A DNA stretch of 64,000 nt. It comes from Bacteroidota bacterium (lineage in GTDB: Bacteria; Bacteroidota; Ignavibacteria; OLB7). Shown piece by piece: positions 1-64,000 of the stretch. Numbering within the stretch: position 1 is the stretch's first letter; each line of letters starts with the position of its first letter. The notes below the pieces were generated by a model that was not told where the DNA came from, did not search any database, and worked only from the letters and a program-made list of their open reading frames with translations. The stretch spans positions 1 to 64,000 of the forward strand of contig JAFDZV010000031.1 in NCBI GenBank assembly GCA_018266795.1. The letters are read 5' to 3'. A program made the translations under genes and the position numbers.

Positions 1-65
1 CGTACGTGTACAAGCTGATCGGCAACGGCTTCACGCTTGCCAGGAAGATGACGATTACTCGGTGA
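1..65 (+). CDS. C-terminal fragment of a secreted protein with T9SS sorting tail (5' end outside window)
   Basis: Reading in the third frame from base 3 gives about 20 residues, beginning YVYKLIGNGF and ending RKMTITR, before a TGA at 63-65. This Y-x-Y-[KR]-L ... S/A-R-K-M-x-[IVL] ending is the last strand pair of the type IX secretion C-terminal sorting domain seen in four other genes of this window. The body of the protein lies upstream of the window, so its function cannot be given. It converges on the next gene, with a hairpin between them. Confidence 0.7.
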   Translation, partial: YVYKLIGNGFTLARKMTITR

Positions 66-106
66 GCTCTCGTACACCCCGGGTACGAGCCGGGTAGCAC
101 GGGCGG

Positions 107-127
107 AGGCGGCCATCGAGGCCGCCT
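107..127. terminator. Hairpin between convergent genes
   Basis: AGGCGGCC (107-114) and GGCCGCCT (120-127) form a perfect 8-bp stem with a 5-nt loop. It sits between two convergent stop codons. There is no strong T-run on either side, so it is a weak terminator candidate. Confidence 0.5.
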
Positions 128-157
128 TCGTGCGTTCGAAGCATCTGCCCACGGAAA

Positions 158-1618
158 CTACTTCCGGTGCTGAACGGCAAACACGGTTGCCATGGTGCCG
201 ACCCGTGCCAGATAGATGCCATCCGCAAACGCTGCTACGTCCAGCGTGATCTGGCGACCGTTCCACCTCTCGGACCGAACGATGCGCCCGAGACGGTTGG
301 TGATGGTGAGAGTACGGCCCTCCGGTGATGCCGGGACGGCGGGACGTTCCACCGTGATGGTGGAAACTGCAGTAACCGGGGTCACAACAAGCCCGGACGG
401 CTCCGCGCCGCGCCGGTGCGATACCTTTGTCATGGCAAGATCCACACGCTCCTGGGTATATCGCCCTGTTGCCGGGAGCGAAATGGAGCGTGTCACGGGA
501 GCATATCCGGGTGCTGCGGCATACAGGATAACCCCGGAGACCGAGCCTTGATTGCAGACGAAGGTGAACTCCCCGTTCAATCTGTTCGTCTCGGTGGCAT
601 ACAGCACTGTACCGGAGGCGGAATCGATGAAAGCCAGGTATGCCCGCAGTTGAGCGAGTGACGTTGCATCGTACGCCTCACCCTGCACCAGCACCGAGGC
701 GCCTCGCGGCACCATCAGTCCCATGTAGAGATCGAGGCGCGGCGTCTTTTCGGAGCTCGCGCGATCCGATGCAAAGTAGATCATGTCACCGGATGCGGGA
801 ACAGTGATAAATCGCTCGTCTCGATCGCTGTTGTAGGGAACGCCGAGGTTCTCCGGCGTTCCCCAGGACCCGTCGGCATTGCGCCGCGAGACAAACAGGT
901 CGAAACCACCCAGACCACCATGCCCCTGCGAAGCAAAGTAGAGCAGGTCACCGCTGCTTGAAATGAACGGGCTGTTCTCCGCCCTTGTGGTGTTGATCAC
1001 CGCACCCAGGTTTTTCGGAACGGTCCAGTTGCCGTTGCTGTCCAGCGTCGAGACATAGATGTCGGCGTCCTCATCTCCGCTCCTGCTGCTTTGTCGGTTC
1101 GATGCAAAGTAGATGGTGCGGCCATCCGCGGAGATGGAAGGCTGCGATTCCCAGTGCGGAGAATTCAGAGCTCGCACATCGTGAATGTCCGTCCAGGTGT
1201 CACCGTCGAGACGAGCCTGATAGATATCGCAGTCCCCCTCCCCATCCGGCCTGTTGCACGCCGTGAAGTAGATCGTCTGCCCGTCCGCGGCAATGCAGGC
1301 CGCACCCTCGTTCTCGCTCGTGTTGACTGGCGGGCCGAGATTTACCGGCGACTCGAACATCGTATCCAGGCGATCCTTCTTGTGCGCCACCCAGAAATCG
1401 TGCCCTCCCATTCCTCCCTTCCGATTGGATACGAAGTAGAGCGTGCGGCCGTCTGCGGTTACGGCCGGAGCGTACTCGTGAGCGGCCGTGTTGACTCCGT
1501 TGCCGAGCCGGATGACACGAGTGCGAAGTGCATTGGAATCCGATGCCTGCGCGTGCAGAGCACTGCTGACAAGAAGTGTAATGGCCGCCGTAATACCGGC
1601 AAGGGAAATGACGTGCAT
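158..1618 (-). CDS. Secreted PD40 beta-propeller protein with T9SS C-terminal domain
   Basis: Predicted 486-residue exported protein. Residues 1-24 are a signal peptide ending LHAQ. Five WD40-like PD40 (TolB-type) repeats follow at about residues 46-300, each with a core such as ADGRTLYFVSNR, ADGQTIYF, ADGRTIYFASNR, SGDLLYFASQ or SGDMIYFASDR. Residues about 307-390 resemble a carboxypeptidase-regulatory-like beta-sandwich, and about 415-486 form a T9SS-type sorting domain ending GIYLARV...TVFAV. PD40 proteins of this phylum often carry a C-terminal OmpA domain; here it is absent and replaced by the sorting signal, so cell-surface or extracellular location is inferred. The start was placed at the Met immediately before the signal peptide; an in-frame upstream Met at 1840 would bury the signal peptide. 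No ligand can be assigned. Confidence 0.82.
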   Translation of the reverse strand: MHVISLAGITAAITLLVSSALHAQASDSNALRTRVIRLGNGVNTAAHEYAPAVTADGRTLYFVSNRKGGMGGHDFWVAHKKDRLDTMFESPVNLGPPVNTSENEGAACIAADGQTIYFTACNRPDGEGDCDIYQARLDGDTWTDIHDVRALNSPHWESQPSISADGRTIYFASNRQSSRSGDEDADIYVSTLDSNGNWTVPKNLGAVINTTRAENSPFISSSGDLLYFASQGHGGLGGFDLFVSRRNADGSWGTPENLGVPYNSDRDERFITVPASGDMIYFASDRASSEKTPRLDLYMGLMVPRGASVLVQGEAYDATSLAQLRAYLAFIDSASGTVLYATETNRLNGEFTFVCNQGSVSGVILYAAAPGYAPVTRSISLPATGRYTQERVDLAMTKVSHRRGAEPSGLVVTPVTAVSTITVERPAVPASPEGRTLTITNRLGRIVRSERWNGRQITLDVAAFADGIYLARVGTMATVFAVQHRK

Positions 1619-2221
1619 GGTCGCTTCAACAGGATGTTTCGTAGTGATCAAGAAACACGAATATAGCAGTAGCATTCGGTAGTGCATGGAGGCAACGCAA
1701 CACGCACGCACCGATTGCGGCTTCTCCGTTTGTCCCATTCCGGAGCGATCGGAATGCGATGGGTAACCCGCTGCCGGCAGTGGTGTAGTTCCGGGAAGAT
1801 GCGCCGTTGCGGACCCGGACATAGCGGGATGAATCCGCAATCACGAAGTTGTGCGCGGATGTTGAGCCGTGACCGTGCGGCGCGGCGCACTGATAATCCC
1901 CACCGGAACGTTCCGACAGGAAACGGCCACACCGTGCATGCCTGAAGAAGCTCAGCGTACCTTTTGAATCAGGCAGCCGGGCATTTGTCCGGCCGCCTTC
2001 TTTTCGAGTGTCTCTGAAAACGGCGCGCCAGCGCACGACGCTGCCGCATCGGTTCCGCACGGTGCGATGTTCGCAATGGTAACTCTCGTAACTTCGAGAC
2101 CGTGGTTTGCTTGCATAACCGACGCATGATGTCCCGGCCGGGATGCACACCCTGGAAGCAGCGTGCCCCGTTCACGGTCATGAGCATTGGCTTCGCACGT
2201 CACCAATACAGTCACACCCTG
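1619..2221. other. Divergent intergenic region, no gene seen
   Basis: About 600 bases separate the minus-strand PD40 gene from the plus-strand AraC gene. Overlapping open frames on both strands show no signal peptide, domain motif or ribosome-binding site. The stretch presumably holds the two divergent promoters, but I could not identify a convincing -35/-10 pair or operator. Confidence 0.5.
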
Positions 2222-3112
2222 ATGCAAGCGGAAGTTATTCCATCATACGATCTCTCTCGCGGTGACTCGCTGGCGGCTCCGATCCGATTGCTGCGCTGTA
2301 ATACCGCTAGCGAAACCGACGGCAACTACAACTCCGCGGAGCCGCACCGGCACAACTACCACGAGATCTTCTACTTCATCAAGGGGGGCGGCTGGCACGA
2401 TATCGACTTCCGCCGCTTCCCGATCGAGGACCACGCCATCCATTTCGTGAACCCCGGGCAGGTTCACCTCATGCGCCGCGCACCGGACTCGCACGGATTC
2501 ATCATTCTGTTCACGTCGGACTTCTACATGCTCGATCTGCACAACCGCGAGCGCAGCTCTCCGATGTGGTTCCTCATGCACAGCACGCCGAGACCGGCGT
2601 TGACCGTTGCACAGCCCGAGCGCACGATTCTCCTCGACACCATACGGCTGATGGAGGAGGAATTCAACGGCGGTGGCGCACATCGGGAGCAATTGCTTCA
2701 CTCCTACCTTCACGTCCTGCTGCTCCATTCCCTTCGTCTCTTCGAACGGCTGGAAAGCATCGAGACATTGGAGGATGCATCGCATACGCTGGTAAACCGA
2801 TTACGATCGCTCATCGAGGAGAACTACATCACAGTGCATGCCCCGCGTGAGTATGCCGAGATGCTCTGCGTTTCGCAGAACCATCTCAACAACACCACCA
2901 GGCGCATGATCGGCAGAACAATCGGCGACCTTGTTCACGAACGGATCATCCTGGAAGCCCAGCGGTTGTTGTTCCACACGGCAATGAGCGTGAAGGAGAT
3001 CGCATTCCGGCTCAACTACGACGACCCGTCCTACTTCACACGGTTCTTTCGCAAGCACACGGGAGTTGCACCGCACGAGTTCCGCGAGGCCGCCCGAAAA
3101 AAGCACCACTGA
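2222..3112 (+). CDS. AraC-family transcriptional regulator
   Basis: 296-residue DNA-binding regulator of the usual AraC length. The N-terminal part is a cupin-like sensor half containing the EPHRHNYHEIFYFIKGGG motif, typical of the AraC ligand-binding barrel (PF02311 type). The last ~110 residues are the double helix-turn-helix: the first HTH around EYAEMLCVSQNHLNNTTRR, the second around SVKEIAFRLNYDDPSYFTRFF, ending in the K-x-x-G-x-x-P-x-x-F/R box (KHTGVAPHEFR). The start at 2222 gives the normal family N terminus; in-frame Met codons at 2102 and 2180 would add unconserved residues and no site has a clear Shine-Dalgarno. The target is unknown. The dioxygenase-like gene lies 132 bases downstream on the same strand and is a plausible but unproven target. 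Confidence 0.88.
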   Translation: MQAEVIPSYDLSRGDSLAAPIRLLRCNTASETDGNYNSAEPHRHNYHEIFYFIKGGGWHDIDFRRFPIEDHAIHFVNPGQVHLMRRAPDSHGFIILFTSDFYMLDLHNRERSSPMWFLMHSTPRPALTVAQPERTILLDTIRLMEEEFNGGGAHREQLLHSYLHVLLLHSLRLFERLESIETLEDASHTLVNRLRSLIEENYITVHAPREYAEMLCVSQNHLNNTTRRMIGRTIGDLVHERIILEAQRLLFHTAMSVKEIAFRLNYDDPSYFTRFFRKHTGVAPHEFREAARKKHH

Positions 3113-3155
3113 TCCCACCTATCGTCCTAGCTCACTTCTCGCCACCGCAACTAAG

Positions 3156-3185
3156 TTCTCAGCGTTGATTGCCGAAGTGTATAAT
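3156..3185 (+). promoter_or_regulatory. Possible sigma70-type promoter for the dioxygenase-like gene
   Basis: A perfect TATAAT lies at 3180-3185, with TTCTCA at 3156-3161 as a weak -35 element (18-bp spacer). It is about 60 bases before the start at 3245. The -10 match is exact but the -35 matches only 4 of 6 positions. Confidence 0.4.
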
Positions 3186-3244
3186 GGCCGCACGTCCGCC
3201 GGCAGCGCGCGCATGCCACATGTTGAACAACTTGGAACCGAACC

Positions 3245-4231
3245 ATGCAGCAGTTACGATCAGATCGAGTGCCGACAAGCCCACAGAGAACCGATGAACT
3301 GATTCCGCGGCGCCACTTCATGCGGACGATTGCGCTTGCCGCCGGATTCGGCGTACTTGTCCCGCGCGTCCTTCGGGCCGGCAGCGGATCGGGCGCATGC
3401 GCTCCCACAACGCCGGATATCGAAGGCCCGTTCTACCTCGGCGGTTCGCCGTTTCAGGTAGCGCTTGCCAAGCAGGACGAACCAGGCGAGAGTCTGAGCA
3501 TATCGGGCATCGTCTACGCAAACGACTGCACAACGCCGATTGCGGGCGCAGTGGTTGATGTATGGGGAGCGAACAACGACGGCTGCTACAACAACAACAA
3601 TGAGTGCAGTCCGCACGGCGACGATCGCTTTAACCTGCGCGGCAGGATGTTGACCAACCAGCAGGGCGCCTACGCGTTCTCATCCGTGAAGCCCGGTCGC
3701 TATCTGAACGGCGCCACGTATCGGCCCAGCCATCTCCATTTCAAGATCAACGCGCCGGGCCATCCGATTGTAACTACGCAGCTGTATTTCGAGGGCGATC
3801 CCTACATCCCGGTGGATCAATGGGCGTCGGACCCGGCCTCGGCCGGAAGAATCATTCCACTTACGGCAAACAACGGTGCGCTTGCCGGCGTGTTCAATAT
3901 CACGCTCGATGTGCCGCCCGGTGAGTCGGGAATCCCCTACAACCAGGATGCCGCGCGTGCCCTCACGATGCAATGCTCGCCCAATCCGTTCCGCGGCGAC
4001 ACGGTGATCACCTATGCGGTTCAGACAGCCGATCGTGTCGATATCGGAATTCACGACATCACGGGCCGCCGCGTACGAGCGCTTGTGAGTTCGGTTCATG
4101 GCATTGGGATATACAACGAACGGTGGGACGCCCGTGATGACGCCGGCAGGCAGGTGCCCTCCGGTATCTACATATGCCGGCTTCAATCGGGAAGCTGTGT
4201 GGAGACAATGCAGATTGTGCTAGCCAAGTAA
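3245..4231 (+). CDS. Exported intradiol ring-cleavage dioxygenase-like protein with Tat signal and T9SS sorting domain
   Basis: 328 residues. Residues 21-45 look like a twin-arginine signal (PRRHFMRT followed by a hydrophobic stretch). Residues 55-225 match the intradiol dioxygenase fold: EGPFY at 60-64, the GIV..DC..PI.GA.VDVWGAN segment, and all four non-heme Fe(III) ligands expected from the catechol 1,2-/protocatechuate 3,4-dioxygenase family, Tyr115 (DGCY), Tyr153 (KPGRY), His163 and His165 (RPSHLHF). Residues about 240-328 are a T9SS C-terminal domain (CSPNPFRGDTVITY ... GIYICRL). Export with a Tat-like signal fits a folded, metal-loaded enzyme. Compared with cytoplasmic catabolic enzymes the substrate pocket may differ, so no substrate is claimed. 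No ring-hydroxylation or muconate-pathway genes are adjacent. Confidence 0.85.
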   Translation: MQQLRSDRVPTSPQRTDELIPRRHFMRTIALAAGFGVLVPRVLRAGSGSGACAPTTPDIEGPFYLGGSPFQVALAKQDEPGESLSISGIVYANDCTTPIAGAVVDVWGANNDGCYNNNNECSPHGDDRFNLRGRMLTNQQGAYAFSSVKPGRYLNGATYRPSHLHFKINAPGHPIVTTQLYFEGDPYIPVDQWASDPASAGRIIPLTANNGALAGVFNITLDVPPGESGIPYNQDAARALTMQCSPNPFRGDTVITYAVQTADRVDIGIHDITGRRVRALVSSVHGIGIYNERWDARDDAGRQVPSGIYICRLQSGSCVETMQIVLAK

Positions 4232-4308
4232 CGGAGAGAAGAGCACTCGCCGGCGTTGCGGGCTGTTCCGCAGCCTTTCAGCACCGGCACCGTAAACGCG
4301 ACTAGCAG

Positions 4309-4343
4309 AACGGGGCCCGAGCAAAATGCCGGGCCCCGTTTTT
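4309..4343. terminator. Bidirectional intrinsic terminator
   Basis: AACGGGGCCCG (4309-4319) pairs with CGGGCCCCGTT (4330-4340) around a 10-nt loop, followed by T residues on the plus strand. It lies between the convergent dioxygenase-like and YceI genes and can serve both. Confidence 0.85.
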
Positions 4344-4394
4344 CTTCCGCGCTTCCATCGCATGAGGGCGTGCGACGGTGGATATGCTGCAGGG

Positions 4395-4916
4395 TTATTG
4401 CTTGATCAGTTCGAGCTCGATGTTCAGCTTCACATCATCGCCAACCAGAATTCCACCGGTCTCCAGCGCCTGATTCCACACCAGATTCCACTCCGTCCGA
4501 TCGATCGTAGTATGCCCACTGAATCCGATGCTCGTGCTCCCCCACGGGCTGCGCACCGGGCCGGAGACCTCCACATCGAGAGTGACCGGACGCGTAATGT
4601 CACGGATCGCCAGATCACCATGCACCTTCAGCCTGCTCTCCCCGCCCTTCTCCACGGACGTCGTTCTGAATGTCGCAACCGGATACGTGTCCGATGCGAA
4701 GAAGTCACCCGATCGCAGATGAGCATCACGTTTCTCATCGCGCGTGCTGATTGTACCTGTATTGATTGCGATCTCCGCCTTGAGAGTCGTCAGATCGTTT
4801 TCAGCCAGGTCAACGGAGCCGCTGAACTCCTCAAAGCGTCCCCGAACGTTCGAGATCATCATATGTCGTACCGTAAAGGTGATCTCCGAGTGCGCTGCAT
4901 CGATTGTCCAAGCCAT
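4395..4916 (-). CDS. YceI-family lipocalin-like protein
   Basis: 173 residues, normal family length. It carries the YceI signature: W-x-I-D-x-x-H-S at the N terminus (MAWTIDAAHSEITFTVRHM), V-R-G-x-F, the I-T-x-P-V-x-L-D-V-E segment and the GFS..T.I.R..W..VWNQALE.GG.LVGDDV C-terminal block. YceI proteins form an eight-stranded lipocalin-like barrel that binds polyisoprenoid lipids. No signal peptide is visible, so this is probably a cytoplasmic member. The start at 4916 is supported by a strong AGGAGA ribosome-binding site 7 bases upstream; an in-frame Met 10 codons earlier would sit before that site. Confidence 0.92.
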   Translation of the reverse strand: MAWTIDAAHSEITFTVRHMMISNVRGRFEEFSGSVDLAENDLTTLKAEIAINTGTISTRDEKRDAHLRSGDFFASDTYPVATFRTTSVEKGGESRLKVHGDLAIRDITRPVTLDVEVSGPVRSPWGSTSIGFSGHTTIDRTEWNLVWNQALETGGILVGDDVKLNIELELIKQ

Positions 4917-5731
4917 CGTCTCTCTCCTATTTCTTCGATTGTTCATGCCACGTTCAATGGGATCGATCCCTGCTCTCAGTCATCCCCACCATTCCACTAC
5001 GCCGAAGATTTCCGATCCCGAAGCAAATATACGGCACGACGATATTTGTCGCAACAGATATTTTGACCGCTTACCCTCTTCCGGCTACGATCCGCCAAGT
5101 GAATGGGCACTGGCCGAGCGGAGCGCGCGACGGGGTTGACAGCACCGGGCGTTGTACGGCCTTCCGGGCGTATGCGGACGGAGAACGAAGATTGAAAGTG
5201 GATGATGGATAAACGCATCGTGCCCGGCCGAGGAGCGCTTACGACCGGGCACGATTGCAGAGCTGCGTGGGGTGTGCGTGCTTGAGTTATTCCCACGGAC
5301 AGCACTCTCGCTGACTCCATCGCGCGAAGGAGAAACTGCGGTTCATCAACCTGCCGTTGATTCCAGCTTGCAGCGGTCTCCCACGTTCCCCCGGTGCATC
5401 GTGCCGGCGTTCGGCGCGGGCAAAAGGGTGCCACGGCATTGCATCGCATGCCCTGTGGCAACAACGGCATTGAAGCGGACGCGATCGATGGAGCAAGTGA
5501 ACGCGGACGAACGTTCCGGCAGACCTTTCCTGATTGCCGCCCCGGGTACTCGAGCCGGGGATCTCTTACGTCTCGTTCAGCGTTACAGCGAAAGAACAAG
5601 CTGCGGTAGTAAAGTTCTCACCAGAGGGAAAGATTTGGACCAGGTGGAGTGATCGTGGTGGTATGGTAGTGATGCATATGGAGCCGCCGGACAGAGCGCG
5701 GCACCCGGCTTTTCGGAGTGAACCGGAGGGG
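4917..5731. other. 815-bp region without a convincing gene
   Basis: No frame has a recognisable motif, signal peptide or ribosome-binding site. The stretch holds the 11-bp hairpin at 5217-5255 and a small CCCCGG/CCGGGG hairpin at 5540-5560. I looked for tRNA, tmRNA and RNase P landmarks and saw none. It contains the promoter of yceI near its left end. Confidence 0.45.
5217..5255. terminator. Strong orphan hairpin
   Basis: ATCGTGCCCGG (5217-5227) and CCGGGCACGAT (5245-5255) make a perfect 11-bp stem with a 17-nt loop. It is 300 bases upstream of yceI and almost 500 bases beyond the dus stop codon, so it does not obviously end a known gene. It could be a terminator of a small RNA or a structured RNA element. 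Confidence 0.45.
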
Positions 5732-6760
5732 TTATGCGGCCTGCGCCTCGGGCGCATCCTGAGCGCGCTGCCACTCCTCGCGCTGGCGGTTGAACTCCTC
5801 AACCTCCTCGCGATAGCGCTCCACACGCGCCTCTATCTCCGGAAGCGAGTTCATCACCACCAACTCCTTGCGCACGGCCGATGCAAGCGGGAGCGAATGC
5901 AGATAGCCGCCCCAGTATTTCCGGAACTCGATAATGCCGTATCGATCGCCCTTGTAATCGATCGACATGTTCAGATGGTCCAGCGCAACACCAATCCGCT
6001 CGTCCAGCGAGCGCGGCTGTGGCCCTTCGCCCGTTGCGAGGAAACGCTTTGCGTCACCGAAGAGCCACGGATTGCCGATCGCGGCACGACCGATCATCAC
6101 GGCATCGGCTCCGGTGTCGAATGCGCGGCGCACATCTTCCGGTGTCTTCACATCACCGTTCAGAATCACCGGGATGTTCACGACACGCTTCACCTGCTCG
6201 ATATACTCCCACGAGGCAATGCCTTCATGTCCCTGATCGCGCGTACGACAATGAATTGCCAACGCCTGTATGCCGGCCTGCTCGAGCATCTGTGCCACTT
6301 CAACAATCCTGATGGATTGCCGATCCCAGCCGAGACGCGTCTTCAGCGTCACAGGAAGCTTGACGGCATCCACCACAGTGCGCGCAATGCGCTCCATTGC
6401 GGGAAGATCGCGCAACAGCGCCGCACCGGCATTGCGAGCCACCACGTTCTTCACCCAGCACCCGCAATTGATATCGATGAAGTCCGGCCCGGCCGCCTCC
6501 GCAATCTGAGCGGCCTCGGCCATCACCTCGTCGTTGCCGCCGAAGATCTGAATGGAAACCGGGCGCTCGTCGTCATAGAGTTTCAGCTTCTGATTGGACC
6601 GCCGGGCATCGCGAATCAGTCCTTCGCTGGAGATAAACTCCGTATAGACGATATCAGCCCCCAACCGTTTGCAGACTCTGCGAAACGGCGGATCGGTGAC
6701 ATCCTCCATCGGAGCCAGCAGCAGCGGCCGCTCCATCGATATGGGTCCAATCGTAAGCAT
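5732..6760 (-). CDS. dusB: tRNA-dihydrouridine synthase (DusB-like)
   Basis: 342 residues, the usual length for an FMN-dependent Dus enzyme, which reduces specific uridines in tRNA D-loops using NADPH. The TIM-barrel start LLLAPMEDVTDPPFRRVCKR, the SIQIFG segment, the FMN-phosphate part NGDVKTPEDVRRAF...GADAVMIGRAAIGNPW, and the active-site loop are all present. The catalytic Cys aligns with Cys101 in DINCGCWVKN (98-104), where the usual Pro of NxGCP is replaced by Trp. The C-terminal ~50 residues are a charged helical tail (EEFNRQREEWQRAQ). Assignment to the DusB branch rests on overall pattern and is less certain than the Dus family itself. It is flanked by gene-poor spacers, so it is probably monocistronic. 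Confidence 0.9.
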   Translation of the reverse strand: MLTIGPISMERPLLLAPMEDVTDPPFRRVCKRLGADIVYTEFISSEGLIRDARRSNQKLKLYDDERPVSIQIFGGNDEVMAEAAQIAEAAGPDFIDINCGCWVKNVVARNAGAALLRDLPAMERIARTVVDAVKLPVTLKTRLGWDRQSIRIVEVAQMLEQAGIQALAIHCRTRDQGHEGIASWEYIEQVKRVVNIPVILNGDVKTPEDVRRAFDTGADAVMIGRAAIGNPWLFGDAKRFLATGEGPQPRSLDERIGVALDHLNMSIDYKGDRYGIIEFRKYWGGYLHSLPLASAVRKELVVMNSLPEIEARVERYREEVEEFNRQREEWQRAQDAPEAQAA

Positions 6761-6969
6761 GGAACAAAAGTATCAAGCAGAATCAATAAAGTACCATCAC
6801 GGCGTGACATGATTTGTGCGATGGTGTATTCCCGGGCCTGTCCACACGCGCGGAGGCGGCATCCGTGCGCTCCGCAGGACCGCATCACTCACCGCCGCGT
6901 ATCCCGCCTCACTCCTCGACGGTCATGGCCTGCCGACCGCCCGAGCTGCGGGCGTTGCGGCGCAAACGA

Positions 6970-7686
6970 TCACGGTACCTCGATCCGCTTCCTCAATAAC
7001 AGCTTTCTGCCGTCCGGATCATTTGCTATCACTTCGGCGATGTAGTCGCCGGTCTCCACCCTCGCGCCACTGCTGTCCAACAGGTTCCAGTCGAACTTGT
7101 ACTCACCCGGTGATTGCACATCGCTCACCAGCACCGCCACGGTATGCGCCTGAAGATCGTATACCGTAACCTCCACTTTCGTGGTGTGCATCAGCGTGTA
7201 GGCAATGCGCGGCGTAACGTCCTCGATCAGACCAACAGCGCGAAGGATTCCCTGGATCGGCGTGGAGAAGCCAACGCGTGTACTGTTGGTGAAGACCTTG
7301 TCCCACCCTTGGGACCGCTTGATCTCATCGTCCCGCCTGGCCCGGTCGGCTGCAGTTGGAAGCCAGTCCTTCGAGGAGAATGTCAGATTGCGGCGCATGA
7401 TCGCCATGCGGGTGTTGTCCAAGCTGTCCAGATAGCGATGAAGCGCCAGGCTGTCGCTGTGGATGCGTTCGCGCAGCCGATAGTACCACTGCAGTCGTTC
7501 CAATGCAGCCTTGACACTGTCTGCATGGGCGGATTGATCGAACTGGCTCGGCGGCCGTTTTGTGGTAGTGTCGGAGCCGCCCGTCTGCGCCCGCGCAACT
7601 GCGGGTATCAGGAACAGCAACAACAGAACGACGCGCACGGCACAGGGGCCGTGTGGTTGATCTGCACACATACGGTATCGTATCAA
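6970..7686 (-). CDS. Exported protein of unknown function with FlgD-like C-terminal domain
   Basis: 238 residues. The N terminus carries a hydrophobic signal segment (VVLLLLFLIPAVARAQ). The middle part (about 60-130) is helical and charged, with YYRLRERIHSDSLALHRYLDSLD. The last ~90 residues read KVEVTVYDLQ...VAVLVSD..SPGEYKFDWNLLDSSGARVETGDYIAEV, the beta-sandwich pattern of FlgD Ig-like/T9SS-type domains (V-x-V-Y-D ... G-x-Y-x-x-x-W-D ... G-x-Y). It ends KRIEVP, so it may be an atypical sorting domain. A start at the fifth codon after the first (MCADQPH) is equally possible. No catalytic motif is visible. It lies 169 bases downstream of the OstA-like gene on the same strand. Confidence 0.65.
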   Translation of the reverse strand: MIRYRMCADQPHGPCAVRVVLLLLFLIPAVARAQTGGSDTTTKRPPSQFDQSAHADSVKAALERLQWYYRLRERIHSDSLALHRYLDSLDNTRMAIMRRNLTFSSKDWLPTAADRARRDDEIKRSQGWDKVFTNSTRVGFSTPIQGILRAVGLIEDVTPRIAYTLMHTTKVEVTVYDLQAHTVAVLVSDVQSPGEYKFDWNLLDSSGARVETGDYIAEVIANDPDGRKLLLRKRIEVP

Positions 7687-7855
7687 CGGGGCGATTCTCT
7701 TCCTCTTCGTTATCTGAATCGTGTGCTCACCAACAGAGACACTGCCGGGGCGGGCGTTCCGCTGCTCGTCACGGTTTCATCCGGACGAACGCCCCATCGC
7801 CATGCCGTAATGTGAATGCACTACATGCCGAGCGGCGTACGGCGGATATGTGTCG

Positions 7856-9571
7856 TCAATTCTGACGTCTCGGGCGCGATGTGGTACCATGCCCGCCGGT
7901 ACCCTGCGGAGGCTTCACATCCTGGATGGCCGGTGCCTTCGGAAGCGTTGCGTTCAGCGCGGCGAGCGATCCGTCGCGACCGAACCAGCGGAACCCTTCC
8001 AGCCTGAACGTCGTCTCCTGCCCCTTGACCATCTTCTCGGGAAAATATTCCCCCTCGGCACGCACACTGTGACCGAGGAACTCGATTGTTGACGCCTGCC
8101 CCTCCTCGAACATCACGGTGATCGTGTCCGCCGATGCACGGTTCACGCCGTTGGGCGCATCGTTGTCGTACAGGTAGTAGATGCTCGAGGCCAGCGCTTC
8201 GGCGCGCACCCAGCGGATGGTGTCATCCTCCACATTGAACAGCAGGCGATTGCCGGCAAGCTGGTCGTAGCGCGCCGGACGCTTCCCCTCGCTGATCGCG
8301 AAGGCGTTCCCCTGAACGTCGATCAGGTGAAGCTTCTTCTCCTGCAGGCGCACCGTGATGGTGTCGCCGGTCAATTGCGACTTCTGGTACCAGACAATCG
8401 GAGACGGGCCATGCGAAGGAAGGGTGCGTACGCCGGTCACTGCGTCATCAGGTGCCCCATGCGCCGTGTCCGCGTTCCTTGCAGACGTGTCATGGCGCGT
8501 TGTGTCACGCGACTCGCGGCGCACCTTCGCGCTGTCGGTGCCGCCATGAGTGCCTTCCGAATGCGCGTGCGAACTGTCGGCGCCGGCATGAACGCTGTCG
8601 TTCCCGGCGCGCGCGGTATCGGAGCTGGAACTTCGTGCCGGCCCGAGCGAGATGACGCTGTCGTTCGGGAGATAGCGCGCGCGCGCGGCCACGGCCTGCA
8701 GATCGCCGCGAACCAACCGGACACTGTCCGTGGCAATGTACTCCTCGCGTCCCTGCCGGAAGGCCTCCATGCGAAGCGACGTAATGATCGTGGTGTCACG
8801 CCGAATAGTGCCTGCGGAATCGGCTGCGCGGCTCGTGTCGATCTGAACAAGTTTAGGAGAGCCGAGTGCAAGCGTATATCCCAGCTCCGGCTGGTAGTGA
8901 AGCGTATCACTGGCAATGGAGGACATCTGGTTTCTGTTCTTCACCACAACACTTCCAACAGCGTAGGCCTCCTTCGTGTCGCGCCAGTAGGTCAGATCGC
9001 GTGAGGTTATCGTGCCGGAATCGTTTTCGGCCCGCACCCCGCCGGTAAACACGGCCCTGCGATCCAACGTGTAGTAGTCACCGGAGGCAGCATGCAGCGT
9101 ACTCTTCTCATCCTGCAGCACAACTCCGTTGCGCAGGTGGGCCTTGCGGTCGTACATGTTGTAGTCACCGGAGCCTGCGCGGATCGTGGCCCCCTTGTCC
9201 ACAATCGTCACGCCGTTGGGTGCCATAGCAAGCCGGGTGTTGCCGTCGTACTCCGCACGGGGTGCGGTGAGCACCATGTCAGGCTGTGTCACCCGCACGT
9301 TGCCGGTCAGCACCGCATAGTTGCGCGTCTGGTACATCACAGCCCTGTCCGCCTCGATCCTCACCACCCCCTGCAGCAACACCACGTGCCCCTGCATGTC
9401 CACCACACTTTCCCCGGTGCCGGGGTCGGGATATCCGTTGAACGTGTCCGCATGCTCCAACGTGACCGGCTGCGTGGGGCCAACAGGCTGTGCATGCAGC
9501 GGCCGTACGGCGCCGCAGAGCAGCGCCGCTGCCAGAAGGACAGGGAAAGCACTATGGAGAGGCTTGAACAT
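7856..9571 (-). CDS. OstA/LptA-like organic solvent tolerance family protein
   Basis: 571 residues. A signal peptide (1-28, ending LHAQ) is followed by OstA/LptA-type beta-jellyroll repeats with the expected alternation DMQGHVVLLQGVVRIEADRA, ..GNVRVTQPDMVLTAPRAEYD, ..RNGVVLQDEKSTLHAASGDYY and FTGGVRAENDSGTITSRDLTYW. Known LptA proteins form the periplasmic bridge that carries lipopolysaccharide to LptD. This protein is far longer than E. coli LptA (~185 residues) and resembles the large OstA-like proteins of the Bacteroidota. Residues ~310-377 are a low-complexity insert rich in Asp, Ser, His, Thr and Ala, which splits the repeat array. The start was set at the Met directly before the signal peptide (9571); another Met lies 8 codons upstream. 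Confidence 0.8.
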   Translation of the reverse strand: MFKPLHSAFPVLLAAALLCGAVRPLHAQPVGPTQPVTLEHADTFNGYPDPGTGESVVDMQGHVVLLQGVVRIEADRAVMYQTRNYAVLTGNVRVTQPDMVLTAPRAEYDGNTRLAMAPNGVTIVDKGATIRAGSGDYNMYDRKAHLRNGVVLQDEKSTLHAASGDYYTLDRRAVFTGGVRAENDSGTITSRDLTYWRDTKEAYAVGSVVVKNRNQMSSIASDTLHYQPELGYTLALGSPKLVQIDTSRAADSAGTIRRDTTIITSLRMEAFRQGREEYIATDSVRLVRGDLQAVAARARYLPNDSVISLGPARSSSSDTARAGNDSVHAGADSSHAHSEGTHGGTDSAKVRRESRDTTRHDTSARNADTAHGAPDDAVTGVRTLPSHGPSPIVWYQKSQLTGDTITVRLQEKKLHLIDVQGNAFAISEGKRPARYDQLAGNRLLFNVEDDTIRWVRAEALASSIYYLYDNDAPNGVNRASADTITVMFEEGQASTIEFLGHSVRAEGEYFPEKMVKGQETTFRLEGFRWFGRDGSLAALNATLPKAPAIQDVKPPQGTGGHGTTSRPRRQN

Positions 9572-9705
9572 CCGTTCCGAAAAATAGAGGATCACCTCGA
9601 TGCAACGGGAGCCAATCGTACATGCAAGAAGAACCGACGGCCCGATCCATTCTCAACGGCATTCCCGGCCGGTCACCTCATCACGATTGGATCCGCGTAT
9701 ATGCC

Positions 9706-9733
9706 GGAAAGCCCCGTTGCTGCGGGGCTTTCC
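9706..9733. terminator. Intrinsic terminator after the acyl-CoA dehydrogenase gene
   Basis: GGAAAGCCCCG (9706-9716) pairs with CGGGGCTTTCC (9723-9733) around a 6-nt loop. It lies 34 bases beyond the stop codon of the minus-strand acyl-CoA dehydrogenase gene. The T-tract is short. Confidence 0.7.
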
Positions 9734-9766
9734 GAGAGCGTTTCCGAGTTGGATCTGCGCGGCCGC

Positions 9767-10921
9767 TCAGGCGTTCTCGCGCATCAACTCACGCGCAATC
9801 ACGATATGCTGGATCTCCGAGGTTCCTTCGTAGATCTCGGTGATCTTCGCATCGCGCAGATAGCGTTCCACCTTGTACTCGCGAACATATCCGTAGCCTC
9901 CATGCACCTGCACCGCCTCTAGGGCAACCTCCACGGCGGTCTTCGACGCAAAGAGCTTCGCCATCGCGGCCTCCTTTACAAACCGCTCGTGCTTGTCCTT
10001 CTGCGAGGCGGCACGATACACCAATGCGCGTGCGGCCGAGATCTTGGTGGCCATGTCCGCCAGCTTGAACTGGATGGCCTGAAGATCGGAGATCGGTTTG
10101 CCGAATGCCTTTCGCTCCTTGGAGTACGCCAGAGCTGCTTCGTAGGCACCCTGAGCGATGCCGAGCGCCTGCGCGGCGATACCGATGCGGCCGCCGTTAA
10201 GGGTCTCCATCGCGAGGTTGAAGCCGCGGCCTTCGGGGCCGAGCATGTTCTCAGCAGGGACGCGAACATCCTGGAATTGCAACGAACAGGTATCGCTGGA
10301 ACGAATGCCAAGCTTGTCTTCCTTTACGCCGTGCGTGAAGCCCGGCATCCCCTTCTCCACGATGAAGCAACTGATCCCCTTGTATCCCTTCTCCTTGTCC
10401 GTCTGAGCGTACACCAGGTATACATCGGCCGATGTGCCGTTCGTGATCCAGTTCTTCGTCCCGTTCAGGCTCCAGGAACCATCCTCGTTGAGCGTCGCCG
10501 TGGTTCGCTGCTGCGTGGCATCGGAACCGGCCTCGGGCTCCGAGAGGCAATATGCTCCAAGCTTCTCACCCGTTGCGAGCGGCCGAAGGAAACGCTCCTT
10601 CTGGTCGTCCGTTCCGTATGTCTCCAACGCCCAGCACACGAGAGAGTTGTTGACCGACATGATGACACCAACGGATGCGTCGACCTTGGAGACCTCCTCC
10701 ATCGCGATAACGTAGCTTACGGCGTCCAGCCCGGCCCCCCCCCACTCCGGGGATACCATCATGCCGAGAAAGCCCAGCTCACCAAGCTTCTTTACCGCAT
10801 CGGCCGGAAACTCACCCTTGATATCGCGCTCGATGGCGGTAGGCGCAACTTCGTTCTGCGCAAACTCACGTGCCGTATCACGAATCATCTCGTGGGTCTC
10901 GGTAAGGTCTAACTGCATCAT
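9767..10921 (-). CDS. Acyl-CoA dehydrogenase (short-chain type)
   Basis: 384 residues, standard for FAD-dependent acyl-CoA dehydrogenases, which oxidise acyl-CoA to trans-2-enoyl-CoA in the cytoplasm and pass electrons to ETF. The three domains are clear: N-terminal helical, middle beta-domain with AYCLSEPEAGSDATQQRT and the W-I-T-N-G motif, and C-terminal helical with GGRIGIAAQALGIAQGAYEAAL and RKAFGKPISDLQ. The catalytic base is Glu365 in IYEGTSEIQ, the position used by short- and medium-chain enzymes. No enoyl-CoA hydratase, thiolase or ETF genes are adjacent, so whether it serves fatty-acid, butyrate or branched-chain amino-acid breakdown is open. The first two codons are both ATG; either may be used. 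Confidence 0.93.
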   Translation of the reverse strand: MMQLDLTETHEMIRDTAREFAQNEVAPTAIERDIKGEFPADAVKKLGELGFLGMMVSPEWGGAGLDAVSYVIAMEEVSKVDASVGVIMSVNNSLVCWALETYGTDDQKERFLRPLATGEKLGAYCLSEPEAGSDATQQRTTATLNEDGSWSLNGTKNWITNGTSADVYLVYAQTDKEKGYKGISCFIVEKGMPGFTHGVKEDKLGIRSSDTCSLQFQDVRVPAENMLGPEGRGFNLAMETLNGGRIGIAAQALGIAQGAYEAALAYSKERKAFGKPISDLQAIQFKLADMATKISAARALVYRAASQKDKHERFVKEAAMAKLFASKTAVEVALEAVQVHGGYGYVREYKVERYLRDAKITEIYEGTSEIQHIVIARELMRENA

Positions 10922-11301
10922 CGGTATTGCGTCCCCAGGTTTGGTTGATTGGTCGATAAGAAGTCCGCGAAGTTACGAAACGTGCCATTACAGATCCGGG
11001 TGGCCGCAAACAGTGTTGCAATTGCCCGCGTCCGGCAATGCATCCGATCAGGCCTTGACAAGTGGGGTCCGCATATGCCATAATGAAGCCGGCGGAAGTC
11101 CGAAACCATCTATCGTACCGATCACCACCGGCATGTTCAATTCATTGCTCGAATACGGTCATGCGTGCTTTCAATCCTGGGATGGTTTACGGTATATTCC
11201 GCACGCCCACATGCCGCGGCCATGGTCCATTGAAACGCCGCATCGCTCGAAGCCATGCGCGGCCCGCGAAGATGCTTCAACAACCCAACCGGTGAGTTTC
11301 A
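10922..11301. other. Gene-poor region upstream of clpC, part 1
   Basis: Starts at the acyl-CoA dehydrogenase start codon. Frames on both strands lack motifs. It should contain the promoter of that minus-strand gene, but I see no clear -35/-10 pair. Confidence 0.4.
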
Positions 11302-11418
11302 ATGAAACACATGGTTGCATCGTCACTGCAGGTGAGCCTCTTCTCTCTGTTCGGGTCCACCATCCATGCCCAGCAAAACACTCAGTTGAACAGGGGTCCG
11401 GCCGGGATCTCGCCGTAA
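11302..11418 (+). pseudogene. Short open frame encoding a signal peptide, possibly the 5' remnant of an exported protein
   Basis: ATG at 11302 opens a 38-codon frame whose product looks like a complete signal peptide: MKHMV, a hydrophobic core SSLQVSLFSLFGSTI, and the cleavage end HAQ followed by QNTQ, the same HAQ ending used by other exported proteins here. A GGTGAG lies 6 bases before the ATG. The frame stops 14 residues after the predicted cleavage site. Either this is a very small secreted peptide or, more likely, the start of a broken gene. No continuation with recognisable domains was found in the other frames. Confidence 0.35.
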
Positions 11419-11515
11419 TCCACCGGACCGGCGCGGCGTGAAGGTGACGGAATTGGTATTCATGGAAGCGACAGACTTGAAAGGCGTTCGCGAGACCCGC
11501 CGATGTGACGCCGGC

Positions 11516-11529
11516 CCCCCGCGAGGGGG
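11516..11529. other. Hairpin with GNRA-type tetraloop
   Basis: CCCCC (11516-11520), GCGA (11521-11524), GGGGG (11525-11529). The short perfect stem closed by a GCGA tetraloop sits 7 bases before the tandem repeat. Confidence 0.45.
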
Positions 11530-11535
11530 TCTATG

Positions 11536-11582
11536 AGGATGGAGTATCATCACGCGAGCAGGATGAAGTATCATCACGCGAG
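11536..11582. repeat. Two tandem 23-bp repeats, 24-bp period
   Basis: Copies at 11536-11558 and 11560-11582 differ at one base (AGGATGG... versus AGGATGA...) and share the core AGTATCATCACGCGAG. A single base separates them. The spacing, close to two helical turns, would put both on the same face of the helix, as for a pair of operator sites; function is unknown. Confidence 0.7.
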
Positions 11583-12112
11583 ACGCCGATATGCGGGGCA
11601 GCGGGCGGGTTGAAGGCACGTGGATCGTGCGCGTTGGAGGGAGGAGGGATGGTTGGTTACGCGACCGGCAATTGGAGTCTACGTGAAGGAGGCAGCGCAG
11701 TTGACTGCGGATGTTCCGCGCATCGCCGGCCCGAACGAATCGGTGGCACGATGTTTGACATACAGATTGGTATCAACCCACTACCATCTGCCGGTGCCGA
11801 TCGTGCTCCGCGAGGATCTCAGACGGGAATTTGTGGGCTCCGGCCCGGACGAAGAAAGGGATTGGGCACGTTTCGGTGCGCGTGCGGAGTATGGATCGTT
11901 CGTAACATATGCGAACGGAGACGAGGGAAATCGATGGGTGGATGAATCTTTTTGCCGGCCGGCATGTTATCAATATGCAGAAGCGTCACCGTCGGGGGCG
12001 ATACGGCAGGCGATGAACTGGCAGATTGTCAGAACAGTACCGACATTGCGAAGGTAATCACTAAGGCCTCGTGGATTCCGGTTGCGGTACACGGAGGCGA
12101 AGGAATAATCAG

Positions 12113-14731
12113 ATGGAAGGCAACTTTTCCAGTCGGGTGCAGGACGTGATCAGGCTGAGCCGCGAGGAGGCACTCAGGTTGGGCCACGATTACATCGGCA
12201 CGGAGCATCTCCTGCTCGGTATCATCCGTGAAGGAGAAGGGATCGCTGTGAAGATTCTTCGGAATCTGGGTGGTGATCTGTTCAAGATCAAGAAGGCGAT
12301 CGAAGATACCGTCCGCGCTACGGGAGGGACGCTGACCATCGGCAATATCCCTCTTACCAAGCAGGCGGAGAAGGTGTTGAAGATCACCTATCTCGAGGCC
12401 AAGCTCTACAAGAACGACACGATCGGCACCGAGCACCTTCTTCTCTCGCTGCTGCGCGATGACGACAACATCGCCGCGCAGATTCTTTCGCAGTTCGGCA
12501 TCACCTACGATGCCGTTCGCGGCGAGCTGGAGAACATTCACTCCGGGAAGCCCACTTCCCCCTCCGGCGGCACCAGCCAGCAGGCCAGTGCGCCGACACG
12601 CACCCGCGAACGGCAGGAACGTGTGAAGACGCCGGTGCTGGACAACTTCGGGCGCGACCTGACGAAGCTCGCCGGCGAGGACAAGCTGGACCCGGTGATC
12701 GGACGCGAGCGTGAGATCGAGCGCGTGGCACAGATCCTTTCGCGCAGAAAGAAGAACAATCCCGTTCTCATCGGCGAGCCTGGCGTTGGCAAGACCGCCA
12801 TCGCAGAGGGCCTTGCGCTCCGCATCGTTCAGCGGAAGGTCTCCCGTGTGTTGCACGACAAGCGCATCGTCACATTGGACCTTGCGGCTCTCGTTGCCGG
12901 AACGAAGTATCGCGGGCAGTTCGAAGAGCGAATGAAGGCGGTGATGAACGAGCTCGAGAAGGCCAAGGATGTGATCCTCTTCATCGACGAGCTGCATACC
13001 ATCGTGGGAGCCGGCGGCGCTTCGGGATCGCTCGATGCCTCCAACATGTTCAAGCCCGCACTTGCGCGCGGCGATATCCAGTGCATCGGCGCCACTACGC
13101 TCGATGAGTATCGCCAGTACATCGAAAAGGATGGCGCGCTCGACCGCCGGTTCCAGAAGATCATGGTGGACCCGCCATCGGTGGATGAAACGATCCAGAT
13201 CCTCAGGAACGTGAAGGGGAAGTACGAGGAGCATCACAATGTGCGCTACACCGACGAGGCGATACGCGCCTGCGTGCTGATGTCGGAGCGCTATATCACG
13301 GACCGATTCCTTCCGGACAAGGCACTCGATGTTCTGGATGAAGTTGGCTCGCGCGTGCATCTCTCCAGCATCGTTGTCCCGAAGCATATCCTGGACCTCG
13401 AAGCCAAGATCGAGGATGTGAAGCAGCAGAAGAATCAGGTTGTCAAGAACCAGAACTTCGAGGAGGCCGCCCGCCTTCGCGATCTCGAGAAGAAGTATCA
13501 GAACGATCTTGAGACGGCCAAGGAGGAGTGGGAGCTGACTGCGAGCGAACGCGTTGTGGATGTGACCGAGGAGAAGGTTGCCGAGGTCGTGGGCATGATG
13601 ACCGGCATACCGGTAACGAAGATCGCCGAGGAAGAATCGGCCAAGCTCCTGAAGATGGCGGAGGCATTGAAGACGGAGGTTGTGGGGCAGGACGAAGCGA
13701 TCGAGCAGCTCGCCAAGGCTATCCGCCGCGCACGTGCCGGCCTGAAGGATCCGAACCGGCCGATCGGTTCATTCATCTTCCTTGGCCCCACCGGCGTGGG
13801 CAAGACGGAGCTTGTGAAGGCTCTGGCCCGCTATCTGTTCGACTCCGAGGACGCAATGGTGCGGATCGACATGTCCGAGTACATGGAGAAGTTCTCCGTC
13901 TCGCGGCTGGTTGGCGCACCTCCGGGCTATGTGGGTTATGAAGAGGGAGGCCAGCTTACCGAGAAGGTGCGTCGCAAGCCGTACTCCGTGGTGTTGCTGG
14001 ACGAGATTGAGAAGGCTCATCCCGATGTCTTCAACATTCTGCTCCAGGTGCTTGATGACGGCATCCTTACGGACAGCCTTGGTCGTCGCGTCGATTTCAA
14101 GAACACGATCATCGTGATGACCTCCAACGTTGGCGTGCGCGATATCAAGGCCGGCGGCGTGATGGGCTTCACGACCGCCGAAGATCAGGACCGCTACCAG
14201 GAGATGAAGTCCAAGATCGAGGATTCGGTGAAGCGGCTGTTCAATCCGGAGTTCCTGAACCGCGTGGACGATTCGATCGTCTTCCGCTCGCTGACCAAGC
14301 AGGACATCTTCAAGATCATCGATATTCAGATGCGCAATCTGTTGAAGCGCCTGAACGCATTGAACCTGAAGATCGAAATCGACCAGCCGGCAAAGGCATT
14401 CCTTGCCGACAAGGGATACGACGAGAAGTACGGTGCACGGCCGCTGCGTCGCACGATCCAGAAGTATGTGGAGGATGAACTGGCGGAGATGATGTTGCGC
14501 GGCGAATTCAAAGACGGCGGCCTGATCGCCGTGAGCTGCGACACGGCGAAGGGTGTGATTACCTTCACGAAGAAGGAGCCGAGCCCTGAAGCTCCGGCAG
14601 CGCTTCCGGCTGCCGAGGAGGCCGTGGTTTCCGAGCCGGAGAGCAGTGCCCCACCGGAACCGATTGCTGAATCCGCAGCGGACGAGGGAACGGAACCCGC
14701 AACCAAGGGCCGGAAGAAGACCACGAAATAA
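12113..14731 (+). CDS. clpC: ATP-dependent Clp protease ATPase subunit ClpC
   Basis: 872-residue AAA+ unfoldase that feeds substrates to ClpP. The order is standard: Clp-N double repeat (1-~145, [16 protein letters not shown] and [15 protein letters not shown]), first AAA+ with Walker A GEPGVGKT near 219-227 and ILFIDELHT, a UVR-type coiled-coil middle segment near 440-475 ([16 protein letters not shown]), second AAA+ with GPTGVGKTE near 557-565 and [14 protein letters not shown], then the C-terminal D2 domain. The UVR motif marks ClpC rather than ClpA or ClpB. An unusual Ala/Glu/Pro-rich tail of ~50 residues ends in GRKKTTK. The start at 12113 has an AAGGA site 8 bases upstream; an in-frame Met 14 codons earlier is not conserved. 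No mcsA, mcsB or ctsR neighbours are present. Confidence 0.97.
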
Positions 14732-14756
14732 CACACCGCACGGTGTGGAGACTATC

Positions 14757-14793
14757 GAACGCCCCGTTCCGATCAACACGGAACGGGGCGTTC
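14757..14793. terminator. Intrinsic terminator after clpC
   Basis: GAACGCCCCGTTCCG (14757-14771) and CGGAACGGGGCGTTC (14779-14793) form a perfect 15-bp stem with a 7-nt loop, 26 bases after the clpC stop. Confidence 0.8.
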
Positions 14794-15059
14794 GCATTGA
14801 ACCAGGTGAGCACCCACTCGTCGCGGGTACATCACCATGTACTGGCGACCGCATTCGCGGAACGATAAGTTGTGATCGGTTCGTTCAAGCTGTCTCCGAC
14901 CAGCTTCCTTGGCTCCGCCAGACGTGAGCCATAGAGCGGACGCCAGCACCGCATCGCCTGTCATTGAGCATCGGAGGCGTAACCAATACGCTCCTCTATC
15001 TCTGCGGATTGCCGCGATGGTGCCCCACATCTATCACACACTATCCGGAGAAAGTCGGT

Positions 15060-15476
15060 ATGAACAGACGCGCGTTTCTCACCTCGTTCTTCTCTGCACT
15101 TGCTGTCGCCATGATTGCCCTTGCGGCATCCGCCGTCCCGGCAACGGCCCAGGCGCCGATTCCAAATGCATGCTGCACGTACACCGTGGACGTCGCCGGC
15201 GTGCCGGCAACATGCCTCCCGTTCAAGCTCCTGACGCGGTGGACCGGCGGCACTGAGACTATTCTCGTCACGGCAAACGGCGTTTCCCTGCAGAACATCA
15301 CCTTCGCGCCATGCCCGCCGCCTCCTGCACAGTTCGGTTATGCATCGTTGGACGGCGGCGTTACGAAAGCGTGGTTCAATTTCCCGGCCACGTTCAACCT
15401 TGGAACGTGCTGCTATGTGGTCCGCATCGGCGTGGATGCGGCAGGATGCATCATTGTCTACGTCCGCGGATGCTGA
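15060..15476 (+). CDS. Small Cys-rich exported protein of unknown family
   Basis: 138 residues. The N terminus MNRRAFLTSFF with a long hydrophobic core and AxA-type end (ATAQA) is a signal peptide. The mature part of ~105 residues carries paired cysteines (NACCTYTVDV, LGTCCYVV) plus single ones in TCLPF, APCPPPP, AGC and the final GC, suggesting disulfides outside the cytoplasm. There is no catalytic motif that I recognise. GGAGAAAG lies 5 bases before the ATG. A frame-shifted relative lies ~400 bases downstream, so this is one member of a tandem duplication. A terminator follows. Confidence 0.7.
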   Translation: MNRRAFLTSFFSALAVAMIALAASAVPATAQAPIPNACCTYTVDVAGVPATCLPFKLLTRWTGGTETILVTANGVSLQNITFAPCPPPPAQFGYASLDGGVTKAWFNFPATFNLGTCCYVVRIGVDAAGCIIVYVRGC

Positions 15477-15535
15477 TAGCGAATCGCGGCCGGCTCGCCC
15501 ATGGGCGTCGGCCGGTTGCCGATGCAGTGTAATGC

Positions 15536-15572
15536 GAACGCCCCATTGCGGAATCGGCACAATGGGGCGTTC
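15536..15572. terminator. Intrinsic terminator
   Basis: GAACGCCCCATTG (15536-15548) pairs with CAATGGGGCGTTC (15560-15572) around an 11-nt loop. It lies 60 bases after the Cys-rich gene. Confidence 0.75.
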
Positions 15573-15881
15573 CTGTGTCAGGAAGCGGGTACGCTTTCCA
15601 TCGCGGCCGAGCGGTGTTATCGCGCGCTGTTCATGCCGGCGATGGTGCATCACGGATGTTTCGTTCATTGCCGCCAACACGCACTCCGCTCTACTCCGGA
15701 CGGCCGCGCACGCCTCGGACGGATGCGTTCACCCGTACGGATCCGTCGTAATCTTCGCATGCTCGTCGCTTCCGCCAATCGCATACTGCGCGATGGGCAA
15801 TGAAAGAGTATGTGTTCTATCCGGACGACCGACCACCGTGCAATTCATTCATTTCTCATTTCAACACGGAGGAAGTGTCAC
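15573..15881. other. Spacer before the decayed paralog, no gene seen
   Basis: About 310 bases with no convincing coding frame. The right end carries ACGGAGGAAG, a good ribosome-binding site for the ATG at 15882. Confidence 0.4.
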
Positions 15882-16215
15882 ATGAACAAAACAATCTCCA
15901 CCTCGTCGATACTGATGGCTCTCGCCATCTATGGTTGTTGTATTCGCAGTGGCCGGCGCGCCAGCCCACACGCACCAGAATCTGGCCTGCTGTGCGTACT
16001 CGGCGGATGTTGATGGGATCGATCCGGCCTGCTTCCCGTTCCGCGTTCTTACAAACCCGGGGACCTGGATTGCAGGACGTTCAGGCGATCACGGCAAACG
16101 GCGTAACCGCCTACCCGATCGTGCCGCCGAACGTTCCGCCCTGTCCTCCGGCACCCGGGGTTCGCCGGATAACGGCACAACGCCTGCGGTCTGGAATTTT
16201 CCTGCGACCACGTGA
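15882..16215 (+). pseudogene. Frame-shifted decayed paralog of the Cys-rich exported protein
   Basis: A GGAGGAAG site and ATG begin MNKTISTSSILMALAI, then the match to the upstream gene jumps between frames. HQNLACCAYSADVDGIDPAC...PFRVLT aligns with NACCTYTVDVAGVPATCLPFKLLT in a second frame. ITANGVTAYPIVPPNVPPCPP aligns with VTANGVSLQNITFAPCPPPP in a third. VWNFPAT aligns with WFNFPAT back in the second. At least three indels are needed, and a TGA follows. The copy is therefore a pseudogene, unless the indels are assembly errors. Confidence 0.7.
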
Positions 16216-16303
16216 GCGGTTATGCAAACGCACGCGGCACAACGGGCGCACTGCATGGTGTGCCCGTTATCGTCCCTTTACCCTGCCCAACGACATTCGG
16301 CTG

Positions 16304-16333
16304 TTGTGCAGCGTTGAACCGATTGCGTATAAT
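16304..16333 (+). promoter_or_regulatory. Possible promoter for the 147-residue exported protein
   Basis: Exact TATAAT at 16328-16333 with TTGTGC at 16304-16309 (18-bp spacer), 45 bases before the start codon. The -35 match is weak. Confidence 0.35.
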
Positions 16334-16378
16334 CGCTCTCGTCTCGTTCCATTCAATCCTCATTAACTGGACATCATC

Positions 16379-16822
16379 ATGAAAACGCTGGTCTGCCTTG
16401 CCTTTCTGCTGTCGGCCGCACTGCCCGCGCTTGCCCAGCGCGATGACGGTACATCGATGACACCGATTATCGAGCGCGCAAACAAGGTAGTCGCGATGCT
16501 CGAGAAGAAGAACATGGAAGTGGTGCGCGTGGAGCTGGACATCGTTGCCGGCGAGAAGGAAACATCGCGCTATCTTTCGGACTCGTGGACATACGGTGCG
16601 ATTGCCGTGGCGGACGATCGTGTTGACGATCTGGACCTTTACGTGTTCAAGGAAGTGGATGGCGAGTGGGTGCAGGTAAAGAAGGACGACACCGAAGACG
16701 CAACGCCCGCCGTTGTCATCAAGCCGGGCGCCACCAGCCTCTACAAGTTCGTAGTGAAGGCCCACAAGTATGCCAACGGAGCCACCGCCGCACACTACGC
16801 CCTCGTGATCTATCACGAATAA
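16379..16822 (+). CDS. Exported protein of unknown function
   Basis: 147 residues with a clean signal peptide (MKTLVCLAFLLSAALPALAQ). The mature part has an amphipathic helix (TPIIERANKVVAMLEKKNMEV) followed by a beta-rich segment with a DDRVDDLDLYVFKEVDGEWVQV core and a final HYALVIYHE strand. The beta half resembles pre-peptidase-type C-terminal sandwich domains, in which an aspartate-rich loop precedes the L-D-L-Y-V strand. That comparison rests on pattern only. There is no good Shine-Dalgarno, but a TATAAT lies 45 bases upstream. It may be transcribed alone; the next gene begins 112 bases downstream. Confidence 0.65.
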   Translation: MKTLVCLAFLLSAALPALAQRDDGTSMTPIIERANKVVAMLEKKNMEVVRVELDIVAGEKETSRYLSDSWTYGAIAVADDRVDDLDLYVFKEVDGEWVQVKKDDTEDATPAVVIKPGATSLYKFVVKAHKYANGATAAHYALVIYHE

Positions 16823-16934
16823 TCGTATCGCTCGTTCGTCATGACGGATATCCCGACGCGGTGTCCCGCCATGAAGGCGCGGGCGCCGCGTTACGGTTTC
16901 CTATCGACGATGCATTCGAGCATGTGAAACGGCC

Positions 16935-18059
16935 ATGACAATCCGATACTCAGAGTGGACGGGCGACGCAATGTCGCGCGAAGAGCGCCTGCAACAGTTG
17001 TTCCGGCTGTTCAGCTATCTGCTGACGAAGACATCCGGCGATGTGGACGAGGCTCTGAAGTGGTTGAGCCGTATCGACGAGCAGTACGGCATTCTTGGCG
17101 ATATGACGATGCAGCAGTTCATCGATGAACTGAAGCGGGCGGGCCTGATTCGTGAGGCCGGAGACACCGAGGAGAACAGCTTCGATCTGACCGCTCGCGG
17201 CGCGCAGCGTATCCGCCAGGATGCCCTGAGCGAGATCTTCACGTCGCTGAAGAAGTCCGGCTCGGGCGGCCACGAAACACCGTACACCGGATCCGGCGTT
17301 GAACGGACGGGCGATCTGCGGGAGTACGAGTTCGGCGATCAGTCGTCGAACATCGACGCCACCAGTACCCTCAGCAACGCGCTCCGGCGTGAGAGCGACC
17401 TGGAACGGTTCTCGCTCCAGGAGGATGATATCCGCGTACATGAAACAGAGCACACCACCAATGTTGCCACGGTTCTGATGCTGGATATCTCCCACTCGAT
17501 GATCCTTTACGGAGAGGATCGTATCACTCCCGCAAAGCAGGTGGCGCTTGCGCTCGCAGAGTTGATCACCACTCGCTATCCGAAGGATCGTCTGCACGTT
17601 CTACTGTTCGGCGACGAGGCGCGAGAAGTCAACATGCACGAGCTTCCGTTCGTATCGGTTGGTCCCTTCCACACCAACACCCGCGCCGGCCTGCAGCTTG
17701 CCCGGCAGCTGCTGAAGCGCAAGGGCAGCGCCAACAAACAGATCTTCATGATCACTGACGGCAAGCCGTCCGCCATGTTCGAACCGTCCGGACGCCTGTA
17801 CAAGAACTCCTTCGGACTCGATCCGCGCATCGTCAACAAGACGCTGGACGAAGCGGTTGCCTGCCGTCGCGACGGCATCACGATCACTACCTTCATGGTG
17901 ACGGACGATCCCTATCTCGTCAACTTCGTGGAGGATCTCACGAAGGCCAATCAGGGGCGGGCCTACTTCTCCGGTCTGAGCAATCTTGGTGAAACGGTGT
18001 TCGTGGACTACATCCGAAACCGTCGCAAGAAGTTCGCACGCGGCAGACGACAGGCATAG
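16935..18059 (+). CDS. von Willebrand factor A domain protein
   Basis: 374 residues, no signal peptide, so probably cytoplasmic. The first ~110 residues are helical (LQQLFRLFSYLLTKTSGDVDEALKWL ... FIDELKRAGLI). The VWA domain begins near residue 175. Its metal-ion-dependent adhesion site is intact: D184-I-S-H-S188 (DxSxS), a Thr in VGPFHTNTRAG, and the Asp in FMITDGKPS. Proteins of this shape usually work with a MoxR-type AAA+ ATPase as a chaperone or chelatase-like pair; no such ATPase lies nearby. A Met at codon 13 is an alternative start. The C terminus is basic (RNRRKKFARGRRQA). Confidence 0.85.
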   Translation: MTIRYSEWTGDAMSREERLQQLFRLFSYLLTKTSGDVDEALKWLSRIDEQYGILGDMTMQQFIDELKRAGLIREAGDTEENSFDLTARGAQRIRQDALSEIFTSLKKSGSGGHETPYTGSGVERTGDLREYEFGDQSSNIDATSTLSNALRRESDLERFSLQEDDIRVHETEHTTNVATVLMLDISHSMILYGEDRITPAKQVALALAELITTRYPKDRLHVLLFGDEAREVNMHELPFVSVGPFHTNTRAGLQLARQLLKRKGSANKQIFMITDGKPSAMFEPSGRLYKNSFGLDPRIVNKTLDEAVACRRDGITITTFMVTDDPYLVNFVEDLTKANQGRAYFSGLSNLGETVFVDYIRNRRKKFARGRRQA

Positions 18060-18119
18060 TCTGGCGTTCCCGCTCCCCTCTCCGGAGGGAGCATCCTCAT
18101 CCACATGCAGCTGTGACAC

Positions 18120-18545
18120 ATGGCATCGAAGACGGCAGCCGGCACGGCACCCAAGCAGCCCAAGGGCCGGACGCAACGCACATCCCCCGGAAGCACCCGC
18201 GGCAGCTTCGGCGATCTCGCGGCCCTGATGGCTCCGCCCGTACAGCCGATCGCATGGCGCCTGCGAGAGATCGTGTTCGAGGTACTGCCGAACGCGGAGG
18301 AGGCCGTCTGGGCTTCGGGATGGAAGGTGGCCATGTACAGGGATGGCGGCGATATCTGCGGCATCGGCCCGGGAAAGGACTATGTCAACTTCTACCTCAG
18401 GCAGGGTGCGCACCTCCCGGACCCCGACGGTCTTCTGGAGGGAACCGGAAAGGGGATGCGTCATGTCAAGGTTCGCTCGCTGGATACCATCCCGGTAACG
18501 GGAATCAAGCGATTGATTCGCGAGGGGAAGAAGCTTGCGAGGTAG
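18120..18545 (+). CDS. DUF1801 (YdhG-like) domain protein
   Basis: 141 residues. After a basic, Gly/Ser/Thr-rich N terminus, residues ~40-140 follow the DUF1801 pattern: IAWRLREIVFEVLPNAEEAVWASGWKVAMYRDGG, the CGIGPGKDYVNFYL strand pair, GLLEGTGKGMRHVKV and a final ITGIKRLIREGKKLA-type helix. The family is small and cytoplasmic, with no firmly known biochemical role. It starts 60 bases after the VWA gene and ends at a strong terminator, so the two may share a transcript. Confidence 0.75.
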   Translation: MASKTAAGTAPKQPKGRTQRTSPGSTRGSFGDLAALMAPPVQPIAWRLREIVFEVLPNAEEAVWASGWKVAMYRDGGDICGIGPGKDYVNFYLRQGAHLPDPDGLLEGTGKGMRHVKVRSLDTIPVTGIKRLIREGKKLAR

Positions 18546-18570
18546 CGTCCGAATGGAACAGGTTTGAACG

Positions 18571-18606
18571 GAAACGCCCCGGCACAACATGCCGGGGCGT
18601 TTCTCT
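18571..18606. terminator. Bidirectional intrinsic terminator
   Basis: GAAACGCCCCGGCA (18571-18584) and TGCCGGGGCGTTTC (18590-18603) form a perfect 14-bp stem with a 5-nt loop, running into TTTCTCTTT on the plus strand. It separates the convergent DUF1801 and M16 genes. Confidence 0.87.
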
Positions 18607-18639
18607 TTCATCCGCAGGTTTCATCGCATGGTGATCCGG

Positions 18640-20031
18640 TCATCGCGCGGTGTCACCGCCGCCATCATCCTTCTTCTTGGACGTCTCCGTAAACACCTTC
18701 GATGTTACGGCAGCGGGATCGCCTACAACCACGATGGTCATGTTCTTCAGATAACGCTGCGCGGCAAGGTTCATCTGTTCAGCCGTGATATTGCTGATCC
18801 CCTCCACCGTCCGGAACGCGTTCTCCCACGACCCCGTGTAGAGCTCCGCCTTTCCAAGCTCGTTTGCCTGCGACTCGTTGGTCTGCTCGCGCATGGAAGT
18901 GCTGGTAACCCAACTGCTGAGCCCCCCCTTGATGTACTTGTCGTCGATCACGTAGTCGCGGAAGAAGTCGATCACCTCGCTCCGTGCAACCTTCCAGGCG
19001 GAGTCCGGAAGCGTGGTGGAGATGCCGATCTCGCCGTGCGAGCTTGCCTCGAACTGAATGTCCGCGTCCGGCGCGTAGCTCAGGTTGCGCTGGATGCGCA
19101 CCTCACGAAACAGCGAGCCGGAGACGAAGCTGATAAGACGCATCATCGGGTAGTAGAGCGAGTCCGTCCGATTCGGCGCCAGATAGCGCGCCTCGATATA
19201 GTTGGTCACCACACGGCCGCCGCCGATGGGCGGGCGCACGATCAGCAACTGCTTCTTCGCGTTCGGCGGGATCGGAATCACCGGCGGCGTGAACGAGCCT
19301 GCCGGAAGCGTACCGATCGTGCTCGTGATCTTCTTCACGAGGTCCGCCGAGTCGATATTGCCCACCACCACCAGAAGCAGGCGTGCCTTCACGAAGAGAC
19401 GCTTGAAGTGCGCCGCGAGCACGTTCGCATTGATTCCCGGCACATCGGCCTCGAACGCGATGTGTCCGTACGGATGCCCGAAATAAAACGCGCTGTCGGC
19501 GAGATAGTTCGCGTACGACTCCGGATTGCTCAGCCTGTTGCGAAGCGCGATCAGCGTTCGCTCCTTAGCGTTGCGCAGCTCCACCTCATCGAACGCCGGA
19601 TGAACAAGGCACCCGGTAAAGAGTTCCCACGAGCGGCTCCACGTCTCGTCCACGCAACGGAGCGTCATCGTGGAAAAGTCCCGCCCGCCGTCCGGGCTGA
19701 CCGTCGTCACCATCCGCTGCAGCTCGCGCTGGTACGCGGCGCGATCCACACCCTGCGGCCCGCTCAGCGCGGCAACGTCAAGCGCAAGATCCTCGACGAT
19801 CGGCGAGACATCCTTCGGGAGCACACTGGTGCCGCCGCGGATGAAGAGCTTGGCAACGATTACGTGATTGGCCGGGCCGCTTGGCCGCGTGATCACGTGA
19901 ATGCCGGCCACATCGAACTCGCGCACGTTCTTCGGAATATCCGAGTCCGGGCCTGCATGCGCCACGGCCACGGCGGCGGCAACACCGCACACGGCCACCA
20001 GAAGCCGCTGGAAGAGATTGGTCGTCATCAT
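18640..20031 (-). CDS. M16-family peptidase homolog, non-catalytic subunit
   Basis: 463 residues with a signal peptide (NLFQRLLVAVCGVAAAVAVAHA). It has the M16 (pitrilysin/insulinase) two-domain fold: the FIRGGTSVLPKDVSPIVEDLAL helix aligns with the active-site helix, but the HxxEH zinc motif is absent. C-terminal features such as RVVTNYIEARYLAPNRTDSLYY..M..ISFVSGSLFREVRIQRNLSY are intact. M16 enzymes often work as heterodimers of one active and one inactive chain; the active partner is directly upstream. The genes overlap in an ATGATGA junction (stop and start share bases 20028-20031), so translation is coupled. The C-terminal tail is Lys/Asp/Gly rich. Periplasmic location is inferred from the signal peptide. 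Confidence 0.9.
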   Translation of the reverse strand: MMTTNLFQRLLVAVCGVAAAVAVAHAGPDSDIPKNVREFDVAGIHVITRPSGPANHVIVAKLFIRGGTSVLPKDVSPIVEDLALDVAALSGPQGVDRAAYQRELQRMVTTVSPDGGRDFSTMTLRCVDETWSRSWELFTGCLVHPAFDEVELRNAKERTLIALRNRLSNPESYANYLADSAFYFGHPYGHIAFEADVPGINANVLAAHFKRLFVKARLLLVVVGNIDSADLVKKITSTIGTLPAGSFTPPVIPIPPNAKKQLLIVRPPIGGGRVVTNYIEARYLAPNRTDSLYYPMMRLISFVSGSLFREVRIQRNLSYAPDADIQFEASSHGEIGISTTLPDSAWKVARSEVIDFFRDYVIDDKYIKGGLSSWVTSTSMREQTNESQANELGKAELYTGSWENAFRTVEGISNITAEQMNLAAQRYLKNMTIVVVGDPAAVTSKVFTETSKKKDDGGGDTAR

Positions 20032-21422
20032 TTCAACACCTCCGACGGCTTCACATTGAGCTTCGCCATCGTCTGCGGATTCGACGCGATGCCGAGCACG
20101 TAATTCTTTCCCTTGATGTACTTGCGAACGTAGTTCTGAACATCCGCGCGCGTCACCTTGGCGAGATTGTCGATATAGCCGATGTAATAGTCCAGCCCCG
20201 TGGTGCTCCACCAGAACGCCGGCGTATGCACCCAGTCACTTGTCTCCTCGCTCTCGTACAGCGCGCGCATTCTCAGAATCTGCTTCGCGGTAGCCAGCTC
20301 CTCGTCGGTAAAGTAATCCGGCGAGTCGAATGCCTGAATCTCATCCCACAGTGCGCGCTGCCCCTGCATCGTGTTCTCCGGGGTAGTCGCAATCTGCACG
20401 GAGATCGGGCCCGTGTACCGCTGCGTGTAGTAGTTGATTCCGGCCCCCTGTGTGATGCCGCTCTCCACCAGCTTCCGCTGGAAACGCGACTGTGGTTGTG
20501 AGAGAATAAAGATGAAGACATCGGCCGCGTACGTTGCGGCGTTGTCGATCCCCACCGATGGACCGTGCCAGAGATACTCGACCTGCGAGATGTCCACGCC
20601 CGGCACGGAGACGGTTACCAGCTTCTTCTCCGCAAGCGGCTTCGGCTGCGGCGGAGGATCGGATGCGAACGGATCGGGCCCGCGCTTCCAACTGCTGAAA
20701 TACTTCTGCACCAGCGGATAGATCTCCGCGGAGTCCACATCGCCGCCAACGATGAGAAGGGAATTGTTCGGGATGTAATACTTCCGCTGGATGGTACGCA
20801 TCTTCTCCGGCGTTGCAGTCTTGATCACCGGCCGCTGGCCGATCGGCTGCTTACGCACCACATACTCTCCCCACATGGCCGAATCCATCGCCCTGCCGAA
20901 CGTGAAGAAGGGAGCGGACTCCTGGCGATCGAATTCACCGAGCACCACCTCGCGTTCGCGTTCCAACTCAACCGAATCGAACCGCGGCGTCTGGACCGTG
21001 TTGGACATGATCTCCAACCCCTTCTCCAGATTGGCGGAAGGGAGCGTGAAATAGTAATAGACAACCTCTTCGCGCGTCGTGGCATTGTACAGAATGCCGA
21101 GCGAGTTCAACGCAGAGATGAAGCTCTGTGAGTTCTCGTACTCTCCATTTGCCTTGAAGAACATATGTTCATACAGGTGCGAGAGCCCGGCGTATTCCGG
21201 CCCTTCGGTGAACGAGCCGTTCCGCACGGCGAGCTCGATGGTGGCGATCGGAACGAAATTGTTCTGGACAACGATCACCTCGAGCCCGTTATCGAGGTGG
21301 AACCGGGCGAACTCCTTTTCCGGCGACCGCCGTATCTGGGCCGATGCCGTTGCGCCGATCACCGCGAAGAAAATCGCCAGCAGCACGAGGCGCCGTGGGA
21401 GTGCACGCGCGATAGGGCGCAT
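20028..21422 (-). CDS. M16-family zinc metallopeptidase, catalytic subunit
   Basis: 464 residues. The signal peptide is RRLVLLAIFFAVIGATASAQ. The inverted zinc motif HxxEH is His82-L-Y-Glu85-His86, and the third ligand fits Glu163 (VVLGEF), 77 residues after His86, the spacing expected for M16. The second half has the usual Y-x-x-R/N substrate strand (GINYYTQRYTGPISVQI). It forms a pair with the inactive homolog translated from the overlapping downstream frame. The likely role is periplasmic peptide degradation. The start was set at 21422; a Met five codons upstream (21437) is equally possible, and no ribosome-binding site decides. Confidence 0.92.
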   Translation of the reverse strand: MRPIARALPRRLVLLAIFFAVIGATASAQIRRSPEKEFARFHLDNGLEVIVVQNNFVPIATIELAVRNGSFTEGPEYAGLSHLYEHMFFKANGEYENSQSFISALNSLGILYNATTREEVVYYYFTLPSANLEKGLEIMSNTVQTPRFDSVELEREREVVLGEFDRQESAPFFTFGRAMDSAMWGEYVVRKQPIGQRPVIKTATPEKMRTIQRKYYIPNNSLLIVGGDVDSAEIYPLVQKYFSSWKRGPDPFASDPPPQPKPLAEKKLVTVSVPGVDISQVEYLWHGPSVGIDNAATYAADVFIFILSQPQSRFQRKLVESGITQGAGINYYTQRYTGPISVQIATTPENTMQGQRALWDEIQAFDSPDYFTDEELATAKQILRMRALYESEETSDWVHTPAFWWSTTGLDYYIGYIDNLAKVTRADVQNYVRKYIKGKNYVLGIASNPQTMAKLNVKPSEVLK

Positions 21423-22049
21423 TGTTGTTTCAGGCATACGTTTCGCTAAGTGCGTTCGTTGAAGGCCGCCTCGTGCTCCGATAAGCACAACTGGCCGAGA
21501 AATATACTCAAGGTTCCTTACAGAACGGCTTCGAACGTCATCGACGGCCGTTGGCAACCGGGGGTCTTGCTCCTCGGGCGCCCGCCTGCAGCTTCCTGTA
21601 GTCCTTGGTCATTTGCAGGAACAAGCCCAGCAGATACGGACAACATTCCGTTGCTCCGGAGAGGTTCAGAGCCCGCAGCATCATGGCAGGTTGAACCAGC
21701 GCATACGGAATTGTCGGCGCCTTGGTTGCCGGAGTGCCGCACTGCATGTCTGACGGTAGTAGTTGGATTACATCCGAGAAGATCTGCGGACCCTGTTGAG
21801 ATGAGACGCCTCGCCCGCAGAAACGCAACGGTTCACCAACCGGTGCCGACCGGCGATCGGACACCTCGCAGGGGGCCATCGTTGTCGCAAAGGCCATTGG
21901 CGGCTGTATCTTTTGTGGCGTTGACGTATGTCACCCTTGCTTCGTTTCAGATGTCGCACTCTCCTGAGACAACGAGCGTGCGTCAGGATTAGTTAACCGC
22001 ATGATGCTTTCGGGTTACACCGGCCGCATCTGCAATTCCATACCGGACA
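21423..22049. other. Divergent spacer between M16 genes and kdsC
   Basis: About 630 bases. The only frame of interest is the weak minus-strand open frame at 21538-21897, listed separately. No hairpin, repeat or clear promoter was seen. Confidence 0.4.
21538..21897 (-). CDS. Doubtful small open frame, 119 codons
   Basis: The frame has plausible codon choice (many G/C third bases) and a helical, Met- and Cys-containing stretch (LLPSDMQCGTPATKAPT...ALVQPAMMLRALNLSG). There is no ribosome-binding site, no signal peptide and no family that I recognise. It is listed because it is the only possible gene in a 630-base gap; it may well be chance. Confidence 0.2.
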   Translation of the reverse strand: MAFATTMAPCEVSDRRSAPVGEPLRFCGRGVSSQQGPQIFSDVIQLLPSDMQCGTPATKAPTIPYALVQPAMMLRALNLSGATECCPYLLGLFLQMTKDYRKLQAGARGARPPVANGRR

Positions 22050-22592
22050 ATGACAACACACGAGATCAACGAACGCGCCACCCGGATCCGCATCGTCGTA
22101 ACCGACGTCGACGGCGTCCTGACCGATGGCGGTGTGTTCTACGGCCGCGACGGCGAGATGATGAAGCGCTTCAGCATTCGTGACGGCATGGGCGTGGAAC
22201 GCCTGCGTGAGAGAGGAATCGATGTCGGCATCGTAACCGGAGAGAAGTCCGAATCCGTGATGCGCCGCGCTGAAAAGCTGGGCATTCAGATCGTATACCT
22301 CTTCTGCAAGGACAAGCCGGCGGCCATTCGCGAAATCATGGAGCAGCATGGATATTCAGCATCGGAGATCGCCTACATCGGCGATGACGTGAACGATATC
22401 GAAGCGATGAGGCTGGTTGGGCTCAACGGTGCCCCTTCCGACGCGTTCGGAGAAGTACGCGAGGAAGCGCACTACGTCTGCCGGCGTCCCGGCGGTCACG
22501 GCGCATTCCGTGAGTTCGCCGAGATGATCATCGAGGCGCAGAAGGAGATGCAGAACGCGGAGAAGAAGGCATTCGGATTCGGAGTAGAGTAA
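22050..22592 (+). CDS. kdsC: 3-deoxy-D-manno-octulosonate 8-phosphate phosphatase (KdsC-type HAD)
   Basis: 180 residues, standard for KdsC, which removes phosphate from KDO-8-phosphate in the supply of KDO for lipopolysaccharide. HAD motif I is VVTDVDGVLTDG, with the nucleophile Asp19 and general acid Asp21. The KdsC-specific FSIRDGMGVERL follows, then motif II in GIVTGEKSE, the Lys of CKDKPAA and motif III in YIGDDVNDIEAM. The short cap and FGEVREEAHYVCRRPGGHGAFREF ending also match the family. The related phosphatase domain of sialic-acid synthases is the main alternative. Four bases separate it from the next gene, so they are probably co-transcribed. Confidence 0.85.
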   Translation: MTTHEINERATRIRIVVTDVDGVLTDGGVFYGRDGEMMKRFSIRDGMGVERLRERGIDVGIVTGEKSESVMRRAEKLGIQIVYLFCKDKPAAIREIMEQHGYSASEIAYIGDDVNDIEAMRLVGLNGAPSDAFGEVREEAHYVCRRPGGHGAFREFAEMIIEAQKEMQNAEKKAFGFGVE

Positions 22593-22595
22593 TCC

Positions 22596-23525
22596 ATGAT
22601 CAACCGACGTATCGTTCCACCAATCCTCCTGGTCGCACTCGCATCGGCGCTCCATGCCCAGCCGGGAACTTCGGGCACGGGCGACTCTCCCTCGCCTGGT
22701 GCTCCGTCGCCCGGCGCTCCTGTCCGTCCGCGACCAACCTCACCGCGCGATTCCTCGAATCCGGCAACGCCGGCCCAGCCCACGGCTGCGACCCAGCCGA
22801 AGGGACCGGCAAGGCCGGCCGCCCCGCAGCAGCCGGCAATGACGCCGCAGCAACGCGAAAGGGCGGGGCGTAATCTCGCCAGAGAGATCGTAGATGCAGT
22901 AGGTGGGCTCAAGGCCTGGAACAATCCAGGGTGGGACATCTCATTCGACTTCGTGGTTGTTGCCGGCGGCAAGGAGATCGGACGATATTCCCATCAGTGG
23001 CTGCGATCGGAGGACCGCTATATCGTTTCGGGAAAGAACAAGGATGGGAAGAAATGGCGCGTTCAGTTCACCAGCTTCTCGCGCCGCCAGGGAACGGCAA
23101 CGGTGGATGACAGACCGGCGCCGGACACGCTCGCGGCAAAGCTGCTGGACATGGCCTATGCCCGGCACATCAACGATACATACTGGATGCTGATGCCGTT
23201 CAAGCTGCTGGACTCCGGCGTGTACCACCGCCAGGAAAACGATACAACGATCGACGGCAAACGCTGTCTGGTGCTTGGCCTCTCGTTCGGCAAGGTTGGT
23301 CTTACACCGGGAGACCATTACTGGCTCTATGTGGACCCTCGTACCAAGCATGTCGTCCGCTGGCGCTACGTGTTGCAGAGTGGACGCGAGGGAGAGTTCA
23401 CATGGGATCGATACACCCGCTTCGGGCCGCTGCTGATCTCCCTCCTCAAGCGCGCGGCGGACGGCAGTTCCGAGATCCGCTTCGAGAACGTTCATGTGGA
23501 GACCAACGGCCGCGAGGAACGATAA
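22596..23525 (+). CDS. Exported protein with Pro-rich linker and LolA-like domain
   Basis: 309 residues. A signal peptide (ILLVALASALHAQ) is followed by ~65 residues rich in Pro, Ala, Thr and Gly (PSPGAPSPGAPVRPRPTS...), probably an unstructured spacer. From about residue 90, AREIVDAVGGLKAWNNPGWDISFDFVV resembles the start of DUF6503/LolA-like clam-shell proteins, and later strands such as LGLSFGKVG...DHYWLYVDPRTKHVVRW fit that fold. Such proteins sit in the periplasm or outer membrane and bind lipid-like ligands, but this role is inference. It follows kdsC by 3 bases, pointing to envelope function. Confidence 0.65.
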   Translation: MINRRIVPPILLVALASALHAQPGTSGTGDSPSPGAPSPGAPVRPRPTSPRDSSNPATPAQPTAATQPKGPARPAAPQQPAMTPQQRERAGRNLAREIVDAVGGLKAWNNPGWDISFDFVVVAGGKEIGRYSHQWLRSEDRYIVSGKNKDGKKWRVQFTSFSRRQGTATVDDRPAPDTLAAKLLDMAYARHINDTYWMLMPFKLLDSGVYHRQENDTTIDGKRCLVLGLSFGKVGLTPGDHYWLYVDPRTKHVVRWRYVLQSGREGEFTWDRYTRFGPLLISLLKRAADGSSEIRFENVHVETNGREER

Positions 23526-23691
23526 CCCGGGGCGGGCCGGTGCCGACCTGCAATTCCCCCGCGTCGTTGCCGCGTGGACCACTTCGCACCCATTACCGGA
23601 TGTCCGTCATCTTCTCAACTGCCAACAACAAGCGATCGAGCGCAGGCACATCACTGCGCGCACCCGATCGGATCCATACCGAAACACAATC

Positions 23692-24027
23692 ATGGCCAAC
23701 TATTACGAGTCCGCAGATCTTGCCCGCTTCGCAGAAGTGGGAACGCACAACAAGGCATTGATCGACAAGTTCTTCGAGTACTACAACATGGCAACCGGAA
23801 CGGATGGCGCGCTCAGCAAGCGCGAGAAGCAGTTGATCGGCCTTGCCGTTGCCCACACCATTCAATGCCCCTACTGCATCGACGCCTATACCACCGGCTG
23901 TCTGGAGTCCGGTGCGGATCCGGCACAGATGACCGAGGCAATCCATGTTGTTGGAGCAGTCCGCGGCGGCGCTTCCATCGTGCACGGCGTACAGTTCCTG
24001 AATGTGTTGGAGCGGCTGGGCGCATAG
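23692..24027 (+). CDS. AhpD-like (carboxymuconolactone decarboxylase family) protein linked to arsenosugar synthesis
   Basis: 111 residues, no signal peptide. It carries the CMD/AhpD core with the redox pair Cys59-P-Y-Cys62 in IQCPYCIDAYT, preceded by LSKREKQLIGLAVAHT and followed by the VVGAVRGGASIVHGVQFLN helix. AhpD has a His four residues after the second Cys; here that position is Tyr66. A CMD-like protein of this length, directly ahead of arsS, matches the arsenosugar-biosynthesis-associated peroxidase-like family. Its exact reaction is not established. The start at 23692 is the first Met of the conserved region. Confidence 0.82.
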   Translation: MANYYESADLARFAEVGTHNKALIDKFFEYYNMATGTDGALSKREKQLIGLAVAHTIQCPYCIDAYTTGCLESGADPAQMTEAIHVVGAVRGGASIVHGVQFLNVLERLGA

Positions 24028-24035
24028 CCATCAAC

Positions 24036-24058
24036 AGGCCGTGCCTCGTGCACGGCCT
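24036..24058 (+). terminator. Hairpin between the AhpD-like gene and arsS
   Basis: AGGCCGTGC (24036-24044) and GCACGGCCT (24050-24058) form a perfect 9-bp stem with a 5-nt loop, 8 bases after the stop codon. No T-run follows, so it may slow polymerase rather than stop it. Confidence 0.5.
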
Positions 24059-24164
24059 CGACGCCCCGCACGGATCGAAACGGTGTGGGTCCGCGAACAT
24101 CATCAGGGCATGGAGTTGGCCGCACGGCGAACTGAACGCGGCCCATCAACAGGAATCGGATCGG

Positions 24165-25181
24165 ATGGAACTTCCAGTTATCGCAACAACGCTCCCCGAA
24201 GCGGAACGCTACCACTTCGACGAGGCACTCGGCAGACACGGGCTATCGCTTGCGCCGATCTCCATCGACACGCTGCAGGTGAACGTTGGCAAGCTCTGCA
24301 ACCAGGCATGCCTGCACTGCCACGTGGATGCTTCACCGAAACGAACGGAGATGATGGACCGTCGCACCGCGGAGCAGGTGATTGCCGTGCTGGAGGCACA
24401 TCCCGCCGTCACCACGCTCGATCTGACGGGCGGCGCTCCGGAGCTGAACACGAACTTCGACTGGCTTGTAGTGGAGGCGCGCAGATTGAACAAACACGTG
24501 ATGGTGCGGCACAACCTGACCGTGCAGTTCGACGGCAACCCGCAGACCGGTGAGAGCAAGGAATATCTTCCCGAGTTCTTCGCTCGGCATGGTGTCGAGG
24601 TGGTATCGTCTCTCCCCTACTACACGGAGTACTTCACGGACAAACAGCGCGGGCGCGGCGTGTTCAATAAATCGATTGAGGCAATTCGCCGCCTCAACGA
24701 AGTTGGATACGGCAACCCCGAGACCGGCCTGGTGCTGAACCTGGTCTACAATCCAGTCGGCGCCTTTCTTCCCGCCGCGCAGGAGGCGCTGGAGGCGGAC
24801 TTCAAGCGGATGCTCTGGAATTCATCGTCGCTCGTGTTCAACAAGCTCTACACGATCATCAACATGCCGATCCACCGCTTCAAGGAAAGCCTGGTGCGCC
24901 ATGGCGGATACGAGGAGTACATGAACAAACTGGTGACGGCGTTCAATCCCGGCGCAGCCGATGGAGTGATGTGCAGGTCCATGATCAGCGTGGACTACGA
25001 CGGCCGCCTTTCGGACTGCGACTTCAATCAGATGCTGGACATCCCTGTGGAGGAAGGGACGCCGCGCTCCATCTTCGAATGGGATTTCGACGGGCTGATG
25101 GCGCGGCGCATCGTATTCAAGGATCATTGCTTCGGCTGCACCGCAGGCGCCGGCAGCTCCTGCGGCGGCACGACGGCCTGA
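24165..25181 (+). CDS. arsS: Arsenosugar biosynthesis radical SAM protein ArsS
   Basis: 338 residues. The [4Fe-4S]-SAM motif is CxxxCxxC: Cys45, Cys49, Cys52 in GKLCNQACLHCHVDASPKR. The GGAPEL SAM-binding strand follows. The rest matches the ArsS family (radical SAM with DUF3641): VMVRHNLTVQ, SLPYYTEYFTDKQRGRGVFNKSI, LVYNPVGAFLP, NKLYTIINMPI, and a C-terminal Cys-rich part (MCRSMISVDYDGRLSDCDFNQML ... DHCFGCTAGAGSSCGG) that probably holds extra cluster ligands. ArsS joins methylated arsenic to the 5'-deoxyadenosyl group of SAM. An AGGA lies 10 bases before the ATG. The usual companion methyltransferase arsM is not adjacent. Confidence 0.93.
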   Translation: MELPVIATTLPEAERYHFDEALGRHGLSLAPISIDTLQVNVGKLCNQACLHCHVDASPKRTEMMDRRTAEQVIAVLEAHPAVTTLDLTGGAPELNTNFDWLVVEARRLNKHVMVRHNLTVQFDGNPQTGESKEYLPEFFARHGVEVVSSLPYYTEYFTDKQRGRGVFNKSIEAIRRLNEVGYGNPETGLVLNLVYNPVGAFLPAAQEALEADFKRMLWNSSSLVFNKLYTIINMPIHRFKESLVRHGGYEEYMNKLVTAFNPGAADGVMCRSMISVDYDGRLSDCDFNQMLDIPVEEGTPRSIFEWDFDGLMARRIVFKDHCFGCTAGAGSSCGGTTA

Positions 25182-25367
25182 GAGGCATACCGGCTTCGAT
25201 GACAACGGCAATGAGATAGTGTCAGTTGCTCCCGGCCATGGCGGCCGCATCGGAAGCGAACGCGGCGTGTGCCGAAGCTTCATCCCGGACGGTTCCTCAA
25301 CGCTGGCGATCCCGCCGTGGGGACTGCGATAGAGTACTTCAACGTTCGACAACGGGGACGTGAATCA

Positions 25368-25399
25368 AACGGGCGCTGCTCCAATGGAGAGCGCCCGTT
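25368..25399. terminator. Intrinsic terminator after the M28 peptidase gene
   Basis: AACGGGCGCT (25368-25377) and AGCGCCCGTT (25390-25399), with an inner CTCC/GGAG pair and an AAT loop, make a long stem with one bulged G. It lies 40 bases beyond the stop of the minus-strand M28 gene and also ends the arsS side. Confidence 0.75.
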
Positions 25400-25439
25400 G
25401 CATAGTGGGGGCTGCGCGATAGCATGGTTCAACAATCTG

Positions 25440-26861
25440 CTACAGCCCTTCCTCGGAGATCAGATAGGCAAGGAGCGCCATCGCTGTGGCGCCAAGCTCC
25501 AGCTCGCGCGGGTTCACGTTGTTGAAGGTATCCGATGCGGCATGATGATAGTCGAAATATCGTTGCGACTCCGGGATCAGGCCGATGGTTAGCGCGCCAT
25601 GCTTCTTCAACGGGCCAACGTCGGCGCCGCTTTCCCCCTTGGAAAATCGTTCCGCACCCATCGTCTCGAACAGCCGTGCCCAGCGGGCAAGCCTTGCGAC
25701 GTCCGCATCCTCCCCCTCCACTTCGAAGCCGCGCGGCGCAAAGCCCCCTCGATCGCTTTCGATTGCGGCGATGTGCTTCTCCTTCGTGTCGTTCACCTGC
25801 GAGGCGTAGGCCGTTGCCCCACGGAGCCCGTTCTCCTCGTTCATGAAGAGCACCACGCGTATCGTACGCTTCGGCCGAAGCTTCAGCGTCTTCAGCAGCC
25901 GCAATGCCTCCAGAGCCTGGGCGCAGCCGGCGCCGTCGTCGTGCGCCCCGGTGGCCAGATCCCAACTGTCCAGATGTGCGCCAAGAAGGATCACTTCATT
26001 CGATTTCTCGCTCCCTTCGATCTCTCCGATAACGTTGGCGGACTCCACGTCCGGGAGCGTCCGGCAATCCAGACGCAGACGCACGTGCACCGAGGGACGC
26101 GACACAAGCATTGCGCTGAGACGATCCGCATCCAGTGTGGAGATTGCAACCGCAGGCACCTTGGTAACGCTGTCGTCGTAGTGCAGCATGCCTGTATGTG
26201 GAAGGGTATCGATGCTGGTGCTCATCGAGCGTACGATCACACCCACCGCCCCAACCCTGCCTGCCGCAACGACACCGTTCACTCTCTGATCCACCGCACG
26301 GCCGTACGCTTCGAATGTGTTGGTGAGTGTTGGGTCCATGGGGCGATTGAAGAAGATGATCTTCCCCTGGGCCGCGGCACCGAGTTTCGCCGCTTCCTCC
26401 AGGCTCTTCACTTCGATCACATCCCCATCTGTGCCGGCAACGGGCGTGCCGATGCTTCCTCCAAGCGCGCACGCATGCATCCCGATCGGGTCGCCGGTCA
26501 TGGTGTTGGTAATCGCGGCCTCCACCTGGCTGCCGCGTACCCAGTGCGGAACCATCACGGATTGGAGATGCACGTTGTCCAGATCGTTCGCCCGCATCGT
26601 GGCGCGTGCCCACTCCACCGCGCGCTCGGCGCCCGGCGAGCCGCTCAGACGTGCGCCGGCGGAACCGGTGAGGTCCGCGAGCATTGCAGCAGCCTTGCCG
26701 GAAAAGAGGCCGGCATGAAGAATGGAATCGGCAACCGATCGATAACGTTCGAGAGAGAGCGGAGCGGTTGTTGTCGGAGTCTGGGCCGGGAGCGATGCGA
26801 TGACTGTCGAAAGGCCAATGAGAATCACGAGGGCGGAGCCCATGAGGTGTCGACGTCGCAT
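25440..26861 (-). CDS. M28-family metallopeptidase with PA domain
   Basis: 473 residues with a signal peptide (ALVILIGLSTVIASLPAQ). The N-terminal half has a protease-associated (PA) insert (residues ~130-240, including KIIFFNRP and VGAVGVIVRS). The M28 catalytic domain follows, with the co-catalytic zinc ligands in order: His of LGAHLDSWD, Asp of GAHDDGAGC, Glu-Glu of MNEENG, acidic residues of IESDRGG, and His of DYHHAASD. The family comprises exported aminopeptidases and carboxypeptidases; the exact specificity cannot be read. An alternative start is the Met at codon 7. It is transcribed divergently from the SpoIIE phosphatase gene. Confidence 0.92.
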   Translation of the reverse strand: MRRRHLMGSALVILIGLSTVIASLPAQTPTTTAPLSLERYRSVADSILHAGLFSGKAAAMLADLTGSAGARLSGSPGAERAVEWARATMRANDLDNVHLQSVMVPHWVRGSQVEAAITNTMTGDPIGMHACALGGSIGTPVAGTDGDVIEVKSLEEAAKLGAAAQGKIIFFNRPMDPTLTNTFEAYGRAVDQRVNGVVAAGRVGAVGVIVRSMSTSIDTLPHTGMLHYDDSVTKVPAVAISTLDADRLSAMLVSRPSVHVRLRLDCRTLPDVESANVIGEIEGSEKSNEVILLGAHLDSWDLATGAHDDGAGCAQALEALRLLKTLKLRPKRTIRVVLFMNEENGLRGATAYASQVNDTKEKHIAAIESDRGGFAPRGFEVEGEDADVARLARWARLFETMGAERFSKGESGADVGPLKKHGALTIGLIPESQRYFDYHHAASDTFNNVNPRELELGATAMALLAYLISEEGL

Positions 26862-27359
26862 GATATGCCTGACTGATGGTTGAGTGCGCGGCAGAATGCC
26901 TAGGTATGAGGCATGGAACTTAGATGCTTTGCGGAAACATCACAACCCTGCTCTGGGAAATGAGGCATGTTCGATGATGATTGCTGCAGAAAGCCGCTGG
27001 TACCCCGCGGCCGGTTGCAGACAATCCCCGCTCCCGTCGGGAACAAGCTGCGGCACTGCGCGTCTTTGAGGGTATCGGTTCGTTGACCCGGCATTGGATG
27101 ATGCGTTCTCAGCGAATGCCGTTGCGTGTGATCCTACACTGCACGGCAACGCTTGCCGGCGTCGCCAGATCGCCGTAGCCATTCGTATCACCGGCACGTA
27201 CACCGAGACAGTCCCACACAAATCAAGTAAGTTTGTCCTGACCCGGAACTAATCGCTCGCCGGTTCGTTTACGACTTCTTCCATAGAAGTCCGTGGCGCG
27301 TGCATGATGTCCATCCGACCTGCAGGCCGCCACATTCCAAGCCTCGGGGCACGCATGAT
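26862..27359. other. Divergent promoter region, no gene seen
   Basis: About 500 bases between the M28 peptidase and the phosphatase gene. Open frames on both strands lack features. It must hold both promoters; I did not find a convincing consensus. Confidence 0.4.
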
Positions 27360-29984
27360 ATGAGCATTGCCCGATTCATCGCAGCACCATTCCGACGCTT
27401 CGGCTTTCCATCCGAAACGGCACTTCGTGTCATCTTCTCGCTGACGGCACTCGTATCCTTTGCCGCAATCGTCACGATTGCCATGGTAACGGTGCCACAG
27501 AGCATGATGCACACCGATGACTGCCTCTGGACCGTGACACCCGGACGCGGACACCAGGATCTGGTTGTGTCCGAAGTGATTCCGGGCGGCCGGGCGGACG
27601 AGGCCGGCGTCAGGGTCGGTGACCGAGTGTTGAGAATCGGGACAGTCGATATCACGGAGTATCGTGCCAACAGCCCGCAGGAACTCCGGGACTACTCACA
27701 GGAGGTTCTGCAGAAGTTGCCGGTCGAGACCCCGCTGGACTATGTCGTCGAGCGCAACGGCGCAATCCTTCGGCTCAGAATCCTTCTGAAGCAGCAGCTC
27801 CTGTTTCCGTCGCTGCTCGTTCCGCTTCTCTCCTTTCTCTGGCTGGTGATCGGCCTGGTGGTTGTGCTTCCGCGTCCGCGCGGCAAGGTGCAGCGCATGT
27901 TCTTTCTCGTCACGGTCACGGTCATCTTCGGGCTCAGCTTCCCTCCGCTGCGCGATAGCCCGCTCAGCATTCCGCTCCTGCTTCTCTGGTACGCCGCAGG
28001 TTGCGCGTTCTTCCTGCTGTGGCTTCTCTTCTGCACGGTATTCCCGGTCGATCAGAAGATTCTCGGCTCCCGGTTCGGCAGGATCTGCATCAGCATCGTG
28101 GTGGCGGACCTGATACTCAACGTGGGCCTGCAGCTGGGCGCGGTGGCGTTCGGCATCGCACTCAACAACAGCGTTGCCGTGCCGATCCTTTATTCCGGCA
28201 TAGCGATTCGCTTCCTCTGTTTCGTGCTTGGCGTACTCTTTCTGTTCCGGGGGTATCGCCGTCTGCCGGCCTCCGCCGATCGCCGCCCTGTAACGGTGAT
28301 CGTTGTGGGCTCCATTCTCGCCTGCGCCGCACTGATCTACATGGGGTTCATTCAGACAACACTGCGCGAGAGCCAGATTCTGTACCCGCAGTATCTGCTC
28401 CCCGTGTTTCTGCTGTTGGCCCTTCCGATCTCCTTCGGCTACGCGGTGTTCCGGTATCAGGTGATGGACCTCGGGCGCGTTGTACGCACCACTCTCGTCT
28501 ACACCTCCACGATGGCGTTGATCGCGGGGTTGTACCTCGGTCTCGGCTATCTGATCGGCCAGGCACTGGGCTCGCTGATCACCGAAGAGTTCAAAGGGCC
28601 TGTCAAGGTGCTGAGCTTCGCGCTCTTCGTGATGCTGTTCGACCCCGTGAAGCGCAAGCTGCAGACGGCGATAGAGAACCGGTTCTTTCCCCAGCGCCGC
28701 GATTACTCCGGCCGCCTGGCAACATATGCAGCGGAGATTACCGAGACGGTTGGTGCGCAGGCCGTTGCCGAGCGTACTGCCATCACGCTGCAGCAGGCTC
28801 TGGATCTGCGCGGCGTGTGCGTTGCAATCGAGGACCCGGATGATGACGGCAACCTCAAGCCGGTTGCGCGAGCGAGCGAGTTCGCTCCGGTTCCCGTGGA
28901 TGGGGCGACGATCGAGTCGCTGCGCCACCTGTTGCGGCAGTCGCACAACCTGATTCTCCTGGAGACGGCCGCGGATCCGAAGCTCGAAAATCTGCAGATG
29001 TATTTCCCGTATGTCATCGGGATGTATGCTCAGGGACGGGTGACCGGAGCGATTCTGATGAGTCGTCCGCACGACGATCAGAACATGAGCGGCAGCCAGA
29101 TCATGTTCATTGCGGGCGTTGCGGCACAGGCGGCGGCAGCGCTCGAGGTGGCGCGCATGTACGGGCAGGAACTGGCACGCCAGCGATATCGCGAGGAACT
29201 GGCAACGGCACGACGCATTCAGGAGAGTCTGCTCCCCGCGGAGATGCCCACAATTCCCGGCATCTCGATCAGCGCCTCATCTCTTCCTGCACAGGCCGTT
29301 GGAGGCGACTACTACGACGTGATCCAGCTGGGAAACAATCGCTTCCTGGTGACCGTTGCGGATGTTTCCGGCAAGGGACTTCCCGCATCGCTGTACATGG
29401 CGGAGTTCCACGGCATGGTGCATGTTGCGTGCGGCGTGCACACGTCGCCGAAGGAGATACTGACCACGCTGAACGAGCATCTCTTCGAGGTGATCACACG
29501 TGGCTCGTTCATTACCGCGTCGATGCTTCTCTTCGATACGGAACGGCACACGGTCTCCTACGCACGCGCAGGGCATACGCCGATTATCCGTCGCGGCCGA
29601 GAGGTCGATACATTGATCCCGAACGGCGTTGCGCTGGGGCTCTGTTCGCGCGAGTTGTTCGAGGAGCTGCTGCACGAATACACGGTGGCATACGAACCGG
29701 GCGAAACCTTCATCCTCTACAGCGATGGTGTGTCCGAGGCGATGGACGCAGAGCGCCACGAGTTCGGCGAGGGACGGCTTCACGATGTCATCGCCGGCAC
29801 GGCCGGTGAGAGCGCGGACGCGCTCCGGCGCCGCATTCTTGCGCAGGTGGAATCGTTCAGGGGCGAAGCGGAACAGAACGACGACATCACTGTGATGGTG
29901 ATCCATGTGGAACGGTCAACCACCGAAGAGGGCGGCTCTTCGCGTCAGCTTCCGGCGAGTGCCGGCGAAGGGCAGACTCGTTAG
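27360..29984 (+). CDS. Membrane PP2C (SpoIIE/RsbU-type) serine phosphatase with PDZ and GAF-like domains
   Basis: 874 residues. A first membrane helix lies near 20-45. A PDZ domain (68-130, VVSEVIPGGRADEAGVRVGDRVLRIG) follows, predicted to face the periplasm. A block of about eight hydrophobic helices spans ~147-400. Then come a linker and a GAF-like domain (~440-590). The SpoIIE/RsbU phosphatase domain occupies ~640-850 with metal-binding Asp residues in VGGDYYDV, VADVSGKG, LYSDGVSEAMD and EQNDDITVMVI. Such phosphatases dephosphorylate anti-sigma-factor antagonists in partner-switching pathways. No antagonist or kinase gene is next to it. The ATG at 27360 was chosen because it leads directly into the conserved MSIARF-helix start; a GTG at 27300 is in frame. 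Confidence 0.88.
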   Translation: MSIARFIAAPFRRFGFPSETALRVIFSLTALVSFAAIVTIAMVTVPQSMMHTDDCLWTVTPGRGHQDLVVSEVIPGGRADEAGVRVGDRVLRIGTVDITEYRANSPQELRDYSQEVLQKLPVETPLDYVVERNGAILRLRILLKQQLLFPSLLVPLLSFLWLVIGLVVVLPRPRGKVQRMFFLVTVTVIFGLSFPPLRDSPLSIPLLLLWYAAGCAFFLLWLLFCTVFPVDQKILGSRFGRICISIVVADLILNVGLQLGAVAFGIALNNSVAVPILYSGIAIRFLCFVLGVLFLFRGYRRLPASADRRPVTVIVVGSILACAALIYMGFIQTTLRESQILYPQYLLPVFLLLALPISFGYAVFRYQVMDLGRVVRTTLVYTSTMALIAGLYLGLGYLIGQALGSLITEEFKGPVKVLSFALFVMLFDPVKRKLQTAIENRFFPQRRDYSGRLATYAAEITETVGAQAVAERTAITLQQALDLRGVCVAIEDPDDDGNLKPVARASEFAPVPVDGATIESLRHLLRQSHNLILLETAADPKLENLQMYFPYVIGMYAQGRVTGAILMSRPHDDQNMSGSQIMFIAGVAAQAAAALEVARMYGQELARQRYREELATARRIQESLLPAEMPTIPGISISASSLPAQAVGGDYYDVIQLGNNRFLVTVADVSGKGLPASLYMAEFHGMVHVACGVHTSPKEILTTLNEHLFEVITRGSFITASMLLFDTERHTVSYARAGHTPIIRRGREVDTLIPNGVALGLCSRELFEELLHEYTVAYEPGETFILYSDGVSEAMDAERHEFGEGRLHDVIAGTAGESADALRRRILAQVESFRGEAEQNDDITVMVIHVERSTTEEGGSSRQLPASAGEGQTR

Positions 29985-30016
29985 CTCCTCCGGTGAAGGC
30001 TCGCCGTAAAACGTTG

Positions 30017-30051
30017 AACGCGCCCATTGCATCGATCGCAATGAGCGCGTT
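30017..30051. terminator. Bidirectional intrinsic terminator
   Basis: AACGCGCCCATTGC (30017-30030) pairs with GCAATGAGCGCGTT (30038-30051) with one internal mismatch and a 7-nt loop, followed by TT. It separates the convergent phosphatase and anti-sigma genes. Confidence 0.72.
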
Positions 30052-30092
30052 TCCATATCCGTTGTCCGCCTCTCGTATCGGAAGAGATCGTT

Positions 30093-31601
30093 CTACTTCT
30101 TCTCCGACCCCTCCTCCGCCTTCTTCTGCTCCCCATCCACGCCGGACTGGTCGACGGGCTTATCCTTGCCCAACGACTCCTTCACATCCTTGATCACATC
30201 GTCGTAGTGGGAGTCCCCTCCCTCGTGCTTGTTGATCTCGTTGCGCAGGCGCCTCATGATGCTGTCGGCGAACTGCAGCGAGCCACGCACCTGCCTGATG
30301 GAGCGCCGGATCCGGAGCTTGAGCGAGTCCTCGATATCGGCATCACCGATGATTGTGCGGATCGCCGTATACCGGCTCTCCTGCTCGACGATCGCCGTAT
30401 CGGACGGCGCGCCGGCACCAACCCCGATCGCAGGCTCACTGCGGTGCACCAAGGGGAGCCCGTTGCGCTCGCCGCCTCCATGCACCACCACCACTCCGCG
30501 CGGGCCCTGCTCCAATACGATGGACGGCTGCGACTGCGACGACACAATCACGCGCATATGCTGCTCGAGCGACTGAAGAGCGCCCGGGTCAACCGCAAGC
30601 ACCGGACCATTGTTGAAGCTCAGCACCATTCCCTGCTCAGGCATCTCGTCATCGTCGCCGACGAGGCTGGCGAAATCCACGCTCTGGACCTGCTGGTACA
30701 CAACGATATCGTCCCCGCTGCTGCTTCTCCGTCGCATCTCCATGGAACGTTCCATCGCTTCCTGAAATGCCGTCAGCTCCGTACGCGCACGATCCAGATC
30801 CCTGCGGACCTGTGACGAAAGCGCCGGTGCATGCTGTTCCAGAGTACGGATCAGATTCAGGCGGAGCGTAGAGATATCGGAACGGAGCGCGATGCCCCGC
30901 TTCGAATTCAGCACGGCCGTGCGCACGACACTTTGCAGCGAGTCCAGCATATGCTGAGGGAGCGCCTGCAGCGCGGCGTATTCATGCTCGCCAACCGATG
31001 ACGGACGTGCATGTACCGTAACGGCGAGCGAATCGTTCCCCTTCGGCGCCAGTGTCAGAAAGCGCTTGCGCCCGGCATCGATTGGCAGTGTGCCATCGAT
31101 GGCGAAGCGAACCAAGTCCGACTTGTTCATCGGCGGCACAATCAGATTGCTCGTATCGAGAAGCGACACCGGAACCATCGGCGTCTGGGCCGGTCTGCTG
31201 GTGCCGGCGATCTGCGCGGCGTGCCTGCTCTCCGGTTCGGGAGGGTTTTTGAGCATGACAGCAACGCCAACCGCAGCCACGGCGAGTGCTCCCACGGTCC
31301 CTGCCAGCCCCCACGAACCTGTAGCGGCCCCCTTCAGCAACGTTGCGCGCTTGGCCGCGGCCTGAATTGCGCTGCCGGTTAGTTTTGCCGTTGCGCCCAG
31401 GCTGCCGGAGCCGGCTGCAACGGGAACCGCAAGCGCACTGCCGGAAAGCGCCCCTACGGTTCGCAGCTCATCGAGATACTGCCGTGCTTCGGCTGAACGA
31501 GCAAGCAGCGCGTCCACCGTCTGTATGTCGGCGGACGAGAGCTCCCCATCCATGAATGCGGATAGAAGCGTTCGTTCGTTATCGTTCAAAGTATAGTTCA
31601 T
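30093..31601 (-). CDS. Probable membrane anti-sigma factor
   Basis: 502 residues. The first ~50 residues (LLSAFMDGELSSADIQTVDALLARSAEARQYLDEL) follow the anti-sigma-domain pattern of a short helical bundle (F-x-D-G-E-L-x-x-x-[DE]), without the His/Cys zinc pair of ZAS proteins. One membrane helix lies at 95-117 (WGLAGTVGALAVAAVGVAVML). The ~380-residue periplasmic part is mostly helical, with long charged segments, and ends in a Lys/Glu/Asp-rich tail. It lies 94 bases after the ECF sigma gene on the same strand, the standard partner arrangement. The ATG at 31601 was chosen because it begins the conserved segment; upstream in-frame codons are not conserved. The large extracytoplasmic part could sense envelope signals. 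Confidence 0.75.
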   Translation of the reverse strand: MNYTLNDNERTLLSAFMDGELSSADIQTVDALLARSAEARQYLDELRTVGALSGSALAVPVAAGSGSLGATAKLTGSAIQAAAKRATLLKGAATGSWGLAGTVGALAVAAVGVAVMLKNPPEPESRHAAQIAGTSRPAQTPMVPVSLLDTSNLIVPPMNKSDLVRFAIDGTLPIDAGRKRFLTLAPKGNDSLAVTVHARPSSVGEHEYAALQALPQHMLDSLQSVVRTAVLNSKRGIALRSDISTLRLNLIRTLEQHAPALSSQVRRDLDRARTELTAFQEAMERSMEMRRRSSSGDDIVVYQQVQSVDFASLVGDDDEMPEQGMVLSFNNGPVLAVDPGALQSLEQHMRVIVSSQSQPSIVLEQGPRGVVVVHGGGERNGLPLVHRSEPAIGVGAGAPSDTAIVEQESRYTAIRTIIGDADIEDSLKLRIRRSIRQVRGSLQFADSIMRRLRNEINKHEGGDSHYDDVIKDVKESLGKDKPVDQSGVDGEQKKAEEGSEKK

Positions 31602-31695
31602 GATGCCGCTAACGTACCTTCGGTACCAGGAATCCTCTGCCGTTCTGTTTACATGTTTCAGGGGTGCTGTTGCCGGAGAGCGTCTCGAATATTGT

Positions 31696-32400
31696 TCAGT
31701 GTTTTCTTTCACTGCCCGGGAACACTCCCTCACGGAGATAGGGAGTGATTTCTTCCCGCAGCCGGTCGCGCGCGCGCGCCAGGCGCGACTTGATCGTTCC
31801 AATCTCTACGCCGAAGACATCGGCCAGCTCCTTGTAGCTCAACTCCTCCACCTCACGGAGATGGAGCAACATCTGGGTCTGTACAGGAAGCCGCTTCATT
31901 GCGCGCCGCATTGCGTCGCGCTGTTCCTCGCCATCCAGGCGCTGGCCGTTCTCCTGAGTGTGTTCCGATTCACCACCGCCGGCAAACCATTCGTCGAACG
32001 AGAAGAACTTCCGAAGCTTTGCACGCCGCAGTTCGTCGCGGCATCGGTTGGTGGTTACGGTGTAAAGATAGGTGGAGAACGATGAGTCGCCACGAAACTT
32101 GTTGAGCGACAGGTACACCTTGACGAATATATCCTGTGCCACGTCCTCGCAATCCACACTTGCGCCCAGCATGGAGGTTACGAGACGGAGCACCTTGATC
32201 CGATAGCGCTCCACCAGTTCGTCGAACGCCGGAGTGCTTCCATTGATGGATGCCAGTACCAGATCGGCATCTGGGAGCACAGCAAAGCGCCTCCGCTCGG
32301 CGGCCGAAACGATCGCCGGAATGCCGGGGGGAATTGGAGGAGAAGTTTCTCCCCTGTCTACAAACTCCAAGGCGACCGTGCTTCGGGTGACTAGATCCAT
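31696..32400 (-). CDS. ECF-type RNA polymerase sigma factor (module 1)
   Basis: 234 residues. Region 2 (FDELVERYRIKVLRLVTSMLGASVDCEDVAQDIFVKVYLSLNKFRGDSSFSTYLYTVTTNRCRDELRR) and region 4 (LPVQTQMLLHLREVEELSYKELADVFGVEIGTIKSRLARARDRLREE) are intact, joined by a short linker that includes an acidic GGGESEHTQENG segment. Such factors are held by a cognate membrane anti-sigma, here the downstream gene. The N-terminal ~45 residues before region 2 are not conserved, so the true start could be internal. The T9SS cargo gene starts 303 bases away on the other strand; promoter control of it by this factor is inference. Confidence 0.92.
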   Translation of the reverse strand: MDLVTRSTVALEFVDRGETSPPIPPGIPAIVSAAERRRFAVLPDADLVLASINGSTPAFDELVERYRIKVLRLVTSMLGASVDCEDVAQDIFVKVYLSLNKFRGDSSFSTYLYTVTTNRCRDELRRAKLRKFFSFDEWFAGGGESEHTQENGQRLDGEEQRDAMRRAMKRLPVQTQMLLHLREVEELSYKELADVFGVEIGTIKSRLARARDRLREEITPYLREGVFPGSERKH

Positions 32401-32703
32401 GAATAGCTACGCTGACATCTCGTGACTGCAGCTTACGACGCAGATGCTTCTCCGATGTTCCATACTTGCTCTCCGGAATTACTCCGCCGTCCAGCCGGCA
32501 TACACCCTCATATGACGGAGTCTCCAGTTTTTCGGCACGTGATGCGTTCACTGCCTGACGGCCGGAAGCCGTCGGCGTGATGGTTGCGGCCGGCCCGGTC
32601 GGGTTGGCTGCCCGCGCGGGAACAACGGCGGGATTGCACCGTCCCTACCAGCAACGCAAAGAACGCTATCATTGTCAACGGATATTCGGGAGGAAAAACG
32701 ATC

Positions 32704-34278
32704 ATGAAACTTACGTCCTTCATGCTTGCGGCGATAGCCCTTCTGGTTGGGATTCCCGCATCGGCTCAGCCGGAACAATCTGCTTCCCAACCGCCTGATG
32801 CGCCGGCGCCGCCGGTTCCTCCTGCCCCGCCGTCCGGCACAGCCATCGCCGTACCGCCGGTCCCCCCCGTGCCGTCGGTTCAGGCCATCCCTCCGATTCC
32901 GCCCGACTCTCCCGTGGCACCGGTGCCACCCGTGCCGCCAACGCCGGAGACCATTCGCGAGGATATGATCGATGAGGGAACCGATACGGAGGCAATCGAT
33001 CTGGATGACGATGCCCCCGAAGAGGATGTGCACGTGGATGTGGAGGTAGATCACGAGGCTCCGAAGGAGGCACTGAGTTCCGGGAATTTTCGGATGCGGA
33101 TCATCGACACCAATCTGGCAAACGGCACGCGCCGCATCGTTGTCCGGTCCATGGGCCACGTCAACGGCATTCATCTGGATTCGATCATCTCGCGCATGCC
33201 GCAGAACGGCGAGGTGAGCCAGCAGTTGAAGAAGCTTGTGGAGGATCTGCGCCAGAGCGACGCCGGCGATGTGCGCGCCGAGGTGGAACGGACAATGAAG
33301 GAAGTTCGGAGGAAGAAGGGCGAGCTTGCGAAGGTCCGGATCATGATGACCAGCGACTCCGTCGGGCTCTCCAAGATGCTGGAGGAGGCACGCCGTTCGA
33401 TCGACTCCGCCGGCGCCTCCATCGAGCAGATCGATTCGTTGCTCTCGCTCAACGACACCAAGGAGATGAATGTCTATGTGGAGAAGATGAATCCAGCCAT
33501 GCGCCGCTCCGGACGGAATGTCGTTGTCAACATGGTCGGCACTTCCGCGCAGCCGAACGGCAAGGGAGAGTGCCATGTGTTGGTGAGCACGGACTCCGAG
33601 CACGTTGCGCTGCAGCTGGGAAGCCATGGCAGCAACTGCGTGGTGCGCAAGAGAGTTGCAAACTCGGGGATGGCGGATACGGCCGGCAATGCGGATCGCC
33701 AGATCGTGATGGTTCGCATCGTCAACAGTGATTCCGGTTCTCACGTCATCCCGGAGAATGTCACGGACGCCGCCCTGAACGGTACGGGCATCGTGATGAT
33801 CAACAACCATCTGATTGTCGGCCGCGATTCGATTCTCCTGCACGATGATGGGAATGCGCAGATGGTGATCCGCATGCTGACCGATTCTCTCCCCGGCGGA
33901 CGCAAGACGAATGTCATGATCGTGACGCGTTCGCGTACCGCGCCGCGATTCGACGCAACCGAGCAGCCGGAGATGATGAAGCTGGGCACGAACCCCTCCG
34001 CTCCGGACGCAACGGCGGGCTACGAGCTTGGATCCAACGTTCCAAATCCGTTCTCGGGCTCGACAACTATCAGCTTCACACTCCCGACGGAACAGCACAC
34101 CACAGTGAATGTGTTCGACGCCACGGGAAAGAATGTCCGGACGCTCGTTGACGAGACGCTGCCGGCAGGATCGCACACCGTAGTCTTCGATGCGCGCGAT
34201 CTGCCGAACGGCATGTACCTCTATCGCATGGTTGCCGGCCGTTTCTCTGAAACAAAAACCATGACTCTTGCGAAGTAG
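32704..34278 (+). CDS. Secreted protein with Pro-rich region and T9SS C-terminal domain
   Basis: 524 residues. Signal peptide 1-20 (MLAAIALLVGIPASAQ). A Pro/Val/Ala-rich stretch (APPVPPAPPSG, PPVPPVPSV, APVPPVPPTPE) occupies ~25-85, then an acidic segment (EDMIDEGTDTEAIDLDDDAPEEDVHVDVEVD). The middle part has helices (QLKKLVEDLRQSDAGDVRAEVERTMKEVRRKKGELAKV) and beta strands with no recognised domain. The C-terminal ~85 residues are a T9SS sorting domain (YELGSNVPNPFSGSTTISFTL ... NGMYLYRMVAGRFSETKTMTLAK). A strong GGGAGGA lies 10 bases before the ATG at 32704. The gene is divergent from ECF module 1 and convergent with module 2. Confidence 0.82.
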   Translation: MKLTSFMLAAIALLVGIPASAQPEQSASQPPDAPAPPVPPAPPSGTAIAVPPVPPVPSVQAIPPIPPDSPVAPVPPVPPTPETIREDMIDEGTDTEAIDLDDDAPEEDVHVDVEVDHEAPKEALSSGNFRMRIIDTNLANGTRRIVVRSMGHVNGIHLDSIISRMPQNGEVSQQLKKLVEDLRQSDAGDVRAEVERTMKEVRRKKGELAKVRIMMTSDSVGLSKMLEEARRSIDSAGASIEQIDSLLSLNDTKEMNVYVEKMNPAMRRSGRNVVVNMVGTSAQPNGKGECHVLVSTDSEHVALQLGSHGSNCVVRKRVANSGMADTAGNADRQIVMVRIVNSDSGSHVIPENVTDAALNGTGIVMINNHLIVGRDSILLHDDGNAQMVIRMLTDSLPGGRKTNVMIVTRSRTAPRFDATEQPEMMKLGTNPSAPDATAGYELGSNVPNPFSGSTTISFTLPTEQHTTVNVFDATGKNVRTLVDETLPAGSHTVVFDARDLPNGMYLYRMVAGRFSETKTMTLAK

Positions 34279-34327
34279 GCCTAGCGATGAACCAGATGAT
34301 GTGAGTAACAGGTATCCTCGCAACGGC

Positions 34328-34359
34328 AGAGGTGGATCGGAGGTATCCGGTCCACCTCT
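34328..34359. terminator. Bidirectional hairpin terminator
   Basis: AGAGGTGGATCGG (34328-34340) pairs with CCGGTCCACCTCT (34347-34359), with one G-T wobble, around a 6-nt loop. It sits between the convergent T9SS cargo gene and the RskA-like gene. Confidence 0.7.
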
Positions 34360-34492
34360 ACTCATATATGGCCATCGCCAATCAGGCAGCTCGCGTCGTA
34401 CCGGCGGCACGGTTCAATCGAAGTCCAGTGCGCCTGCATGCAGCAGCCGGGTATTGTACCGGCCCTCGCCTCGCCATCCTCTGCCATCACCG

Positions 34493-35356
34493 TCAGACGT
34501 TCGTTCCAACCTTTCCCATAACGTACATGGCATCGAGTGTTGGAGAGGAGCTTCCACCAACCGGTTCGAGCGTAATGGCAAATGCCTGTGCACGTTCGAT
34601 CTGCTTCATCGGCAGCAACACAGCATCTTCCCCTGTCACCAGACCGGCATCGATCGGCTTGCCATCGGCCAGCGCCCATAACTGGTACTGTTTGCCGGCA
34701 GGAGCGGCCGGCAGCGTTCCCCGATCCAGACGAAGTTGCCGGCTGGAAGGATTCCAGACCACCGTTGCAACCGTGCCGGGCGCAATCGGCAGCCCTTTCA
34801 TCTCCACCACTACGGCGCCCGGCTCCTTCAAGGCCGCCACGTACCCCTGCTCCTGATGCAGCCGTGCCTTGAATCCTCCCTCACGTTGCGCCATGCGGGA
34901 GTTTTCGAGCGTGAGAACCGTGAGATCGTTCTCCGCTCTGCTCCACCGGTAGCCGAAGTATGCAGCCGTGCCGCTGCTCACGATCGCAACCGTGATCGAT
35001 GCCGCCAGCATGTAGCGAACGCGCGATGGAATTCGGATCACCGCTGCACCTCCACCGGATCGATCCGGCGTAGCAGGCACCGGCGCGGAGGCATCGATTG
35101 CGCGCGGCTCCTCCCCCGCACCTGCGGATTCCATCGAGGCGATCCGCTCCAGAATTACCGTACGTACCTGGGGCCGCGGTTCACGTGCCTCGTTCCGGGC
35201 CAGCATTTCGAAGGCTTCTTCGATGGCGCGAATTTCGGTGCGGATCTCCTCGTGTGCCGCAGCCAGTCGCTCAACGTCCTGCTCCTCCTGGGGGGAGAGC
35301 GCTCCGGCTACGTAGAGTTCCAGAATGCCGGAGGATATGTACTCGTTGATATCCAT
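34493..35356 (-). CDS. Anti-sigma-K factor RskA-like protein
   Basis: 287 residues. The N-terminal part (INEYISSGILELYVAGALSPQEEQDVERLAA) is the RskA/anti-sigma-K pattern, with G-x-L-x-x-Y-V-x-G-x-L-x-x-x-E. A membrane helix lies at 114-137. The C-terminal ~110 residues match the RskA periplasmic domain (VVEMKGLPIAPGTVATVVWNPSSRQLRLDRGTLPAAPAGKQYQLWALADGKPIDAG), which ends in the GKQYQLW...G core typical of the family. Its start overlaps the stop of the sigma gene by one base (TAATG), so the two are translationally coupled. It should sequester the sigma factor until an envelope signal releases it. Confidence 0.92.
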   Translation of the reverse strand: MDINEYISSGILELYVAGALSPQEEQDVERLAAAHEEIRTEIRAIEEAFEMLARNEAREPRPQVRTVILERIASMESAGAGEEPRAIDASAPVPATPDRSGGGAAVIRIPSRVRYMLAASITVAIVSSGTAAYFGYRWSRAENDLTVLTLENSRMAQREGGFKARLHQEQGYVAALKEPGAVVVEMKGLPIAPGTVATVVWNPSSRQLRLDRGTLPAAPAGKQYQLWALADGKPIDAGLVTGEDAVLLPMKQIERAQAFAITLEPVGGSSSPTLDAMYVMGKVGTNV

Positions 35357-35916
35357 TAGGAGAAGATTTTTCTGATCGTGAGTAATGCCGAGCGTACCCT
35401 GGTCTTCACCGTACCCAACGGGATACCCAACTCCTTCGATGCCTCATCCTGAGTATAGCCACGGAAGTAGATCAGATCGATCACTTCCTGCTGCTCCGGC
35501 TTGAGCGCGAGAACGATCTCGCGCAGACCAATACGATCCGAGTCATCTCCTGCTGACGACTGACGATCAACAACATCTACGAGGCTCTCCAGCTCTTGGT
35601 TTTTCAACGTGTTACGATACCCCTTGGACTTGAAGATGTCCAGGGCAATGTTCCTTGCAACGCGAACGAGCCACGTGAAGAGCCGTCCCTTTTCAGGATC
35701 GTATGATTCAAAGTTCCCCCAGACCTTTACCAACGTCTCCTGAAGGGCGTCCTCGGCCAGGTCGTGCGAGCGGAGCAGTCGCTCCAGCACGCCGTATAAT
35801 GCTGGCGCGTAACGATCGTACAGTATCGCGACAGCGCTCCGGTCACGTGCGCGCAACAACGCAACCAGGGCCGATTCGTCGATTGCTCGATCGGTCGATC
35901 TGCTGTTTTCTGCCAT
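35356..35916 (-). CDS. ECF-type sigma factor, SigK-like (module 2)
   Basis: 186 residues, the standard size. Region 2 (AILYDRYAPALYGVLERLLRSHDLAEDALQETLVKVWGNFESYDPEKGRLFTWLVRVARNIALDIFKSKG) and region 4 (LKPEQQEVIDLIYFRGYTQDEASKELGIPLGTVKTRVRSALLTIRKIF) are complete. The W-x-x-F-x-x-Y-D pattern and the RskA-like partner gene put it with the SigK group. The start at 35916 gives the normal N terminus (SRSTDRAIDESALVALLRARD). It belongs to an operon with the anti-sigma gene. Confidence 0.94.
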   Translation of the reverse strand: MAENSRSTDRAIDESALVALLRARDRSAVAILYDRYAPALYGVLERLLRSHDLAEDALQETLVKVWGNFESYDPEKGRLFTWLVRVARNIALDIFKSKGYRNTLKNQELESLVDVVDRQSSAGDDSDRIGLREIVLALKPEQQEVIDLIYFRGYTQDEASKELGIPLGTVKTRVRSALLTIRKIFS

Positions 35917-36268
35917 CAGATTGATCTACGAGGAATAGGCGCGTGCCGATTGCATGCGATGGACGAAGCATGCAATCTTTCTGTGCGGGAACGTCCCGCG
36001 AACGAAGGAGTGTCGATGAGGGTCTGGGAAGGGAGAAACCTACGAAAGCAACCCTAGCATAGCAAGCGTATGAATCGATCGCCCGCACACGGAAGCAGGG
36101 CACCGGCCGTGCGTGCCGCTGCGTCAGGCTATTGCCGACTGCATAAAACGATGCGTGGCGTACCTTGGTACACCACGCATGGAACAATAACGATCCAACC
36201 TGTACGGGCAGGAAATCTGTAGGAGAGACTTCCACCACTGCGCCCAGATGTTCGGCTGCGCTGGCTGG
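35917..36268. other. Spacer upstream of ECF module 2
   Basis: About 350 bases. The left part should hold the module 2 promoter. The right part carries the WD40 gene terminator (36151-36180). No gene seen. Confidence 0.45.
36151..36180 (-). terminator. Intrinsic terminator after the WD40 gene
   Basis: ATGCGTGGCGTAC (36151-36163) folds onto GTACACCACGCAT (36168-36180) with one mismatch and a CTTG loop. On the minus strand it is followed by CGTTTTAT. It lies 90 bases after the stop of the WD40 gene. Confidence 0.68.
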
Positions 36269-38962
36269 TCAGTGCGCCACAACAACACGTTGAACGGCAC
36301 GATTGCTGCCGGTAGCAACTGTCACGAAGTATACACCTGATGCCCACGAGGCCACATCAACATCCATCACACTGGTACCCGCCTCCAGGTTCCGTTCCCC
36401 GATATCGGCAACATGATTGCCCAGCACGTCGTTGACAACCACCTGCACAGGACCGGCCGTACGCAGCGCGACGCTCAGTTGCAGGTTACCGTGCGAGGGA
36501 TTCGGCAGGCACCGCACCTGGATCGCAGCGTGCTGCATTGCCTCACCCGCAACCGAGGCGGACTGATATATCGTCCATACACTGTCGGACACGTCTTCAT
36601 CCATCGGCGAATCCGCAATTCGCCATATGCGTGCGGTGGAATCGTCCGAGGCAGATACGATCCTTGTGTCATCGCTGCTGAAGACAACGTAGTTGACCAT
36701 GTTGGTATGCCCGCTGAGCGTGCGCACCGCAAGACCGGTGGCCGTATCCCATATCACGGCACGGCCGTCCCGCCCTCCCGTAACGATCTTTGAGTCATCA
36801 CTGCTGTAGGCGGCACAGACGATACCGCTGCCCGGCATGCGGAGCAACTTGTCCAGAGCACCCGACGCAACGTTCCAGATTCTGAGGCTGTCGTTGTTTC
36901 CCGCCGTCAGGAGATGTTTGCCATCATGACTGAACTGGATGGAGCGGAGCGGAAACGTATGGGGGAGCACCCGGATGGTTGCACCGGTCGACAGGTTCCA
37001 GATGCGCCCGGTGAAGTCATCACTTGCAACAGCAAGCATCGAACCATCGGGGCTGAACGAGAATGCATTGATCTGATTGGTCTGGCCGAGCAGTGTCTGC
37101 TTCACTGTCCAGGTGCTCGTGTTCCAGATCTTCACACTCCCATCCTTCAAACCGGTGGCCAGGAGAGAACCGTCCGGACTATAGGCAACAGCGGTCACCG
37201 ACGTCGTAAAAAATTTCAGTGTCTGCTGAAGCCCGCCGGCCGCAACAGCCCAGATCTTGACGGTGTGATCGGCGCTTGCGGTAGCAAGCGATTGTCCGCC
37301 CACGTTGAATGCAGTGGAGAGTACCGCACCGGTATGACCGCGCAGTGTGAGATAGAGTGCTCCGCTGTTGGCGTCCCAGATTCGAACGGTGCTGTCTGCA
37401 CTCGCTGTAGCAACAAGGGACACCGCGGGATTGAAGGCGGCCTTCAGCACGCCGTCCGTATGTCCCGTCAATGTCTCGAGACTGTCACGAAGAACCGTCA
37501 CCCGCCCAAGACAGGAGGTGCTTGGCGTTGCCGGTACGGACCACTCATACTGCAGCCCCGATGTTCGTGGTACGATAGTGCGCCAGTTGGACCCGCTGTC
37601 GGTGCTGTATTCCAGGCGAACCGGCAGCTCGGATGACACACCGGCCCATCGAACGATCGAGGTGGAGCCCGGAACGAGAACCTCGCCCCCATTGGGTTGA
37701 AGCAGCACGATGTGCTTCGGCTGCGACGGTCCGATGGAGAACGCCCCATCGGACTTGTCTTGACTCAGCACGGTCTGCGTCACATTCCACAGGCGTCCGA
37801 TCATATCGTTGCCCGCCGTGACCATCCTCGTACCGGCCGCGTTGAACTCTGCCGACCCGACATCCGAGCTGTGTCCGTCCAGTGTCTGAAGCAGCCCTCC
37901 GGTTCCGGCATCCCATATCTTGGTTTTGGAATCGCGCCCGGCCGTCGAAATCACAGTCTGATCGGGATCGTATGTCGCACGCCACACCCAATCCAAATGG
38001 CCGGTTAACGACAGCAGCCGTTGACCCGTGTGTGCGTCCCAGGTGTATGCATTGTTGTCGCGGTCGCCGGTCACAATGAAATTGTCATCCGGACTGTATC
38101 GAACCGAATGCACTACATTGGTGTGGTACAGGGTATCCAGAGGCCTCCAGTCGAGAACGTCCCAGATGATTGCCTGGTTGCTTCGCCCTCCAGTCACCAT
38201 GCGGCTTGCATCGCTGTTGAAAGTTACCGTATACAGTCCCTTTGGATCCGCGAGAAGAACCCGTTCCTGCGTCCAGGTCGTCGTGTTCCAGATTCGGACC
38301 GTGCCGTCCTCGCTGGCGCTGGCAAGGTGTTCTCCATCCGGAGTGAATGTGACATACTCCACGTCGTTGGTATGCCCACTCAACACGTGAAGTTGCGTGC
38401 CCGTAGCTGCATCCCAGATGCGAACGGTGCGATCGGCGGAACCGGTGGCGATCAACCTGTCATCAGGGCTGTACGATGTCCAGAAAACATCTTCCTCATG
38501 CCCTGTCAACGTTCGTATGTACTCCCCGGTAAGGCCATCCCAGATTCTCACGGTATTGTCATCGCTCGACGTTGCTGCCTGATGGCCGCTCGAACTGAAG
38601 GATGCCGAGTTGATCCAGCCTGTATGTCCATTGAGGACAACCGAATTGCCAACCACGCTGCGCAACTCGGTTGCTCGAATTCTGCAGTTGGTACTGTACT
38701 CATCGGGAACAGTCCATGCATACTCACCGCCGGTTGCATGCCGCGATATAAGGATCCAGGTGAGGCCGTCGTCGGTTGTATACTCCAGACGTACAGCGCG
38801 CGCCAGGGGAACTCCGGACCACTTGATCGTGACCGTGGATCCGGCCTCCAATGTCTCGGAACCGTTCGGATAAAGGATCTGAACGCTGTTCTGTGCGTGA
38901 AGCGAGGCAAGGGCAAGCCATTGCAGGACAATGATCGCTGGGAGGAGGAATGAACGCACCAT
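36269..38962 (-). CDS. Secreted double seven-repeat WD40 protein with T9SS C-terminal domain
   Basis: 897 residues. A signal peptide (MVRSFLLPAIIVLQWLALASLHAQ) is followed by an Ig-like domain (VQILYPNGSETLEAGSTVTIKWSG ... YTTDDGLTW). Seven WD40 repeats come next (LNGHTGWINSASFS...VRIWD and on), then a second Ig-like domain (LLQPNGGEVLVPGSTSIVRWAG ... STDSGSNW), a second run of seven WD40 repeats (LTGHTDGVLKAAFN...VRIWD to STARIWR), and a T9SS sorting domain (CLPNPSHGNLQLSVALRTAGPVQVVV ... GVYFVTVATGSNRAVQRVVV). Two complete beta-propellers are therefore expected, each preceded by an Ig-like domain. Such proteins usually act as scaffolds; no catalytic motif is visible. Surface location follows from the sorting signal. 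Confidence 0.9.
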   Translation of the reverse strand: MVRSFLLPAIIVLQWLALASLHAQNSVQILYPNGSETLEAGSTVTIKWSGVPLARAVRLEYTTDDGLTWILISRHATGGEYAWTVPDEYSTNCRIRATELRSVVGNSVVLNGHTGWINSASFSSSGHQAATSSDDNTVRIWDGLTGEYIRTLTGHEEDVFWTSYSPDDRLIATGSADRTVRIWDAATGTQLHVLSGHTNDVEYVTFTPDGEHLASASEDGTVRIWNTTTWTQERVLLADPKGLYTVTFNSDASRMVTGGRSNQAIIWDVLDWRPLDTLYHTNVVHSVRYSPDDNFIVTGDRDNNAYTWDAHTGQRLLSLTGHLDWVWRATYDPDQTVISTAGRDSKTKIWDAGTGGLLQTLDGHSSDVGSAEFNAAGTRMVTAGNDMIGRLWNVTQTVLSQDKSDGAFSIGPSQPKHIVLLQPNGGEVLVPGSTSIVRWAGVSSELPVRLEYSTDSGSNWRTIVPRTSGLQYEWSVPATPSTSCLGRVTVLRDSLETLTGHTDGVLKAAFNPAVSLVATASADSTVRIWDANSGALYLTLRGHTGAVLSTAFNVGGQSLATASADHTVKIWAVAAGGLQQTLKFFTTSVTAVAYSPDGSLLATGLKDGSVKIWNTSTWTVKQTLLGQTNQINAFSFSPDGSMLAVASDDFTGRIWNLSTGATIRVLPHTFPLRSIQFSHDGKHLLTAGNNDSLRIWNVASGALDKLLRMPGSGIVCAAYSSDDSKIVTGGRDGRAVIWDTATGLAVRTLSGHTNMVNYVVFSSDDTRIVSASDDSTARIWRIADSPMDEDVSDSVWTIYQSASVAGEAMQHAAIQVRCLPNPSHGNLQLSVALRTAGPVQVVVNDVLGNHVADIGERNLEAGTSVMDVDVASWASGVYFVTVATGSNRAVQRVVVAH

Positions 38963-39165
38963 GAGCGTACCTGGTTATGATTGTCTGTTGTGCAGCACAA
39001 CGTTGTAAGACAGCAAACACCGCACGACTCGAATAGTCTCAGCAATCGCTCGCAGGCAGAATGGATGCGTTGCACGCGTTGCAAAACTGGTGGGCAGTCG
39101 CGATTCCTGGCAGGGCGTAACCGCAATCGGCCATCCGATACAGATGGCCCTGCGTCCGGTTTGCG

Positions 39166-39909
39166 CTACATGAGAAGCCGGTCCAATGTTTCGGCAACTT
39201 CGTTCCAGTGATGCATCACCGCGTCGGCAGTTGTGGCTTCCTCGGCGTACTTGTGCGGCGATTCAACTCCGCGATAGAGGATCGCCTTCATGCCGACTCC
39301 CTTTGCGCCCGCAATGTCCGTACGCTCCAGATCGCCGATATGAACGGCGCCGTCCGCCCCGGCGCCAAGCGCTTCGAGTGCGAGACGGAATGCATCCGGG
39401 TGCGGCTTCGCAACACCGGTCTCGTCGCTGAAGATGAACGCATCGAAATACTGCGCCACGTTGTTGAGTTCCATCAACTCGCGCAGTACGGAACCGGGCG
39501 AGAACGCGGTGTCCGAGATGAGCGCAAGCCTGGCTCGTGATGCAAGCCGGGCCAGCGCTGCGGCGGCACCCGGCAACAACATCGGCGGGTGTTCCAGCAC
39601 ACCGCGCGAGAAATCCGCAGCAACGGCATCCAGCACTTGCTCGCGGAGTTGGATACCGGCCCTACGGCATATCTCGCGAACAAGCTCCGGTGAGGTAGGC
39701 GTACGATGGTGCTCCAGCCACTGCACATCGAAGTATGCCCAGATAGATCGGTACGCCTCCTCGAGTTGTTCGGCCGATGCGCCGTATCCGGCGTCTGCAG
39801 CAGCGGCCATCAGCGCGGCACGCCGCGCATCGTTACGTACAACGCCGCCGCTTGAGTCGAAGATGGTGTTCCAGAAGTCGATCGTGACTACGGTCGTCGG
39901 ATTCGGCAT
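39166..39909 (-). CDS. HAD-superfamily hydrolase
   Basis: 247 residues, cytoplasmic. Motif I reads VVTIDFWNTIFDSS: the nucleophile Asp is present, but the usual DxD acid/base Asp is replaced by Trp (DFWNT instead of DFDGT), a variant known in some HAD branches. A C1-type helical cap (~25-100) follows. Motif II is in LALISDTAFSPGS, motif III is the Lys of DETGVAKPHPDAF, and motif IV is HIGDLERTDIAGAKGVGM. The substrate cannot be given. Its start lies 16 bases after the sbcC stop on the same strand, so it is likely co-transcribed with sbcDC. An in-frame Met at 39948 would overlap sbcC. Confidence 0.85.
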   Translation of the reverse strand: MPNPTTVVTIDFWNTIFDSSGGVVRNDARRAALMAAAADAGYGASAEQLEEAYRSIWAYFDVQWLEHHRTPTSPELVREICRRAGIQLREQVLDAVAADFSRGVLEHPPMLLPGAAAALARLASRARLALISDTAFSPGSVLRELMELNNVAQYFDAFIFSDETGVAKPHPDAFRLALEALGAGADGAVHIGDLERTDIAGAKGVGMKAILYRGVESPHKYAEEATTADAVMHHWNEVAETLDRLLM

Positions 39910-39925
39910 GGAGGGTGAGCCATGG

Positions 39926-42900
39926 TTATGCAAGCTCGAACCGCACACGCGTGCCGGCTACGTCGCTTGCTGGTGAGACAATGAGACGCCGCGCGATTCG
40001 TTCGCGCAGCTGGGAAACATGCGATATCACTCCGATGGCCCGATGCTCCGAGCGAACCCGCTCGAGCGAGTTCATCACCGTCTCCAACAGATCGTTGTCG
40101 AGCGTTCCGAACCCTTCATCGAGGAAGAAGAACTCCAGCGGGGCGTGCCCGGTCTGAACCGTATCGGAGAGCGCCAGCGCCAACGAGAGCGACACCAGAA
40201 AGGTCTCCCCACCCGAGAGCGATGCGGGAGCTCGTTCGCCCCCATCATTGGCATGATCGCGGATGATGAAGCCCTCCTTCGGGCGGGCGAGCACTTCGAA
40301 GCGTCCCCCGGTCAGCATGGAAAGCTGCAGCGACGCACGACGGCATACCTCCGCGAGACGTTCGTTCGCCAGATATTCGATGAACCCGTTCCCACGCAGG
40401 TACTTGACGAGTTGTTCGGCCGTAACCTTACCTTCAAGGCTCAGGATGTCCTCGTTCCGAACGGCTTTCCATTCCACATTCTTCTCCCGGCAGACGCGAA
40501 GCGTTTCCTGAGCGCCGCCGTATCGCTGCTGAGCCTCGTCGAAGAACCGAGAGGCCTCGGCCAATTCGTTCCGGTGATGCTCCACAGTCGCGCTCTCGGC
40601 AGAACGTCCGCCGATCTCCGCCTCCAGAATATCCATCCGCCGGCGCTCCGATTCCAACGCAGCATCGAGTTCCGAAGCTTCCCTGCGTAATCCCCGCAGC
40701 GCATCGGCTTCGAGAGCATATCGTTCAGCCTCGCCGGGATCGGAGAACCCTGCCGCGGCAAGCGCGGCCGCGCAGGAACGATCGGCCTCGTCGCGGGCCT
40801 TCTCCTCGCGGCACAGATCGTTCCAACAATCCTCCAGCCGATGGCGCGCCGTTGCCAGACTGCTTCGCGACTCCTCGTACTTCTGCCGCGCCGCCTCATG
40901 CTCGCTCCTCACACGTTCACGCTCTCGCTGCCTCACGGCAATCGCACCATCCACTGTGATCCCGGCCTGCCGCTCGCTCGGAGGAACAACCTCCTCCCAT
41001 CGATTCTTCAGGTCGAGCGTCATCCGTTCGATCTCCTCACTCAGAAGACGTTCCTCGGCCCCCGCAGAGTCGCCGGCGTTCCGCAGCAGGCGCAGGTCAG
41101 CTTCCATCAGCTCGCCCTCTTCCATCCGCTCGCGAAGCCGATTGCGCGCATCATCGCGACGGCGCTCGATCTCCGCGGTTGTGCGATCCCGGTCGCGCAG
41201 CGAACGCAGGTCCGCTTCGATGAGATCGATCGAGCGCCCGGCTGCATGCGGAGCAATCACGGCAAGCACCTCGTCGAGACCGCGACGTCGTTCCGCGAGC
41301 TCGCGGTTCAGAGCACTCTCCCGGGCGGTGACCATGCCCTCCTCCGCTGCAAGACGGGCAACGGTCTGTGCGGCTTCGGTGCGCGCGGACTCCGCACGTT
41401 GCAGACCCTCCTCCGCAAGGGCAACTGCTCTCTCCGTTCTCTGCAGATGCTCGCGAGCCGCCGTTCCCTTCCCCAGAACCGCCTGCAGCCGGCCACGCAG
41501 GTCATCTGCCGTATCGACTGCTGGTTCGAGCCGAAGGCCGGCAAGCGCGGCGGCAATTGCCATCTCGGCCGCCTCGCGCCGCGTGTGCAGACGTTCCCCC
41601 TCGCATGCGGCGTCATTCACCTCGCGCTGTGCGACATCGGCGGCACGCTCGCAGCCGCGGAGAGCTGTCTCGCATGCGGCAAGACGCGCCTGCGCGGAGA
41701 GGACATCTGCATCGGAGGCCTGAAGGCGAACCGCCGCTTCGGGATCCGGCTGATGCGGGTGCGGGTGTTCGTACGAGCCGCAGAGCGGGCAGGCCTCACC
41801 GTCGTGCAGATCGGCGCCGAGCATCGTGAGCGAGAACGTACGCCGAAGCAGCTCGCGGTCGGCTACAGCCGCTGCGTGCAACCGGGATGCGGCATCGAAC
41901 ACATCACGAGCGGCCTCCAGTTGTTTCGCTGCCGCGGCGGCGCCGCGATGAGCTGTTGCCAGGCGTGCAGCCAATGCTGCAACCTCTCCTTCCTGTGCGG
42001 CGATCTCCTGTTCGGGAGCGCGTATCTCCGCAAGCACACTCCGGATAACCCCATGCTGTTCGAGCAGGGCGTCCACCTCTCCTCGTGCTGCATGTACCGC
42101 CTCTCTGGCATGCAGAAGTGCAGTCCGTGCAGCCAGGGATTCCCCTTCGCTTGCGCCCGCACGTTCGGCGACGGTGGCGCTCTCCGTACGAATGCGCTCC
42201 ATCTCGGCGGCCGTCGCGGCGGCCTCCACTTCAACCTTCTGAAGCTCGCGGATCGCCGTATGATGACGCTCGATCGCGAGCTCCAGCTCCGCCGTGGCTG
42301 CGCGCGCATCCGCGGTCATTGCGTTCTCATGTAACTGACGCTCGATCCCGGCAAGCTCCTCCTCGAGGACGGCCACATCGCTCGCATGCCTGCTCCTCTG
42401 CTCTTCGGCATCCTTCACCGCGGCATGCTTCAAGGCAGCTGCTGCCGATAGTGTCTCCAGCCGTACCCGCTGAGACTGCAGCGCCGCCTTCCCCTCCCTG
42501 AGCGCCTCGAGCCGGAGAAGCTCCTCCCCCAGCGGCTCGTGCCTGGCTGCGTAGCGCTCCTCCGCGGTGCGAAACAGCGGGAGCAGGTGGTCCAGCTCCT
42601 TCTCGGCCCGATCCTTCACATCGCGAGCTTCGGCGTAACGCGTCTCTGCCGCCGCGTAGCGCGCGCGCGCTGCGGCAAGCATCGCGATGTCCGAGTTCAC
42701 CGACGCGCTGCGCTCGGCAAGGTGTATGCGTTCCTGCATATCCGCCAGCCGTTCGGCATCCAGCCGGCGGGAACCGGAACGGTCCTGCAGCATCGTCCGT
42801 TCGGTGATCAACGCGAGGAGAGCGGATGCATGTTCGAAATCCGCGGAGGCACGGTCGCGACGCGAGCGAGCCTCCTCCACGGCAGTTGCCGCCGCCGCAA

Positions 42901-43570
42901 CGCCTGCCTCTGCCGCAGCGAGCGCATCATCATCATATCCCCGTAACTCGAGCAGCCGGGCCTCAACCTCTGTCCGTTTCCTCTCGAAGGCATCCGATCG
43001 CTCCTTCAGAAGCATGTTCAACCGGAAGCCGAGATCCTGCAGGCCGAACAGCCGCTCCAGCACAGCACCGCGAGCACGCGTCTCCAGCGAGAGGAATTCA
43101 GCAAACGCTCCCTGCGGCAATACCACGGCACGCTGGAAGTCATCATGATTGATCCCCACGATATCCTGTATCATCTCCCGCACCTCACCGATCTTCTCGG
43201 CCTTCGGGATCATCTCACCATGTTCTTCACAGAGCAGGCGAACCGATCGCGTCTCCACGCCGCCGGTCCTGTTCCGCGCCAGCCGGCGTTCAACCGTGTA
43301 GCGCCGCTGGTTTGCCGCAATGCCACTGCTGAAGCTGAATCCAACATGGCAGGTCCGCTCCGCCATGTTGATGATTCCGCCGGTCCCTCCGGGTGCACGC
43401 CGCACCTTTCCATAGAGTGCGAGAGTGATGGCGTCAAGAATGGTGGACTTGCCACTTCCGGTCGGACCGAAAATGCCGAACAGGCCATCCTTGAGGAGCT
43501 CGTTGAACGGGATCGTCGTGGATTGCCGGAAGCTGTTGAGTCCTGCTATCTGAAGTGTCAGCGGTTTCAT
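39926..43570 (-). CDS. sbcC: Exonuclease subunit SbcC (Rad50-like)
   Basis: 1214-residue SMC-like ATPase. Walker A is GPTGSGKST near 35-43. Long coiled coils on both sides of a zinc hook (CPLC near 593-596, in DGEACPLCGSYEHPH) fit the Rad50/SbcC pattern. The signature LSGGETFLVSLSLALALSD (~1115) and Walker B FFFLDEGFGTLD (~1145) close the second ATPase half. With SbcD it makes a complex that opens DNA hairpins and trims blocked ends. The start was set at 43570 (MKPLTLQIAGLNSF), the normal family start. sbcD lies 159 bases upstream on the same strand, an order common to the pair. Confidence 0.95.
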   Translation of the reverse strand: MKPLTLQIAGLNSFRQSTTIPFNELLKDGLFGIFGPTGSGKSTILDAITLALYGKVRRAPGGTGGIINMAERTCHVGFSFSSGIAANQRRYTVERRLARNRTGGVETRSVRLLCEEHGEMIPKAEKIGEVREMIQDIVGINHDDFQRAVVLPQGAFAEFLSLETRARGAVLERLFGLQDLGFRLNMLLKERSDAFERKRTEVEARLLELRGYDDDALAAAEAGVAAAATAVEEARSRRDRASADFEHASALLALITERTMLQDRSGSRRLDAERLADMQERIHLAERSASVNSDIAMLAAARARYAAAETRYAEARDVKDRAEKELDHLLPLFRTAEERYAARHEPLGEELLRLEALREGKAALQSQRVRLETLSAAAALKHAAVKDAEEQRSRHASDVAVLEEELAGIERQLHENAMTADARAATAELELAIERHHTAIRELQKVEVEAAATAAEMERIRTESATVAERAGASEGESLAARTALLHAREAVHAARGEVDALLEQHGVIRSVLAEIRAPEQEIAAQEGEVAALAARLATAHRGAAAAAKQLEAARDVFDAASRLHAAAVADRELLRRTFSLTMLGADLHDGEACPLCGSYEHPHPHQPDPEAAVRLQASDADVLSAQARLAACETALRGCERAADVAQREVNDAACEGERLHTRREAAEMAIAAALAGLRLEPAVDTADDLRGRLQAVLGKGTAAREHLQRTERAVALAEEGLQRAESARTEAAQTVARLAAEEGMVTARESALNRELAERRRGLDEVLAVIAPHAAGRSIDLIEADLRSLRDRDRTTAEIERRRDDARNRLRERMEEGELMEADLRLLRNAGDSAGAEERLLSEEIERMTLDLKNRWEEVVPPSERQAGITVDGAIAVRQRERERVRSEHEAARQKYEESRSSLATARHRLEDCWNDLCREEKARDEADRSCAAALAAAGFSDPGEAERYALEADALRGLRREASELDAALESERRRMDILEAEIGGRSAESATVEHHRNELAEASRFFDEAQQRYGGAQETLRVCREKNVEWKAVRNEDILSLEGKVTAEQLVKYLRGNGFIEYLANERLAEVCRRASLQLSMLTGGRFEVLARPKEGFIIRDHANDGGERAPASLSGGETFLVSLSLALALSDTVQTGHAPLEFFFLDEGFGTLDNDLLETVMNSLERVRSEHRAIGVISHVSQLRERIARRLIVSPASDVAGTRVRFELA

Positions 43571-43729
43571 GGTATACCGGCATCGCCTCACTGTCTCCAT
43601 CGGAAACGGCTGCATGGTGCGGCCTTCGGGCCGCGCAGCGTCATGCGTTGGAGGCTTCTGGCGGATGGGATAACGGGGGAAGAGAAATACTCTCGGAGTC
43701 CGATCACGGAGCCGTGATTCTACTGCAAC
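43571..43729. other. Spacer between sbcD and sbcC
   Basis: 159 bases without a gene. It contains a small inverted repeat around ATCACGGAGCCGTGAT, too short to call a terminator. The gap is wider than in many organisms, where the two genes touch, so sbcC may have its own promoter. Confidence 0.35.
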
Positions 43730-44962
43730 TCACGGCTCTGCATCCGGCTGCGTTTCATTCGACGCTGCAAGCTCGAGAAAGAGTCGCATCACCGATTCGT
43801 TGCACGGCTCGCTGAAGCTCATCGCAACGAATGCACGGAACTGTTCCTCCAACGTGAGCGCAGAGGAACTGCGGTTCTCCGCCACATCGGACGATGAGTT
43901 GTAGAGTGTGAGACACTGGAATATTTCGGGATGCCGGCTCTTCAGCGTATGCAGGTAATCCAGAGGAAGCGGGGCATCCAGCTCGAGCGTGATGTTGTGC
44001 CAGTCGTTCGAAGTGGAGCGCGCAAGACGTTCCTCCAGTTGCGCGGTGCTGCTTGCCGTCCATCGATGCAGGCGCCGGCCGGCACTGAGAGGGATAATGC
44101 GATGTGCGGCACGCGGCCCCTCGAACTCGACAACGGTAACGGACTTCTCCTGTCCCGCCTCGCTGAAGCTGTATTGCAGTATCGAGCCGGAGTAGCGCAG
44201 CGGCGTCTCCTGGCGCGCGGTCATCGATTGCTCCCGATGAAGGTGGCCCAACGCCACATAACCGGCGGTATGCGGAAAACTCGATGCGTTCACCGCGTAG
44301 GCGCCGCCAACCGATACATCGCGCTCCGAGTCGCTCTGCTCACCTCCTCGTACAAAGAGATGGGTGGCCACCATGTTTGCCTCGCCGGGAATAAAGCGGC
44401 GCGCCTGCTCCTCCAGAAATCCACTGACTCGTTGATTGTAATCCGAGGAGAGCCGTTCCTCATCGGAGAAGTCAACGGTCAACAGTTCGCGCAGTCTGGA
44501 CTCCGAAGGATATGGAAGCGCGAGCACGCTCAGCGGACGGTTCGATCGCGGCATACGGAGTCGTACGAACGATGGAGCGGACTCCACACATGCCACACGG
44601 TCGCTGCCGGCATCGTAGAGCGCAGGCGTATCCTTCGGGTATCCGATTGTTGTGATGCCCAGCGCGCGAGCATAGGGATTGGAGGCGATAAGGCGGTCCG
44701 GGCTGTCGTGATTGCCCGCAATCACAAGCACTGCGCGGCGCCCGCCGTCGGCAAGCCGGGTCATTGTCCGGTAGAACAGCGCCTCCGACTCCGCGGGTGG
44801 GTTGTACGTATCGAAGACATCCCCCGCAATCAGAATCCCATCCACAGCCTCCTCCTCCGCAATCTTCACGATCTCGTCCATCACCGCAACCTGTTCCTCG
44901 TGGCGGCTGCGTCCGTCCAGGCGGCGTCCGAGGTGCCAATCTGCTGTATGGAGTATGCGCAT
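43730..44962 (-). CDS. sbcD: Exonuclease subunit SbcD (Mre11-like)
   Basis: 410 residues. The calcineurin-like phosphoesterase motifs are in order: MRILHTADWHLGRRLDGRSR (first Asp/His), GILIAGDVFDTYNP, VLVIAGNHDSPDR, ATHLFVRGG and ALGHLHREQ. These bind two Mn ions for 3'-5' exonuclease and endonuclease activity. The C-terminal ~130 residues form the capping domain that contacts SbcC and are less conserved. The start codon is the first Met of the conserved block. Confidence 0.95.
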   Translation of the reverse strand: MRILHTADWHLGRRLDGRSRHEEQVAVMDEIVKIAEEEAVDGILIAGDVFDTYNPPAESEALFYRTMTRLADGGRRAVLVIAGNHDSPDRLIASNPYARALGITTIGYPKDTPALYDAGSDRVACVESAPSFVRLRMPRSNRPLSVLALPYPSESRLRELLTVDFSDEERLSSDYNQRVSGFLEEQARRFIPGEANMVATHLFVRGGEQSDSERDVSVGGAYAVNASSFPHTAGYVALGHLHREQSMTARQETPLRYSGSILQYSFSEAGQEKSVTVVEFEGPRAAHRIIPLSAGRRLHRWTASSTAQLEERLARSTSNDWHNITLELDAPLPLDYLHTLKSRHPEIFQCLTLYNSSSDVAENRSSSALTLEEQFRAFVAMSFSEPCNESVMRLFLELAASNETQPDAEP

Positions 44963-45438
44963 GACGCGGGTTCGAATTGAATGTGCGGAACGAGTCCGAA
45001 AGATAGCGAGCCTGCGAACGGATTTGAACCGATGCAGCGATCGGCAACAACGAAGAGTGTGTGAAGAGGGATGACGTGTGGAGAGATGACGTGGAAGTAC
45101 CGGGCCGAGTGCCGCTGAACGTCCGACACAACATACTCATTCGGGGTGAAACGGAAAGAGCGGTGTGTGCAGGCCTCGTCCCGGTGATGCACACTCCTCG
45201 ATGCCTTCGAGGCATGGGTTGGCAGCGCATCCTGCCTTCATGCAGTACGTGCAGCGGCATCTGCTGCAGCCATGACAACCGGAATCGCGGCTGGAGCTTC
45301 AAGGTAGAAACAACCGTCGCAGCAAGCCGACACGGGAGACCGATGCGTAGAAAGGAGGAGCAAATACGCGCATCGGCCTCCCGGATGTCGTTGGTCGCGT
45401 CACTGTTTCCGGGTTGGAATCGTCTGTTGTCGCATCCG
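44963..45438. other. Spacer upstream of sbcD
   Basis: About 475 bases with no gene. It holds the sbcD promoter region and, at its right half, the hairpin 45334-45382 that probably terminates the SPOR gene. Confidence 0.45.
45334..45382 (-). terminator. Long-loop hairpin after the SPOR gene
   Basis: GGGAGACCGATGCG (45334-45347) pairs with CGCATCGGCCTCCC (45369-45382), 14 positions with one wobble, around a 21-nt loop. It lies 57 bases after the stop of the minus-strand SPOR gene. Confidence 0.6.
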
Positions 45439-47124
45439 CTACTTCTGCTTCACCACCCAGACATCTCTGTATCCGGCGCGAGTGGCGGCGGAGCTGGCGT
45501 TGGCGCTGGTCCCGGTTGTACTGTAGCGAACGCGGTAAACCATGGTCCCATTCTTCTGAGGAGTCTTCACGACTGCCACACCGGTTGCGCCCCTGCTCTT
45601 CAAACGCTTCGCGATCAGCTTCGCTTCCGCTTCGTCCGGCGTTGCACGCACCTGTACCAGGTACTTCGCGGTGGCATCGCTCTTTGGAGATGCACCGCCG
45701 GCAACGTTCTTCGGCTGCTGCGAGGCATGCGCAGCGGACGGCGGCGCGGCTGCGTGACCTGCAGCCGGATGCGCAGTTCCTTCGGTGCGGGGCGAGGAGT
45801 CCTCGTCCGGGACATCATTCACCATGAGATGATGCGCTCCCTGGGGGGATGCAGCCGCGTGACGCACCCCATTACCGGCTGCCTGGTTCGTCGGGCCCGC
45901 CATATGCGCGCCGGCTGCAGGCGGTTTCGGCTGCGATGATCCCACTCCATGTCCCGGCGGGGCAATCTGCGCGCCGGCTGCGTTGTGCACAGCCGGACCT
46001 GCACCATCGGGCCGCGGCGCCTGGGCGCCCTGCACATGGACTGCGGAAGGTGCCGATCCGGTGGCCGCTGCATGTGGGGTAGTTGGCACCGGCTCCGGAT
46101 AGGTTGCCTGCACGTCGGGCGATGCCGCGTCGTTCGGCGTCGGAGAACGAACACCGGCCACAGTGAGGGAATCCTCGTGCGATGCAGCCGGCGCAGGCGG
46201 AGGTGCCGGGCGCTCCGTTACGGCCGATGGATTGGGATCACTCATCGCACTCTGCTGATGTCGCGAGAAGATCGAGGAGATGAACCCGCCGCCGCCGGCA
46301 TACAAGGCCACACCGATTGCGGTGCCGGCGAGAACGGCCGTCGTTGCGAGAACGGGACGCCGGATCCGCCGTGTTGCGCGAGCGCGGCCGCCGCTCTCGT
46401 ATGTCCCATACGTGGATGATGGCGCCGCATACGACACCGTACGCGACGCCGCCTCGCTCTGGCGTGCCTCCGAGGCATATGCGGACGCATCGGCAAACGC
46501 CGTCTCGTTGATACCCGCGCGGCGCCGGCTCTCCCTCCGTTCGGTCTGCATCTCCCCCTCCAACGTAACCGTCTCCACCCCGGCGTGCGTAACCTCTGCG
46601 CACGCCGGGGCTGGGTCGACGGCGAGTCCCACCTGCGCCGGCGACGAATCACCGGCACTCGAGTGCGACTCACCTCCGGCGTGCTCGATCTGCAGCGCCG
46701 GAGATTCGGACTTCATGGTTTGCGGCTCCCCGCCTCTCGATGCGGAGAGTGCCGACTGTACTGCGCTGCGCGCTGCGAATGCGGGCTGCGGCGAACGGAG
46801 CCGCGTGGCCGGGTCTCCATCGTCGTCGCGCATCTGCCGCGACTCGTCGTTCAGCAACGACCGCAGCGGTTTCCGTGCGACAGTTGCCGGCATACGCATC
46901 GTCGTCGGACGTCCCTGGGCGCTCGATGCTGCGGCCTCGGGCGAGTCGGCGTCGGTCCGGGCAGGCGCGGCATTCTCTTCATATGCCGGCCGATCGTTGC
47001 TCTGCCCCATCATGGAGCGAAGCCGTGCTGCATCACGCGTCTGTGCGGATGTCGCACCGCGGTCGGTCGCGTCGTTCCCTCGCGGGCCGCTGTCTGCATC
47101 GTTTGCGAACTTGTTCGTATCCAT
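45439..47124 (-). CDS. SPOR-domain membrane protein with long disordered spacer
   Basis: 561 residues. The first ~250 are low-complexity and charged, with no fold visible. A membrane helix lies near 258-281 (ATTAVLAGTAIGVALYAGGGG), then ~200 residues rich in Pro, Ala, His and Gly (PAPPPAPAASHEDS, AAGAHMAGPTNQAAGNG). The last ~75 residues are a SPOR domain (KYLVQVRATPDEAEAKLIAKRLKSRGATGVAV...KNGTMVYRVRYST..ANASSAATRAGYRDVWVV), which binds glycan strands free of stem peptides at the septum. The layout (cytoplasmic tail, one helix, spacer, SPOR) is like FtsN/DedD-type division proteins. AGGTGG lies just upstream; the ATG at 47127 is an alternative start. Confidence 0.85.
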   Translation of the reverse strand: MDTNKFANDADSGPRGNDATDRGATSAQTRDAARLRSMMGQSNDRPAYEENAAPARTDADSPEAAASSAQGRPTTMRMPATVARKPLRSLLNDESRQMRDDDGDPATRLRSPQPAFAARSAVQSALSASRGGEPQTMKSESPALQIEHAGGESHSSAGDSSPAQVGLAVDPAPACAEVTHAGVETVTLEGEMQTERRESRRRAGINETAFADASAYASEARQSEAASRTVSYAAPSSTYGTYESGGRARATRRIRRPVLATTAVLAGTAIGVALYAGGGGFISSIFSRHQQSAMSDPNPSAVTERPAPPPAPAASHEDSLTVAGVRSPTPNDAASPDVQATYPEPVPTTPHAAATGSAPSAVHVQGAQAPRPDGAGPAVHNAAGAQIAPPGHGVGSSQPKPPAAGAHMAGPTNQAAGNGVRHAAASPQGAHHLMVNDVPDEDSSPRTEGTAHPAAGHAAAPPSAAHASQQPKNVAGGASPKSDATAKYLVQVRATPDEAEAKLIAKRLKSRGATGVAVVKTPQKNGTMVYRVRYSTTGTSANASSAATRAGYRDVWVVKQK

Positions 47125-47198
47125 CATAATCCACCTTCTCATTCATCATCGAGTCTGTCCGAGAGCGCAGTAGAACATCGTCTGATCTACCGGAGTGA

Positions 47199-47225
47199 GC
47201 GGGCAGGCATGCCCTACCTGCCCGC
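47199..47225 (-). terminator. Hairpin between the barrel gene and the SPOR gene
   Basis: GCGGGCAGG (47199-47207) and CCTGCCCGC (47217-47225) form a perfect 9-bp stem with a 9-nt loop. It lies 185 bases after the barrel gene stop and 75 bases before the SPOR start codon. Confidence 0.5.
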
Positions 47226-47410
47226 ACCCCGGCATCTCTGGAGGAGATACGGTCCACCGGTCGGGACCGAATGTTCCAAGCGAATCTGTCCGCACGACGG
47301 TGTATTGCATGCGTGGCATGCGAACTACTGCACCGTTCGGTTGGCGGCCGCCGCCGATGCGCACCGGCCGCTCCCGATGTCATGTACAACATTTTTGAAT
47401 GCGATCGGTG

Positions 47411-49405
47411 CTAATAGGAGACACCGAGGCCAACCGCACCGAAGATTCCGCGCTCGCGATATCCGGACCACAGCTCGTACGTAGCATTGGTCAGATTGGA
47501 AATCTCGAGCGTCCCGTAGAAGTGGGAGTTGATCGAGTACCGTGCAATGGCACCAAGAAGGACAACCGCTTTCATATCGGCTCCGCCATCGTCCTGGCGC
47601 ACTCCGATGTACCTGAGTGTGCCGGTGAGCGAGAGCGGCATGGACTCGAGACGCTTTACGTACATGGCTTCTGCACTGGCCTGTGGCTGAAACGGCGCCT
47701 GAGCTCCGGTTGAATCGAGCGTGAACATCGTATACGATCCCTTCAACGCCACCATGTCGCGATCGCCCAGCTCCCAGTAGAGATCGCCGCTCACATCCGT
47801 TGTGGACGCGCTCCCGTAGTGCGGCGCAAAGAGAGCATCACTGCTGCGCGCGAAGAAGAGGTAATCATCGAGCGAGCGCCGCGAGAGCGAGAGCCGCAGT
47901 GCAAACGATTGCCTGGGTTCGAACCGAAGTGCAGCGCGATATCCAATCCCTTCCACCTCGTGATGCACCATGGGATTGCGCTCCACGTACGGATTGCGAT
48001 CGAGCAGGTCACGCAACGAGTTCTGTGTAATGCCGCCGTCGATGCCGGCCGCGAGGGTCACACCGCGGAATGGATAGAAGTTCAATTCCACGCGGGGCGC
48101 AAGACGCGAGAGTGTCTGGCCATCGGAGTTTCTCCCCACGCCGATCGAGCCGCCAACACGAAGCGTAACGATAGGGAGTGCGTAGCGCGCATATGCTTCC
48201 AAGCGCCCGAGGCTGATCGATGTGCCGCCGAGATTCGTGAGGTCGAGATTCGCCTCGCCGCCGATTGCGAGTCTCGAGAATTCCACGCGCAGCTTGGCCA
48301 GCCCGTCGAGCGACGACTCATCGGTAGTTCCGTTTTCATCCAGCGTAAGCTGACGGTACCCGCCCTGGAGTTCGAAGGAGACGCCGTTGTTGCTGTTGCG
48401 CCCGTTCACCACTGCGCTCCATGCGTTGCGCTTTCGCTCCGGCGCATTCGGCGAGCCATACCGTTGATAGGATGACCGCTGATACTCAGCTTCGGCTCCC
48501 ATGAAGCCGCCACTGAAGATTCCGTAGTTGTTGCCGATCACGTAGCCGCCGCTTGCACCAAGGGTGAAGGCGCTGCGAGCGGCGTTGTCGACGAATCCGT
48601 TCGATCCGTTCAGGTCGAAATGGAGCGCGTAATCGTATGGCCACGATGTGCCGGCGTATCCGGCTTTGAGCGCGCCTGTTGTGTACAGCCCGAAGGTTCC
48701 CTCTGCATAGAAGGGGCGTACCAGTGAAGAGCGTGCCTGTGACTCGGGATATTCATGGGCCGGACGCCCGTTGGTTTCCGGAGCCTGTTCGCTGATGGAA
48801 CGCAGCTGATCGCCGGTCAGGGGCTGCACTGCGGGGGGCGGGCGCTTGCCGCGAGCGCCGGCGGGAAGGCCACGGCCGTGCAGCGTCTGCTGCGCCAGGT
48901 CGGCCGGCCCGATATCGACTCCCTGCAACGTTGCTGCAGCAGCCGCAGCACCACGGCTTTGCGGCGGCGTGGCCACGGGATGCTCAACTCGCGAAGGCGT
49001 TGTGCGCTCCCGTTCGCTGGTCGAAGCCGGACGCGACTCCCGCCGTGATTGATGTCGGGCAGTTCTCTCGTGCGAGCCGCGCGATGAACGCTCCCGCCGG
49101 GACGTTGCCTTCGCGGACGCTCTGGACTTCTTCTCACTCCTCGACTTCTTTCTGCTGTTTTCCCTCTCCCGCCCCTTCTTCTCCTTCCCCTTCTTTTCCT
49201 TCCCTTTCTTTCGGCTGTCGTGTCCCTTCGAACTGCTCTGACTTCCCTTTTTTCCCTTCTTGGCGGATGCAACCGCACTTCGGCCGCCATGCTTCCCGTG
49301 CTGGGCCGATGCATCAACGGAACCGAGGCAGAGCGCAAGGAGTGCGATCAACAGAGCGCTCATTGCCGCATGGAACCGGCGCGATATGGCACGAGGCGTT
49401 GTCAT
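47411..49405 (-). CDS. Outer-membrane beta-barrel protein with Lys/Arg-rich N-terminal region
   Basis: 664 residues. Signal peptide 1-35 (MSALLIALLALCLGSVDASAQ). Residues ~36-130 are very basic and low-complexity (GKKGSQSSSKGHDSRKKGKE, RKKSRSEKKSRASAKATSRR), and ~130-220 are a flexible Pro/Ala/Ser region. From ~225 on the sequence is a repeated pattern of amphipathic strands ending in aromatic residues (LRVEFSRLAIGGEANLDLTNLGG, FALRLSLSRRSLDDYLFFARSSD) and it closes with GAVGLGVSY, typical of outer-membrane barrels. No TonB-box or plug domain is seen. Its ATG overlaps the stop of the upstream TPR gene in ATGA, so the two are translationally coupled and probably work together. Confidence 0.75.
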   Translation of the reverse strand: MTTPRAISRRFHAAMSALLIALLALCLGSVDASAQHGKHGGRSAVASAKKGKKGSQSSSKGHDSRKKGKEKKGKEKKGRERENSRKKSRSEKKSRASAKATSRRERSSRGSHERTARHQSRRESRPASTSERERTTPSRVEHPVATPPQSRGAAAAAATLQGVDIGPADLAQQTLHGRGLPAGARGKRPPPAVQPLTGDQLRSISEQAPETNGRPAHEYPESQARSSLVRPFYAEGTFGLYTTGALKAGYAGTSWPYDYALHFDLNGSNGFVDNAARSAFTLGASGGYVIGNNYGIFSGGFMGAEAEYQRSSYQRYGSPNAPERKRNAWSAVVNGRNSNNGVSFELQGGYRQLTLDENGTTDESSLDGLAKLRVEFSRLAIGGEANLDLTNLGGTSISLGRLEAYARYALPIVTLRVGGSIGVGRNSDGQTLSRLAPRVELNFYPFRGVTLAAGIDGGITQNSLRDLLDRNPYVERNPMVHHEVEGIGYRAALRFEPRQSFALRLSLSRRSLDDYLFFARSSDALFAPHYGSASTTDVSGDLYWELGDRDMVALKGSYTMFTLDSTGAQAPFQPQASAEAMYVKRLESMPLSLTGTLRYIGVRQDDGGADMKAVVLLGAIARYSINSHFYGTLEISNLTNATYELWSGYRERGIFGAVGLGVSY

Positions 49406-52400
49406 TCCTGCGGGAGCCGTTGCAGATGTTCCAATGCCTTTGTTCTGTATGCATCGTCACACGGACGCTGCGAAAGGTTCTGATAGATCGTCCTTGCCTT
49501 TGCGTTGTTGCCAACGGCCTCACACGTTTCGCCGAGCTCTAGAAGGAACGCTCTGCGCCGAACGCTATTGGGGCCGCTGCGGGCAACCGCCTCTTCAAGC
49601 ACACGCACGGCGTTCGCCTCATGGTGCGATGAACGGTAGAGCGCGGCGAGCAGTCTGGATGCTGCAAACCCAAGGCTGTCCCCCCGTTTGGCGATCGCGG
49701 CCACGCCGGCAAGCGCAGAGTCGCTTGCAGGCGATGACGTCTCGATCGCCGCCAGCCGCAACCAAGCTTCGTCGGCCTGCGGAGTGCCAAGTGCCTGATG
49801 CAGAATGGCGAGCGCAGAGTCACGCATACCGGAGGCCATCAGCAGATCGGCAAGCGGAATCCGAGCGGCCTTCGCCTCGGTGCTGTCGGCATACTCGGAG
49901 TGAAGCCTGCCCAGAACTTCCAGCGCCGCGCTGTTGTTCCGTCGTTGCTGCTCTACGATGCCTAGGTCGAGCATCGTAGAGAGCGCCGCATGCGTTGATG
50001 GAAACCGATCGATGATCAGGCGAAGCGTATCAACCGCCGCCGCCGTATCACCGGCCCGGAGATGGTCCTGCACAACCTCTGCCCAGAGGCGCTGCAGGCA
50101 ATCACCGGCTATGCTCGATTGGTCCACGTCCGCAAGCTCCTTCAAGGCCTCCGCAGCATGATGTGCCTCGCGCAGGACTCTCGACCTGCCCAGTGCGAGA
50201 GAAAGCGCGTGACTGCATCCGTCATCAACCTGTTCCCCCTCCTGACCTTCAAAGAGCTTGGAGACCTTCTCACGCAGCTCCGTCGCGACATCCGTTCGTG
50301 GGTTGCGACTCAGGGCGATCGCATAGGCTGCTTCGGCCATGCGCCTCTCGCCGAGAGCTGCGTACGCATCACCGATGTTCGCGAGCCCGTGAACGGCCAG
50401 ATCATTGTCCGAAGTTATTTCAAGCAGCCTGTTCGTGAATTCTATCGCATCGCGATAGTTGCCGCGCCTTGCTGCGATCTCGCCGCGAAGGAACCACGCA
50501 TCGTCCGCAAGCGGCCCGCCGCTGAAGCAGGCTGCGAACTCATCGAGAAGGCTGTCAGCGGATTCCAGCCCTCCGCTTCTATAGATCGCGAGCGCGCTCT
50601 GATACTCGGCGTACCACAGCTCATCCGTTGTGGGCTTCGCCTTCAGGGCGAGACGGTAGGCATCCACCGCATCGTCGAATCTGCCGCGGAGATAGAGTGC
50701 GTCTCCGCGCCGCAACTGTGCTTCGGCCGCGTAGGCCGAGAGCGGATATGCCTTTGCGAGCTGTGAGAATGCCGATTCAGCCTTGTCGAAATTCTTCTGC
50801 CGAAGCTGTGCCCACCCCAGCAGATAGAGTGCGTCGGCCACATGCTGGGATGCCGGATACAGCTCCAGCAATTGTGCCTCCGCATCCACGGCAGCCTTGA
50901 AGAGCCCGGATTCGTAGTACGATTCGCCGAGCCAGTAGAGCGCCTGATCGGCGTCGGGATGTTGCGGATACTGTTCGATGAACCGATTCAATACCGGCAC
51001 GGCCTCGGACGAGCGGCCGGCGCGGGTCAGAGTGATGCCGCGCAGCAGCCTGGCCTCTGCGCCCTGGGGAAGCGGCTCGTTGTTGCCCCCGGCAACCGCC
51101 ACATCTGCCGATTCGAATGCCTTGATTGCGGAAGCGGGATCGTTGTCTGCCAGCTTCACTGCTCCGAGCAGCGTTGCGGCGCGAATGCGTGTGGCGTCAG
51201 TGCGAGCACGGCGCGCTGCGGTCGCGAACGCTGTTGCTGCGTCGGCAAAGGCACGGCGGTCGTAGTCGGCTATGCCGATATCGATCAACGCCAGATCGTT
51301 GTCGCTGCTTAGAGTGTCGGCAGCGATCGTACGCAGAATCTCGAGCGACGCGTCCCCCTTGCCGAGAGCGCGCAGAACCTGCGCCTTGTTGAAAAGCGCC
51401 ATGGCATGAGTCTGGTCGAGCGTGTCCTCTGCGAGCAGACGGTCGTACAGCGCGAGAGCGGAATCGTTTCTACCGGCCGCCTGATACGTTGCGCCCAACC
51501 CAAGCATTCCCTGGCGCCTGTAACGCGGCGTTGCCTCCCCCGTCAGGGCAATGAGACTTTCCTCCGCGGCGGAGTAGTTCTTCTGAGCAATCTCGAGCTG
51601 CCCGAGCAGCAGATGATTCTCCGCCCATGCACGCCCCGCGTCCGGCTGCGTCGTGTCGCCTCCATGCGCCTCGGCGATCATGGATGCAGCCACCCTCAGC
51701 TGCTCGCGGGCCTCATCGTAGCGGCCCAGCTGCAGCAGGCAGGCGGCTTTGTGGTTGCGCGCATCGAGCTGCCCCTCGCCCGGATAGGTATCGATGATCT
51801 TGTCGTAGAATCCCAGCGCCGCCTGGCAGTCCCCTCGCTCGCTGTTGAGTTCACCGAGAAGGTAGAGCGCGTCGCGCTCGCGCGGGCTTCCGGGATACTG
51901 CTCCAATTGATCGTGAAGAATCTCAATGGTCTTCTCGTCCGGTTGATCCTGCTCAACCACATGCGCCAACGCGATCTCGTAGAGCGCAACGCCGGCAATG
52001 TTCTCGGCATCGGTGGATTGTTCCTTGGAAGCTGCACCAATCGCCTCGCTGAAGTAGAACCGTGCTCTGCCGAACTCGCGGCGTCTGAACGCCATCAGCC
52101 CACGATCGAGATACGCCGAGGCGGAAGCCAGCGTTCCGCTTTCACTGTAGTACTCCAGCAACTCGCTCATGCTGTAATCAACCGGCCCGATCAGGGACAT
52201 GCCGATCTGCTGCTCACTTTCCCGCAGCATAAGCCGTGTTGCCCATGATCGATCGTCGAGCACCGGCATCCGTGGCATTTCGCTCCGTTGGTCGAACAGC
52301 CGAAACCATACTGGTGGATTGTCAAGGAACGCCCCCTGAAGCCGATCGAAATCCTGCGCCTCGCCCGTCGAAACCGCGATCGGCACCCACATCAGAAGCA

Positions 52401-52458
52401 AGCCCAGGAGCCGCAAAACTGTCGTAACAAGCGGTCTGTTCCGGTGTGTTGAGGTCAT
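49402..52458 (-). CDS. Large exported TPR-repeat protein
   Basis: 1018 residues with a signal peptide (VLRLLGLLLMWVPIAVSTGEAQ). Nearly the whole mature part is tetratricopeptide repeat, for example GRYDEAREQLRVAASM, YSAAEESLIALTGEATPRYRRQGMLGLGATYQAAGRNDSALALYDRLL, YPQHPDADQALYWLGESYYESGLFKAAV and FDKAESAFSQLAKAYPLSAYAAEAQLRRGDALYLRGRFDDAVDAY. The array resembles the periplasmic YbgF/BamD type, in which tandem pairs bind partner proteins. The N-terminal ~120 residues before the array are not assigned. The next gene overlaps it by 4 bases and encodes an outer-membrane barrel, so a docking or assembly role for that protein is a reasonable inference. Confidence 0.82.
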   Translation of the reverse strand: MTSTHRNRPLVTTVLRLLGLLLMWVPIAVSTGEAQDFDRLQGAFLDNPPVWFRLFDQRSEMPRMPVLDDRSWATRLMLRESEQQIGMSLIGPVDYSMSELLEYYSESGTLASASAYLDRGLMAFRRREFGRARFYFSEAIGAASKEQSTDAENIAGVALYEIALAHVVEQDQPDEKTIEILHDQLEQYPGSPRERDALYLLGELNSERGDCQAALGFYDKIIDTYPGEGQLDARNHKAACLLQLGRYDEAREQLRVAASMIAEAHGGDTTQPDAGRAWAENHLLLGQLEIAQKNYSAAEESLIALTGEATPRYRRQGMLGLGATYQAAGRNDSALALYDRLLAEDTLDQTHAMALFNKAQVLRALGKGDASLEILRTIAADTLSSDNDLALIDIGIADYDRRAFADAATAFATAARRARTDATRIRAATLLGAVKLADNDPASAIKAFESADVAVAGGNNEPLPQGAEARLLRGITLTRAGRSSEAVPVLNRFIEQYPQHPDADQALYWLGESYYESGLFKAAVDAEAQLLELYPASQHVADALYLLGWAQLRQKNFDKAESAFSQLAKAYPLSAYAAEAQLRRGDALYLRGRFDDAVDAYRLALKAKPTTDELWYAEYQSALAIYRSGGLESADSLLDEFAACFSGGPLADDAWFLRGEIAARRGNYRDAIEFTNRLLEITSDNDLAVHGLANIGDAYAALGERRMAEAAYAIALSRNPRTDVATELREKVSKLFEGQEGEQVDDGCSHALSLALGRSRVLREAHHAAEALKELADVDQSSIAGDCLQRLWAEVVQDHLRAGDTAAAVDTLRLIIDRFPSTHAALSTMLDLGIVEQQRRNNSAALEVLGRLHSEYADSTEAKAARIPLADLLMASGMRDSALAILHQALGTPQADEAWLRLAAIETSSPASDSALAGVAAIAKRGDSLGFAASRLLAALYRSSHHEANAVRVLEEAVARSGPNSVRRRAFLLELGETCEAVGNNAKARTIYQNLSQRPCDDAYRTKALEHLQRLPQE

Positions 52459-52565
52459 CAAGGGCTTCTTTACCTTAAACTTACACTTGAAGGTTGTATT
52501 ACACAAGCTTTCATTCGCATACCATCGATCATTTAACATCCTACTTTAACGACACCCCAAAGAAA

Positions 52566-52600
52566 AACGCACAAATCTCGCTTTTTGAGACTTGTGCGTT
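52566..52600 (-). terminator. Intrinsic terminator after the FnIII-like gene
   Basis: On the minus strand AACGCACAA (52600-52592) pairs with TTGTGCGTT (52574-52566), with an inner TCTC/GAGA pair, followed by TTTTCT. It lies 52 bases beyond the stop codon. Confidence 0.85.
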
Positions 52601-52652
52601 ACAATTCTGTCTGGTGTTGCCGAAGGCAACTGTTAGCGATCGATGTCCTCTG

Positions 52653-53090
52653 TCAGCGGAAAAGTTCCTTGATCATTCCCCACGACTTCCGGACGCCCGA
52701 GACATCGTGCGAGATGGTCACCGTTGGGGAATACTGCTGCACCGAGCTCCCAACAGCCTTCACACGATAGGTAAACCGTTTGCTGCTATTCGTCTTGTAG
52801 AACGCTCCATCATCCACGTAGACGTATGTGCTTCCGTTCCCGCGGGCATCTATACGACTGAGGCGGCGGAAATCGGACACGTCCTCGCTGCTCCGTTCGA
52901 TCTCGTAGCTCTGAATGCCGCTTTCGTTGGCACTCTGCCATTGAACCGAGATCTCATCCCCCTGAGGGCTTACCTTGACGTAATTGAACACGCCCTGCAT
53001 CGCCACGACAGCTGCGCCCGTCGTCATCAACAACGCGAGAAACAGGGTGCCCAATCCGAGGGTTCGAATTGCCGGTATGTTCTTGATCAT
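52653..53090 (-). CDS. Small membrane or exported protein with FnIII-like domain
   Basis: 145 residues. Residues 8-30 (IRTLGLGTLFLALLMTTGAAVV) are a signal peptide or membrane anchor. The rest (QGDEISVQWQSANESGIQSYEIERSSEDVSDFRRLSRIDARGNGSTYVYVDDGAF...RFTYRVKAV) follows a fibronectin type III strand pattern: V-x-W at strand B, Y-x-I-E-R-S at strand C and F-x-Y-R-V-K-A-V at strand F. There is no catalytic motif. The partner is unknown. It lies between the TPR gene and the PhnP-like gene with its own terminator, so it is probably a single-gene transcript. Confidence 0.65.
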   Translation of the reverse strand: MIKNIPAIRTLGLGTLFLALLMTTGAAVVAMQGVFNYVKVSPQGDEISVQWQSANESGIQSYEIERSSEDVSDFRRLSRIDARGNGSTYVYVDDGAFYKTNSSKRFTYRVKAVGSSVQQYSPTVTISHDVSGVRKSWGMIKELFR

Positions 53091-53358
53091 AGTAACCTAC
53101 CCATAATCCAAGCTGCAATGTTAGCACCTTTCAAATCGTCGCGCAAGCTCCACGGCGTTCCCGGGATACTCGGTGGGACAAACACCCTGCGTAATAAACA
53201 GTGCAGGCGGACAAAATGCTCATCACCCATGGCTCCCACTGCTACGAGATCTGCCTCGATGAGGATGCCTCAACTGTTATTATCAGTCGCACGGTGCATC
53301 CCATTCCGTACAACGCGCAGCTCGGCGTTCAGGGCTTCAGATGCATGGTCCGGCGTCG

Positions 53359-54123
53359 CTACAGCGTTAACTGAAGGCCGTCGTAGGCCAGATAGATCCG
53401 CGGCGGCAGAAGGGCCTCCACCTCTGCATGCCGTATTTCATGGGCGATGTGGGTGAAGTATGTCTCGCGTGCGCCTATTCGCTGCGCCATGGCGATCGCC
53501 TCTTCCAGGTTGAAGTGCGTTGGATGCGGTGAGATGCGAAGTGCATCGAGCACCAGCACATCCACGCCGGCAAGGCGTTCCATTGCCTCCGGTGTGACCG
53601 CATTGCAATCGGTACAGTATGCAAACGAGCCAACACGATAACCGTTGACACGCATCTTCCCGTGCGACAGCTTCAATGGAATCCATTCGATGCCGGCAAC
53701 GGCAAAGGGTTCGTCAAGAATCTGATTCACGTCCACCACGGGAACGCTGGTGCCGGTGTTCGTTCGCGTTCCGAACGCATAGGAAAATACAGTCTTCAGA
53801 TTGGCCAGCGTTTCGGGCATAACGTAGATCGGTATCGGGCGCCGCGCAAGGAAATTATACGCCCGCAGATCGTCGAAGCCGGCGATGTGATCGAAGTGAT
53901 GATGAGTGTACACTACTGCGTCCAGCCGCACCACATCAGCACGCAGGCATTGCTGCCGGAAGTCGCTGGATGTATCGATGATCACACTCCACTTCTCGTC
54001 CTCCAGCCAGATCGACGGACGCAGACGTTTGTCGCGCGTATCCGTTGATCGGCACGTAGCGCACCGGCACCCGATTGACGGGACGCCGGAGGATGTTCCG
54101 CTGCCGAGAAATGTGATCTTCAT
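53359..54123 (-). CDS. Metallo-beta-lactamase fold hydrolase, PhnP-like
   Basis: 254 residues, cytoplasmic. The metal motif HxHxDH is in VVYTHHHFDHIAGFDDLR; later ligands are His of KLSHGKM, Asp of VLVLDALRISPHPTH and His of FTHIAHE. The N-terminal LGSGTSSGVPSIGCRCATC with three Cys residues resembles the structural zinc site of PhnP-type phosphodiesterases. PhnP cleaves 5-phosphoribosyl 1,2-cyclic phosphate in phosphonate breakdown, but no phn genes are near, so the substrate is uncertain. The last 16 bases of the gene overlap a weak 52-codon frame on the other strand, which I rejected. Confidence 0.85.
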   Translation of the reverse strand: MKITFLGSGTSSGVPSIGCRCATCRSTDTRDKRLRPSIWLEDEKWSVIIDTSSDFRQQCLRADVVRLDAVVYTHHHFDHIAGFDDLRAYNFLARRPIPIYVMPETLANLKTVFSYAFGTRTNTGTSVPVVDVNQILDEPFAVAGIEWIPLKLSHGKMRVNGYRVGSFAYCTDCNAVTPEAMERLAGVDVLVLDALRISPHPTHFNLEEAIAMAQRIGARETYFTHIAHEIRHAEVEALLPPRIYLAYDGLQLTL

Positions 54124-54276
54124 CCTGATTCCACAAGGGTTCTATCTGGAAGGCACCATCGCCATCGTCACCCGGATGTTGCCGCTGCAGTTGCCTGGGC
54201 ACCCCATCGGCACTGCCGGTGCCGACAGGCACCGCATGCAGCCGCTGTATCAACGCGCTAAAATATTAGGTGATTA
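54124..54276. other. Short spacer with a small hairpin
   Basis: 153 bases between the RmlD-like stop and the PhnP-like start. TCGGCAC (54207-54213) and GTGCCGA (54219-54225) form a 7-bp stem; there is no T-run. Confidence 0.4.
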
Positions 54277-55191
54277 TTATCTCGCCATTCTCAGCTCGAT
54301 AACCCGGCAGGTTCCCAGCCCGTCCGCAAGCGAGGTAAGACGTAACCCCATGAGAGTCTGAACATGGAAGGATATCAATCCGGAGCGAAGCGGACGGCGA
54401 GCGGCTCGCTTCAACTCGCCGGATTGAACGGGATTCAGCAGACCGGCATCCAGGTTATAGATGCGGGCAACGGTCTGTGCAAACTCCCAGCGTGACACCA
54501 GATCCGGACCGGCGATATTCAATGTTCCGCTGTAATCCCGTTCGATGATCTTGATGATCCCGTACGCAACGTCGTCGTACAGCGTGGGATTACCTATCTC
54601 ATCGGTTACGACCGATGCGGTTTTCCGCGCTGCGAGCGTATCGACAAGCCACGATACAAATGACGGCTTCCCGCGACGTCCTTCTCCGTACAGCCACATC
54701 GTCCGGATGATGGCGTGGTTGATCTCGGCGCCGATACATGCGTTCTCAGCGGCGAGCTTGGTCTTCCCATAGTAATTGATCGGGTTCGGCGTGGCATGCT
54801 CGCCATAGGGTCCTGCGGCACCATCGAAGATATAGTCGCTGGAGATCTGAATCAGCTTGCATGCATGGCGCTTGCATTCGGCGGCGATGTTCTCCACCAG
54901 CGTGACATTACTTCTCCATGCCTCGGGCCTTGCGGTCTCGCAGGCGTCGACATTGGTTATTGCCGCAGTATTCACTACAACGGTCGGACGCCACTCACGC
55001 GAGTCGAACAGCGATCGCCATGCCGCCCGGCTGCCGCTGTCGAACCCCTCCTCGACTCCCTCACGCCGAACCGTGCGCCGGCCTACCTCGATCAGCGCCC
55101 AATCCGTTTCATTGCCAACGATATCCCGCACCACGCTCCCAAGGCCCCCATCGGCCCCAACCAGCATGAGACGGACACTTTGCTTCCCCAT
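54277..55191 (-). CDS. RmlD-like NAD(P)-dependent sugar-nucleotide reductase
   Basis: 304 residues, an extended short-chain dehydrogenase. The N-terminal Rossmann motif is LMLVGADGGLGSVV, a variant of G-x-x-G-x-x-G. VVNTAAITNVDACE, ISSDYIFDGAAGPYGEHATPNPINYYGKTKLAAEN (with the catalytic Tyr-x3-Lys in YYGKTK) and RTMWLYG...FV are all RmlD-type blocks. RmlD reduces dTDP-4-dehydrorhamnose. The rest of the rhamnose pathway is not in the window, so another deoxysugar or a related reductase is possible. A parS-like site lies 60 bases upstream of its start. Confidence 0.83.
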   Translation of the reverse strand: MGKQSVRLMLVGADGGLGSVVRDIVGNETDWALIEVGRRTVRREGVEEGFDSGSRAAWRSLFDSREWRPTVVVNTAAITNVDACETARPEAWRSNVTLVENIAAECKRHACKLIQISSDYIFDGAAGPYGEHATPNPINYYGKTKLAAENACIGAEINHAIIRTMWLYGEGRRGKPSFVSWLVDTLAARKTASVVTDEIGNPTLYDDVAYGIIKIIERDYSGTLNIAGPDLVSRWEFAQTVARIYNLDAGLLNPVQSGELKRAARRPLRSGLISFHVQTLMGLRLTSLADGLGTCRVIELRMAR

Positions 55192-55250
55192 GGTGTATGA
55201 TCTGTCTTCGAAAACTTTCGTGGCTACCTACACATGAAGCATGTGTGCCA

Positions 55251-55266
55251 TGTTTCACGTGGAACA
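55251..55266. promoter_or_regulatory. parS-like site 1 (ParB binding)
   Basis: TGTTTCACGTGGAACA, a 16-mer that matches the universal ParB-site consensus TGTTNCACGTGAAACA at all but one position. It lies in the 106-base gap between mnmG and the RmlD-like gene. Confidence 0.8.
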
Positions 55267-55297
55267 TTTTTCAGGCGGGGATCCGCTCCCTCACGTG

Positions 55298-57130
55298 TCA
55301 GCGAATGTAGAGGGAGAGAACCGAGACATCGGAGCGGCTTACGCCTGCAATCCGCGACGCCTGGCCGAGCGATCGCGGGCGAACCTGCGAGAGCTTCTCC
55401 CGGGCTTCGGAGGAAAGGGACTGAATCCGTCCATAATCGATCGCCTCAGGAATCAGAACGTTCTCCGATGCCGTAAAACGCTCAACCTCCTCCAGTTGCC
55501 GCTTGATATACCCTTCGTACTTCGCCTGGATCTCCATCTGCTCCGCAACATCCCGGTTGGCCAGCAACCGTTGAAGCCGGTCATGTTCCGGAAGTAGAGG
55601 GAGCAGGTCCGCAAGCACCACCTCCGGGCGCTTCAGATACTGCCAGCCCTTCACGTAACGATCCTCCCCCGCCAAATCCGAACGGCCCTTCAGCGCGATC
55701 TTCTGCAGAAGATCGCGCGCCTCCTCGGTCCCCTCGCGCTTCGCGGCCATCCGCGCATACTGCTCGCCGTCTACCAGACCAAGACGATTCCCGATGTCTG
55801 TAAGCCGAAGATCGGCGTTGTCGCGGCGGAGAAGGAGGCGATACTCTGCGCGTGAGGTGAACATCCTGTACGGTTCAAGGATGGTCAGATTCACGAGATC
55901 ATCAATCAGCACCCCAATATATCCCTGCGAGCGATCGATAATCAACGGCTCCTCCCCACGCACGGAGAGGGCGGCATTGATGCCGGCCAGCAATCCCTGA
56001 GCTGCCGCCTCCTCGTATCCGGATGTTCCGTTCACCTGCCCGGCAAAGAACAGCCCTCGGACGCGCTTGCTCTCCAACCACAGATGAAGCTGATACGAGG
56101 GGAAATAGTCGTACTCCACCGCATATCCATACCGAAGGACTTCACACCGTTCGAGCGGCGGAATCGATCGCAGCCCGAGAAGCTGTACATCCCGCGGCAA
56201 CGATGTGGAGAAACCATTCACGTAGACCGAGTTCGTTTCCACTCCTTCCGGCTCCAGGAAGATCTGGTGGCTCTCCTTCTCGGAGAAGCGATGGATCTTA
56301 TCCTCGATCGACGGGCAGTAGCGCGGGCCGGTGCCGGTTATCTTACCGGTGAACATCGGCGACCGATCGAACCCGGTTCTCAGAATCTTGTGCGTTGCCT
56401 CGCTGGTCGAGGTGAGATAGCATGCGATTCTGTTTCGTACTGAGGACGTTGATTGTGAGAACGGAATAGGTTCGGGATCGCCGTGGTCGGTCTGGCAGAG
56501 TGAAAAGTCTACCGAAGCGGCATCCACCCTGGGGGGCGTTCCGGTCTTGAGCCTCCCGGTAACGAAACCAACCTCACGTAATGAACCGCTCAGATGCTCC
56601 ACAGAGAATTCGCCTACGCGCCCGCCGGCGGTCTGAATCTCCCCGGTATGCATCCGGCCGCAGAGAAACGTTCCGGAGCAGACAACGATGGTCCTGCAGG
56701 CGAACGCGAGGCCATCTGCCAGACGGACCCCGGCAACGGCTCCATTTTCCAGACGGACATCTTCCACCAGACCGGCGATAATGTCCAGCCCGGCGATCTC
56801 CCTCAATCGCTCCTGGGCATACCGCGGATAGAGATCCTTATCGTTCTGAGAACGCGGAGACCACATTGCAGGCCCCTTCGAACGGCCCAGCATCTTGAAC
56901 TGGATACCGGAGCGATCGGCAAGGCGACCCATCTCCCCACCCAGCGCATCGATCTCACAGACAAGCTGGCCCTTTGCCATGCCTCCTACAGCGGGATTGC
57001 ATGAAAGCCGGCCGATGGCGTTCACATCCGCAGTAACAAGCGCGGTCCGGCATCCCATCCGCGCAGCCGCCGATGAAGCCTCGATCCCGGCATGCCCGCC
57101 GCCGATTACTATGACGTCGTACTGCTTCAA
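55298..57130 (-). CDS. mnmG: tRNA uridine-5-carboxymethylaminomethyl modification enzyme MnmG (GidA)
   Basis: 610 residues, full length. The FAD-binding Rossmann motif is VIVIGGGHAGIEASSAAARMG, then NPAVGGMAKGQLVCEIDALGG, the conserved RYCPSIEDKIHRF and NGTSGYEEAAAQGL blocks, and the C-terminal helical MnmE/tRNA-binding part (LKYEGYI-like AKYEGYIKRQLEEVERF). MnmG works with MnmE to add the cmnm5 group to U34 of several tRNAs, using FAD and methylenetetrahydrofolate. mnmE lies directly upstream on the same strand (104-base gap, holding parS-like site 2). The mnmE-mnmG pair is a frequent neighbour of the chromosome origin. Confidence 0.97.
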   Translation of the reverse strand: MKQYDVIVIGGGHAGIEASSAAARMGCRTALVTADVNAIGRLSCNPAVGGMAKGQLVCEIDALGGEMGRLADRSGIQFKMLGRSKGPAMWSPRSQNDKDLYPRYAQERLREIAGLDIIAGLVEDVRLENGAVAGVRLADGLAFACRTIVVCSGTFLCGRMHTGEIQTAGGRVGEFSVEHLSGSLREVGFVTGRLKTGTPPRVDAASVDFSLCQTDHGDPEPIPFSQSTSSVRNRIACYLTSTSEATHKILRTGFDRSPMFTGKITGTGPRYCPSIEDKIHRFSEKESHQIFLEPEGVETNSVYVNGFSTSLPRDVQLLGLRSIPPLERCEVLRYGYAVEYDYFPSYQLHLWLESKRVRGLFFAGQVNGTSGYEEAAAQGLLAGINAALSVRGEEPLIIDRSQGYIGVLIDDLVNLTILEPYRMFTSRAEYRLLLRRDNADLRLTDIGNRLGLVDGEQYARMAAKREGTEEARDLLQKIALKGRSDLAGEDRYVKGWQYLKRPEVVLADLLPLLPEHDRLQRLLANRDVAEQMEIQAKYEGYIKRQLEEVERFTASENVLIPEAIDYGRIQSLSSEAREKLSQVRPRSLGQASRIAGVSRSDVSVLSLYIR

Positions 57131-57155
57131 TGTTCAGATACCATCCGTGCAAAAT

Positions 57156-57171
57156 GTTCCACGTGGAACAC
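57156..57171. promoter_or_regulatory. parS-like site 2 (ParB binding)
   Basis: TGTTCCACGTGGAACA, a perfect 16-bp palindrome and a match to the parS consensus except at one position. It lies in the 104-base gap between mnmE and mnmG, 26 bases upstream of the mnmG start codon. Confidence 0.85.
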
Positions 57172-57234
57172 AATTCCGTCCATCAACTCCATCATATATC
57201 CTCCGATGGACAACGTGTCGGTGCTCTGCAATTC

Positions 57235-58587
57235 TCACTTCCCGATGCAGAAGCTCGAGAAGAGCTTGTTCAGCACATCGTCGCCCACCGCGCTCCCTGT
57301 AAGTTCTGAGATGGGAGCAAGCAGGATGCGGAGATCGGCTGAAAGGAGTTCCGTATCGGATGTAGATCGATACTCGATTTCGGACAGATGCGAGCGCACG
57401 GCTCCAAGCAGGTGGTACTGCCGTTCGTTCACAAGCGCAACGATGTCCGAAAGGTTCCGGGTATAATCCTCTGCCAGTAGATCGAGCAATCCTGTGATTG
57501 TAGATCGATCGTGCACCGAGCAGGAGATCGCGCCCTCTACCGATCGATGCTGCTCATCGCATTTTGTTGCGACAGCAACAAATGACGTATGAGGGAATTC
57601 GTTTCGCATACGATCTACAAGAGCAAGCTCCTCGGCCGCGGATTCGGTACGAGAACTATCGATCAGGTAGAAGACATGATCAGCCGTGGCAACGAGATCG
57701 CTGGCACGCTCCACACCCTCAGCCTCGATCAGGTCTGTCGTGTGCCGCAGCCCGGCCGTGTCAACCAGACGAAACTGCACGCCGCCGTGCGCAACCCGCT
57801 CCTCGAGATAGTCGCGTGTGGTTCCCTCCACAGGACTGACAAGCGCGCGGCCGTAACCAACCAGAGCATTGAACAGGCTGGACTTGCCGGCGTTCGGACG
57901 GCCCAATAAAAGTATCCGCGGCCCGTGCCGCAGACGGTTGCCGGTGTTGTAGCTCGTGAGCAACCCATCGACAAAGACACGCAATTCATCCAGCAGGCCT
58001 GTGACTTCCTCGATCGAGGCAAATTGATAACGCTCCTCTACAAAGTCGAGTTCCAACTCGAGCAGCGCCAGAAGATGGAGCACGCGCTCGCGGAACTCAT
58101 CCAGGCGCCGCCGAAGCTCACCGTGAAGCTGGCGTTGCGCAACGTACAGTGCCTGCTCGGACTCCGAGGCAAGCACGTCCGCGAGGGCTTCCACCTGCGT
58201 GAGATCGATCTTCCCGTTCAGGAATGCGCGGCGTGTAAACTCACCCTGCGTCGCCACACGTGCACCGTGCAAAACGCAGAGCCGGACAACACGATCGGTA
58301 ATCAGCATGGTGCCGTGCAGATGGAACTCCACAACATCTTCACCGGTGAACGAGTGCGGCGCACGAAACCAGACGGCAAGGCATTGATCGATGATCTCTC
58401 CATCGTTCCCCACGAGACCGTTGGCGATGAACCGGACAGGTACGTCACTGAACGATGCATAACCGGCAGGGCGAAACAGACGGGTGGCGACGGCGAGCGC
58501 GGCGGGACCGCTCAAGCGGACAACCGCGATGCCCGCCGTCCCAAGCGGTGTGGCACGCGCTACAATCGTATCATCGGAATACATCAT
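57235..58587 (-). CDS. mnmE: tRNA modification GTPase MnmE (TrmE)
   Basis: 450 residues. The N-terminal formyl-THF-binding domain (MMYSDDTIVARATPLGTAGIAVVRLSG ... GEFTRRAFLNGKIDLTQVEALADVL) leads into the helical domain. The inserted G domain has G1 GRPNAGKSS, G2 TTRDYLEE, G3 DTAGLR and G4 TKCD (a variant of NKxD). The C terminus ends in FCIGK, the conserved CxGK motif. It is the partner of MnmG. The first two codons are both ATG. The exported-protein gene cluster on its other side is divergent. Confidence 0.97.
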   Translation of the reverse strand: MMYSDDTIVARATPLGTAGIAVVRLSGPAALAVATRLFRPAGYASFSDVPVRFIANGLVGNDGEIIDQCLAVWFRAPHSFTGEDVVEFHLHGTMLITDRVVRLCVLHGARVATQGEFTRRAFLNGKIDLTQVEALADVLASESEQALYVAQRQLHGELRRRLDEFRERVLHLLALLELELDFVEERYQFASIEEVTGLLDELRVFVDGLLTSYNTGNRLRHGPRILLLGRPNAGKSSLFNALVGYGRALVSPVEGTTRDYLEERVAHGGVQFRLVDTAGLRHTTDLIEAEGVERASDLVATADHVFYLIDSSRTESAAEELALVDRMRNEFPHTSFVAVATKCDEQHRSVEGAISCSVHDRSTITGLLDLLAEDYTRNLSDIVALVNERQYHLLGAVRSHLSEIEYRSTSDTELLSADLRILLAPISELTGSAVGDDVLNKLFSSFCIGK

Positions 58588-58995
58588 GCGTCGTCTCTCT
58601 CTGCTCCGCGATCACCTGGCCGCCAACCTTGGGCACACCGCGCATCGCAGCAGTGCAAGATACTATCCGGCAGCACCGAATCGCACCGTACGACGGTTGC
58701 CGATAATGCTCGTTACCGGTGGCATCTGCATCACCTACCTCGCACCGCAACAACATGGACCCGTGATAAACCGAGGTCCATTGCCTGCGTCTGGAATTCA
58801 GCACCCTCTGCCTGTGCGCCGGAGCACCCGGCATTCGAACAATGCACGCCTGCTGATGCTGCACCATGTACTGCAGAGGTCGATGCACTTGGCCTCACAT
58901 GCCAATCACTCCAGGACTCGGGCGTCATACCAAGTCCGGTCTGCTTCACGCAATACGCTTGCAGCATACACATACCTTTGCGGATATTCATCGAT
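58588..58995. other. Divergent spacer upstream of mnmE, no gene seen
   Basis: About 410 bases. Open frames on both strands lack motifs and ribosome-binding sites. It must hold the mnmE promoter and that of the three-gene cluster to its right. Confidence 0.45.
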
Positions 58996-59487
58996 ATGAT
59001 ACCTCTGCTCTCGCTTACTGCCGCCATCATTCTGAGCTCGCTGTCATTGCAGGCTCAGCCGATGCCGCGCCTCAGCATCACGGACTATGTTGTCTCCGAC
59101 ACTTCGAAGTATGAGAGTTTTCGTCTCAAGGTGATCAATGAGAGCGACAGCATTGTGGTAATCACACGGGCGCAACCCAGTTGCGGCTGCATTCTCGTCA
59201 CCGTGCAACGAACGCTCTGCCTGAGAAACGAGCCGGGCGATATCTACGTGGCAGTAACCAGCAACAAGATATCGGCCTTACAGCCGATCACCGTCGACGT
59301 CTATACCAATCGAAATCCGGACGCGCCGCTTCGGCTCACGATCAGGAAAGCGGATCCGAAGACTGATCAGAAGGAAGCCACGGCTCATCCTGATTCTCTT
59401 CATACATCTCCGCAACCGGCCCAACCCACGCTTGCAACTGAAGCAACATCCGATCCGAAACAGCACAAGAAAAAACACAGAAGGTAG
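58996..59487 (+). CDS. Exported DUF1573-like protein
   Basis: 163 residues. A signal peptide (IPLLSLTAAIILSSLSLQAQ) precedes a beta-sandwich that follows the DUF1573 pattern: FRLKVINESDSIVVITRAQPSCGCILVT (the N-x-S/G-D-x-x-V-I-x-x-x-x-x-S-C-G-C core) and GDIYVAVTSNK...PITVDVYTNRNPDAPLRLTI. The family is exported and common in Bacteroidota; its role is not established. The last ~45 residues are Pro/Gln/Lys rich. It is the first of three genes that touch or overlap, so they probably form an operon. Confidence 0.75.
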   Translation: MIPLLSLTAAIILSSLSLQAQPMPRLSITDYVVSDTSKYESFRLKVINESDSIVVITRAQPSCGCILVTVQRTLCLRNEPGDIYVAVTSNKISALQPITVDVYTNRNPDAPLRLTIRKADPKTDQKEATAHPDSLHTSPQPAQPTLATEATSDPKQHKKKHRR

Positions 59488-59488
59488 C

Positions 59489-60007
59489 ATGCGCCTTCCT
59501 CATCTTCTCGCCCTCTTGATTCTCGTACCATACCCTGTGGTGCTGCATGCCGCCTCGCCGGTCCACTCAATTGTGGGTACACGCGTGCCGGAGTTCGTCA
59601 TCGATGACCAGTTCGAACATTCATGGAGCGCTTCGATGTTCCGTGGTGCCGTTACTGTCTATGTACTCAGCGACCGAAGCGGATATGAGTACAACGTAAA
59701 CTGGACCACGCCGCTGCTTGCGCGCTTCCGAAACTCATCCGTGCGCTTCGTTCCCGTCGCAGACGTACAGTCCGTTCCAGGATTTCTCAAGGGGTTTATC
59801 CGAAGCAGGTTTCGCGATGAGTTTAGGTACTCCGTGCTCATGGACTGGGATGGCGTTCTGATCAAGGCGTTCAACATGCAGGAGGATGTCACCAATCTCG
59901 TGATCGCCAACAAGTCCGGCGTAATTGAACATGTAGCCTATGGTACGGGAACCACCGCCCAGGTGGAATCATTTGCACAGCGGCTGGAGGTGATCCTTGC
60001 GCAATAA
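59489..60007 (+). CDS. Exported thioredoxin-fold-like protein without CxxC
   Basis: 172 residues with a signal peptide (LLALLILVPYPVVLHA). The segment GTRVPEFVIDDQFEHSWSASMFRGAVTVYVLSDRSG, then RFVPVADVQSVPGFLKG...VLMDWDGVLIKAFN and VTNLVIANKSGVIEHVAYG, follows the thioredoxin/peroxiredoxin order of strands and helices, as in YtfJ-type proteins. The usual redox Cys pair is missing: the loop after the first strand has no Cys at all. So it is either a non-redox relative or a binding protein. It starts 1 base after the upstream stop and overlaps the next gene. Confidence 0.65.
   Translation: MRLPHLLALLILVPYPVVLHAASPVHSIVGTRVPEFVIDDQFEHSWSASMFRGAVTVYVLSDRSGYEYNVNWTTPLLARFRNSSVRFVPVADVQSVPGFLKGFIRSRFRDEFRYSVLMDWDGVLIKAFNMQEDVTNLVIANKSGVIEHVAYGTGTTAQVESFAQRLEVILAQ
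59986..59990 (+). promoter_or_regulatory. Strong ribosome-binding site that decides a TTG start
   Basis: GGAGG followed by TGATCC and TTG at 59997. The GGAGGTGAT match to the 16S rRNA 3' end and the 6-base spacing support initiation at TTG. Confidence 0.75.
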
Positions 60008-60362
60008 AACGATAACCAGCGTTGCTTTGACTGCCGCGATGGCCGTCGGCGTCGGGACCGCTCTCTCGGCCTGCTCGCATACCCCCTCGGACGCCGATCG
60101 CCAGACAATTGCATCCGCCTATGCCGAGACCATGATCACGAAGAACATCTACCGTCACGATTCGGTGAGGATGGTCAAGGCGATGGACAGCGTTGCACGG
60201 TCCTTCGGCTTCGATGATCAGCATGACTTGATGCAGAACATCGTTGATCTCAGCGACGACCCGGAGAGTCTTCGGAAGATGCTGGACAGCGCCCAGAAGC
60301 GATTGGAGCGAGCGCAGACCGGCGCTGAATTCAGGAAGGATACCTCACAGAAGAAAAAGTAG
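59997..60362 (+). CDS. Small lipoprotein with TTG start
   Basis: 121 residues. The signal ends in a lipobox LSAC (GTALSACSHTPSD), so the Cys should be lipidated. The mature part is a helical, Met/Asp/Lys-rich chain (AYAETMITKNIYRHDSVRMVKAMDSVARSFGFDD ... SLRKMLDSAQKRLERAQTGAEF). The gene uses a TTG codon at 59997, overlapping the previous stop by 11 bases, and is preceded by a near-perfect GGAGGTGAT site. No family was recognised. It is the last gene of the three-gene exported cluster and ends at a hairpin before dnaK. Confidence 0.72.
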   Translation: MRNKTITSVALTAAMAVGVGTALSACSHTPSDADRQTIASAYAETMITKNIYRHDSVRMVKAMDSVARSFGFDDQHDLMQNIVDLSDDPESLRKMLDSAQKRLERAQTGAEFRKDTSQKKK

Positions 60363-60391
60363 CGGCGAGCTCGACTATGCAAACTCGCCGC
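60362..60391. terminator. Hairpin between convergent lipoprotein and dnaK genes
   Basis: GCGGCGAG (60362-60369) pairs with CTCGCCGC (60384-60391) around a 14-nt loop. It lies directly after the lipoprotein stop codon. Confidence 0.6.
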
Positions 60392-60431
60392 CACCCCTTG
60401 GAGTGCCATACCGGGCACCATCACACCACTC

Positions 60432-62327
60432 TTACTTCTCGTCGTCAACGATCGTATAGTCGGCATCCTCCACGTTCGATCCGGCGTTGGCACCGTCGGA
60501 CGATGCGGCTTGATCGGGCGAGCCGCCTGCCTGCTGGTACATCTGGCTGGAGACATCGCTCCACGCACGATCCAGCTCGTCCTTTGCGCCACGAATCTCT
60601 TCCATGGAAGCTCCCTTCAACGCGGTCTCCAGCTTCTCGGTAGCGGCCTCGATCTTAGCCTTCCCCTCTGCCGGGATCTTGTCGCCGAGATCGGTAAGCT
60701 GCTTCTTCGAGGAGAACACCGTCTGGTCCGCCTGATTCCGGAGTTCCACATCCTCCTTGCGCTTCTTGTCGGACGTTGCATTATCCTGCGCCTCGCGCTT
60801 CATCCGATCGATCTCCGTCTGCGACAGACCGCTGGAGGAAGTGATCTTGATGGACTGCTCCTTCCCTGTAGCCTTATCCTTCGCCGAGACATTGAGGATG
60901 CCATTCGCGTCGATATCGAACGTCACCTCGATCTGCGGAACGCCGCGCGGCGCCGGCGGGATGTCACCAAGATGGAACCGGCCCAGCGTCTTGTTGTCGT
61001 CCGCCATCGGGCGCTCCCCCTGCAGAATGCGAATCTCCACGGAGGGCTGATTGTCTGCCGCTGTTGAATACACCTCCACCTTCTTCGTGGGAATGGTGGT
61101 GTTGGACGGAATCATCGGTGTCATGACACCACCAAGAGTCTCGATACCAAGCGTCAGCGGAGTTACGTCCAGCAGCAGCACATCCTGAACGTCACCGGAA
61201 AGCACTGCTCCCTGAATGGCTGCGCCAATGGCAACAACCTCGTCCGGATTGACCCCCTTGTTCGGCTCCTTGCCGAAGAACTCGCGAACCAATTGCTGGA
61301 TCTTCGGAATACGGGTGGAACCACCAACCAGAATCACCTCATCGATCTGGCTCGGGTTCAGCCCGGCATCCTTCAATGCCTGATGGCAGGGATCCAGCGT
61401 GCGGCGGAACAGATCCTCGCAAAGCTGCTCGAACTTGGCACGCGTCACCGCGATGTTCAGGTGCTTCGGGCCGTCCTGCGTCGCTGTGATGAACGGAAGG
61501 TTCACATCAGTCTGCATCATCTGCGACAGCTCCATCTTCGCCTTCTCAGCGGCCTCCTTCAGGCGCTGCAGAGCCATCGGATCATTGCGAAGATCGATGC
61601 CGTCGCTCTTCTTGAACTCGTCGGCCAGGTAGTCCACCAGTCGCTGATCGAAGTTGTCGCCGCCGAGATGCGTATCGCCGTTGGTGGACTTTACCTCGAA
61701 CACTCCGTCGCCGAGTTCCAGAATCGAGATGTCGAACGTACCGCCACCAAGATCGTAGACAGCGATCTTCTCGTGCTTTCCCTCCTTGTCCAGACCGTAT
61801 GCAAGTGCTGCGGCCGTTGGTTCGTTGATGATGCGCTTCACCGAAAGGCCGGCGATTTCACCGGCGTCCTTCGTTGCCTGACGCTGGGAATCGTTGAAGT
61901 ATGCCGGAACGGTGATTACCGCCTCGGTTACCTTCTGCCCGAGATAGTCCTCTGCGGTCTGCTTCATCTTCTGCAGAATCATTGCCGAGATCTCGGGGGG
62001 CGAATACATACGATCGTCGATGCGAACACGCACCGAGTTGTTCTCGCCCGCTACAACTTCATACGGCACCATCTTCTCCTCCTCGCGCACTTCGGGTTCG
62101 GTACGTCCCATGAAGCGCTTGATCGAGAAGATCGTGTTGGTTGGGTTGGTCACGGCCTGGCGCTTTGCCGCCTGACCTACGAGGCGATCGCCCGACTTCG
62201 TGAATCCAACAACGGAGGGTGTTGTCCGTGCTCCCTCGCTGTTCGGGATAACGGTTGGTGTGGTTCCCTCCATAACGGCCACAACGGAGTTCGTTGTGCC
62301 GAGATCGATACCAATAATCTTGCCCAT
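60432..62327 (-). CDS. dnaK: Chaperone protein DnaK (Hsp70)
   Basis: 631 residues. The ATPase signatures are complete: [17 protein letters not shown] (phosphate 1), [16 protein letters not shown] (phosphate 2) and [18 protein letters not shown]. The substrate-binding domain follows the linker [16 protein letters not shown], and the tail ends in an acidic [12 protein letters not shown], like the EEVKDK type. DnaK works with DnaJ and GrpE, which are absent here. AGGAG lies 10 bases before the ATG. hsp20 is immediately upstream on the same strand, a heat-shock pair. I saw no CIRCE (TTAGCACTC-N9-GAGTGCTAA) in front of either gene. Confidence 0.98.
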
Positions 62328-62429
62328 GTTTACTACACTCCTAAGGTTGATCTATACTCTCTTCGTTGTCCGGTTGGCTTCAACGATTTCCTCTACGCCA
62401 AAACAACTGCGCTAGCAGCTACCCTCTCT

Positions 62430-62864
62430 CTAGTTGATCGGAATCGACGTGCCGGAGCTCTTCGTGCTCTGCGGAAGGGTTATCGTCAGCACACCGTTCT
62501 CGTAGGTTGCCACTGAATTTGTCGCGTCCACTACTGCATCGGCAGGAAGCGTAATGCGGCGTGTGAATTGTCCGTACGTTCTGTTTCCCGTCACGGAACT
62601 AGCCCCATCCGGGCGCAACAGACGCTTCTCACCGGAGACCTCAACACTATTTCCCGACATGGTGATCCGGATCTCCTCCTTCTTCATCCCTGGAAGCTCA
62701 ACCTCGATGTAGTAGGTTCCGTTCACGTGGTAGGCCTCGGCAACCGGCATGAATCCACGCGATTGCCCCGCTCCAGGACTCCGATCGAAGTTCTCGAAGT
62801 AGTTCTTCAGACGGCTCGAAAAGTCCTGTACTTCCTTCATCCAGTCAAAATCGTTGCGCATCAT
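62430..62864 (-). CDS. Small heat-shock protein (Hsp20/alpha-crystallin)
   Basis: 144 residues. The alpha-crystallin domain (~43-130) has FMPVAEAYHVNGTYYIEVELPGMKKEEIRITMSGNSVEVSGEKR and the conserved GVLTITLP near the end. The C-terminal IPIN holds the I-x-I motif used for oligomer contacts. Small heat-shock proteins hold unfolding proteins until DnaK refolds them, which suits the dnaK gene 102 bases downstream. Two ATG codons start the frame. AAGGA lies 7-10 bases before them. TTGTGG and TTATAG upstream are possible promoter elements, poorly spaced. Confidence 0.95.
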   Translation of the reverse strand: MMRNDFDWMKEVQDFSSRLKNYFENFDRSPGAGQSRGFMPVAEAYHVNGTYYIEVELPGMKKEEIRITMSGNSVEVSGEKRLLRPDGASSVTGNRTYGQFTRRITLPADAVVDATNSVATYENGVLTITLPQSTKSSGTSIPIN

Positions 62865-63114
62865 GACGGGTTCCTTTACTGTGTCACGGTCTATAATGGA
62901 TTGTGATCACGGGTACCACAAGGGGCGTGCCAAGGTCAGGAATCCACAAAAACGGGCAGGATCGAAGGAAAAGCGAAGTGCGGTGGACGACGATCTGACA
63001 AAGTGGCGTATTGCGGGTGCCGAATAAGACTGAGCAGTTGTCACAGGTAAGAATGACAGCGACAACCTTTCAAATCCCCTTCTCTCTGAACCTTAGATAA
63101 AGAAGTAATGGTTT

Positions 63115-63123
63115 TGTGTATAA
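63115..63123 (-). promoter_or_regulatory. DnaA box 1
   Basis: TGTGTATAA, the reverse complement of TTATACACA; fits TTATNCACA exactly. Confidence 0.6.
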
Positions 63124-63134
63124 CCATGTGTCTT

Positions 63135-63143
63135 TGTGGATAA
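63135..63143 (-). promoter_or_regulatory. DnaA box 2
   Basis: TGTGGATAA, the reverse complement of the canonical TTATCCACA. Spaced 20 bases from box 1, in the same orientation. Confidence 0.65.
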
Positions 63144-63222
63144 CGTGTCGTGCACAGTTCGCAAATCGCTGGATTACAAGCCGGAATGAAGAATTTTTAC
63201 GGGATCCTGAATGTTGATGAGT

Positions 63223-63231
63223 TGTGGATAA
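63223..63231 (-). promoter_or_regulatory. DnaA box 3
   Basis: TGTGGATAA again, same orientation as boxes 1 and 2. It is followed 8 bases later by a degenerate box on the other strand (63240-63248). Confidence 0.65.
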
Positions 63232-63451
63232 CTCGTGTTCTATCCACGTCTCTGGGGGTAACTCCTCGCCGTCCCATCCGTTGGCCCCTTTTTACACGGA
63301 CGATCCACGCGATATCCCACGGATTGTGCCGATATGTGGAGAGCCATGTGGATATCAGACGGAGTGGTTATCCTTCAGGTTTTGATGAAAACGAAGCGGG
63401 GCGAACAGCTGTGCCCGCCCCGCCTGGTCAGATTTCGATGACCCCGACCGG

Positions 63452-64000
63452 CTACCAGTTCCGGAGAAGGTCGATCAGGAGTCGTACGCCCGCACCAGTC
63501 CCTCCCTTTGTCACATACCAGCTCCCCTTCGGGACCATGCCGGAGCCCGCGATGTCCAGGTGGGCCCAGGGATATCCATCAACGAAATGCTGGAGGAAGA
63601 GGGCGGCCGTAATTGTGCCGGCGGCACGGCCGCCGGAGTTCTTGACATCGGCAATATCGCTCTTGATCAGCTCCTCGTACTCCTCCCACAGCGGAAGTTC
63701 AACAACACGGTCATAGCTTCTATTCCCTGCCTCGACAATCTTGCCGTTGAGCTCCGGATTGTTCCCCATGAGGCCGGAGGCAACGTTGCCAAGTGCGATA
63801 ACGCATGCGCCGGTAAGTGTTGCAAGGTCGATCACGGCCTGCGGCTTGTACCGCGAGGCGTAGCAGAGCGCATCAGCAAGAATCAGCCGGCCTTCGGCGT
63901 CGGTATTGTCGATCTCCGCCGTCTTGCCGTTCATGAAGGTGATGACATCGCCAGGCTTGTACGCGCTGCCGGAGGGCATGTTCTCCGTTGTCGGTACCAG
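63452..64000 (-). CDS. pepA: Leucyl aminopeptidase PepA (M17), C-terminal part (5' end outside window)
   Basis: 183 codons of the C-terminal domain; the frame is open to the right edge. The family signature NTDAEGRL (in EIDNTDAEGRLILADAL) includes metal-binding Asp and Glu and the catalytic Arg. ENMPSGSAYKPGDVIT, ATLTGACVIALG, the GLMGNN loop and the HLDIAGSG..PKG...TGAGVRLLIDLL ending are all M17 blocks. The enzyme is a two-metal, usually hexameric aminopeptidase; in E. coli PepA is also a DNA-binding protein in Xer recombination. The upstream part and start codon lie beyond base 64000. Confidence 0.95.
   Translation of the reverse strand: MVPTTENMPSGSAYKPGDVITFMNGKTAEIDNTDAEGRLILADALCYASRYKPQAVIDLATLTGACVIALGNVASGLMGNNPELNGKIVEAGNRSYDRVVELPLWEEYEELIKSDIADVKNSGGRAAGTITAALFLQHFVDGYPWAHLDIAGSGMVPKGSWYVTKGGTGAGVRLLIDLLRNW

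Follow-up and report, generated by a model that had tools for sequence, protein, structure and literature searches.

A probable chromosomal replication origin between pepA and hsp20, away from dnaA, in a Bacteroidota genome

Gene content and DnaA boxes of the pepA-hsp20 gap

The DNA analyzed here (the window) makes up the first 64 kb of C24, a contig of 99,738 bp. It belongs to the draft genome of an uncultured bacterium (G000; 5.97 Mb, 71 unordered contigs), and the closest named relatives of this genome are metagenome genomes of the Chlorobiota/Kapaibacterium type. Between the stop of pepA and the start of hsp20, both on the minus strand, lies a gap of 587 bases for which an earlier note on this DNA had suggested a candidate oriC. 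The gap is indeed free of genes, as no ORF in it is supported: the sole notable one (63150-63716, plus strand) runs antisense into pepA. A search of the gap for RNA elements gave no Rfam match. The features of the locus are listed below.

55251..55266, no strand: parS site TGTTTCACGTGGAACA, one of the genome's two
55298..57130, minus strand: mnmG (PF01134)
57155..57170, no strand: parS site TGTTCCACGTGGAACA, one of the genome's two
57235..58587, minus strand: mnmE (PF10396, PF12631)
60432..62327, minus strand: dnaK, next after hsp20 on the unwinding side (PF00012, 1.2e-271)
62430..62864, minus strand: hsp20, flanking gene (PF00011, 2.4e-17)
62865..63451, no strand: proposed oriC, pepA stop to hsp20 start; the genome's only DnaA-box cluster, kept in the family
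63084..63123, no strand: candidate DNA unwinding element; rank 1 for instability among the 40-mers of the contig (nearest-neighbour profile, 99,738 bp)
63100..63108, minus strand: DnaA-trio-like run TTA-CTT-CTT, 6 nt after TTATACACA; small motif of putative function
63115..63123, minus strand: DnaA box TTATACACA, exact, nearest the unstable tract
63135..63143, minus strand: DnaA box TTATCCACA, exact; GTTATCCAC/GTTGTCCAC in three aligned relatives
63223..63231, minus strand: DnaA box TTATCCACA, exact, best conserved; aligned with GTTATCCACA in G001 and G003 and GTTTTCCACA in G004
63335..63343, minus strand: degenerate box CTCTCCACA, two mismatches
63347..63355, minus strand: weak DnaA box ATATCCACA, one mismatch
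63394..63425, minus strand: terminator-like hairpin after pepA (consensus match only)
63452..64000, continuing to contig position 64927, minus strand: pepA (M17 leucyl aminopeptidase), 3' part in the window (PF00883)

Read from pepA to hsp20, the gap presents the hairpin, the degenerate boxes at 63347 and 63335, the exact boxes at 63223, 63135 and 63115 and then the unstable stretch, with hsp20 about 235 bp beyond it. The three exact TTATNCACA sites described in the earlier note were recovered; they share the minus strand, span 117 bp in total and have no further exact counterpart in the window, where shuffled sequences predict 0.56. The note's further degenerate boxes are also present, one with a single mismatch (63347) and several with two. 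Throughout the genome, 36 exact TTATNCACA sites were counted, against 35 for a reversed control pattern. Three of these 36 form the cluster in the gap, and elsewhere no two lie close together. Because this is the sole cluster and only about 1e-5 such triples would be expected from 36 random sites in 5.97 Mb (our own arithmetic), it is not attributable to chance. One DnaA over the cut-off is encoded in the genome, with the box-reading signature GGRDHTTVMHA. Unlike in this genome, TTATNCACA is about twice as frequent as its reversed control in two relatives of the same family, G003 and G004 (68 vs 30 and 66 vs 31, respectively).

An AT-rich tract had been noticed beside the boxes, and a nearest-neighbour calculation identified it as the least stable 40-mer of the whole contig, directly abutting the exact boxes. 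On the reverse complement, the stretch reads TTATACACA-AAACCA-TTA-CTT-CTT-TATCTA. The published hallmark of the basal unwinding system (BUS) is a DnaA box with three or more A-centred triplets (T-centred on the opposite strand) no further than 16 nt away (PMC8287927), and the box at 63115 fits this description, with the trio-like run 6 nt after it. When a strict pattern was used (a box, up to 16 nt and three [CT]T[AT] triplets), TTATACACA-6 nt-TTACTTCTT was the single match in approximately 1.07 Mb of this genome scanned; the same pattern gave no match in G001, G003 or G004.

Conservation in the family and the neighbourhood of parS

The gene order guaA-pepA-gap-hsp20-dnaK-mnmE-mnmG is retained in a genome of the same genus (G001, locus L025) and in the two family members G003 and G004 (loci L026 and L029). 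In all five family genomes examined, this one included, the region upstream of hsp20-dnaK contains boxes and, towards hsp20, a melting-prone tract; the comparison of related genomes that the earlier note had called for thus revealed conservation of both elements. In the gap alignment, which is poor towards both ends of the gap, the 63223 box corresponds to GTTATCCACA in three genomes (G000, G001 and G003), and GTT(A/G)TCCAC stands at the 63135 box in all four, G004 included. Most boxes of the relatives contain mismatches, which counts against an origin. Each relative has an unstable tract just past its final boxes, towards hsp20; this tract is the least stable 40-mer of the gap's contig in G001 (201 kb) and G004 (177 kb) and ranks first or second in 101 kb in G003, depending on window size. 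In the most distant family member, G002, pepA is on another contig and a different gene borders the gap; nevertheless, TTTTCCACA, TTATCCACA and TTTTCCACA together with an AT-rich CTCTATTATCTATACATTC tract still precede hsp20-dnaK. The conserved unit is the gap together with hsp20-dnaK.

Two other groups of boxes were observed in these relatives. In genus g3, a second compact and conserved group (TAATCCACA, TTATCCACA, TTTTCCACA) lies about 6 kb from the gap (G003:C34:23687-23734; G004:C93, reversed contig, 125444-125491) and is perhaps a titration site. In G001, a tandem array of ~113-bp units, each with TCATGCACA (C19, reversed, 35394-35848), is a false box cluster.

A search for parS (TGTTNCACGTGNAACA, up to one mismatch) detected only two sites in the genome. 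They flank mnmG at 5.7-8 kb from the gap, while mnmE-mnmG themselves lie 4-8 kb from it, in accordance with the distance of less than 8 kb given in the earlier note. Sites of this kind occur most often near the origin (PMC7333895). All parS sites of G000 (2/2), G001 (3/3) and G003 (1/1) are on the contig of the gap and within about 21 kb of it, and parS is also found beside mnmG in G002 and in genomes of families f14 and f15. Counting against an origin, no parS match was present near the gap in G004, where the true site may have diverged; the only parS-like match of that genome (one mismatch, TGTTCCACCTGCAACA) is at G004:C35:59089-59104, away from the origin candidate. ParB of the present genome is encoded on C1, and no clustered boxes were seen at parB.

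The remark that the genes around the gap (dnaK, hsp20 and pepA) are not dnaA and dnaN also holds: dnaA is on C28 and dnaN on C36, and the gap is therefore not a dnaA-adjacent origin. No exact box was found upstream of dnaA, where at most one box with one mismatch occurs, and there was no box cluster at dnaN or upstream of dnaA in the other family genomes. A better box cluster beside dnaA, named beforehand as something that would speak against the gap, was looked for and is absent.

Interpretation as an origin and alternative readings

On the basis of these results, the pepA-hsp20 gap is most probably the chromosomal oriC, of the ordinary DnaA-dependent type in an unusual gene context away from dnaA (we put the probability at roughly 0.88), as the earlier note had proposed. 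It combines a box cluster above chance, an adjacent predicted unwinding element, a cognate DnaA and conservation in relatives with the proximity of both parS sites that marks an origin region; the conserved boxes and tract and the nearness of parS give this reading independent support. By analogy with known bacterial origins, DnaA would bind the boxes at 63223, 63135 and 63115, which form a directional row. Starting at the box next to the AT-rich tract, a DnaA filament would spread along a single strand of the adjoining trio-like, unstable sequence (63084-63108), open the tract and allow helicase loading and initiation. One fork would then move leftward through dnaK-mnmEG-parS and the other rightward through pepA-guaA-pnp, and the nearby parS sites would be copied early and segregated by ParB. 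The mechanism itself would be ordinary. If the origin is the gap, guaA, pnp, infB and nusA (C24:65126-76498, beyond the window) are head-on to the rightward fork, which is unusual for highly expressed genes and speaks against this reading.

The E. coli oriC likewise is not beside dnaA, lies in the neighbourhood of mnmG and has boxes adjoining an unstable element, features that the gap shares. E. coli is not known to have parS sites, whereas the present genome has them. The E. coli origin is located between gidA (mnmG) and mioC (PMC10225481), whereas here mnmG is 6 kb off and the flanks are hsp20-dnaK and pepA. The gap also resembles the BUS of the Bacillus subtilis oriC in its directional boxes, short spacer and T-centred triplets with the unstable tract on the same side (PMC8287927, PMC6669920), and differs from it in that it is not beside dnaA, its boxes are spread out rather than abutting, and only three triplets are clean. 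No papers on oriC in Kapabacteria were found in the literature searched.

Among the alternatives, the one that survives best, although improbable, is that the boxes are a DnaA-dependent regulatory site for hsp20-dnaK and that replication starts elsewhere. DnaA regulates genes in other bacteria, the cluster remains with hsp20-dnaK in G002 even though pepA is missing there, and a cluster upstream of ftsQAZ-like genes in family f14, away from parS in G037, indicates that promoter boxes may occur in this lineage. However, the exact boxes lie about 250-370 bp upstream of hsp20, apart from the only promoter-like site adjoining that gene, which is weak. Such a role would also leave unexplained both the least stable segment of the contig and the proximity of parS, in a genome without any competing box cluster.

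A second alternative, which we regard as very improbable, places the origin elsewhere nearby, for example around 77-79 kb on the contig, ahead of the nusA genes. GC skew was assessed per contig (C24, with other contigs as controls), the genome being a 71-contig draft, and is weak genome-wide. On C24 the raw cumulative curve reaches its minimum at 79,275, which is 16 kb away from the gap, and in G001 the corresponding distance is 17 kb; both values favour such a site, as does the change of gene strand at 77.2-77.4 kb. On the other hand, no box cluster is present at 77-79 kb, and the raw minima of G003 and G004 are only 2.5-4.7 kb from the gap. Raw skew is confounded by transcription, because the genes of C24 from 60 to 77 kb are on the minus strand; the raw minimum was therefore rejected as an origin locator and strand-corrected 4-fold degenerate sites were used instead. 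In minus-strand genes, the skew at these sites turns at the gap and not at 77 kb, being +0.07 to its left and -0.08 in the 13.5 kb to its right, and a two-parameter strand-corrected fit put the best switch of C24 at the gap. Thus, of the skew test suggested in the earlier note, in which a minimum far from the gap was to weigh against it, the raw form went against the gap and the strand-corrected form in its favour, on C24 only. Minus-strand genes of G001 show the same change (+0.14 to -0.02) with a best corrected fit 17 kb from the gap, and the corrected switch was not significant in G003 and G004. Control contigs C3 and C28 have switches of similar size; since these are not unique to C24, we consider skew supportive of an origin in the gap rather than decisive.

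Finally, that replication starts at dnaA (on C28), the arrangement of most families in this class, with the gap cluster as an auxiliary site of DnaA titration or reactivation, has almost no likelihood: box clusters do lie upstream of dnaA in most other families and dnaA here still adjoins yidC/yidD-like genes (gene order by eye), but neither this genome nor other family members have a cluster there, and dnaA shows no skew switch, the best one of C28 being 58 kb away.

Placement of origins in the class

Box clusters were compared on a tree of DnaA from 33 class members, the root of which is not fixed. Outside one fully supported group, 21 of 22 genomes have a box cluster upstream of dnaA, whereas none of the 11 genomes inside it (families f1, f6, f14 and f15) has one. 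Loss of the cluster from dnaA in this clade appears to be the simpler direction of change, though not proven with the root unfixed. The gap has the same box consensus, mostly in one orientation, as the dnaA-adjacent origins of the class (for example, G047, G038 and G043), in which the cluster is instead directly upstream of dnaA.

In the sister family f14, the gap preceding serS lies 2-5 kb from mnmG-parS, with a peptidase-like gene and serS as its flanks (named by eye). It contains tandem boxes, DnaA-trio-like runs and an AT-rich tract.

L286:6561-7018 (G055): f14 serS-gap candidate oriC
L279:13351-13790 (G037): the same
L285:2730-3198 (G019): the same

In G055 the series is CTATCCACA-GTTTCCACA-GCA-CTA-TTG-TTA-CTA-TTG-CTT, with related sequences in G019 and G037, and the gap looks like a textbook unwinding system and a candidate oriC. 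It shares with the pepA-hsp20 gap the mnmG-parS neighbourhood away from dnaA, the boxes, the trios and the AT-rich tract, but it is a different gap with different flanking genes. In the complete genome G037, coarse and noisy sampling showed the skew changing sign within the interval 1.42-1.54 Mb, which the parS site at 1.477 Mb fits.

These comparisons suggest that the origins of the clade stay with mnmG-parS and not with dnaA. A further proposal, which we regard as evenly balanced, is that in clade f1/f6/f14/f15 the origin moved away from dnaA a single time and later came to occupy different gaps of the mnmEG-parS region (hsp20 in f1, serS in f14), with the parS region as the fixed neighbour of oriC; if true, origin hopping within a segregation domain would become directly testable. 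For origin finders, the present candidate would supply a lineage-specific rule (upstream of hsp20-dnaK and near mnmG-parS, not at dnaA), and a clade in which the origin is off dnaA while parS-mnmG is still beside it would help in studying what keeps oriC where it is.

Family f14 also has a cluster of exact DnaA boxes immediately upstream of genes resembling ftsQ-ftsA-ftsZ (L205:10204-10976 in G055; L206:10143-10346 in G037). It was set aside as the f14 origin, being far from parS in G037 while a better gap is available beside mnmG-parS, and possibly reflects DnaA control of division genes in this family.
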